Shown here: positions 1 to 28,861 of the stretch, in pieces
How the letters are laid out: each line of letters opens with the position of its first letter
How positions within the stretch are numbered: position 1 is the stretch's first letter
IMG/VR virus record: IMGVR_UViG_3300032220_001321
Location: 1 to 28,861 of that record
DNA length: 28,861 nt
DNA from: a virus
Reading direction: 5' to 3' (one strand)
The notes under the pieces: generated by a model
Databases searched by the model: none
What the model was told of the DNA's origin: nothing
What the model saw: only the letters and a program-made list of their open reading frames with translations
Program-made: the position numbers and the translations under genes

Positions 1-15
1 ACTGGAGCTTTTCCA

Positions 16-447
16 ATGACCAAGAAAACGATCACGACCATCCTCTTCCTCGCCGTGTCCGCGCTGTCGAGCTTCGCGGCCGACCGCAAGATCGATGCGG
101 ACACGCGCAAGTTTCTGGACGCCATCCGTCGCGTCGAGACTGGCGGCTTGCCGAACGCCGGCAAGGGTGCCGTCGGTGACAAGGGCGCGAGCATCGGGCC
201 CTACCAGATCCAGCGTGCGTACCACGCGGATGCCAGGATGAAGGTCGGCAAGTACGAGGACTGCTCGGCGAACCACGCGTACAGCGAGCAGACGATGCTC
301 GCGTACTTTGCCCGCTACGCGCCCAAGGCTCTTGAGTCGAAGGACTGGGAGACGCTGGCACGCGTGCACAACGGCGGGCCGAAGGGCCACACGAAGAAGG
401 CGACGCTCGGTTACTGGGCGAAGGTGAAGAAGGAGATGACGAAGTGA
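16..447 (+). CDS. Secreted lysozyme-like / lytic transglycosylase-like protein
   Basis: This 143-aa protein is probably a peptidoglycan-cleaving endolysin or a host-wall-degrading enzyme. Residues 1-21 form a signal peptide: a KK start, a hydrophobic run, and a likely cut after SSFA. The mature part has a lysozyme-like fold signature: AIRRVETGG (residues 36-44, E41 the likely catalytic acid), then GASIGPYQIQRAYHADA (57-73), then a helix with AYSEQTMLAYFARY (88-101), and ARVHNGGPKG (115-124). The GPYQI and HNGG blocks are shared with goose-type/SLT and destabilase-like lysozymes. An SD-like GGAG lies 8 bases before the ATG. The start of the next gene overlaps its stop. It sits apart from the other membrane and envelope genes, which are on the opposite strand. 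The fold call is good; the exact bond cleaved is not decidable. Confidence 0.8.
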   Translation: MTKKTITTILFLAVSALSSFAADRKIDADTRKFLDAIRRVETGGLPNAGKGAVGDKGASIGPYQIQRAYHADARMKVGKYEDCSANHAYSEQTMLAYFARYAPKALESKDWETLARVHNGGPKGHTKKATLGYWAKVKKEMTK

Positions 448-578
448 AAGTCTACGCCCTACTCGACGGCAACGACTACGCGCTGCAAGGCATCTTCGCC
501 ACTCGACTCGGTGCCGAAGAGGTGCAAGGCAGGCTCAACTTCTGGACGATCATCTGGGAGTGGGAGGTGGAGCCGTGA
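444..578 (+). CDS. Small hypothetical protein (44 aa)
   Basis: I do not recognise this protein. It begins with GTG overlapping the lysozyme stop (GTGA) and ends in a TGA that overlaps the GTG of the next gene, so it is flanked by coupled starts on both sides. The product begins MKVYALLDGNDYALQGIFAT and ends in a tryptophan-rich acidic tail (FWTIIWEWEVEP). It has no cysteine pairs, signal peptide or clear membrane segment. The spacing and coupling argue that it is translated; nothing in the sequence reveals a function. Confidence 0.55.
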   Translation: MKVYALLDGNDYALQGIFATRLGAEEVQGRLNFWTIIWEWEVEP

Positions 579-1453
579 ATAAAACATTGTCTCTATTCGC
601 GGAGCATGAAGCGATTCAGACCAGCCATCCGCTGAAGATGTACTCTGAGCGACTGACAGCAGATGTGAATCAAAAGGGAGTGCTAGATGTAGACACCGTC
701 AAGGGTTGCACGGCTGGCATGAATGCAATCCCCGGGCATGGCTGCTACAGCTCTTGCTATGCAGCAAAGATTGCAAAGTTTCGAGGCATCGACTTCACAG
801 TTGCTGTTGCACGCAGGGTTCAGAGCGTGGCCGACGCACGACAGATCGAGGAGGCCGTGCGCTCTGCTCCAGAAGGCTTCTTCAGAGTAGGCACGATGGG
901 CGACCCGTCGCACGAGTGGGAGCATACTGTTGCAACCATTGAATGGTTGGCGAAGTTTGCAGTACCTGTGATCGTCACCAAGCACTGGATGACAGCCAGC
1001 ACAGATCAACTGTCACGGCTTGTCGCATGTGGCGCAGTTCTCAACACCTCAATCTCTGCACTCGATACACCTGCACAGCTCGCACATAGAAGGTCACAGA
1101 TTGAACGGTATAGAGACCTTGGTGGTGTAAGCGTGTCTAGGGTTGTTTCCTGCGAGTTCAATACGGCACACGAACTTGGCAAGGCAATGGCTGAGATTCA
1201 GGAAAAGCTGTTTCAGCTACAGCCGATCATCGACAACCCACTAAGAGTGCCTAAGTCACATTGGCTTGTGCAGCAGGGGATCATCAAGGTTGAACCCGTG
1301 CTCGACCTAAGCAAAACGCCTGTATCTATGTCACTCCTGAACAAAGACTCATACGTCGGTCATTGTTCAGCTTGCCCGGACAAGTGCGGCCTGTCATCAC
1401 GCAAAGAAGGCCATCCTTCACTAAAAGACCCTCAACTAAAACTGTCGATCTAA
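575..1453 (+). CDS. Radical-SAM-like / Fe-S phage protein of a DNA-modification cassette
   Basis: This 292-aa protein has two cysteine clusters. The N-terminal one is GCTAGM followed by GCYSSCYAAK (C45, C57, C61). The C-terminal one is HCSACPDKC (C264, C267, C271). Between them is an alternating strand-helix pattern with FRVGTMGDPSHEW (103-115) and PVIVTKHW (131-138). This resembles the phage families related to radical SAM proteins that carry a GCYxxCYA motif; the classical CX3CX2C is not present as such. I chose GTG 575 rather than an in-frame GTG at 560 because a GGAGGTGG ribosome site sits just before it. It lies 21 bases before the GNAT-methyltransferase gene and shares its AT-richer wobble positions (AGA and CTA codons), so the two probably travelled together. 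An Fe-S, SAM-dependent step in base hypermodification is inference. Confidence 0.6.
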   Translation: MNKTLSLFAEHEAIQTSHPLKMYSERLTADVNQKGVLDVDTVKGCTAGMNAIPGHGCYSSCYAAKIAKFRGIDFTVAVARRVQSVADARQIEEAVRSAPEGFFRVGTMGDPSHEWEHTVATIEWLAKFAVPVIVTKHWMTASTDQLSRLVACGAVLNTSISALDTPAQLAHRRSQIERYRDLGGVSVSRVVSCEFNTAHELGKAMAEIQEKLFQLQPIIDNPLRVPKSHWLVQQGIIKVEPVLDLSKTPVSMSLLNKDSYVGHCSACPDKCGLSSRKEGHPSLKDPQLKLSI

Positions 1454-1474
1454 AACAACAACCAGGACCTCACT

Positions 1475-2908
1475 ATGAGCTCGAACACGACTGAATTAAA
1501 ACCAGCAACACCTACCCACGACCTCTTCGGATCCAGTGACCGCTCAGTTGAGCTAGTTGTCCTTGATCAGGTTATTGGGTCAGGATATGAGAAGTCTGTA
1601 GCAAAACTCGCCATCGAGGACGGCATTGCACAGCGTGCAGCACGCAAGAACATGCAGGTGCATTCGGCCGTTGTGCTAAAGCTAGACGGCGGCTTTGCTG
1701 GGTTTATGACTTTCGAGAGGAATCATATCGTTGGGGAGTTCTGTCTACTCCAGTCTGTCATCGAACCAAAGCACTACACACCTGACCTGTACAGGCAGAT
1801 GGTGCAGAAGGTCATCGAACAGAATGTTGACGGCTACCCTGCCGTAATCACAACTGACCCTAAAAGCAAGTTTGAGACTCCAAAGCTGTTCGAGTCACTA
1901 GGGTTCCAGACCTACCTAAAGATGTCTGGGTTCCACTATATGGTCAGAGGCGACCTGTCCTCTGTGCGCATGAAGCTGCTGGCGCACATCACAATGACCA
2001 ATGTCTGGGTCACCACTAAAGGTGACTGGCTCAACCTCAAGAGAGAATGGAACAAGCAGATCGAAGAAGCTGGCACGGCTGCTGGCGTATTAAATCCTGC
2101 CTACGCAACACGAGGAGGATGTTGGCAAGGCGAGAACGGCTACTCTAATGTCGTCAACACACGCAGAAGCCTAGATGCTAATGGTGAAGTAGTCACCACT
2201 ACCAAGGCTCACAACGGAAACGCCTCAGTACTTGACCCGCTTGCATGTGAAGTTATCGCTAGATTCTTCATGCCTAAGACTGGCGGCAAGGTCTACAACC
2301 CGTTCGGAGGTGGTGTTCAGTTTGGCTTTGTTTCTGGCGCATGCGGGTATGAGTACCTGGCCAGCGAGATCAGGCAGAACCAAGTAGATGCCAATAACGC
2401 TATCTGTAGCAAGTTTGGCGGTCGTGTCCGTTGGGTGCAAGCTGATAGCTCCACATACGACCCTGAGCACGAGGTTGACTTGGTGTTCACATGCCCGCCG
2501 TATTACAAGGTTGAGAAGTACTTAGACTATGACGGCAAGCCGCCGGCTGGAGAGATCAACTCTTTCTCTACCTACGAGAGCTTTAGAGATGCCTTGTTCT
2601 CAGGCTATAAGAAGGCGATCAGTAGACTGAAAGATGACCGCTTCTTTGTGATCATGACGGGTGATAGCCGAGACAAGACAGGCGCGTACTATTGCAGCGA
2701 GGCTGAGACTGAGATCTTCCTCAAGGATCAAGGTCTGAGCGTGTACAACAGAATCGTATACCTTGAATGTGAGTTCACGCGGCTGGCGCATGCCAAGCGC
2801 ACGCTAAACACGCGCAAGTTCCCCAAGCGTGAGCAGAAGATCATTGTGGCCTATAAGGGCAAGATCTCCAACATCGAGGAGAACTTTGCAAGATTGGGTC
2901 GGCTATGA
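1475..2908 (+). CDS. GNAT (Mom-like) / DNA amino-methyltransferase fusion protein
   Basis: This 477-aa protein has two domains. Residues about 25-160 look like a GNAT acyltransferase fold: HSAVVLKLDGGFAGFMTFE (63-81), a strand with the SVIEPKHYTPDLYRQMVQKV turn and helix (94-113), and the closing KLFESLGF (137-144). Residues about 175-477 are a SAM-dependent methyltransferase-like domain with motif I as NPFGGGV (275-281) and the catalytic loop as TCPPYY (339-344), the form typical of N4-cytosine or N6-adenine enzymes. Phage Mu Mom is a GNAT-fold enzyme that modifies adenine in DNA, which makes a two-step or alternative modification of one base an attractive guess. Base and codon use are AT-richer than in surrounding genes. 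The start ATG follows CAGGACCTCACT, giving a modest ribosome site. Alternative reading: a DNA methylase with an accessory acyltransferase domain of unrelated purpose. Confidence 0.7.
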   Translation: MSSNTTELKPATPTHDLFGSSDRSVELVVLDQVIGSGYEKSVAKLAIEDGIAQRAARKNMQVHSAVVLKLDGGFAGFMTFERNHIVGEFCLLQSVIEPKHYTPDLYRQMVQKVIEQNVDGYPAVITTDPKSKFETPKLFESLGFQTYLKMSGFHYMVRGDLSSVRMKLLAHITMTNVWVTTKGDWLNLKREWNKQIEEAGTAAGVLNPAYATRGGCWQGENGYSNVVNTRRSLDANGEVVTTTKAHNGNASVLDPLACEVIARFFMPKTGGKVYNPFGGGVQFGFVSGACGYEYLASEIRQNQVDANNAICSKFGGRVRWVQADSSTYDPEHEVDLVFTCPPYYKVEKYLDYDGKPPAGEINSFSTYESFRDALFSGYKKAISRLKDDRFFVIMTGDSRDKTGAYYCSEAETEIFLKDQGLSVYNRIVYLECEFTRLAHAKRTLNTRKFPKREQKIIVAYKGKISNIEENFARLGRL

Positions 2909-3075
2909 ACCTCAACGACCTCGAACTCAGCCACGGCACCTGCTCGGCCTGCGGCTGCGAGGATTCAAGCATGCAGCGTCTCGGCCGTCTTGTCTTCGAT
3001 GTCTTCTACGTCGGCTTCGCAGCCGTGATCCTGATCTGGGTGATCTTGTTCGATAGGAAGGAGCCGATGAAATGA
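2905..3075 (+). CDS. Small single-pass membrane protein (56 aa)
   Basis: The ATG overlaps the stop of the fusion enzyme (ATGA), and the stop overlaps the next ATG. The product has a cysteine-rich head, HGTCSACGCEDSS (residues 10-22, CxxCxC), and one hydrophobic segment, FDVFYVGFAAVILIWVILF (31-49), ending in a basic DRKEPMK tail. That suggests an inner-membrane peptide with a possible metal-binding N-terminus. I recognise no family; holin-like or superinfection-exclusion roles are both possible but unsupported. Confidence 0.6.
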   Translation: MNLNDLELSHGTCSACGCEDSSMQRLGRLVFDVFYVGFAAVILIWVILFDRKEPMK

Positions 3076-3395
3076 GCAGCCACCAGTCCTGGCTCGAGGA
3101 GCCTTACGAGCGTGCCGGCGAAGAAGTGTCCGGCGAGACCAACATCGGCCACTGCGGTCTGAGCATCGACGTCACCATCGAGAACAACGAGGTCGCGTCC
3201 TACAAGATCGTCGGCATCGACGACGATCTCGAGGCGCGCATGTGCGCGGACAACGCGGCCCAGATCCTCGGCGTCGAACCGCCGAAGACAGACGCCGAGA
3301 TCATGGACTTCATCGCGCGCGCGCATCTCCCGCACACCATCGACGCGCAGGAGTGCATCGACGCCATCGCCGACGCCGACGGCGAGAACTGGTAG
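3072..3395 (+). CDS. Acidic hypothetical protein (107 aa)
   Basis: I do not recognise this protein. It is strongly acidic, with runs such as VGIDDDLEARMCADNAAQIL and a C-terminal AIADADGENW. It has two cysteines and no membrane segment. Its ATG overlaps the stop of the membrane peptide (ATGA). Its final codons (AAC TGG TAG) lie inside the first copy of a 13-bp direct repeat that recurs after the cytosine methyltransferase, so its 3' end marks one border of that cassette. Wobble positions return to G/C-rich, unlike the modification genes just upstream. Confidence 0.6.
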   Translation: MSSHQSWLEEPYERAGEEVSGETNIGHCGLSIDVTIENNEVASYKIVGIDDDLEARMCADNAAQILGVEPPKTDAEIMDFIARAHLPHTIDAQECIDAIADADGENW

Positions 3396-3400
3396 ACTAG
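3388..3400 (+). repeat. 13-bp direct repeat, left copy
   Basis: The 13-mer ACTGGTAGACTAG ends one base before the methyltransferase ATG and includes the stop codon of the preceding gene. An identical copy lies at 4780-4792, after the methyltransferase. Flanking bases differ on both sides, so the match is exactly 13 bp. Confidence 0.75.
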
Positions 3401-4732
3401 ATGAAGTACCTGTCGATCTGTTCTGGCATTGAGGCCGCCACGGTCGCCTGGCACCACATGGGTTGGTCTCCTGTTGGCTTTGCCGAGATCGAGAAGTTCC
3501 CTGCTGCGGTGCTGAAGCACCACTACCCGACCGTCCCCAACTTTGAAGACTTGACCAAACATGAGCAATGGCCCCTCGCTTCTGGATCAGTTGACCTTCT
3601 GGTCGGAGGGACTCCCTGCCAGGCCTTCAGCGTTGCAGGACTCCGGCGAGGCATGGACGATGCGCGTGGTCAACTCACCCTTGAGTTTGTCCGACTGGCT
3701 GCACGACTACGTCCGCGCTGGATCGTCTGGGAAAACGTGCCTGGCGTCTTGTCCAGCGCAGGAGGACGGGACTTTGGTTCCTTCCTCGGGGCGTTGGGGG
3801 AACTCGGGTATGGGTGGGCCTACAGGGTCTTGGACGCTCAGTACTTCGGAGTGGCCCAACGCCGCCGTCGTGTGTTCGTTGTCGGATACCTTGGAGACTG
3901 GCGTCGTGCCGCAGCGGTTCTTTTTGAGCGCGAAAGCGTGCGCCGGGATCCTCCGCCGCGCAGAGAATCGCGGGAAAGCACTTTCGCCAATATTGAACCA
4001 AGCCTTGTCTCAAGTGGCAGAGGAGTTGCACGAACGGGTGACTCCAGAGGACAAGACCCAGTAGTAGCAGTGGCTGGGTGCCTTGGAAGCCGCGCTAGCA
4101 GCGGTAATGGCTTTAGCACCGACTTTGAGTGCGCAGGCGGTCTGCAAGTAGTCGGCGCGCTTGACTGCCGCCTCGGGGCGCAGCGAGCGCAGAATGCGCA
4201 AAGTGGACATATGATCCCAGTTTGGCCCGCTGAAGTTGCGCCTACGCTGAACGCAGCGTTTGGCACTAAGCAAGGCTTAGAGGATCAGCACGCGCTCGGT
4301 GGTGCAGGGTGCTTTGTGCCAGCCTTACCCATCGCCGTAGAAACAGATTGCTACAACGGTTCCATCACTGGTGATGTTGCTTGCACGATGGGAACACCCG
4401 GCAGCAGCGTAAACGCAAGCGGGCCGACGGTAATGCAGCCGGTGGTGACGTTTGGCGGTGACATCGCCCGCACCTTACAAGCCCGGCACGACTCTAGCCC
4501 CTGCGCTGACCGCGGCATGGACGTTGTGGCTACCGCCATGCAGGTGCGCCGTCTCACCCCAGTCGAGTGTGAGCGTCTGCAAGGTTTCCCAGACGGCTAT
4601 ACCGACATCAAGCCTCGAGGCAAGGACACGCCCGACGGGCCGCGGTACAAGGCTCTCGGCAACAGCATGGCCGTGCCGGTGATGCGGTGGATCGGCGAAC
4701 GTATTGAGGCCGTTGATAAACTCCCAAGGTGA
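3401..4732 (+). CDS. dcm: C5-cytosine DNA methyltransferase
   Basis: This 443-aa enzyme transfers a methyl group from SAM to C5 of cytosine in DNA. Motif I is SICSGIEAATVAW (5-17), the catalytic loop is GGTPCQAFSVAG (69-80, nucleophile C73), ENV is at 111-113, QRRRRVFVVGYLGD is at 153-166, and the C-terminal block is RRLTPVECERLQGFP with YKALGNSM. The part between QRRRRVF and the C-terminal block is the expected target-recognition region; it is long and Gly/Ala-rich with loosely repeated units such as VAPTLNAAFG and IARTLQARH, as in many phage homologues. It likely protects phage DNA from host restriction. Positions 3561-4064 also encode a second protein in the +1 frame. The gene is bracketed by a 13-bp direct repeat and followed by a hairpin. 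The recognition site cannot be read off. Confidence 0.93.
   Translation: MKYLSICSGIEAATVAWHHMGWSPVGFAEIEKFPAAVLKHHYPTVPNFEDLTKHEQWPLASGSVDLLVGGTPCQAFSVAGLRRGMDDARGQLTLEFVRLAARLRPRWIVWENVPGVLSSAGGRDFGSFLGALGELGYGWAYRVLDAQYFGVAQRRRRVFVVGYLGDWRRAAAVLFERESVRRDPPPRRESRESTFANIEPSLVSSGRGVARTGDSRGQDPVVAVAGCLGSRASSGNGFSTDFECAGGLQVVGALDCRLGAQRAQNAQSGHMIPVWPAEVAPTLNAAFGTKQGLEDQHALGGAGCFVPALPIAVETDCYNGSITGDVACTMGTPGSSVNASGPTVMQPVVTFGGDIARTLQARHDSSPCADRGMDVVATAMQVRRLTPVECERLQGFPDGYTDIKPRGKDTPDGPRYKALGNSMAVPVMRWIGERIEAVDKLPR
3561..4064 (+). CDS. Overlapping-frame protein nested within the methyltransferase gene (167 aa)
   Basis: This ORF lies wholly inside the cytosine methyltransferase gene, in the +1 frame. 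It reads as a natural protein: it starts MSNGPSLLDQLTFW, has WSTSEWP-type spacing, and contains AAVVCSLSDTLETG followed by VPQRFFLSAKACAGILRRAE (about 103-134), then RGKALSPIL. From memory, this LSD-LETG-PQR-FLS-KAC-GILRRAE signature belongs to a widespread uncharacterised phage protein family that can occur next to or overlapping Dcm genes. Both frames are constrained through the catalytic ENV and QRRRRVF stretch of the methyltransferase. The function is unknown; a companion or regulator of the methyltransferase is only a guess. It has an ATG start with no strong ribosome site, so expression may depend on coupling with the host frame. Confidence 0.72.
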   Translation: MSNGPSLLDQLTFWSEGLPARPSALQDSGEAWTMRVVNSPLSLSDWLHDYVRAGSSGKTCLASCPAQEDGTLVPSSGRWGNSGMGGPTGSWTLSTSEWPNAAVVCSLSDTLETGVVPQRFFLSAKACAGILRRAENRGKALSPILNQALSQVAEELHERVTPEDKTQ

Positions 4733-4959
4733 AGGTCGTGTGACCTTCGCTGTGCTGGCCGGCTGGTATCGGTGGTGCGACTGGTAGACTAGGCTTCCCG
4801 GTCGACGGTGTGTGCCGTCGATATCCCGGTGACGGTGCATCCTTCTAGGACGGGGGCGTGCATCGTCACCGGACCTGAAACGCCAGCGGCAGCTCCAAGT
4901 TCCTTGGTCGGGACTCCGGGCGTGGCCGGCCGCTGGTGGTCATTGCAACGGCCACGCCC
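4731..4959 (+). ncRNA. Non-coding stem-loop array (candidate structured RNA or 5' regulatory region)
   Basis: This roughly 230-nt interval between the methyltransferase and the Nmad1-like gene holds four consecutive hairpins with no convincing CDS. They are 4731-4748 (7-bp stem GAAGGTC, tetraloop GTGT), 4801-4822 (6-8 bp, CGACGG/CCGTCG), 4826-4872 (14 bp with one G.U pair, CCGGTGACGGTGCA) and 4918-4959 (10 bp, GGGCGTGGCC/GGCCACGCCC). The first could terminate the methyltransferase transcript, though no U-tract follows. The last ends 12 bases before ATG 4972, so it could control that start. Alternatives are a phage small RNA or chance palindromes in GC-rich DNA. Confidence 0.35.
4780..4792 (+). 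repeat. 13-bp direct repeat, right copy
   Basis: This is a second exact copy of ACTGGTAGACTAG, 47 bp after the methyltransferase stop; the first copy is at 3388-3400. Together they enclose the methyltransferase and its nested gene. Confidence 0.75.
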
Positions 4960-4971
4960 ACCTTCCATCCC

Positions 4972-5322
4972 ATGGCCGTCACGCGCACAGATCTCCTCGA
5001 CCTGCACGAACACGTCACCGACCTGGCGTTCCGCACGATGCAGGCGAAGAACAATGACTACGCCTCGACGAAGGATGCCCTGTACAACCTTCGCCAGTGC
5101 GAGATGCTCGGCCTGTGCTCCGTCGAGGCGGGCATACTGATCCGCATCACGGACAAGATTTCGCGCCTGACGCGCTACACTCAGGCCGGCGTCGTCGCGG
5201 TGCAGAGCGAGTCGATCGAGGACACGGTCGTGGACCTCGTGAACTACTCGGTCCTGCTCCTGGCGGCGATCAACGACAAGCGGGCGGCGCACGATGAGAC
5301 CGCCGGCTCGCGGCAGGCGTGA
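4972..5322 (+). CDS. Nmad1/DUF1599-like nucleotide-modification-associated protein
   Basis: This 116-aa protein matches the DUF1599 pattern: a first helix ending in FRTMQAKNNDYAS, a middle helix AGILIRITDKISRL, and a last helix with ESIEDTVVDLVNYSVLLLAA. The KN-DY, DK-SRL and ESI-DT-DL-NY signatures are the diagnostic ones. DUF1599 (PF07659) has been called nucleotide modification associated domain 1 because it recurs near base-modification genes in phages, which fits the modification enzymes upstream. It is mostly helical, with no signal or membrane segment. I prefer ATG 4972 over an in-frame GTG at 4936, because the latter falls in the loop of a 10-bp hairpin and adds a low-complexity leader; neither has a good ribosome site. 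The stop lies within the acceptor stem of the tRNA-like sequence. Confidence 0.75.
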   Translation: MAVTRTDLLDLHEHVTDLAFRTMQAKNNDYASTKDALYNLRQCEMLGLCSVEAGILIRITDKISRLTRYTQAGVVAVQSESIEDTVVDLVNYSVLLLAAINDKRAAHDETAGSRQA

Positions 5323-5402
5323 TGGTGTAATGGCCGCACCTCGCGTACGTTCATGGCGCTCATCGCGCCGCGAGAGTGTGGGTTCGACTCCCACTCCCGC
5401 CT
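5316..5402 (+). tRNA. tRNA-like sequence with oversized anticodon loop (aberrant or degenerate tRNA)
   Basis: Folding by eye gives acceptor GGCGTGA/TCCCGCC (6 of 7 pairs), T8-G9, D-stem GTGT/GCAC with loop AATGGCC, C26, anticodon stem TCGCG/CGCGA, variable GAGT, and a perfect T-arm GTGGG-TTCGACT-CCCAC. The anticodon loop is 23 nt (5346-5368) instead of 7, so no anticodon can be assigned. The loop itself can form a small hairpin around TGGCG-CTCATCG-CGCCG exposing CAT. The acceptor stem extends outward by 4 more pairs (5312-5315 with 5402-5405). The 3' end reads GCCA with no encoded CCA in the right place. It could be a decayed tRNA, a tRNA with a short insertion, or a tRNA-like structure with another role. 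Confidence 0.45.
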
Positions 5403-5421
5403 GCCACTACAACTAGGAACG

Positions 5422-5775
5422 ATGAAGCAGCAGAGAAACCTGATCGGGCCCCAGCAGTTCGAGGCCATGCACGCGCTCCTGATCGCGCGCGAACTTTGGA
5501 CGCCGAAGAAGGCGGCCCGGACGAAGGTCTTCGTTACCGGCTTTCGCAGCGGCCGCGACCTCGTCGTGCGCCTCGAGGTCGAGGGCGAGATGGACCCCTT
5601 CCTAAGCCTGTTCACCACGGCGCGCATCTTCGCGCGCACGCGCGCCCGGCATCAGCGGCACCTGTTCATGATGCACCAACTCCTCGGCGAAGTCGGCTAC
5701 CAGTGCTTCCTGACGATGCCCAACTTCATGCAAGGACCGCGCGCGAAGACCGCCGTCCAGAGGATCGGCCAATGA
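5422..5775 (+). CDS. Hypothetical protein (117 aa)
   Basis: I do not recognise this protein. The ATG at 5422 follows an AGGA ribosome site 3 bases upstream; the longer frame from 5353 would run through the tRNA-like sequence and is not favoured. The product is basic, with TPKKAARTKVFVTG, then a strand-rich stretch SGRDLVVRLEVEGEMDPF, then a helix rich in Arg, Phe and His (ARIFARTRARHQRHLFMMHQ). It has no metal-binding cysteines and no membrane segment. The stop overlaps the next start (ATGA). A small DNA-associated protein of the early region is a plausible but unsupported guess. Confidence 0.6.
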   Translation: MKQQRNLIGPQQFEAMHALLIARELWTPKKAARTKVFVTGFRSGRDLVVRLEVEGEMDPFLSLFTTARIFARTRARHQRHLFMMHQLLGEVGYQCFLTMPNFMQGPRAKTAVQRIGQ

Positions 5776-6029
5776 CCGCCCACTGCCCACTGTGCGGCAC
5801 GCGCGTGTACTCCCTGCATACGCTCCGATGGCAGGACGCGCTGCGCCAGATGCCGGCGGCCTTGAAGCAGCAGGCCATGCGCGCGCAGTCCGATCGGGCT
5901 CCGGCTTCCGGCCGCTGGCTGTACGTCACGCGGGCCGGCGGCGCGCTCGTCGTGTCGCCCGACCAATTGCAGGCCCTCGAGCGAAGAGCGGCCGAGGCGG
6001 CCGAGTTTGGCGAAGACCTCGAAGACTGA
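5772..6029 (+). CDS. Small hypothetical protein with one CxxC knuckle (85 aa)
   Basis: The product opens MTAHCPLCGTRVYSL, a single CPLC knuckle as in half a zinc ribbon, followed by a basic and helical middle and an acidic alanine/glutamate tail ending EFGEDLED. The ATG overlaps the preceding stop (ATGA), and the 3' end overlaps the start of the next gene by 23 bases. With only one cysteine pair, metal binding would require dimerisation or would be absent. Function unknown. Confidence 0.55.
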   Translation: MTAHCPLCGTRVYSLHTLRWQDALRQMPAALKQQAMRAQSDRAPASGRWLYVTRAGGALVVSPDQLQALERRAAEAAEFGEDLED

Positions 6030-6408
6030 CTTGATCCGCTGCACCGCGTGCGGCCAATCCTCCAAGCGCCTTCAACGCCACCACTACGGGCCCGAGGCAG
6101 TCTTCGGCGGCTACTCCTCGACCTTTCCCGTGCGGCTGCTGTGCCCCGAGTGCCACGCCGAGTTCCATGCCGAGGAGAAAAAGTACGCGCGCGAAGGCCT
6201 GTTGCGCCTCGAGTGGTCGGACCTGCCCGAAACAGCGGCCGACTGCGAGCGATGCGTGCAGGCAGGGCGTTCGTGGTCTGGCGCGCCCAGGATGGTGGCC
6301 TACGCCTTCTGGAGCGCGGGCACGAAGTGGCACCAAGGCGGGTTGTGCTTCGCGTGCTTTTGGTACTTTGCCGGCGAAATGCGGCGATACCACAAGGGCC
6401 TGAAGTGA
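6007..6408 (+). CDS. HNH-like zinc-binding protein
   Basis: This 133-aa protein (from TTG 6007) has paired CxxC knuckles and an HNH-like core: CTAC (12-15), RLQRHHYG (21-28) and LLCPECHAEFHAEEKKY (44-60). The order CxxC, HH, then CxxCHxxxH resembles the beta-beta-alpha-metal fold of HNH endonucleases, although the usual Asn is not evident. A second pair, CERC (80-83) and CFAC (114-117), may form another zinc site. The first half may cut DNA or act as a structural zinc module. The start is uncertain: TTG 6007 overlaps the previous gene, while TTG 6031 lies just after its stop; both keep the first CxxC. It overlaps the resolvase start by GTGA, so the two are co-translated. Confidence 0.6.
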   Translation: MAKTSKTDLIRCTACGQSSKRLQRHHYGPEAVFGGYSSTFPVRLLCPECHAEFHAEEKKYAREGLLRLEWSDLPETAADCERCVQAGRSWSGAPRMVAYAFWSAGTKWHQGGLCFACFWYFAGEMRRYHKGLK

Positions 6409-6938
6409 CTGCACCTCTTGAACATGTCGGCATCGATCCGGGTCTTCGAGGCGGCGTGGTGCTGCTCGACGGCTCGCTGCGCGCGCGCGCATGGTGGCGC
6501 ACGCCGATCATCGAGGGCGACGGCGCGAAGGCCCAGTACGACGAGCGCGGCTTGTCGGCGATCGTTCAGGGCATCGCGGTCGACGCCGTGAGGCGTGGAG
6601 TGCAGGTACGGTTCTGCATCGAGGACGTGGCGGCGGCACCCGGGCAGGGCGTGGTGTCGATGTTCAAGTTCGGCATCGGCTACGGGCTGTGGCTCGGCGC
6701 GATCTCAATGACGGCCTTCCCGATGATCAAGGCCAAGCCGCAGACGTGGCAGCGCGTGGCGTTCGCGGGCCGGCCTCAGGCCGACAAGAAGCAGACGAGC
6801 TTCCTAGTCGCTCGGGAGTTGTTCCCTGAGCTGCCACTGAAGAGCAAGAGCGCGGACAGCGGCTTGTCGGATGCCGCGCTGATAGCCATGGCCTGCGCGA
6901 GGATCTACTCGGCGCGGGCTTCCGATCCGGTGAAGTGA
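6405..6938 (+). CDS. RuvC-like Holliday junction resolvase
   Basis: This 177-aa protein has the RNase-H-like fold layout of RuvC resolvases, which cut branched DNA during recombination or before packaging. Acidic residues are in the expected places: HVGIDPGLRGGVVLLD (7-22, D11), VRFCIEDVAA (68-77, E73) and SADSGLSDAALIAMACAR (149-166, D151 and D156). The segment between them contains QGVVSMFKFGIGYGLWLGA and KPQTWQRVAF, the typical phage RuvC substrate-loop region. The GTG start overlaps the HNH-like stop. It is the last gene of the plus-strand run and is followed by a hairpin. Confidence 0.85.
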   Translation: MTAPLEHVGIDPGLRGGVVLLDGSLRARAWWRTPIIEGDGAKAQYDERGLSAIVQGIAVDAVRRGVQVRFCIEDVAAAPGQGVVSMFKFGIGYGLWLGAISMTAFPMIKAKPQTWQRVAFAGRPQADKKQTSFLVARELFPELPLKSKSADSGLSDAALIAMACARIYSARASDPVK

Positions 6939-6941
6939 AAA

Positions 6942-6970
6942 CCGGCCGGCGTTCTCTCTACGCCGACCGG
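6942..6970 (+). terminator. Hairpin after the resolvase (candidate terminator)
   Basis: The stem is CCGG, one C.A mismatch, then CGGCG paired with CGCCG and CCGG, closing a 9-nt loop (TTCTCTCTA). It starts four bases after the resolvase stop. No U-tract follows, so it could act with Rho or be only a stabilising 3' structure. Confidence 0.5.
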
Positions 6971-7060
6971 CCCAACATCATCTCGATCAACACTTCCGTC
7001 GCGCCCCACACCTGGTAGCGCGATGGCTGGATTGTAGCGGGGAGTGGGCACCTCGCAGTC

Positions 7061-7137
7061 GCGGCCGTAGCTCAATCGGTCAGAGCTGGCGTCTTATACA
7101 CGTCGGGTTGTGGGTTCGAGTCCCGCCGGCCGCACCA
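7061..7137 (+). tRNA. tRNA-Ile (anticodon TAT)
   Basis: A complete cloverleaf can be read: acceptor GCGGCCG/CGGCCGC (7 bp), D-stem GCTC/GAGC with a 9-nt loop, anticodon stem GGCGT/ACGTC with one G.U pair, loop CTTATAC giving anticodon TAT at 7095-7097, variable GGGTT, T-arm GTGGG-TTCGAGT-CCCGC with one G.U pair, discriminator A and an encoded CCA (7135-7137). It reads ATA, the isoleucine codon rarest in GC-rich hosts, without needing a lysidine-modified CAT tRNA. It lies in the gap between the converging operons. Confidence 0.92.
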
Positions 7138-7166
7138 CTTCGACCATTTGCGCGCTAGAAATAACC

Positions 7167-7198
7167 AGAGGCCTAGTCCTGCCAGGGACCGGGCCTCT
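7167..7198. terminator. Bidirectional hairpin between converging operons
   Basis: The outer stem is AGAGGCC/GGCCTCT (7 bp) and the inner stem GTCC/GGAC (4 bp), with a 2x2 internal loop and a 6-nt terminal loop. It lies between the tRNA and the 3' end of the leftward late operon, where a bidirectional terminator is expected. No strong U-tract on either strand. Confidence 0.55.
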
Positions 7199-7260
7199 TG
7201 GTGACTCGCGTGCGAGTGCTGGAGCCACAACAGACCTTCCCTGCTGTGACAGCGAGGATT

Positions 7261-7983
7261 CTACTGCGTCACATACTCCACCGACAAGATCTCAAAGTCC
7301 CAGAAGATCGAAAAGTCTTCGCGCAGCGTCGAGTCGCCCCACGGCCCCTCGATCCGGGCGTAGGCGATCGAGTGCCAGTCGAGCGTCACCACGCCGTCAG
7401 GGTCGCAGAACGGCGCGAGGTAGGCAGGATGCGTCAGTTCGGTCGTGCGCGTGGTCCAGTACGTCGGCTGGAGCGACGTGTCCCACGCCGACGAAAAGGT
7501 TTCTCCGCTCGGGCCGGCGAAGTCGAGGCCGCCGTCGTAGCCCTCGAGGACCACGCTGGCCGGCGGCTGGACAGCGTAGAACGGTAGCTCGGTGAACATC
7601 ATCAGCCAGCCTGCCTCGTCCTTGGCGAAGAGCCACGCCGGGAAGTCAAATCCCCACGGCTGGCCGTTCAGTGGATTGATGCCAGGCGCGGCCGTCACAA
7701 AACGGAACCGAGGGTGAAGGTTCTCGACGCGCGCGGCGTACGAGATGTGGTGCCGGTGAACTATCCGGACTTTCCGGAGAGTTGCCAAAGGGCCTGAGAA
7801 GGCCGCCAGCGATACGCGGCGCACGTCCTTGACCTCGGAGGCATCCCAAGGCCAGTCGTTGCCTACGAGGCCAGAGAACGAGGCCACGGGCCCGAGGGGA
7901 CGACCGCGACCGTCGGCTTCCCCATCCCCAGACAGAAGAAGGCCGACGGCTGCGGCCGTGATGCCAGCGCGAAGCCAGTTCAC
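7261..7983 (-). CDS. Secreted choice-of-anchor-E-like protein, copy 2
   Basis: This 240-aa protein is a paralogue of the gene just upstream in the operon (7980-8645). Shared blocks include RRVSLAAFSGPLATLRKVRI with HRHHISYAARVEN, and YLAPFCDPDGVVTLDW near the end. The layout (strand, GPLATL, then VEN, then a LAPF-DG-V-L closing strand) resembles the choice-of-anchor E beta-sandwich domains of secreted bacterial proteins. The GTG at 7983 overlaps the previous stop and opens a short hydrophobic leader (residues about 4-18), possibly a signal peptide. No catalytic residues are evident. It is the last gene of the leftward operon. Confidence 0.6.
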   Translation of the reverse strand: MNWLRAGITAAAVGLLLSGDGEADGRGRPLGPVASFSGLVGNDWPWDASEVKDVRRVSLAAFSGPLATLRKVRIVHRHHISYAARVENLHPRFRFVTAAPGINPLNGQPWGFDFPAWLFAKDEAGWLMMFTELPFYAVQPPASVVLEGYDGGLDFAGPSGETFSSAWDTSLQPTYWTTRTTELTHPAYLAPFCDPDGVVTLDWHSIAYARIEGPWGDSTLREDFSIFWDFEILSVEYVTQ

Positions 7984-8645
7984 GGATTGTACTCGACGCG
8001 ATCGACAACGACGTCCCAAGCAAACCAATCGACCCCGCCGGCCAGCGAGCCCTCGGTCGGCACCATCGTGGGCACGTCTTTCTGGAGCCACGTCATCGGA
8101 TTGATGGACAGTTCCACCGTGCCATCGGCGTCCTGGAACGGAGCCAAGGCCCACGGCTGGTCGATGACTTGGACGGTGGTCGTCCAGTAGTCAGGCTGTG
8201 CGCACTGGTCCCACATCACCGTGCGCTGCATTCCGGCGGGGCCCGCGAAGTCGATGATGCCGTCGTACGGGCCCAGCGTGGGCACCGTGCAAAGGCTGAT
8301 CGTCCACGACGGCACGCCCGACTGGATCACGCCGCCGGCCTCCGTACGGAACCACGGAAAGGAGTAAATCGACGGGTAGCCGTAAGGTGCCTGCCCCCAC
8401 CACACGATCGGCTCTTGGTTCTCGACGCGGAAGGCGTAGGAGATGTGATGGCGCATCGTAAGCCGAACGCTGCGCAAGGGTACGCCGCCGGAATACGCCG
8501 GGAAGCTGACTTCGCCTGCGTCCTCCATCGTCGCCGAGGTGGCGGTGAAGGGTCCAAAGGTCTGGTATCCACGCGCGCGGCCGGCGCTCGCCGGCGAACA
8601 AACAACGAGGCCTGCAAGCAGGCCGGCAAGCATCGACTGACTCAT
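7980..8645 (-). CDS. Secreted choice-of-anchor-E-like protein, copy 1
   Basis: This 221-aa protein has a clear signal peptide: MSQSMLAGLLAGLVVCSPAS followed by AG, with cleavage probably after residue 21. The mature part is beta-rich, with PLRSVRLTMRHHISYAFRVE near residue 55-75 and a WALAPFQDADGTVELS closing strand, as in choice-of-anchor E-like beta-sandwiches. It shares this architecture with the following gene, pointing to a tandem duplication. A secreted beta-sandwich in a phage late operon is unusual; it might act at the host envelope, be a virion decoration, or be a cargo gene. ATG 8645 overlaps the stop of the DUF1508-like gene. Confidence 0.62.
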   Translation of the reverse strand: MSQSMLAGLLAGLVVCSPASAGRARGYQTFGPFTATSATMEDAGEVSFPAYSGGVPLRSVRLTMRHHISYAFRVENQEPIVWWGQAPYGYPSIYSFPWFRTEAGGVIQSGVPSWTISLCTVPTLGPYDGIIDFAGPAGMQRTVMWDQCAQPDYWTTTVQVIDQPWALAPFQDADGTVELSINPMTWLQKDVPTMVPTEGSLAGGVDWFAWDVVVDRVEYNP

Positions 8646-8881
8646 TTCGATTTCTCCTCTAGTTGGTCCACGAGCTGCGTCGTCGGCAGCATGTGTTCGA
8701 TCAGCAGGCACGCGGCACGTCTGGCGGCGTGGTGCCCAGAGAACATCTCCGAGAAGCCGAGGATGCGTCCGTTCGGCGACCGCAGCCGCCAGTACCACGC
8801 GCCGCTCGGGCCTTGATTCACTTCGACTACGAGCCCCGGCTTCTTCTTGGCGTCTCCATTCTGCTTGGGCTGCGCGGTCAT
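8642..8881 (-). CDS. DUF1508 (YegP-like) small protein
   Basis: This 79-aa protein has a lysine-rich lead (GDAKKKPGLVVEV) followed by WYWRLRSPNGRILGFSEMF and HHAARRAACLLIEHM. The core, an aromatic strand, RL-NG-I-SE, then a helix with repeated Ala, matches the DUF1508/YegP fold. Its role in bacteria is not defined. ATG 8881 is preceded by AGAGGTGAAAGCC, a good ribosome site, which decides against the longer frame. It lies between a membrane coiled-coil protein and two secreted proteins. Confidence 0.75.
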   Translation of the reverse strand: MTAQPKQNGDAKKKPGLVVEVNQGPSGAWYWRLRSPNGRILGFSEMFSGHHAARRAACLLIEHMLPTTQLVDQLEEKSK

Positions 8882-8886
8882 GGCTT

Positions 8887-9219
8887 TCACCTCTGGTGGA
8901 TCTCGTTCTCGATTCGTTGCAACGCGGCAACTGTCTGCCGCTGCTGTTCGTCGTGCCGACTCAAGACCATCTCGAACTGCTCGCGACATGATTCGCGCTC
9001 GATCTGCATCTGGCGCTCGAAGTACTCGCGTTCGGCGCGCAGTTGCCCGGCAAACTCGGACACGCTGCGGCGGTGTTCGTCCATCGCGCGCTCGACTAGG
9101 CGCGGCAGGAACCGATACACGAAGACCGCGATGAGTCCGAGGATGCCGATGGCTCCGATGTCCGGGATGCTCGCGAAGGGCAGAGCGGCCTGCGTGAGCT
9201 CCGTGAGCAAGGCAAACAT
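8887..9219 (-). CDS. Membrane-anchored coiled-coil protein (holin/spanin-like candidate)
   Basis: This 110-aa protein has one transmembrane segment, GAIGILGLIAVFVYRF (about 24-39), then a long charged coiled coil to the end (AMDEHRRSVSEFAGQLRAER and beyond, rich in Glu, Arg and Gln). An N-terminal anchor plus a helical tail resembles inner-membrane spanins or other lysis accessory proteins. ATG 9219 overlaps the previous stop; a GGGGAG ribosome site lies upstream. Its neighbours encode two lipoprotein-like proteins, as expected for a lysis group. Alternatively it is a virion-associated membrane protein. Confidence 0.6.
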   Translation of the reverse strand: MFALLTELTQAALPFASIPDIGAIGILGLIAVFVYRFLPRLVERAMDEHRRSVSEFAGQLRAEREYFERQMQIERESCREQFEMVLSRHDEQQRQTVAALQRIENEIHQR

Positions 9220-9638
9220 CAGTGGTGCTCCCCGTTCAGCTTCTGGATCGTGCGCTTCCGCGTCCAATCGCGCCCAAGCCACGTCGCCACCATCGAGGCG
9301 ATCGCTATGCCGATGGCCTCCGGCAGGCCGACGGCTCGCGAAAGCGTGCCGGCCATGCTCTCGGCGCGGGCTTCAGTGGACTGGGCCACCTTCTCGACGT
9401 CGTCCTCGAACTCTTCCCGCGCCTCCGCAAAACGGCGCTCGACCTCCGCGCGGTCGGCCGCGTCCGTGTGAAGCTCGGCAATCTCGACTTCCGCGAGCGA
9501 GAGGCGCTTGTCGACGGTGTAGCCGAGTTCGCGCAAGTCGCCGGATGTCGCGCACGAAGGCAGAACTACCCCAGCCGTCACGGCCGAGAAGATCCACGCG
9601 AGCGCGATGGATCGGCCGACCACGCTCTCCGTGCTCAT
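9219..9638 (-). CDS. Lipobox-bearing coiled-coil protein with C-terminal hydrophobic segment
   Basis: This 139-aa protein has an N-terminal hydrophobic segment (about 11-26) ending in LPSC (C29), a possible lipobox, then a long helical, Glu/Arg-rich middle (EVERRFAEAREEFEDDVEKV), and a second hydrophobic stretch, AIGIAIASMVATWLG (about 110-124). Two membrane contacts flanking a coiled coil is an unusual plan; it may bridge membrane surfaces or form a holin-like assembly. ATG 9638 overlaps the stop of the upstream lipoprotein gene. Pro at the -2 position of the lipobox is atypical, so lipidation is uncertain. Confidence 0.55.
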   Translation of the reverse strand: MSTESVVGRSIALAWIFSAVTAGVVLPSCATSGDLRELGYTVDKRLSLAEVEIAELHTDAADRAEVERRFAEAREEFEDDVEKVAQSTEARAESMAGTLSRAVGLPEAIGIAIASMVATWLGRDWTRKRTIQKLNGEHH

Positions 9639-10033
9639 GGCGCGAAGCTCAGGCCCAGAGCCTCGGCCTCGCCCGGGCGCAGGACGCCCTGCTCGAGCAG
9701 CCACGCCGGCAAGGCCACTTCGACCTTCTGCGTGATCTTCACCTCGCGCGAGCGCGACCAGACGAGGACGTAGCCGGCCTCGACCTCGAAGGGCCCAAGG
9801 AGCGTCGCGCCTTGCGGCATGGTCGCGCTGGGCTTCTCGTAAAGTTCGACGGCCAGCGACGCGCGTGCCACGACCAGCAGCGTGTCGCCGTCGAATCTCG
9901 CCACCGCTGCGGCGGCCGATTCGTCCGAGCTGACGACGACCGACCCGACGACCTTCGGCTTCAGGCCGAGCGACGGGCAGGAGGAGAAAAAAAGGGCACA
10001 GGCCCCGGCTAGGAGAGCGCGCGTCAAGTGCAT
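9635..10033 (-). CDS. Putative lipoprotein (132 aa)
   Basis: The product begins MHLTRALLAGACALFFSSCP, a typical short lipoprotein signal with Cys19 the probable lipidated residue. The mature part is beta-rich (VVGSVVVSSD, DTLLVVARASLAVELYE, GYVLVWSR) and ends in a helix. I recognise no named family. ATG 10033 is the natural start, because the signal begins there and the longer frame adds an unlikely basic leader. It is the first of several envelope-directed proteins downstream of the tail genes; an outer-membrane spanin or superinfection-immunity role is possible but not shown. Confidence 0.6.
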   Translation of the reverse strand: MHLTRALLAGACALFFSSCPSLGLKPKVVGSVVVSSDESAAAAVARFDGDTLLVVARASLAVELYEKPSATMPQGATLLGPFEVEAGYVLVWSRSREVKITQKVEVALPAWLLEQGVLRPGEAEALGLSFAP

Positions 10034-10085
10034 GCGCGAAGTCTGGCCGAGACCTGTCCTGCGAACTAGCCCGTATGCTTTCGGC

Positions 10086-10484
10086 TCACGGGTAAATCTG
10101 GATAACAATCCATTCCGTCCCGGTACAGAGAAGCCGGAGAGTTGCCCGAGTACCAGTCATCACAAAAGTCGTCGCGCCGTCGATGAGTTCCGAGGCGTTG
10201 CCGTCGAGAACAAGGCCACCGCCTGTATCCACGGCGAGGACGACCTGAATCGTTTTGCCCTTGTTGCTTGCCACGGCCGGCAAGTTGATGGTGATCGGGA
10301 TCGCGGTCGATGTTGCGACGATCGCATCGTCACCCAGTTGCCAGGTGTACGGATGATCGGCGTCGGCGATCTCCCGGAGGCTCATCGCGTGACGAAGCGT
10401 GTAGTTCGTGTTTAGCGTAGAGCGCGATGCCGAGATGGTGTCGCTGCTGTTGATCGTAGTCAGCGGATTGAAGATTGTGCTCAT
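10086..10484 (-). CDS. Hypothetical virion-associated protein (132 aa)
   Basis: This protein is Ser/Thr-rich and beta-rich, starting MSTIFNPLTTINSSDTISAS, with AIPITINLPAVASNKGKTIQ and ATLRLLCTGTEWIVIQIYP. The composition and the strand-turn pattern (YTWQLGDDAIVATST, then ITINLPA) are common in tail-fibre-associated and decoration proteins. The ATG overlaps the stop of the preceding hexapeptide-repeat gene. A hairpin on the minus strand overlaps the stop (10071-10093, CCCGT/ACGGG) but has no U-tract. Confidence 0.5.
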   Translation of the reverse strand: MSTIFNPLTTINSSDTISASRSTLNTNYTLRHAMSLREIADADHPYTWQLGDDAIVATSTAIPITINLPAVASNKGKTIQVVLAVDTGGGLVLDGNASELIDGATTFVMTGTRATLRLLCTGTEWIVIQIYP

Positions 10485-10861
10485 GGCCTCTGCTCGTCGT
10501 GGAGAATCTCGTCTTCGACGACTTCGTTGCCGCCGATGAATGTGCAGCCGTAGAGCTCGCTGGCCCCACGGATGATGGCGTTGCCGTAGATGCGCGACTC
10601 GCCGTCAACGCGTGCCGTGCCCTCGATGATGCAGTTGCCGAAGACTTGGGCCTCGTGATCCACGAAGGCGTTGCCTCGAATCTGTGCCGACTCATAGATC
10701 CACGCATCGCCGCACACCCACGCGTTGCCGTAGACCTTCGCGCCGGCGTCGATCCAGACGGCATCGTCGACGACCGCCGTGTCGGCCACCCACCCGCCGC
10801 CGTTCGCGTGCTGGTGTGCATCGACAGGCCCGTTGCCGTCACCGAAGTCGTACTTGGCCAT
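10481..10861 (-). CDS. Left-handed beta-helix (hexapeptide-repeat) protein
   Basis: This 126-aa protein consists mostly of imperfect hexads of the [VI]xGxAx type: ADTAVVDDAVWIDAGAKVYG, then NAWVCGDAWIYES and AQIRGNAFVDHEAQVFGNC, then GTARVDGESRIYGNAII. This is the left-handed beta-helix repeat found in hexapeptide acyltransferases and polymer-forming phage proteins. No catalytic His stands out, so a structural trimer is more likely than an acyltransferase. The N-terminal part (DAHQHANGGGWV) is non-repeat. It lies among tail-fibre-like genes, so a virion spike or fibre-tip role is likely. Confidence 0.75.
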   Translation of the reverse strand: MAKYDFGDGNGPVDAHQHANGGGWVADTAVVDDAVWIDAGAKVYGNAWVCGDAWIYESAQIRGNAFVDHEAQVFGNCIIEGTARVDGESRIYGNAIIRGASELYGCTFIGGNEVVEDEILHDEQRP

Positions 10862-10863
10862 GG

Positions 10864-12054
10864 TCAGCGTTCCGTGACGACGATCGACCCGTTGATGGTC
10901 GTCGCCGTAGTGGCCGAGGTCTTCGCCATCCACAGCAAGTTGCTGCCGTTCCAGAGACGAACGCCGGGCGAGTTATAGTCCTGCATGATCGCCACATTGG
11001 TAAGTGCCGGCGCGATCGTCAGCACGGGCCGTGCGATGATCAAGGACACGGCACCGCCACCAAGTGAGGTGGCAAGTGTCACGCTCTGGATGGAGCGCAC
11101 GCCGGAGTCGCCCGCGGCCAAGGCGAACCACACGGCAGTTCCGATCACCGGCGTGGCTGGGATGTTGTCACCGGCGGCGTTAGCGTTCAGAGTTGCTGTA
11201 CGCGACCCAGTGCCGGCTGAGTTGGTGTAGGTCACCGTGCTGTTGCTGATCGCCGCTGCGTTGGTGTTCGCGGTCGTCGTCACCAGGCCGATCATGTACC
11301 CCGCACCATCCGTGCTGCCGTTCAAGTCACGCGCAGGAAGCGTCGGAGTAGTGATCGCCTGAGCGGTCGTAGTCGTGACAGCGATGCCGGAATTCACCCA
11401 CACGACATCCCACAGAGTGAAGGTATGCAGGGTCGTAGAGGTGAGCGATGCTCCCGTGATGTACAAGCCGCCGGTCGGAGTCCAAAGCGGCAAGCATCCA
11501 GCATCGGCCACCGCCGTGCCGTCTGTCACTCGGCCGTTTATTCCCGGAGTGCCCGGAGCCCATACGCCGGGGAAGCCTGAGTCCTTCCAGTACGAGTAGC
11601 CGTAGGCGGTCGCGTCACTCGCCGTGCCCGACTTGTAGAACTGAATGCTGCGCCCCGTGATGCCGACGACATTCGGTGAGTTGACCTTGAGCTTGCCCGC
11701 GCTGTCGAAGGTGTTCCACTCGCCACCGTCCGTCCACTGCAACGATTCACCGGCCGAGAGCGTCGCCTTGAACAGGTGATACTCCGTGGCCGAGACATCC
11801 TTCTTCACTGTCACGGTGTTGGCCGTGGTCGCGTGACGATTGAACACCGAGATGGACTTCACACCGCGCTGCGTGCTCGCGCTCGGAGCGGCAACGATGA
11901 CGGTCGTCGTGGCCGTGTTGATCGTGCCGTGACCATCGCCGGGAGTGAACGCGGTCGTCGTCATGTCTACCCACGAGACCGCATAGTCGATGTCGGCCGT
12001 CGAGCTAGTCGTGAGGTCGATCGACTTCGTCGTCGCGTCAAGTGTGATTGCCAT
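10864..12054 (-). CDS. Phage structural protein (fibre/decoration-like, 396 aa)
   Basis: The N-terminal part has the pattern seen in many phage virion proteins: KSISVFNRHATTANTVTVKK, then TEYHLFKATLSAGESLQWTD and GGEWNTFDSAGKLKV. This is a strand, NRH, TVTV, then LSAGESLQ-DGGEW module. The rest is beta-rich and low in charge, with TTTTAQAITTPTLPARDLNG and long Thr/Ala/Ser runs, suggesting a beta-sandwich or fibre. ATG 12054 is chosen because the N-terminal module starts there; the longer frame adds a Trp/Arg-rich leader that overlaps the previous gene. It sits between the tail tip and the hexapeptide protein. Confidence 0.65.
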   Translation of the reverse strand: MAITLDATTKSIDLTTSSTADIDYAVSWVDMTTTAFTPGDGHGTINTATTTVIVAAPSASTQRGVKSISVFNRHATTANTVTVKKDVSATEYHLFKATLSAGESLQWTDGGEWNTFDSAGKLKVNSPNVVGITGRSIQFYKSGTASDATAYGYSYWKDSGFPGVWAPGTPGINGRVTDGTAVADAGCLPLWTPTGGLYITGASLTSTTLHTFTLWDVVWVNSGIAVTTTTAQAITTPTLPARDLNGSTDGAGYMIGLVTTTANTNAAAISNSTVTYTNSAGTGSRTATLNANAAGDNIPATPVIGTAVWFALAAGDSGVRSIQSVTLATSLGGGAVSLIIARPVLTIAPALTNVAIMQDYNSPGVRLWNGSNLLWMAKTSATTATTINGSIVVTER

Positions 12055-12056
12055 GC

Positions 12057-12341
12057 TCAAAAGCTCCCAAACGAAGCGCGCGCCATGACTTGAGGTTGCG
12101 TAAGCCCACCACCGCCGCTCGGCGAGGCCCATGTGCCGTCGGCGCGGAGGAAGTTAGTTGTACCACCACCGCTCGCGCCCACGAGGCCAGCGTCGCCCGA
12201 GGTGAAGAGCGGCAGCGTCACATCCGCACCCGTGCTGCTCGTCAACACACGCGTCGAGGCCGTGTAGCCGAGGTCGGTGCTGCCGCCACCACCACCACCG
12301 CCGCCCTTGGGCTTCTTGAGATCCGTCTGGTAGCGACTCAC
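12057..12341 (-). CDS. Glycine-rich phage tail-fibre-associated protein (94 aa)
   Basis: The start is a GTG overlapping the preceding stop. After MSRYQTDLKKPK comes a run of eight Gly encoded by repeated GGT/GGC, then STDLGYTASTRVLTSSTGAD and TTNFLRADGTWASPSGGGG. The NFLRADGTWASP motif recurs in phage tail-fibre and virion proteins, where short modules sit between glycine linkers. The poly-Gly run suggests a flexible linker. Short length and low complexity make this a linker or adaptor rather than an enzyme. Confidence 0.6.
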   Translation of the reverse strand: MSRYQTDLKKPKGGGGGGGGSTDLGYTASTRVLTSSTGADVTLPLFTSGDAGLVGASGGGTTNFLRADGTWASPSGGGGLTQPQVMARASFGSF

Positions 12342-12706
12342 ACCGTATACCTCTGGTAGTAACCGTAGACCACGATGCCGTTGGCATTGTCGGCGTAAGC
12401 CTTCACCACAAGACCGTTCTGCATCAGCCGCTTGTCCTGCACCACGACTGCACCATCGCCGTGAGCAAGGTCGATGTGGATCACATCATCTGGCGCCGTC
12501 GTGCCGCCCATCAAAAGCCAGAGGCCGTTGCTCGCGTGCGACGAGTTTGAGTTGCACGCCTCGATTGTCAGGAACTCAAGCGTGGTCGTGCCCGATGCCA
12601 CGGTGTGAATCGTCTGCGCACCGCCGCTCGTCGTGGCCGTGATCAAGATGTTCTTGCCGTTGGTTTGGCCAGAGAGAAAGCCAGTTGTGATGTCGCCGCG
12701 TGCCAT
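12338..12706 (-). CDS. Hypothetical tail-tip-associated protein (122 aa)
   Basis: This is a beta-rich protein starting MARGDITTGFLSGQTNG, with TTLEFLTIEACNSNSSHASN and a C-terminal VVYGYYQRYTV. It looks like a small beta-sandwich without metal-binding or catalytic residues. It follows the tail-tip protein by 3 bases and is coupled to the glycine-rich protein (GTGA). A small adhesin or decoration subunit is likely but not proven. Confidence 0.55.
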   Translation of the reverse strand: MARGDITTGFLSGQTNGKNILITATTSGGAQTIHTVASGTTTLEFLTIEACNSNSSHASNGLWLLMGGTTAPDDVIHIDLAHGDGAVVVQDKRLMQNGLVVKAYADNANGIVVYGYYQRYTV

Positions 12707-12709
12707 GTA

Positions 12710-15700
12710 TCACGTCCTTCCGAAGATCTGGTGCTCGGCGAAGTACTGGATGCCGCTGCGCTCGAACCGCTGACGCGGAATCCGCAGGAGCTGGGTCGAG
12801 AACCTGTAGATGCGGATCTGATAGCTCGTCGTGGGTCGCGTGAAGGATAGCCGCCACTGCACATGCTGGCTGCGAACCTTGCCAGGCGTGTACGCCTGCC
12901 AGCCCGAGTATGTGTCATCCTCGTTCAGCGTTCGGAACTCGATCTTCAACGACACGCGGCCGGGGTCGTCGCCGTTCTCAAGCGTGTTCAGAGGCCCTTC
13001 CCACGTCCACTGGGCCTCAACGTCGTCGAACGAGTAGGTGGCGTCTGCCCATGTCGTCGGCCAGATCTGCTCGGCGACGCAGAAGGCCGAGTTGTAGAAC
13101 CACTCGGCACGCTGATCAGTCTCGACGAGAGGATCGGCGGTCTCGTAGGTCGCGGTCAGGTTCGAGCCGGTGAACTCCAAGTAGCCCTGCGGGAAAAGGG
13201 CCGAGGTCGTGACCTGGCAGTTGGTGAGCGTCGCGTTTGGTGTGACCGCACCGGATCGTCGCCAGCCGATGCCGAAGTCTTCCCAAGAGGCAGAGAAGAA
13301 CGTCCGGTTGGTGAAGTCGACTGGAACCTCGCTGTCGATCGGTGCCGGCGACCAAGTCATCGTTGCGTGCGTCGACCACTTCCCCTTTTCCGACACGGCT
13401 CGGATGAGGTATGGGGCGGCTTCTGGGATGCCGTGCAAGTGCTCAAAGTTATCCACGCTCGTGGCGACCACGCTCGTCCAGTTGACCGTGGGCCCGAACT
13501 TGCCGATGTCCTGCGGCACGGCCCCGACACGCTGCCCAAGCAGCCAACAGCCGCGCCGGATCTCAATCGTGGAGCTCTGCTCAAGCGACCCGGGCGTGAA
13601 ACGGTATGTCGCCTGCTCGCCGTCAAGCGAGCTTGAGAAGGAGGTGTCCCACGTCGGTGCGGTCGGCGGCGCAGAACGGCCGGAGACGCGAATAGAGGCA
13701 CACGACGATCGGTCGGGCGTTCGAGCCTGCCCAGTCACCGAACGTGCAACCACGGACACGCCAATGCTGTTCCCGACTGCCGCCTGCTCGATGTCCAAGA
13801 CACAGGCACGCGCAGCCGATCCAACCGTGGTCCGCATCTCCCAGAGCACGAGTTGGTCCTGCATCGTGTCGGCGACGTAGATGTCAAAGCCACCCAGCGT
13901 GTCGCTGTTGGTTTCGTCGTAAGTCCAAGTGACCAGCAACCGAGGCCGACTCGTGCCGCCAGCCGAGCGGACAATTGTTTCCTGCAAGACCACGTTGTCC
14001 GGCGGCATGGGGATGGATGCCCGACCAGAGCTCGGACTGGTCGCCGTCAGCATTCCGGTCCCAATGTCCGGCGTCTCCCCGGGATCCTCGACGTCGTACA
14101 CAGACTCGACGTATTCCGACCAAGTGATCTCGCGCTGGAACTGCGCGGTCAGGCTGATGCTTTCAATCTGGGCCAGCAGGTCGTCGCCGTCCTTGACCAG
14201 CGTGTACACGTCCTCGAGCTGCGGCATGTAGGTGAAGCCCGTCGACACGTTGATCGGCGTGCCAATGGCATAGGTTCCGGCCGCCGAAGAGACGGTCAAA
14301 GTCTCAGGCACGACGTTGGAGTCGGCAACGCCGGATCGGATCGACAGCTTGTACGTCGTCGCTGCCGCGAGCACGACGGTGCGATCTAGGTAGATCTGCG
14401 TGTTGAGACTCGAAGTCTGCTTGATGCGTCCAGAGATTCCACGATCCACGACGTCGTGCGCGATGCGGATGACGTCCATCGGCTCGAGGTCGAGGAGGTC
14501 GATGCTGCCAACGAACTTGCCCTTGCGCCGAACTTCGTTCTCTTGGTTCAAGAGGAAGAGCGCCTGGCGCATGATCTGCGCCCGACGAACCACGCCCTCT
14601 TGGAAGAAGGACTTGCGGCGCAGGAGGCCGGTATCGGTCGAGGTGCCAATGCTCGGATGCTCGAGGGACACCATCGAGCGGTCGTAGTTCAGCGCCCGAT
14701 CGAGGAAGCCGATTTCGATCTGGTTGAAGCGTGTCTTCGGGTTGAGGTACTCGACCTCGAAGCTACCCTCCAAGACCTGAGAGTTGCCGACGAGCTGGAC
14801 CACCGGCCTCGGCTTGTGGACGGCCACGCGCACGCGCCGGCCGTCGCGGACGACCGAGCCGCGTGCCGACGAAGCGATCTGGGTGATGGTGTCCCACGCG
14901 TTGTTCGGCTCGTCGACGGCACCGTCGAAGCTGAACCGCGCGTGCTTCGGAGTCCAAGTACCAGCCGGCGTCACAGTCGCCGAAAGGTTGGTCGTGCTGG
15001 CCCAAGGTGCTGCGCCGGTATAGGTCAACCAGATCTGAGCCTGCGGCACGGCCGGCGGTGCGGGATTCGTCGTTCTGTAGATGGCTTGAATGGTGAGCGG
15101 AACACCGTTCAAGTCCACGCCGCTCGGCAGGGGCGGGAAGCCTGCGACGACAAGCGTGTCGCCGACATTCAAGGTGTCAGGCACGCTTTCGGCCGGGCAC
15201 AGGATCTTGAGGAGCTCGGCCACGGCGTCGTAGTACATGTCGTACCACGTCGGCAGGCTCCCACTCGTGGTCGCGCTGTAGGTCGGAATGTAGCCGCTCT
15301 GGTTGTAGACCAGTTCGTCGCAGTGGTCTGCCCACTCTTGGAAGGTGCCGATGTCGAGGTCGGTGTTGTCGAACACATTGCCAAGGCCCCAGTCCTTGTT
15401 GAGCAACATGTCCACCACAACCCACGCTGGGTTGTTGGAGTAGCTGATATTGAACGTGGGGAAGCCAGTCGAGGTGCCATCCCACACGGGCACCTTGCGT
15501 CCCTTGATGATGCTCGTGACAGCCGGAAGCGAGCCATTGAGCTCGGCGTTTGCGCGCGAGGTCACTGCCAGCAAAGGCGCGGACGGATAGCTGTACGGTT
15601 GCGTGTCCACGAAGCGCAGCGACGTGTAGCGTTGAGCGTCGAGGAAGCGCGTGCTGGTGGAGTTCTTGAAAGCCCGTAGCACCTCGATGCGGTAACGCGC

Positions 15701-17803
15701 GCGCAAAGGCACCGCCACTGATCCCGTTCCAGACTCGATGACCGCGCCGTTCGTCTGCAAGGTGACAGACACGCCGAGGTTGGCATTGTTTGTCAGCGTG
15801 TTGCTGTTGCCGCTAGTGTCCTGCCCCAGCGTGGTGGTCTGGTAGACGGCCACCGGGAACAGCGACGAGATGACACGCGTGCGGCCGTTGCCGTTGTTGT
15901 AGTTCGTCAGGATGTCGGCCTGCGACATCACGCCCTTGTAGATGGCGACATTCTTCAGGTAGCCGTGACCGCCAGGACCACGCAGCGTGAACGTGCCCGA
16001 CGCACTAGGCAGCGTGCATTGGGTCGTCGTCAGTCGGTCGATGATCTTGACGCCGTTGATGTACAGGCGCACGCGGCTCAGGTTGCCGGACGCGTTCTTT
16101 TCGTAGGTCGCGACGGCATGCTGCCAGCCCCAGAAGAAGTTGCCTGTGGTGTTGTTTGCCGCAGAAATCGAACTGACAGCAGTGCCAGTCGTAGAACTGA
16201 AGTTGTCGAACCTAGTTTCGAATGTGTAGCCGACGCTTGTAACTCCGTAGCTGGGACTAAAGAACGGAACGTCGTCTGATCCCTCCGTGAAGTCAACTCC
16301 ACCAAAAGAAACGTAGGGCACATACCTCGTCACGCTTTGACCAGCTTGCGGCGAGTACGACCGAGTCTTGTTGCCAAGTGCAAAACCTACACCCGCACCG
16401 CCGGTGTATGAAATCCAAGCCTTGTCTTCAGGGAACTCAGCAAGCCTGTTAGCGAAGAAAGGACTGCCGCCTGAGTCTTGAACAACAGGAGTAGTGAAAT
16501 CCCGAGGAAAGAAGAAGCACTCAATCGAAAACGAATCACAAACAGAAGACGCCTGCCAGCTTGGACCTTGAGCAGATACCGTCAAACCACTGCGCCCTAA
16601 CGTCGGAGCAGCGTTCACGCCGGTTCCACCAACGCCCCCCACCGTGAGTTGAAATTGCCCGCCGCCGTTGAACGACATGTGTCCAGTGATCGTTCCAAGA
16701 GCGAACGTGGCAGGGTTGTAGAACGTAAACGGGAAGTCCATCGATGCACCGCCCTGCAACTTCGCAAAGCGACGAATCGGACGCAGATACACATACCCGT
16801 CCGCGTTCTGGCCGCCACTGGTGATCGGCGCTCCTGATCCATCCAGCCGGATGTAGCGAATCACCACGCCAGTTCGCCCCGAGACCGTCACGTTGTCATC
16901 GTTGATGTACCCAACGCCCTCGGGCAGCAAGACTTTCACCACTGCGCCATCTGCATCAATCGTGGCGTTGTAAGCAACCGCCGAGGTATCAAAGGTCGGA
17001 TCGGCGAGCGTCGTACCGTTCAGCAAGAACCACGGCTGCGCATAGTTGATGATCTCTTCCCACGCTGCCGCAGTCGTCGTGGGCGTGCCAAGGTCCGTGT
17101 CAATCGACACAATCGACGACGCCAACTCGAAGCCTTCGATCGGATCCTGCTCGATCGTGCCCATGCGCACGGCGACTTCCACCGCCTGCAACTGGGTCAC
17201 GTCCGTGTCGTTGAGAAAGACCTTGCCCTCCGGCACGGCCGTGCCTCCGAAGGTATTCAACGCAACCGGCGTGTCGACCGTCTGGCCGGCAATCTCCTGC
17301 AACGGACCTTCGCCCAGGGACACCAGCGCCAAGTACGATGAGCCCAGCGCACCGTAGTCCTCGACGAACTCGTTGATGATCTGACCGCCCACGCGCACTT
17401 CGCCGTAGTAGAGCGGGATGGGCTCGCCCTCCACGCGTGTCGGCTCGACACCGTTGAAGCCGTAGGTCGCCGAGGTGTTGTCCTCGCGCCTCTTCGGCGG
17501 CTTTGGCATCAGCGAACGGATGATCACGTTCGCGAAGAACATGATCGCGAGGTACTTCAGGAAGCCGACGAACGTGAACTCGATGCCTCGAGGAGCAAGC
17601 ACGAAGCCCACACGGTCTCCCGCGTGCACCACGGCTTCCCAGTCCAGACGCTTGACGCCAGACACTGGCACCACGTCGGACTTGAAGTCGTGCCAAGCCG
17701 CCGGCAGCAAGTCCACGACGAGCGCCGAGTTCTTGTCGATGTAGATTCGCTCTGCGTGTTTCGAGCCGGCGAAGACGTTCTTGATCAGTAGGACTTCGAT
17801 CAT
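12710..17803 (-). CDS. Tail-tip / host-specificity (gpJ-like) protein with LamG-like insertion
   Basis: This 1697-aa protein is the tail-tip (central fibre) protein that contacts the receptor. The N-terminus has a hydrophobic stretch, YLAIMFFANVIIRSL, followed by PIPLYYGEVRVGGQIINEFV (about 143-162), resembling the I/J junction of lambda-type phages. The middle has gpJ-like blocks such as EVEYLNPKTRFNQIEIGFLD and AQIMRQALFLLNQENEVRRK. A LamG/concanavalin-like domain (about 400-640) is inserted, with HAVATYEKNASGNLSRVRLY and INGVKIIDRL. An FN3-like part (LLVTWTYDETNSDTLGGFDI) precedes the C-terminal half. Its start overlaps the NlpC-like gene (ATGA). DNA encoding the insertion is locally AT-richer (about 16200-16560). 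Confidence 0.9.
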   Translation of the reverse strand: MIEVLLIKNVFAGSKHAERIYIDKNSALVVDLLPAAWHDFKSDVVPVSGVKRLDWEAVVHAGDRVGFVLAPRGIEFTFVGFLKYLAIMFFANVIIRSLMPKPPKRREDNTSATYGFNGVEPTRVEGEPIPLYYGEVRVGGQIINEFVEDYGALGSSYLALVSLGEGPLQEIAGQTVDTPVALNTFGGTAVPEGKVFLNDTDVTQLQAVEVAVRMGTIEQDPIEGFELASSIVSIDTDLGTPTTTAAAWEEIINYAQPWFLLNGTTLADPTFDTSAVAYNATIDADGAVVKVLLPEGVGYINDDNVTVSGRTGVVIRYIRLDGSGAPITSGGQNADGYVYLRPIRRFAKLQGGASMDFPFTFYNPATFALGTITGHMSFNGGGQFQLTVGGVGGTGVNAAPTLGRSGLTVSAQGPSWQASSVCDSFSIECFFFPRDFTTPVVQDSGGSPFFANRLAEFPEDKAWISYTGGAGVGFALGNKTRSYSPQAGQSVTRYVPYVSFGGVDFTEGSDDVPFFSPSYGVTSVGYTFETRFDNFSSTTGTAVSSISAANNTTGNFFWGWQHAVATYEKNASGNLSRVRLYINGVKIIDRLTTTQCTLPSASGTFTLRGPGGHGYLKNVAIYKGVMSQADILTNYNNGNGRTRVISSLFPVAVYQTTTLGQDTSGNSNTLTNNANLGVSVTLQTNGAVIESGTGSVAVPLRARYRIEVLRAFKNSTSTRFLDAQRYTSLRFVDTQPYSYPSAPLLAVTSRANAELNGSLPAVTSIIKGRKVPVWDGTSTGFPTFNISYSNNPAWVVVDMLLNKDWGLGNVFDNTDLDIGTFQEWADHCDELVYNQSGYIPTYSATTSGSLPTWYDMYYDAVAELLKILCPAESVPDTLNVGDTLVVAGFPPLPSGVDLNGVPLTIQAIYRTTNPAPPAVPQAQIWLTYTGAAPWASTTNLSATVTPAGTWTPKHARFSFDGAVDEPNNAWDTITQIASSARGSVVRDGRRVRVAVHKPRPVVQLVGNSQVLEGSFEVEYLNPKTRFNQIEIGFLDRALNYDRSMVSLEHPSIGTSTDTGLLRRKSFFQEGVVRRAQIMRQALFLLNQENEVRRKGKFVGSIDLLDLEPMDVIRIAHDVVDRGISGRIKQTSSLNTQIYLDRTVVLAAATTYKLSIRSGVADSNVVPETLTVSSAAGTYAIGTPINVSTGFTYMPQLEDVYTLVKDGDDLLAQIESISLTAQFQREITWSEYVESVYDVEDPGETPDIGTGMLTATSPSSGRASIPMPPDNVVLQETIVRSAGGTSRPRLLVTWTYDETNSDTLGGFDIYVADTMQDQLVLWEMRTTVGSAARACVLDIEQAAVGNSIGVSVVARSVTGQARTPDRSSCASIRVSGRSAPPTAPTWDTSFSSSLDGEQATYRFTPGSLEQSSTIEIRRGCWLLGQRVGAVPQDIGKFGPTVNWTSVVATSVDNFEHLHGIPEAAPYLIRAVSEKGKWSTHATMTWSPAPIDSEVPVDFTNRTFFSASWEDFGIGWRRSGAVTPNATLTNCQVTTSALFPQGYLEFTGSNLTATYETADPLVETDQRAEWFYNSAFCVAEQIWPTTWADATYSFDDVEAQWTWEGPLNTLENGDDPGRVSLKIEFRTLNEDDTYSGWQAYTPGKVRSQHVQWRLSFTRPTTSYQIRIYRFSTQLLRIPRQRFERSGIQYFAEHQIFGRT

Positions 17804-18276
17804 TTCCTGTACCTGTACACCGCCAACACATCGCGCAGCCTAGAGCCCGGCACGCAGATGATCCCACGCTTCTTGTCGGCAGTCAGAACCACGGTCGGGT
17901 ACGTCGGGCCGCCGTGCACCACGATCGAGACATGGGCCGAAAGTGTGTCCGAGCTCGTCACCTGCACTACGATGTCCCCCGGCAAACTCTTCGACAAAGA
18001 CAAGTAGCCGCTGGTGACCACTTCCCACTTGTCCTTCGCAGCCATTCTCCACGCCGCCAGCGCCGCGAAGTCGGCGGTGTGCGCCATCGGTGTGTACGCG
18101 TGGAGCTCGTCGGCCACGGACTTGCCATGGATGCGCTCGAGCACAATCATTGCCGCGCCCAAGCAGTCCAGACCGTGGCGAATCGTCCGGCCGCCCTGCG
18201 AATACGGCACACCCACCAAGTCGTAGTAGAAAGACCGCTCGACCTTCAGGTCGGCCTTGGTGATGGGCCTGGGCAT
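17800..18276 (-). CDS. NlpC/P60-like tail assembly protein (gpK-like)
   Basis: This 158-aa protein has the NlpC/P60 cysteine-peptidase pattern: GRTIRHGLDCLGAAMIVLER (29-48, catalytic Cys38) and LSAHVSIVVHGG (112-123, His115). These peptidases cleave peptidoglycan peptides; in lambda-type phages the family sits next to the tail tip and is thought to help the tail through the cell wall. The lambda JAB-like N-terminal half is absent. ATG 18276 lies 10 bases after the upstream stop; the longer frame starts inside the L-like gene. Its stop overlaps the J-like ATG. Confidence 0.85.
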   Translation of the reverse strand: MPRPITKADLKVERSFYYDLVGVPYSQGGRTIRHGLDCLGAAMIVLERIHGKSVADELHAYTPMAHTADFAALAAWRMAAKDKWEVVTSGYLSLSKSLPGDIVVQVTSSDTLSAHVSIVVHGGPTYPTVVLTADKKRGIICVPGSRLRDVLAVYRYRK

Positions 18277-18286
18277 GTAGCCCAGT

Positions 18287-18976
18287 CTAGCGTCGGCCTT
18301 GTCGCGGGATTCCCGGCCAACCACCGAAGCGACCCGGGTGCAATCGCACCAAGCCAGCCGTCGCTGCCTCGGTGTCCCCACGCTCTTCGCAGGCCATCAG
18401 GCTCTTGTCACAGGTCGGATGCGCAGCCAGCAGCGTGCCGTTGTTCAAGTCGTAGCCACAGCGGTCGTCGCCGTAGCGGAATCGGCAGTGTCCTCGGATG
18501 TAGCGTTGGCTTGGAAGGACCGACTGCATCAGGTTCAACGCAGAGACATTCCACGTCACACGGTCAAAGCCGGCCTTGCAGGCCACGATCTGCCCATCAA
18601 AGCGCAGCGCCGCCGACGGGTTGTTCAGCTCGAGGAAGTTGACCAGTCGAATAACGATCGGCTGTCCGATCAGACCGTCGTATTGCTCGAGGATCTCGCG
18701 CACGAACAGCGACTCGTTCGAGACCTGAAGCTGGATCTGCGGCAGCTCGCCTTCGACGTTCTGCGAAACCGCGCTTTGCACGACCGGGAAAGGGCTGTAG
18801 GTCAAGGGAACGCCGGCCGAGTTCTGGCCGAAGTTGACCTCGCGGTCGTAGTTGGTGAGACGGTAACGCGTCGGAGGCGTGGTCGGCACCTCGATGTCGT
18901 AGAGCCAGACCCATGGATAAACCATGGTCAGGTCGCGGCTGAGTCGGACGGATTGATTCGTTAGCGGCTGAGTCAT
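18287..18976 (-). CDS. Minor tail protein L-like (Fe-S tail-tip hub)
   Basis: This 229-aa protein has the two-part plan of lambda gpL: a beta-rich N-terminal part (PTRYRLTNYDREVNFGQ, LPQIQLQVSNESLFVREILE) and a C-terminal four-cysteine module, GHCRFRYGDDRCGYDL followed by TCDKSLMACEERGD (cysteines at about 163, 171, 189 and 196), ending with GRFGGWPGIPR. In lambda gpL these cysteines hold an iron-sulfur cluster. The gene lies between M-like and K-like genes exactly as in lambda. The start overlaps the M-like stop (ATGA). Confidence 0.85.
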   Translation of the reverse strand: MTQPLTNQSVRLSRDLTMVYPWVWLYDIEVPTTPPTRYRLTNYDREVNFGQNSAGVPLTYSPFPVVQSAVSQNVEGELPQIQLQVSNESLFVREILEQYDGLIGQPIVIRLVNFLELNNPSAALRFDGQIVACKAGFDRVTWNVSALNLMQSVLPSQRYIRGHCRFRYGDDRCGYDLNNGTLLAAHPTCDKSLMACEERGDTEAATAGLVRLHPGRFGGWPGIPRQGRR

Positions 18977-21150
18977 TCGGCCAACACCTCCTCGAGCTCA
19001 ACGGCCCAACGGAAAACACTCGGCGTCACCTGCTCGACGTCCAAGGAATCCTGCACGAACCGCACGATGACCGCCGACCCAGTGGGCGTGGTCCAGTTGA
19101 AGGGCACCTCCACGCCCTTCCGCAGCCCGTAGAACGTCTTGAGGCCAGATGCCTCGGCCGACGTGGCCGCGTTGTTGCCGATCTTCCAGCGACGCCTCGG
19201 ACGAATTGTTTGCAAGGCGACGTACTTGTGGTCGCTGTCAAAGGAGTGCCGAAGCTGGGGCCGGCGGCTTTCCTCGATGTGACCGAACTCGTAGGCGTAG
19301 TTGAATGTGCCTGTGGCCGCATCGTTTTCGGCCAACACCGCGATCGTCGCCTGATCCTCCTCGGGCGTGTCCGGTGCAGCACCTCCGGCAGCAGCGGTCC
19401 ACGCATCGAAGTAGGAGTTGGCCGTCGTAGAGTGGTTCGAGCTCAGGAACACCACGCCTTCGCCGTTGCCGCCCTCGGAGATGCGTACCGATGTGCGGTC
19501 GGTCACTGTGCCGGCCGCGTCGATCGAGAAAGCGACTTGCGCACTGCCGGCTGCAACCGAATTGCCGGCCGAATCGTAGAAGCCGGCGGCCAAGTTCCAA
19601 GTCTGCTGGGTGCCGTTGATGTACACCTTCATCCCGATGTAGCCGGTCTGAGGTGTGGGAGAAGTCAGCGTGAGTGCTTGGAAGCGCAGCGTGAAGGAAG
19701 TACCGAGGGCCAATCCCGCCACGCCTGTCTTTGTTGCAATGACAACTGGAGCAACGCTACCTCGAAGTCGTGAGATGCTGACGTTGAAGGTTCCAGAACT
19801 TCCGATGTAGTCGACCGTCGCCGTGTAACCACGCGGACGAGTCGTGTACACCGTGTCCGACGTCGTTCCTGCGGACGTGCCGAACAGGATCAAGCCGAAT
19901 GTCCGACTAGTGCTAGATGCGCCAGTCTCCATAACGACGTCGACCGAGCGGTCTTGGAACTTCGGATCCCGTGCAACGATCTGGCTGAAAGCGTAGACCG
20001 TCGAACCGGTCAGCGAAGGACGTGCATAGATTCGGTTGTTGGCCGAGTCGAGACGCATCGAATCCTCGTAGGCCTGCGTGCCGGTCGCGTTGGTGCTTGA
20101 AAAGTCGCCAGTCCACCCATGGCGAAGGGATGTCGCGAAGCTGATGCCAGGAGACAAGGGCACGCCTGGGGTAGAGACGGTCTTTCCTCCATTCCGATCA
20201 AAGCGACGCCAGCCCTCATACAAAACCGGCGCGCCTCCGATCGGCCCCACGCTCCAGTAGTTGCACTGCATCGCCTGGCGTTGGCCGCTAGGCGTTGACA
20301 TCGAAGTGTTGTCGCCAGACATCACGATGCCGGCTCGACCAGTCGCTGTGATCGGCGACGATGAATCGTCGGCCGAGCAGACCAGCTCCTCCACCAACTG
20401 CCCTTGAGCGTCGGGCACCGGATTCACCCGATAGCCGCGGAGCTGCACGGTGCCGCCGACGTCTTGGACCGTGAATCGAAGCACATGGTCGATGTTGGTG
20501 TTCGTGGGGAAGAACGCCGACAGGTTCGGAGCGGTGCTGCCGGGCGTCGTCGAGTTGACGTTCAGTGCCGTAGGCACTCCGGCCACGACCTTGATGATCA
20601 TCAACCGAACGCGACTCGAGCCGACGTACAGAGTGCCGCCGGAGGGTTCGCCAAACAGTCCGAAGTAGTAGCCGGTGACGGTGGTGAAGCGAGTGTTGGA
20701 AGTGCCGCCCGCCGTCAAGGTGCCATTCACTCGCGCAGCCAATCCAAGCGCAAAGCCCTGCGTGCCTGTGTAAACATTCGGCCGCTCGCGGAACCTGAAG
20801 TTCCCTTTCAGCTCTACGTCGGTCGCGTTGTAGTCCCGGAAGATGAAGCCCGAGGCACTGCCATCCGAGACCACGCTTTGATGACTGACCGTGGCGGGGT
20901 TTGTTGAAAAGGCAGCAGCACCCGCGCATCCGTTGTGGATGTCGCATCCATTCGACGCAAGGACTTGAGTAGCTCCCCAAAAGCGAGTGCTGTCGACGTT
21001 GAGTTGCGAATTCCACGGCTCGAAGCGAACGTAGTTGCCGACCAGATATGTCGAGTCAACAGCACCCGACAGCGTGTCGAACGTGTCGCCGTTCGGATAG
21101 ACGCCAAACCCGTCTGGGACACGCGTCATGTTTGTCGCGATCGGCGACAT
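18973..21150 (-). CDS. Tail protein: large beta-rich N-terminus fused to gpM-like C-terminus
   Basis: The C-terminal ~115 of 725 residues resemble the minor tail protein M class: LRHSFDSDHKYVALQTIRPR, then KTFYGLRKGVEVPFNWTTPT and IVRFVQDSLDVEQ, ending AVELEEVL. Upstream are about 600 residues absent from lambda gpM. They contain two beta-sandwich-like stretches with cleft-type motifs: FRDYNATDVELKGNFRFRER and FTVQDVGGTVQLRGYRVN in the first, SVDVVMETGASSTSRTFGLI and TGYIGMKVYINGTQQTW in the second. The position between tape measure and L supports a distal-tail role, with the extra domains probably exposed carbohydrate- or receptor-binding units. The start overlaps the tape measure stop. Confidence 0.75.
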   Translation of the reverse strand: MSPIATNMTRVPDGFGVYPNGDTFDTLSGAVDSTYLVGNYVRFEPWNSQLNVDSTRFWGATQVLASNGCDIHNGCAGAAAFSTNPATVSHQSVVSDGSASGFIFRDYNATDVELKGNFRFRERPNVYTGTQGFALGLAARVNGTLTAGGTSNTRFTTVTGYYFGLFGEPSGGTLYVGSSRVRLMIIKVVAGVPTALNVNSTTPGSTAPNLSAFFPTNTNIDHVLRFTVQDVGGTVQLRGYRVNPVPDAQGQLVEELVCSADDSSSPITATGRAGIVMSGDNTSMSTPSGQRQAMQCNYWSVGPIGGAPVLYEGWRRFDRNGGKTVSTPGVPLSPGISFATSLRHGWTGDFSSTNATGTQAYEDSMRLDSANNRIYARPSLTGSTVYAFSQIVARDPKFQDRSVDVVMETGASSTSRTFGLILFGTSAGTTSDTVYTTRPRGYTATVDYIGSSGTFNVSISRLRGSVAPVVIATKTGVAGLALGTSFTLRFQALTLTSPTPQTGYIGMKVYINGTQQTWNLAAGFYDSAGNSVAAGSAQVAFSIDAAGTVTDRTSVRISEGGNGEGVVFLSSNHSTTANSYFDAWTAAAGGAAPDTPEEDQATIAVLAENDAATGTFNYAYEFGHIEESRRPQLRHSFDSDHKYVALQTIRPRRRWKIGNNAATSAEASGLKTFYGLRKGVEVPFNWTTPTGSAVIVRFVQDSLDVEQVTPSVFRWAVELEEVLAE

Positions 21151-24100
21151 CAGTTCATCCTCACGCTTTCGCGCAGCGACCTGTTAGCACCCGACGCGAT
21201 CTCTGCCGCCACGATGTCACCGATCACGCGTGCCTCACGAAGCAGCACGCCCTTCGCTCCTTCGCCGTCGAGTGCCTGCACGCGCGGATTGTAGTCGAGG
21301 TTGATGTTCACCACAGGTGCCGTGGGTGCCGCATCGTCGCGACGCGTGGACATCGCGGCCGGCGTGTTCTGGAACTCGACCGGCACGCCACGGTCAAAGC
21401 GCGCCGAACTCGATAGCGCCTGGATCAGAGGAGCAAGGTCCACCTCCGGCTGCATAGGCTCGATGGGCTGGATGCGCGAGATCAAACGATCCGCAAGCGA
21501 AGTCAGATCCACGCGCCCCAGCTCGATGACCGGCTCCGGCACTTCGAACTGGTATACCGGCTCCGGCACTTCGAACGTCGGCGCAGGCACATCCACGTTG
21601 AACGAGATGTCCGATGACCTTGAGCGCAGAGCCTCGAGCAAAGGCGCGAAATCCAACTCCGGCCTGTTCTGGAACTCAACAGGGATGCCACGGTTCGGAC
21701 CGGGCAACGGCACGAACGCCTCCGCACCACGGCCCTCGCCAAAGACCGCGATCTGGGGCTCGGTGGTCACGCCGCCACGCGCGTAAGCCTTCAGCGGCAA
21801 GCCCGTGGCATCGGCCAACATCTTGCCCGGCATCACGCCACCGTCTGCGAAGAACGACGCGCCGCCCATCGGCTTGCCCGTGCCCATCGACGCGAGACTC
21901 GATCCAGCCGGAATCGTCGACTGCATCTGCCCTGGCATCACGCCGCCCTTCTCACCGACCGTGAATCCGCCAAGCTCAGCAGCCTGAGATGCATTGGCAC
22001 CACCAGCAGCGCCGCCGGCAAATCCGATCGCGGTCAAGATCGCCGCAGCAATCTTCAACGCGATCAGTTGGTTGATGGCTTGCACGATGCCGGAGATGAA
22101 GTTGCGGATGAAGTCCTTGAAGGCGTCGCTGGCCTTCTTCGAGCCTAGGACGATGTCGTTCAGGAAGCCCGAGAAGCTGCTTTGGAAGGACTGGATGCCA
22201 GCGGATGCCAGATCCGTTGCTTCCTTGAACCGGTTCGCCGTCTCCTTCACGAACTTTTCGAGAGCGCCAGTGAACCCAGCATCGAACGCAGCGCCAGTGG
22301 TCACGGCCTCCTGACCGACGCCACGAATCTGATCCCGAATCGACTGGATGCGAGCCACGACTTCGTCGCGTTCCTCGTTCGACAAGATCGAGTTCGCGAG
22401 CTTGCCCTCGAGCACAAGGATCTCATCCGCCAGCGGCTGAACCTGCGTCGCCAAGTTGCCGAAGAAGTCGACCTGTGCGCCAGCGCCGGACACGCCCTCC
22501 TCGATCAACTGACGAGCCAACGCCGCCGACTCGCGGATGCGCTGAAGGTTCGCTTGGTACGCCTGAAGTTCGGCCTGCTGCTGCAAGGCCAGCGTCTGCG
22601 CCTGCTCTTGCCGGCGACGCTCCTCGACCTCCAAGTTGTCGGCCTGTCGTTTCTGGGTCAACTCACCGAGCAACCGCTGCTCGAACTGGTAGATCTCTTG
22701 GATGCGAGCCTCCAAGTCCGCACCCACGAATCCACGCACGCCAGCGCCCGCAAGCTCTTGAGCCTGCTTGATAAGGTCGGCAATCCGAGAACTGATTCGC
22801 GCGATATCGGCATCCGCGTCCTCGTCCACCAGAGCCTTGAAGAAGCCCTTGGCAGCTTCGTCCTGCTTCTTCTCCAGCGTGATCAGCCGAGCCTTTTCAT
22901 TCGCCAGCGCCTTGTCGGCCAACTCGTTGCGACGGATGTACACAGCGTCGACGAGTTGAATCTCCAAGGCCGCGATGCGCTGGAGCGTCGACTCCAACTC
23001 GGCACCGCTAAACTCGGGCACGCCAAGCTCCGAGAACGCACGCGCTTGGTCCCTCAGTGCGTCGATGAATTTCTGGACCTTGACAATCTCCGCATCGACC
23101 GGCTTGCCGGAAAGAGTGTCGAAGAAGGCCTCGATGCTGGGACGAGCGGCAGCGAACTTGTCGGCGATCACGCCAGACGATTCGCCAGCCTTGCGCGCCA
23201 AGACATCAAACTCCGCGCCAGCGGCAGCAGCCCTGGACTGCAACGCAGAAACCTGACGCGTGATCTCCTGACCCGCAGTTGCTTGGCTTCGAGCGTAATT
23301 CGCGTACCGCCTGCCAAACTCATCGAAGTCCCCAGACACCCTGCCGATGCCGACTCGGACATTGTCGATGATGTCGAAGAATTCCGAGAACCGATCGGCC
23401 GAGCTGTCCTGCGTGCGGCCAATCGTTGCTAGGTCTCTGTTGTACTGGGATGCAGCATTCGAAAGGTTCGATAGAGCCTTCGAATAGTCCGACGAACGGT
23501 CCACGCCCAGCGCCAAGGCCGCATTGACCGCCTGCTGCGAGCCGAAGATCTTCTTGAACTCTTCCTGCACATCGCCGCCGCCGGCTTGGATGGCTTGGAA
23601 GAGCGTGTTGATTGTTCCCGAAAGCCCCTTCGTCGAAACCGATTGCGCGTTGAACGTCTGACCAAGGACAGCGAACTTCTGATTCACGACCTCGGCATTG
23701 ATCTGCAATCCTTGCAGGATGCCTTCTAGGAATCGGAGGGACTCGGCCTCTGATGTGCCAGCTCCCCGTAGAACGGTGAAGGCCGCCAGCAGGTCTTCAA
23801 GTCGAACGCCAGAAGCCTGCGCGGTATTGCCGATGCGATCAAATCCGGCCGCCAAGATGCGCAGGTCTGATGCCGTCTCCTTCTGGACCTGACGCAACTT
23901 GGACAGGACGTCCACGCTGTTGTTCGAAGACTGGGCGAACGCCCCATTCGCATCGACCAAAAGCTTCGTAGCTTCCGTCAAGCTGATTCCCTGCACGCGC
24001 GCAAACGCAGCCGCGTCGGCGACCTTGAACACCACATCGGCAGTGGTCGCGAACTTCTCGTTCAGCAAGGTCTGGGCCGCCGTCGCCACTTCTTCTTCCG

Positions 24101-24560
24101 TGGCAAACCGCTTCACGCTCAGGGCAAGCGTGGTCAAGTCATCCTTGAGGCGCTCGGTGGACGTGGATGTCAGATCCAAACCAGCCTGAATCCGTGCCAG
24201 CACGACCTCGACCTTGCCGTACTCGTCGAGGAACTCACGAGCCTTCTGCGTCACCGTGCCGATGATCGCGCTCACGGAAACCATCTGGAGCGCAGCCTCG
24301 GCAAAGCCCTTGCTCAAAGACTCGCCGGCCTCCTTGCCTTCCTTGCCGGCCTTCTTGGTCTCCTTGGCGACATCACCGGCAGCGTCTGCCGTGTCGTCGG
24401 CAGCTTTCGCGGCACCGTCGGCCGCCTTGCGCATGTCGTCGAAGGCACTCTTCGCCTCGTCCGACAACTTCCCCACCTCACCCAGCAACTTCTGGATGGA
24501 CTTCGAAACCTGATCGTCCAGGCTCGCGATGATCTTCAGTTCAGCGTCGCTTGCTGCCAT
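21150..24560 (-). CDS. Tail tape measure protein
   Basis: This 1136-aa protein sets tail length and is ejected with the DNA. It begins with Ala/Lys/Asp-rich coiled coil (AAKAADDTADAAGDVAKETK), has long helical segments (KRQADNLEVEERRRQEQAQ), and a hydrophobic stretch (IVQAINQLIALKIAAAILTA, about 840-860) followed by a Gly-rich region. The C-terminal part holds GRGAEAFVPLPGPNRG and two imperfect units with GIPVEFQNRPELDF and GVPVEFQNTPAAM, plus FEVPEPVYQFEVPEPVIELG. At about 1.5 angstrom per residue, as estimated for other tape measures, the tail would be near 170 nm. Its ATG lies 20 bases inside the T-like frame. Confidence 0.93.
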   Translation of the reverse strand: MAASDAELKIIASLDDQVSKSIQKLLGEVGKLSDEAKSAFDDMRKAADGAAKAADDTADAAGDVAKETKKAGKEGKEAGESLSKGFAEAALQMVSVSAIIGTVTQKAREFLDEYGKVEVVLARIQAGLDLTSTSTERLKDDLTTLALSVKRFATEEEVATAAQTLLNEKFATTADVVFKVADAAAFARVQGISLTEATKLLVDANGAFAQSSNNSVDVLSKLRQVQKETASDLRILAAGFDRIGNTAQASGVRLEDLLAAFTVLRGAGTSEAESLRFLEGILQGLQINAEVVNQKFAVLGQTFNAQSVSTKGLSGTINTLFQAIQAGGGDVQEEFKKIFGSQQAVNAALALGVDRSSDYSKALSNLSNAASQYNRDLATIGRTQDSSADRFSEFFDIIDNVRVGIGRVSGDFDEFGRRYANYARSQATAGQEITRQVSALQSRAAAAGAEFDVLARKAGESSGVIADKFAAARPSIEAFFDTLSGKPVDAEIVKVQKFIDALRDQARAFSELGVPEFSGAELESTLQRIAALEIQLVDAVYIRRNELADKALANEKARLITLEKKQDEAAKGFFKALVDEDADADIARISSRIADLIKQAQELAGAGVRGFVGADLEARIQEIYQFEQRLLGELTQKRQADNLEVEERRRQEQAQTLALQQQAELQAYQANLQRIRESAALARQLIEEGVSGAGAQVDFFGNLATQVQPLADEILVLEGKLANSILSNEERDEVVARIQSIRDQIRGVGQEAVTTGAAFDAGFTGALEKFVKETANRFKEATDLASAGIQSFQSSFSGFLNDIVLGSKKASDAFKDFIRNFISGIVQAINQLIALKIAAAILTAIGFAGGAAGGANASQAAELGGFTVGEKGGVMPGQMQSTIPAGSSLASMGTGKPMGGASFFADGGVMPGKMLADATGLPLKAYARGGVTTEPQIAVFGEGRGAEAFVPLPGPNRGIPVEFQNRPELDFAPLLEALRSRSSDISFNVDVPAPTFEVPEPVYQFEVPEPVIELGRVDLTSLADRLISRIQPIEPMQPEVDLAPLIQALSSSARFDRGVPVEFQNTPAAMSTRRDDAAPTAPVVNINLDYNPRVQALDGEGAKGVLLREARVIGDIVAAEIASGANRSLRESVRMN

Positions 24561-24957
24561 TGTTCTTCGACCTGCTTTCTACCGCGCGTTGCTCGGCCTC
24601 GATCATCTTTCCACGCTCGCTCGCCGCGATGTCGACCAGCCGCATCAACTTGGACGGCTGCTCGCTGTACCCGCCCGAAACCGGCATCACGCCGTTCTGT
24701 ATGTGGCTCCACGCGCGCAAGACCACGCGGCCAAGGTCACATGCCTCGGCCGATGGACAACGCTCGCGCTGCACTTGGCCTCGTCCGCCACAGGCCTCGC
24801 ACTTCAAGTCTAGACCAAAGCACGACTCGCAAGTCCGGGTGTATACGACCACGCCCGCCGGCTCGTCGCAGCCCCACCGCTTCCTCAACTCCGGCGTCTT
24901 GCACTTCGGACACTTCGCCGGCTGGTCGCCAAAGGCCGCGTGGACGGCGGCTAGGAC
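24541..24957 (-). CDS. T-like frameshift extension of the tail assembly chaperone (zinc-ribbon)
   Basis: This frame has no ATG or GTG before its conserved part; the first start-like codon is a TTG (24888) that comes after the first CPKC knuckle. Read after the -1 slip at 24957, it gives VLAAVHAAFGDQPAKCPKCK, then CESC and CEAC knuckles (a DnaJ-like CxxC set), SAEACDLGRVVLRAWSHIQN, and a basic tail. The zinc-ribbon content differs from lambda gpT, but position, overlap and slippery site match. The product is probably made only as a ~260-aa G-T fusion that binds tape measure and tube subunits during tail assembly. Confidence 0.75.
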   Translation of the reverse strand, partial: VLAAVHAAFGDQPAKCPKCKTPELRKRWGCDEPAGVVVYTRTCESCFGLDLKCEACGGRGQVQRERCPSAEACDLGRVVLRAWSHIQNGVMPVSGGYSEQPSKLMRLVDIAASERGKMIEAEQRAVESRSKNNGSKRR

Positions 24958-24963
24958 TTTCCC
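24935..24963 (-). promoter_or_regulatory. Programmed -1 frameshift site: GGGAAAG slippery heptamer plus stem-loop
   Basis: On the minus strand the heptamer G-GGA-AAG (24963-24957) is in the zero frame of the G-like gene, two codons before its TAG stop. It is the same heptamer as in lambda G-T. A 5-nt spacer (24956-24952) is followed by a 5-bp stem, GCCGC/GCGGC, with a 7-nt loop (24951-24935), a plausible stimulator. Slipping by -1 opens the frame for 139 codons into the zinc-ribbon part. Confidence 0.85.
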
Positions 24964-25322
24964 GCCTCGTCCTTGCCCACGCTCTCTCGACCGACAATCG
25001 CGTTGAAGAGCTCCAGAACAATGGCCGTGGGCAGCAACTCGACCATCTGCTTGGTCGCGTACCCGTCCTCGCCCTTCTCGAACGGCAGAACGCCGTCAGG
25101 GCCCTCCAGATTGCGCCAGCCGACAAGCGCGCGCCGGACGGTCTCAATCATCAGCCGGGCACTTTGCGTCGCGCCTTGGGCCTCGGTAAAGGCCGCCAGC
25201 TCGGCCTCGTCGTAGACCGTGAACGGGCGAAGGAGGAAGACGGTCTGGACCTCAGGCGCGTGCGTGCGCTCGGCCTTGAGGATGTATTCGCGCGGCTTGC
25301 GCGGGTCGAGGGAGAGCTTCAT
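24951..25322 (-). CDS. Tail assembly chaperone (gpG-like)
   Basis: This 123-aa protein is the first of the G/G-T pair, which guides tube polymerisation on the tape measure and is absent from the virion. It starts MKLSLDPRKPREYILKAER, with beta-strand FLLRPFTVYDEAELAAF and helical parts RLMIETVRRALVGWRN and KQMVELLPTAIVLELFNAIV, then a short Gly/Lys/Ser tail ending AGKS. Length and position between the tube and tape measure fit. A -1 frameshift near the end extends it into the T-like frame. A hairpin lies between this gene and the tube gene upstream. Confidence 0.8.
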   Translation of the reverse strand: MKLSLDPRKPREYILKAERTHAPEVQTVFLLRPFTVYDEAELAAFTEAQGATQSARLMIETVRRALVGWRNLEGPDGVLPFEKGEDGYATKQMVELLPTAIVLELFNAIVGRESVGKDEAGKS

Positions 25323-25339
25323 GCCCAGATGATAACGAA

Positions 25340-25368
25340 GCCGGCCGCGCTGTTTCGGCGCGGCCGGC
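25340..25368 (-). terminator. Strong hairpin between tail-tube and chaperone genes
   Basis: A perfect 10-bp stem (GCCGGCCGCG/CGCGGCCGGC, extendable by one or two pairs) with a 9-nt loop lies 22 bases after the second tube gene. It could cut transcription partly, keeping chaperone levels below tube levels, or protect the tube mRNA 3' end. There is no long U-tract on the minus strand. Confidence 0.6.
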
Positions 25369-25390
25369 AGCCAAGTCCGTCCGACTTTCG

Positions 25391-26881
25391 TCAGACGCCA
25401 GTATCCCAGATGATCGCGAACTCGTTGTCGCCCGACACGCTTGAGGAACTGCCGCTGTCCAAGGCAAAAGAAACGTCGCGCGTGATTATCCCGTTCCTGT
25501 CGCCTTGGCCGATGCTTTGGAGAGTCATCGTCGGCATGATGAACCGGAACTTGTTTGCAGCAGTCGAGCCCACGTCGATGTTCATCCTATTTGAATTCCC
25601 GGCGAAGTAGTTCGCCATGAAGTCAAAGTCCAGCTCAGGGGCCTGCTCTGGATCAATCGTCAGCGTCGGAACTCGACCGTTCTGGTAGATGCCGTCGATG
25701 CCAGTACTGGCCGACATGCAGCGGCGGTACTGCACGTCCGCAGCCATGTCGATGCCAAAGGACGTGGCGCAGACTGTCCTCTGACCACCCAGCGTTGTGA
25801 TGACATCATCGCCGGCCGTCACCGTGGCACCCAGCAAGACAGGCGGCACCAGCGTGTCGTAGGAGATGCCAGAGACGTTGCCAGAGTCGACGACCGCGTT
25901 CTTGATGCCTTGGAACGTGAAGTTGAAAAGCACAGGCTCCCCGATGTTGCCCGTGATGCTCACAGATCCACGACAGCCCGCCATGGATTCAAACACGCCG
26001 TCCTTGGCGACGCCAATCGAGGCCGTGCGACAAACATTGTCTGCTTGCAGATATTGGTTCGAAGGTGCAAGCTGAGCCGAGGAAGTCAACAGCACGCCGG
26101 ACTCACTGTAGATCGAAACCGTTTCGCTTGCTGTAAACGCACCGGACACTCGACGAACGATGCACTGCGTCGTCGCAGGTGATGCCGGCATGTCGTAGTA
26201 GGAAATCGCGATCGCCTTGCTGCTGTTGCCGACAATCGTGTGTGCTTTGTTGAAGGACTGAGAGGAGTTGAAAAGTAAAGTGTAGAGCGGCACGCTCCAC
26301 GGATACCAGCCGATTGCTGTCTCCGAGATCGAGCCCGAAGTTGTGAAGCTACCGCTGCCGGGAAAGGTGAATCCAGTGCCAGCACCTGGAGTTCCACTTC
26401 CCAAGTACAAATTGCCGGCAGCGCCGATCAGACCCTGCGTCGCCCACACATACGGAGCTCCGTTGTAGTAGGTTCCGATGGCCGTGAAGGTCGCACCGCC
26501 AGAAGTCTGAGTGATCAACGTGCCGTGACGGATCGGGCCGTTGGTAATCGCGCCAGACACGTCGAAGCGATACAGGCGATCCCGCCGGAAGCCACATGCC
26601 ACCAGCGGGATGTCGAACATCGGACGCGTGCCCAGTCCACCCGACGTGCGACCAGCAGCCTCAAGAGTGAATGACGTCGTACCGAGAACAGCGCCAGCAA
26701 CCGGAGAGAGTGGCGTGAAAGTCTCGCGCGCGACGTCGCGCTGGTAGCTCTCGACCTCGAACGTCATCTGGGGATCAATCGCCAAGTACTTCCCGTTCGC
26801 CGAAGTGAACAGTGTGGAAGTGAACGTGCCCTCGACCGTTTCCACGGCGCAGAAGAGCTGCTGAAGTCTTGTCAGTGACAT
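25391..26881 (-). CDS. Major tail (tube) protein paralogue, copy 2
   Basis: This 496-aa protein is homologous along its length to the next upstream gene: LTRLQQLFCAVETVEG, LAIDPQMTFEVESYQRDVAR, FTPLSPVAGAVLG, then RRCMSASTGIDGIYQNGR and QGDRNGIITRDVSFALDSG at the end. The pattern of an N-terminal ETVEG, a QRDVAR block and a late ITRDVSF strand marks the tail-tube family. It has a central Ser/Thr/Gly-rich region (residues about 150-290) that differs most from copy 1. A GAGGATCG ribosome site precedes the ATG. It may be a variant subunit or one replacing the other in a tube segment. Confidence 0.82.
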   Translation of the reverse strand: MSLTRLQQLFCAVETVEGTFTSTLFTSANGKYLAIDPQMTFEVESYQRDVARETFTPLSPVAGAVLGTTSFTLEAAGRTSGGLGTRPMFDIPLVACGFRRDRLYRFDVSGAITNGPIRHGTLITQTSGGATFTAIGTYYNGAPYVWATQGLIGAAGNLYLGSGTPGAGTGFTFPGSGSFTTSGSISETAIGWYPWSVPLYTLLFNSSQSFNKAHTIVGNSSKAIAISYYDMPASPATTQCIVRRVSGAFTASETVSIYSESGVLLTSSAQLAPSNQYLQADNVCRTASIGVAKDGVFESMAGCRGSVSITGNIGEPVLFNFTFQGIKNAVVDSGNVSGISYDTLVPPVLLGATVTAGDDVITTLGGQRTVCATSFGIDMAADVQYRRCMSASTGIDGIYQNGRVPTLTIDPEQAPELDFDFMANYFAGNSNRMNIDVGSTAANKFRFIMPTMTLQSIGQGDRNGIITRDVSFALDSGSSSSVSGDNEFAIIWDTGV

Positions 26882-26917
26882 TCGATCCTCGTTCCCTTGT
26901 TGAGATTTTCAGGCTGC

Positions 26918-28414
26918 TCAGACCGCAGGATCCCAGATCACCACGAATTCGTTGTCGCCGGCAACCGACGAAGACGAGCCCGAACTCATGTTGAATGAAA
27001 TATCCCGAGTGATAGTGCCGTTGCGATCACCCTGGCCCACAGCCGTGACGGCCGCGTTCAGGACATTCACACGGAACTTGTTCGGAGCAGTCGTGCCAAT
27101 GGTCGTGTCGATACCGATCGTGGTCGCCGAGAAATAGTTGTCCATCCAATCGTAGTCCAACTCGAGCGACAGGTCAGGGTCGATCGTCCCAGTCGGCGTG
27201 CGGCCGTTGTAGTAGATGCCGTCGATGCCGGTCGTGGCCGTCATGCAACGGCGGAACTGGATGTCATTCGCCATGTCAAAGTTGAACGACGTGGCGCAGA
27301 ACGACTTGCGCTGGGCCAGAGTGAAGTTTGAGTCGCCAACAGTCATCGAAGCGCCAAGAAGAACAGGCGGCGTGGCATCGTCGTATGTCACCGACGACAC
27401 GCTACCACCGTCGACCACGGCTTCCTTGATGCCTTGGAAGGTGAAGTTCAGCAGCGCAGGCTCGCCGACGTTGCCAGAAATCGAAACGCTTCCGCGCGCA
27501 CCCTTCATCGACTCGCGCACGCCATCCTTGGACAAGCCGATGCTGATAGCAGCGGAATTGTTGTAGACATTGCTCGACAAATCGAAGCTCTGCGTGTAAC
27601 TGCCCGAACCGAAGTTCGGATTCACGCCAGAAACAACCGCACCAGCGCGCCAGACGACGCAGGCGGTGTCCGACGTAGTGAAGGTTCCCTGGACACGACG
27701 CATGTAGATGACCGTGCCGGATGAGGCGACAGCGTAGTACACGATGCCGATTGCACCAGTACTGTTTCCAACCACGACATCATTCGCTTGCAAAGCAGCA
27801 CCAAGAGCAGCGACCGTGGCCTTGTACAAAGCAACGGACGACGGGAACCAGCCAAGAGCGGCATTAATTGCAGTGGCCGTCACAGTTCCATGCGCCGTGG
27901 CACCCGAGTTTGAAGTCAGTGCAACAGACGCCATACCGGTCGAGTTGCCAAGGGTATTGTCAGCTCCCTTCGTGCACCACACGGTCGTGGCTCCGATCGG
28001 ATAGTTGCCGATCGCCGTAGCCGTTCCAGTAGCCGTCAAAAGCGTTCCGTGGGGAATGGCATTCGTTGCAACACCACCAGAGAGCGTAAGTCGGATGAGA
28101 CGCTCGCGCCGGAATCCGCACGCAACCAGCGGCAAGTCCCACTGCGGATAGCTGCTGATGGTAGTCGCACCCGACTTTGCAGCCATTTCCAGCGAGAACG
28201 AGCAATTGCCAAGCACCGCGCCGGCCAGCGGCGACAACGGAGTGAAGCTCTCGCGCGCTACATCGCGCTGGTAGGTTTCGACCTCGAAGGTCATCTGCGG
28301 GTCGATCGCGAGGTACTTCGCGTTCGCTGCCGAGAACAAGGTGCCCGCGGCGACCGCCGTACCTTCAACGGTTTCGGCCGCGATGCAGAGTTGTTGAAGT
28401 CTTGTCAGTGCCAT
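26918..28414 (-). CDS. Major tail (tube) protein, copy 1
   Basis: This 498-aa protein is the first tube gene. Markers are MALTRLQQLCIAAETVEGT, LAIDPQMTFEVETYQRDVAR, RRCMTATTGIDGIYYNGR, LELDYDWMDNYFS and GQGDRNGTITRDISFNMSSG. Copy 2 follows after 36 bases. Lambda gpV is about half this length, so the additional residues probably form an external domain on the tube. A GAGAG ribosome site precedes the ATG, and it follows the tail terminator gene by 9 bases. Its product should be the most abundant tail protein. Confidence 0.87.
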   Translation of the reverse strand: MALTRLQQLCIAAETVEGTAVAAGTLFSAANAKYLAIDPQMTFEVETYQRDVARESFTPLSPLAGAVLGNCSFSLEMAAKSGATTISSYPQWDLPLVACGFRRERLIRLTLSGGVATNAIPHGTLLTATGTATAIGNYPIGATTVWCTKGADNTLGNSTGMASVALTSNSGATAHGTVTATAINAALGWFPSSVALYKATVAALGAALQANDVVVGNSTGAIGIVYYAVASSGTVIYMRRVQGTFTTSDTACVVWRAGAVVSGVNPNFGSGSYTQSFDLSSNVYNNSAAISIGLSKDGVRESMKGARGSVSISGNVGEPALLNFTFQGIKEAVVDGGSVSSVTYDDATPPVLLGASMTVGDSNFTLAQRKSFCATSFNFDMANDIQFRRCMTATTGIDGIYYNGRTPTGTIDPDLSLELDYDWMDNYFSATTIGIDTTIGTTAPNKFRVNVLNAAVTAVGQGDRNGTITRDISFNMSSGSSSSVAGDNEFVVIWDPAV

Positions 28415-28423
28415 GTGTCTCTC

Positions 28424-28861
28424 TCAGTACTTGGTGGACGGGTCGCCGTAAAGCGTTCGATACAGGATCCGCACCGTGACTTGCGCCTCGGCCAGCGGGT
28501 TGCTCGGGTCGGCCTCGAAGACTTGGTCAGTCATGATGCGCGTCGTCAGCGCGTTGCCTCCGCGCGTCCAGTCCGTGGTCAACGCCACGCGCACATCCGT
28601 CACCAAGTCTTGCAGGGACGTTTTCCATGCGGAATCGTAGACCCCGCACACGATCAGCAGGTCCATCGTGTGCTCGATGATTCCTAGCCGGCTGTCGTCG
28701 TGCGTCTCGCCCTGAGGCACCACGATCAGGCATGGATAGGTAGGAACCTCGAAGGCGTTGCCGCCCCACCGACGAACCGTGTTCGGCACAGTCTTGTACG
28801 TCGCGGGCGTCGTCGCGATTGCAGCCAGCACCGTGTCCACGTTCTGCAATATCAGCTCGCG
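28424..28861 (-). CDS. Tail terminator-like protein (gpU-like), 5' end beyond window
   Basis: The open frame runs to the window edge; the last codons shown before TTG 28849 are CGC GAG CTG ATA, so the true start lies outside or is the TTG. The 141-aa visible part is alpha/beta, with TVLAAIATTPATYKTV, FEVPTYPCLIVVPQGE, TMDLLIVCGVYDSAWKTSLQ and AQVTVRILYRTLYG. Length, fold pattern and place just before the tube gene fit the tail terminator, which caps the tube and joins it to the head. Homology was not checked. Confidence 0.7.
   Translation of the reverse strand, partial: RELILQNVDTVLAAIATTPATYKTVPNTVRRWGGNAFEVPTYPCLIVVPQGETHDDSRLGIIEHTMDLLIVCGVYDSAWKTSLQDLVTDVRVALTTDWTRGGNALTTRIMTDQVFEADPSNPLAEAQVTVRILYRTLYGDPSTKY

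Follow-up and report, generated by a model that had tools for sequence, protein, structure and literature searches.

A near-obligate pair of radical SAM and GNAT-methyltransferase proteins in uncultivated phages as a likely DNA base-hypermodification system

In this paper we describe two adjoining phage genes and suggest that together they are one DNA base-hypermodification enzyme system, a reading that we consider rather likely, while our confidence in any specific product of the module is much lower. The genes lie in a viral record that was analysed as one window of 28,861 bases. The first (575-1453) encodes a radical SAM-like protein of 292 amino acids and the second (1475-2908) a protein of 477 amino acids that joins a GNAT fold to an amino-methyltransferase. 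Both genes are on the + strand, as are all features described below, both open reading frames are intact and they are separated by a gap of 21 bases. The first gene begins with GTG and has GGAGG upstream, the second begins with ATG.

The pair in the window is best explained as a three-domain protein, with the order radical SAM - GNAT - CPPY-methyltransferase, that is divided over two genes. The module probably adds a complex group to a base of newly made phage DNA. An earlier note, made from the sequence alone, had proposed a DNA-modification role for the two genes, and we keep this as the best reading of the cassette, although the earlier interpretation as a whole is only partly supported.

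Association, fusion and replacement of the two genes

One scan of IMG/VR gave at least 151 relatives of the GNAT-methyltransferase, and the protein was also found in five bacterial assemblies (Spirochaetes, Smithella, Desulfobacula, Desulfobacterales and Massilibacteroides). A search of 50,697 phage records gave no match to the radical SAM protein and none to the GNAT half. Association was counted on 84 dereplicated testable loci, and a radical SAM partner is present in 83 of them. The partner is fused to the GNAT-methyltransferase in 48 loci, lies upstream in 17 and downstream in 15, is replaced in 3 and is absent in 1. When fused, the radical SAM part is always N-terminal to the GNAT domain. 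The association is also seen in the loci that were found with GNAT-methyltransferase queries alone, where 42 of 43 have the partner. For L011/L105 no radical SAM partner was found within a record of 40.8 kb, which is possibly a fragment.

The two genes have been joined and separated repeatedly. The tree of GNAT-methyltransferase loci requires at least 17 changes of arrangement, and at least 8 switches between fused and unfused forms follow from its well-supported branches. That the two are unrelated genes and neighbours by chance is already refuted, and we give this next to no weight, since they are associated in 83/84 loci, fused in 48 and rearranged at least 17 times on the tree. The cassette of two adjoining genes claimed by the earlier note, which had suggested looking for their co-occurrence in other phages, is thus borne out, and the pairing is confirmed as real and much beyond chance.

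The three loci with a replaced partner are found on separate branches of the tree. In L047 the family-specific radical SAM protein has been lost, and the end of the gene is instead overlapped by an enzyme from a different family (PF04055, 45.8 bits). The partner in L061 is a relative of this replacement, and both are intact radical SAM enzymes of canonical type. The replacement in L088 is a remnant of which the C-terminal part only is left. An alignment of the L047-type replacement with the family radical SAM protein gave a weak colinear match (23.7, against 18.9 for the best of 20 column shuffles), which is suggestive. Replacement of the partner by another radical SAM family indicates that radical SAM chemistry is kept and not one particular gene. 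Near-obligate association, constant domain order, repeated fusion and splitting, and partner replacement are therefore all features of these loci.

The radical SAM protein

Searches with the sequence of the 292-residue protein gave no match in Pfam, PHROGs, NCBIfam or the PDB sequences. The AlphaFold2 model, which was built from an alignment of 56 relatives, has a pLDDT of 91.9 and a pTM of 0.88 and contains the partial (ba)6 TIM-barrel fold of the radical SAM superfamily. All of the best 50 VIA-align rows for this model are radical SAM enzymes. The first is spore photoproduct lyase, with a Z score of 12.4 over about 226 residues, followed by viperin-like enzymes and PFL-activating enzyme within about 1 Z. 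Elp3 is absent from these best 50 rows. Foldseek gave weaker results, with biotin synthase and lipoyl synthase as the best hits (best E 1.2e-3). In the model, the product of 575-1453 is a radical SAM barrel fold, so the radical-SAM-like Fe-S protein that had been claimed earlier is upheld in its fold. Differences of about 1 Z or less do not rank one row above another, so that the rows show the superfamily but not a specific function.

The protein may bind a [4Fe-4S] cluster and cleave SAM reductively. The canonical cluster motif CX3CX2C is not found. Instead, a triad of cysteines, C45-X11-C57-X3-C61 (707-757), follows strand b1 with a non-canonical spacing and presumably provides the cluster ligands; the pattern C-X10/11-C-X3-C is invariant in all 56 homologues. 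Deviant cysteine spacing is known in other radical SAM-fold families. G109-D110-P111 (899-907) follows strand b2 (residues 102-105) and takes the place of the GGE motif as a variant of it, as far as can be told from the order of strands in the model; it is conserved in 55-56 of 56 homologues. Near the C-terminus a second set of cysteines, C264-X2-C267-X3-C271 (1364-1387), is likewise invariant (56/56) and might be a second metal site.

The rank of spore photoproduct lyase raises the question whether the module is a clamp-bound DNA repair system, in which the radical SAM protein, like that lyase, reverses a base lesion and the repaired site is restored or marked by the GNAT and methyltransferase domains. 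The lyase is the closest solved fold in the best 50 VIA-align rows (Z 12.4), and clamp motifs, which we describe below, are common in repair proteins. But viperin, PFL-activase and others lie within about 1 Z, so that the rank says little, and repair does not explain why one polypeptide should combine a GNAT domain with an amino-methyltransferase. We regard repair as improbable. Spore photoproduct lyase resembles the radical SAM protein in being the best fold match and in acting on DNA, but it has the canonical CX3CX2C and is a repair enzyme without a GNAT or methyltransferase domain. Another candidate was DUF5131/Gp37-Gp68 (PF07505), a phage-borne family which also has a non-standard three-cysteine motif, ending in CYA. 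Kinship was rejected, as hhalign detected no profile similarity to the radical SAM protein.

The GNAT domain

For the 477-residue protein, sequence-level family matches are confined to the amino-methyltransferase in the C-terminal half. Residues 1-206 were modelled separately from the radical SAM protein, using an alignment of 89 relatives. The AlphaFold2 model (pLDDT 86.8) has strands and helices in the order b1-a1-a2-b2-b3-b4-a3-b5-a4-b6-b7 in residues 25-158, and we place the GNAT domain at residues 24-159 (1544-1951). The closest structure is 1xeb, which is an acyl-CoA N-acyltransferase (Z 16.3; 130 residues at 2.0 A rmsd), and next come ElaA and NAT enzymes. A score of Z>=8 against the model is attained by 883 of 999 chains. 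The N-terminal half of the protein is thus modelled as an exact GNAT fold; the earlier note had expected such a fold in residues 25-160, and it is present there.

The R/QxxGxG/A acyl-CoA loop between b4 and a3 is found in none of the 89 rows of the alignment, in which this stretch is variable. Thirteen residues are invariant in the same rows (R54, R57, N59, Q61, H63, S64, E88, C90, Q93, S94, Y106, T126 and E134), and the polar ones among them, including H63, E88, C90 and E134, suggest catalysis and not scaffolding. From this alignment the domain is conserved, though its pattern is not that of a standard acetyl-CoA enzyme. The missing loop means that the donor may differ here, and a simple acylation with acetyl-CoA as donor finds no support in a family that lacks the acetyl-CoA signature in 89/89 rows.

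The label 'Mom-like' that had been given to this domain is not supported either. Comparison by hhalign with 12 Mom proteins was null (probability 0.1, E 0.44), the nearest structures are ElaA/NAT-type acyltransferases, and no Mom protein is named among the best 50 BFVD matches. The GNAT alignment has no equivalents of HYS or ELNR that would correspond to the Mom invariants HY, E108, D149, Y159 and N163. A loose match of the b4 glutamate E88 to a Mom invariant is possible. Mu Mom resembles the module in that a GNAT fold is proposed for phage DNA adenine modification, and its b4-a3 segment, PRNSES, like that of the module, is without the R/QxxGxG signature. The differences are that no profile similarity can be detected and that the Mom motifs HYS, ELNR and SFAD are absent in the module. 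We know of no radical SAM or methyltransferase partner of Mom.

The methyltransferase domain and its CPPY family

The C-terminal domain (2087-2905) belongs to a CPPY family of amino-methyltransferases and can be aligned with the ParB-methyltransferases of phages. Motif I, YNPFGGGV, for SAM binding (2294-2317) lies ahead of motif IV, TCPPYY (residues 339-344; 2489-2506). YNPFGGGV is invariant among the GNAT-methyltransferase relatives, as is CPPYY, of which CPPY is found in the ParB-methyltransferases. The domain has a SAM motif I, with NPFGGG invariant, and a motif of the (D/N/S)PPY type, whose first residue is C and not D, N or S. Its match to PF01555 scores 24.8 bits, below the curated cut-off of 26.7, and the same family is matched at E<=1 by 59 of 65 relatives. 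The PHROGs matches are clear (phrog_12517, E 3.9e-38; phrog_498, E 2.9e-36). The joining of a GNAT domain to a TCPPYY amino-methyltransferase, as read earlier from the sequence, is confirmed by these matches and by the GNAT model.

The ParB-methyltransferases of phrog_498, such as gp36 of Enterococcus phage phiFL3A and gp77 of Listeria phage B054, have the methyltransferase domain in common with the module, including the CPPY motif, the order of motif I ahead of motif IV and the RK..Q..KG C-terminal end. In the 477-residue protein the ParB/Srx N-terminal domain of phrog_498 is replaced by the GNAT fold. The module thus differs by a GNAT domain in place of ParB and by a near-obligate radical SAM partner, and neither is found in any of the 80 ParB relatives surveyed.

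Partners of other kinds are found elsewhere in the CPPY family. In one branch a PLP enzyme adjoins the gene or is inserted in it (40/80), and a further branch, with motif I FAGD in place of FAGG, has a SAM decarboxylase partner in 4 of 4 cases. These partners hint that in some members of the family the group that is transferred or elaborated is larger than a methyl. We reject a SAM decarboxylase or PLP partner as a family-wide rule, because only 1 of 80 was found in the branch nearest to the Listeria and Enterococcus proteins. The same search found neither partner in the radical SAM/GNAT loci.

The remaining 79 of 80 ParB relatives in that nearest branch have no partner, so simple methylation is possible. 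Applied to the module, this would mean that the methyltransferase makes N6-methyladenine or N4-methylcytosine, that the GNAT domain is a dead scaffold or a DNA-recognition domain replacing ParB, and that the radical SAM protein has a separate task, for example removal or oxidation of methyl groups. Both the missing acetyl-CoA loop and the composition of the fusion would fit, as no separate target-recognition domain is seen in the methyltransferase part and the fusion has no other. Plain methylation does not account well for a radical SAM partner that is present in 83/84 loci, fused in 48 and in 3 replaced by another radical SAM family, nor for the many invariant polar residues of the GNAT domain (H63, E88, C90, E134), which suggest catalysis. 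We consider plain methylation unlikely, although it is the strongest of the alternatives.

Clamp-type motifs and neighbouring genes

A motif search in the terminal extensions and linkers of the two proteins found motifs that apparently tie the module to the clamp of DNA replication. The radical SAM protein ends with the beta-clamp-type hexapeptide QLKLSI at its extreme C-terminus (1433-1450), which is the only non-degenerate clamp-type motif in the window. The published beta-clamp consensus is QL(S/D)LF (PMC9690074, PMC3716654). The linker ahead of the GNAT domain carries THDLF (1514-1528), a degenerate QxxLF whose glutamine is missing in the clade to which the window belongs. A full QxxLF is present in the GNAT linker of 59 of 84 proteins, where 5.6% would be expected from shuffled linkers. 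As a rule it stands 16 residues ahead of the GNAT signature GSGxE, and its flanking residues are not conserved. Among the separate radical SAM proteins, 20 of 32 have a clamp-type motif at one end (2.0 expected from shuffling), and such motifs are also found at the ends of replacement enzymes (QLELW in L047, QLTLF in the L088 remnant). Clamp-type motifs on both proteins suggest newly replicated DNA as substrate and the same working place. They are the best evidence that we have for either.

The neighbours of the module are replication and recombination genes, with a YqaJ-type nuclease near 12 modules and DnaB near 11, as named from representative sequences. No constant partner other than the radical SAM protein was found among the neighbours of the 84 modules; large 'conserved neighbour' clusters were discarded as antisense open reading frames of the module itself. 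The earlier note had counted a C5 methyltransferase and an Nmad1-like protein among the base-modifying genes of this phage. Both are present in the window, the former at 3401-4732 and the latter, a DUF1599 protein, at 4936-5319 (24.8 bits, with the cut-off at 25). The C5 methyltransferase does not hold as a conserved partner, being near only 5 of 84 modules, and is therefore not part of the system.

A clamp-type motif might also mark the clamp itself as a substrate or an anchor, and the target of the module could be a protein such as the clamp, or an RNA such as a tRNA. The nearest GNAT structures are protein N-acetyltransferases, and Elp3 works on tRNA (PMC13315578). However, the methyltransferase half falls in the DNA methylase group of PF01555/phrog_498 and the neighbours are replication and recombination genes, which leaves such a target, in our judgement, marginally less probable even than DNA repair.

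Proposed mechanism and comparison with known systems

Under the preferred reading of a DNA base-hypermodification system, the clamp-type motifs would bring the module to the sliding clamp, where it would act on newly replicated DNA. The methyltransferase domain, judging from its family, would flip out an adenine or a cytosine and place a SAM-derived group on the exocyclic amine of that base. Building or remodelling of this group could next fall to the GNAT and radical SAM domains, a step proposed solely by analogy with Elp3. The modified base would hide the phage DNA from host restriction.

In Elp3 a GNAT-like domain handles an acetyl unit, from which the radical SAM domain generates a radical that is added to a tRNA base (PMC13315578). 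This precedent means that radical SAM and GNAT folds can cooperate on a nucleobase. Like Elp3, the module has a radical SAM and a GNAT-like domain in one polypeptide, at least in the 48 fused loci, while the pair in the window are separate genes. Elp3 differs in its tRNA substrate, in binding and hydrolysing acetyl-CoA and in having no methyltransferase domain, whereas the module is without the acetyl-CoA loop. Pursued further, the comparison leads to a more speculative hypothesis, which we hold only tentatively and think may well be wrong: the module could be an all-in-one enzyme for DNA hypermodification that is tethered to the clamp. Its CPPY transferase would select or pre-alkylate a base, and a new group would be built on this base by the non-canonical radical SAM domain together with a GNAT domain put to another use, in which acetyl-CoA does not have its ordinary role. 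The module would then be the DNA counterpart of Elongator chemistry, and its product a modified base that has so far not been described in DNA.

Thymidine hypermodification in phages such as M6 and ViI draws on radical SAM and PLP enzymes and on acetyltransferases, which act on phage DNA. These pathways begin from 5-hydroxymethyl-dU and include kinase and aminoacyl transferase genes; in contrast, neither a kinase nor an aminoacyl transferase is a constant partner among the neighbours of the module. In the phage hypermodification systems known so far the steps are usually divided among many genes, and the module packs three chemistries into one or two proteins. With the fused forms, the whole reaction could be tested from one gene.

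Each of the folds and phage hypermodification itself are already known. In the open-licence literature, to which the 2013 survey by Iyer and others does not belong, we found no description of a set of radical SAM, GNAT and methyltransferase domains, whether fused or not, and none of clamp motifs in enzymes of this kind. Within this scope the combination is apparently new. Well over 150 contigs of uncultivated phages carry the module, but none of the phage records that were searched does. The modification may thus be widespread in nature while escaping notice in the laboratory. In animals, PCNA-bound Dnmt1 is thought to modify DNA during copying (PMC9690074), and the clamp motifs of the module suggest a comparable general route by which a phage genome could be modified while it is copied.

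Radical SAM relatives without the GNAT-methyltransferase

Relatives of the radical SAM protein are also found in loci without the GNAT-methyltransferase, where they adjoin ParB genes. One of these loci has a PAPS reductase (L158), another a second radical SAM protein (L153), and a third a TET-associated glycosyltransferase together with a second radical SAM protein (L173). Their neighbourhood is again a DNA-modification setting. In the GNAT-less relative of L173, one cysteine of the C-terminal triad is replaced.

Other modification genes and partners of the module

Apart from the module of radical SAM protein and GNAT-methyltransferase fusion, the window encodes a C5 cytosine methyltransferase (PF00145; 3401-4732), and 5 of the 84 modules surveyed have a gene like it in their neighbourhood. 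The Nmad1-like protein suspected in the earlier note was recovered at window positions 4936-5319 as a DUF1599 (Nmad1)-like protein, slightly below the Pfam cut-off.

In L011/L105 the GNAT-methyltransferase is intact, with the linker QEEMF, and a search of this 40.8 kb record for a radical SAM protein of the module's family gave no match. In a Massilibacteroides assembly (L088, 7524-7835), the gene for a replacement radical SAM protein, from another family, is reduced to a C-terminal remnant that retains the clamp motif QLTLF.

The module's radical SAM family also occurs with other genes. At L158 (4699-7926), where there is no GNAT-methyltransferase, it lies between a pair of ParB-like genes and a PP-loop gene resembling PAPS reductase. 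At L173 (4966-8783) and L153 (7974-11227) it occurs together with ParB and with another radical SAM enzyme, which has CX3CX2C and is about 460-480 aa long; L173 additionally carries a TET-associated glycosyltransferase (PF20691).

Partners of related CPPY methyltransferases

The fusion's methyltransferase half belongs to the CPPY family, to which phage ParB-methyltransferases also belong. Half of the loci in another branch of this family (40/80) pair the methyltransferase with a PLP enzyme (PF00291; L231 1-2275, L237 2396-3987, L240 512-3001 and L327-L406 represent the branch). Pseudanabaena phage Pam4 carries its PLP enzyme as an insertion that separates motif I from motif IV of the methyltransferase domain.

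Some ParB-methyltransferases are paired with S-adenosylmethionine decarboxylase (PF02675; L234 1982-3827, L235 877-2518 and L323-L326). The two genes overlap in Pseudomonas phage ZRG1 and Croceibacter phage P2559S, whose methyltransferases have FAGD, not FAGG, in motif I. The aminopropyl group of decarboxylated SAM may be what these methyltransferases transfer. A search with the P2559S protein gave four viral contigs, one being P2559S itself, and all four keep both the decarboxylase gene and the FAGD methyltransferase.

Follow-up and report, generated by a model that had tools for sequence, protein, structure and literature searches.

Does the small gene lying between the tail tube and tape measure genes of this virus encode a single protein, or is it extended by a ribosomal -1 frameshift of the kind known from phage lambda, and what sort of domain would such a frameshift append? 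We analyzed an IMG/VR viral record 28,861 bases long, hereafter the window. A first-pass annotation had proposed that a GGGAAAG heptamer, followed after 5 nt by a stem-loop, directs a lambda-type frameshift into a DnaJ-like zinc-ribbon T domain. Our analysis retains the frameshift signal and the cysteine-bearing T of this proposal, drops the stem-loop and weakens the DnaJ label. A lambda-type frameshift is strongly supported because gene order, the fold predicted for the G product and the conservation of the heptamer all point to it. We consider it highly probable that the locus encodes a G/GT pair of tail assembly chaperones, in which ribosomes slip by -1 from G GGA AAG into a zinc-ribbon T.

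Gene order, reading frames and the G product

On the minus strand, a tail terminator-like gene is followed by two tail tube-like genes, G, T in the -1 frame, and the tape measure gene (Table 1). The order tail tube, G, T, tape measure is common to the annotated relatives that span the region. A small gene between tail tube and tape measure, continued by a -1 frame extension, is the arrangement that defines the lambda-type G/GT class, and it is the one found here; the 3' end of T overlaps the start of the tape measure gene by 20 nt.

Table 1. Coordinates of the tail genes, the frameshift site and the T motifs in the window
Feature	Position	Strand	Remarks
Tail terminator-like gene	28849-28424	minus	
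Tail tube-like protein, second paralogous copy	26918..28414	minus	52% identical to the copy nearest G
Tail tube-like protein, copy nearest G	25391..26881	minus	phrog_290 tail, E 7.3e-9; resembles the RcTiptonus tail tube gene
G, tail assembly chaperone, zero-frame product	24951..25322	minus	ORF, 123 aa + stop; AlphaFold2 model
Slippery heptamer G GGA AAG	24957..24963	minus	in register, 10 nt ahead of the G stop
T extension via -1 frameshift (predicted)	24541..24957	minus	138 codons + stop
Stem-loop GCCGC-CGTCCAC-GCGGC of the first-pass annotation	24935..24951	minus	5-bp stem, drawable 5 nt past the heptamer
Outer cysteine cluster, first part: C16, C19 (CPKC), C30 (GC)	24868..24912	minus	invariant in 13/13 diverse T
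First possible independent T-frame start, TTG	24886..24888	minus	product from here would lack C16 and C19
Inner cysteine cluster: C43, C46, C53, C56 (CESC...CEAC)	24790..24831	minus	invariant in 13 window-type T
C67-P68 (CP), proposed last ligand of the outer site	24754..24759	minus	invariant
C-terminal T motif MPVSGGYSEQ (LPxxGGxxxQ)	24658..24687	minus	P, first G and Q invariant in 13/13
Tape measure protein gene	21150..24560	minus	Pfam PhageMin_Tail, E 9.9e-10; PHROG tape measure families

The heptamer GGGAAAG is in the right frame, as had been claimed: read from 24963 to 24957, its zero-frame codons GGA AAG become GGG AAA after a -1 slip. The -1 frame is likewise open into T, down to a stop at 24541-24543. 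In the zero frame, the 3' end of G reads ...GKDEAGKS and terminates. The predicted fusion, of 260 amino acids, would pass through ...EAGK-VLAAVHAAFG..., reading past the slip as VLAAVHAAFGDQPAKCPKCKTPELRKRWGCDEP..., and its junction peptide would be EAGKVLAAVHAAFGDQPAK. Concerning the codons around the slip, GCG accounts for 36% of Ala codons in six tail genes of the window, GGA for 14% of Gly and AAG for 94% of Lys. Taken alone, the heptamer of this gene is unremarkable: 7.3% of synonymous shuffles place a strong in-frame heptamer within the final 105 nt of G, and the case therefore rests on its conservation.

The G product was modeled with AlphaFold2 from 12 aligned sequences (pLDDT 81, pTM 0.77). 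The best PDB match of the model is the HK97 tail assembly chaperone (2OB9), with a weak Foldseek E-value (0.43). Upon re-alignment (VIA), Z reaches 6.9 to YqbN (3KLU) and 6.0 to 2OB9, with no other of the 150 chains listed above Z 2; values of 6 to 7 may reflect a common arrangement, and the scores are modest and the list consistent. Many of the BFVD matches to the model are also named tail assembly chaperone. The model thus suggests, with modest scores, a tail assembly chaperone fold for G. No sequence relative of G or T was found in the PDB; no convincing family emerged for either from Pfam and PHROG searches, nor any from NCBIfam, which was searched with T.

Some other features of the window deserve mention. 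The tandem tail tube-like paralogs (25391-26881 and 26918-28414, minus strand) are both present in relatives L002, L003 and L004, and the L008 and L012 contigs gave one tail tube-like match each; judging by these contigs, the duplication seems confined to the subgroup of the window. A tRNA-Ile with anticodon TAT is predicted by ARAGORN and Rfam at 7061-7137 (plus strand), and a tRNA-Met at 5315-5406 by ARAGORN only.

Heptamer conservation and RNA structure

A comparison of frames in related phages, which the first-pass annotation had suggested as a check, found the heptamer kept rather than lost. GGGAAAG is present in all 12 close relatives that cover the site (L002-L013), at the same offset (359 of G) and the same distance to the stop, in genes where only 23 of 69 same-residue G codons are identical across seven of these genomes. 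At larger distances, the heptamer in register at the G-T junction is GGGAAAA in L038, GGGAAAG in L041-L044, GGGAAAC in RHph_I4, L338C and L059, AAAAAAG in RcTiptonus, and AAAAAAC in L014/L039, L040, RcZahn, RHph_TM16, JP1, Mae-JY22 and the zinc-less L050 and L054. The G/GT class is further characterized by an X XXY YYZ heptamer that stands in register towards the 3' end of G and is kept in relatives, as is the case here. Moreover, each of the 14 G genes tested contains exactly one strong in-frame heptamer, near its end. Synonymous-shuffle probabilities range from 0.016 to 0.29 per G gene, and the product of one such probability per lineage, over nine lineages, is about 1e-11 if independence is assumed. 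The T homology of Mae-JY22 and MinM1 relies on weak tblastn matches (E 7 and 0.3) together with gene order and motifs, and Mae-JY22 T used as a query found no viral relatives; judging from these features, the Microcystis phage probably belongs among the relatives with an in-frame heptamer at the junction.

The stem-loop previously noted past the heptamer can be drawn, but its folding energy is no better than that of synonymous-codon shuffles (z = +0.6 at 36 and 51 nt) or of dinucleotide shuffles (z = -0.47), and L006 breaks one of its pairs by a C.A mismatch. Being no more stable than shuffles, the structure at 24951-24935 is not supported as a frameshift stimulator; a downstream RNA structure is not among the properties that define the G/GT class. 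Folding downstream of 20 heptamers gave no consistent signal relative to synonymous shuffles; z fell below -2 in a few cases (RHph_I4, L338C, RHph_TM16, MinM1, lambda at 81 nt). Among same-residue codons, 6 of 9 are identical within the first 12 of T, versus 13 of 49 later on, a slight over-conservation that could reflect some signal, not necessarily the hairpin noted at first.

Other candidate elements were seen around the G-T junction. A Shine-Dalgarno-like AAGGA, conserved in seven close relatives, lies about 6 nt upstream of the heptamer and was considered as a stimulator. The corresponding element of dnaX is spaced by 10 to 14 nt; since the spacing of AAGGA is shorter, it is a candidate at most. 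In the Rhizobium-type L045, L046 and L059, an inverted repeat, GGTGGAGC...GCTCCACC, is found about 22 nt past GGGAAAC; for the two of them that were folded over 81 nt, z is about -2.2 to -2.6, and the repeat may be a real stimulator in these phages.

Upstream of G, a perfect 11-bp hairpin, GCCGGCCGCGC-CGAAACA-GCGCGGCCGGC, followed by TTCGTTA, lies between the tail tube gene and G (25333-25368, minus strand); the hairpin ends 17 nt before the G ATG. Relatives have the same hairpin with a perfect stem of 11 to 12 bp and a quite different sequence, and TTCGTTA is invariant; aligned from the stem base, four types of this hairpin display compensatory double changes in 8 of 11 pairs. One possibility is that it terminates transcription in part or serves as a processing site, keeping G/GT levels lower than those of the tail tube protein. 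No Shine-Dalgarno sequence is evident before the G ATG in the window (TATCATCTGGGCATG; 25300-25345, minus strand), nor in L006 and L008; distant relatives such as L041 and L014 do have one.

The cysteine-rich T extension and alternative readings

Eight cysteines are shared by all of 13 window-type T sequences, even where identity falls to about 29%. When the T sequences of Rhodobacter, Rhizobium, Agrobacterium and Microcystis phages are added, C16, C19, C30 and C67 (CxxC..GC..CP) are still invariant, and the inner CxxC-x6-CxxC is absent from these additional sequences. A conserved set of four cysteine ligands is the general mark of zinc ribbons, and the alignment suggests an outer Cys4 zinc site in all of these proteins; the window's group would have an inner site as well, the two being nested in the manner of DnaJ. 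T would probably be a cysteine-rich, zinc-binding domain unlike that of lambda; its model is poor (pLDDT 58.6), and the zinc pairing is deduced from the alignment alone. Since a segment similar to the C-terminal motif, LPxxGG..DQ, occurs in the zinc-less T of L050 and L054, the ribbon appears to be a lineage module rather than a universal part of T.

As for the 'DnaJ-like zinc-ribbon' designation, the conserved cysteines make a zinc ribbon likely, but the DnaJ part corresponds to sub-threshold Pfam matches (E 0.042-0.13). The DnaJ cysteine-rich domain (PF00684) is built of nested CxxC motifs, of which T has one full CxxCxGxG (CEACGGRG), the three others being incomplete or absent, and T scores 12.9 bits against a gathering threshold of 32.7; membership of this family was rejected. 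A search of genome contigs with T gave no match, and literature searches for zinc in tail assembly chaperones returned nothing on T domains. The best reading is that of a predicted zinc-ribbon T domain unmatched in Pfam, PHROGs or NCBIfam. The T domains that frameshifting adds to tail chaperones differ widely from one another, and little is understood about them; the type described here has a recognizable conserved core, putatively metal-binding, over which sequences from alphaproteobacterial phages, one cyanobacterial phage and uncultured viruses can be aligned, and which offers obvious residues to mutate.

It is conceivable that T is instead a separate gene with an independent start (TTG 24888 or a non-standard codon), possibly coupled to G termination, and that the heptamer is incidental. 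Some relatives do have a possible start before the T cysteines (RcZahn, RHph_I4, L014 and L006): the GTG of RHph_I4 and the ATG of L014 sit just past the G stop, and the ATG of RcZahn overlaps the stop region of G (gp27; TAATG) and is annotated as the start of a separate gene. RHph_TM16, a relative of RcZahn, keeps the heptamer and lacks that ATG. The T frame of the window, followed from the stop that precedes it, contains no ATG, GTG or TTG until TTG 24888, which comes after CPKC; the earlier remark that T has no usable start before this knuckle was thus correct, and translation from TTG 24888, named at the time as an outcome contrary to the frameshift, would yield a product deprived of two invariant cysteines. 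L002, L005, L007, L041, RcTiptonus and Mae-JY22 also have no such codon before the cysteines, and in L003-L005 and L007, where none occurs between the slip and the first cysteine, the next start is T codon 52, past C46. Across the relatives, the heptamer is the constant feature in the alignments and independent start codons are not conserved, which makes a separate T gene unlikely. The -1 frame could also be reached by slippage of the polymerase rather than the ribosome, as the A-rich AAAAAAC/G of several relatives could permit; in the window and its close relatives, however, the runs comprise no more than three G and three A, too few for efficient polymerase slippage, and we regard this route as very improbable.

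Two further readings bear on T itself. That it might be a decayed or unexpressed frame, with cysteines present by chance, is largely refuted by the alignments, in which T amino acids are 68-77% identical with synonymous drift and the eight cysteines persist at the greatest distances; we give this possibility hardly any credence. Alternatively, the frameshift could be real and the cysteines could form disulphides or bind an iron-sulphur cluster instead of zinc, a reading to which the low confidence of the T model lends itself. Against it, the protein is expected in the cytoplasm, T has weak matches to Zn-ribbon and DnaJ profiles, and zinc ribbons typically show the CxxC-C-CP and CxxC-x6-CxxC spacings that T has, so that ligands or bonds of this other kind seem improbable.

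Proposed mechanism and comparison with known systems

For the frameshift into a zinc-ribbon T, the reading that we prefer, we infer the following course. Most ribosomes would stop at the G stop codon and release G, which, by analogy with lambda, would coat the tape measure protein. A minority would shift back at G GGA AAG, take GGG AAA as codons and continue into T, yielding the GT fusion. T would fold round the outer zinc site (C16, C19, C30 and C67), within which the second Cys4 site (C43, C46, C53 and C56) would be nested, and the conserved LPxxGGxxxQ segment and then a helix would follow. The ribbon would probably act as a rigid scaffold that lets T bring a tail tube subunit to the G-coated tape measure, GT bridging tape measure and tube, again by analogy with lambda. 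A more speculative and rather doubtful extension is that these proteins form a distinct structural class of T, unrelated to lambda gpT, in which zinc is needed to bridge the tape measure to the tail tube, and that the window's clade added a second ribbon inside the first. If this were true, zinc supply or redox state could gate tail assembly.

The gpG/gpGT system of phage lambda is alike in gene order, in the position of G GGA AAG near the 3' end of G, in the -1 T extension and in the overlap of T with the tape measure gene; GGGAAAG was found in register in the lambda record, in agreement with the initial statement that the two heptamers are identical. There is, in contrast, no detectable sequence relation for G or T (hhalign probabilities of 0.2 and 0.3%), although the absent match to lambda T does not exclude distant homology. 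Unlike T of the window, lambda T has no cysteine after the slip, and the remark that lambda lacks such a domain holds. In lambda, G binds the tape measure and T recruits the tail tube protein, with a ratio of about 30:1 (PMC5009743). The HK97 gp13 chaperone (PDB 2OB9) and YqbN (3KLU) resemble the G model in fold, and no sequence similarity to them was found.

Closer counterparts exist in cultured phages. Rhodobacter phages RcTiptonus, RcDurkin, RcKickapoo and RcMenchie carry a tail assembly chaperone, gp42, and a 'hypothetical' gp43, which together would give a homologous fusion (28.7% identity over 85%, E 2e-5) and likewise adjoin the tape measure gene. RcTiptonus has AAAAAAG in register; the T of this group differs from that of the window in having the outer four cysteines only, and the RcTiptonus record annotates gp42 and gp43 apart, without a join. 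RcZahn (gp27/gp28), RHph_TM16, RHph_I4, vB_RleS_L338C and Agrobacterium phage JP1 share the order G, zinc-type T, tape measure, with an in-frame AAAAAAC or GGGAAAC, only four conserved T cysteines and an unannotated frameshift. The RcZahn paper reported no clear evidence of a frameshift signal (PMC8601537). In the RcZahn record, A AAA AAC nevertheless stands in register at 23927-23933 (L047:2453-2459), within gp27 and 19 nt before its stop, and the -1 frame from this heptamer runs into gp28; from the sequence, both routes, frameshift and independent ATG, are possible in this phage. From this comparison, cultured Rhodobacter, Rhizobium and Agrobacterium phages, RcZahn included, appear to encode fusion proteins that escaped annotation, and these phages are tractable for mass spectrometry.
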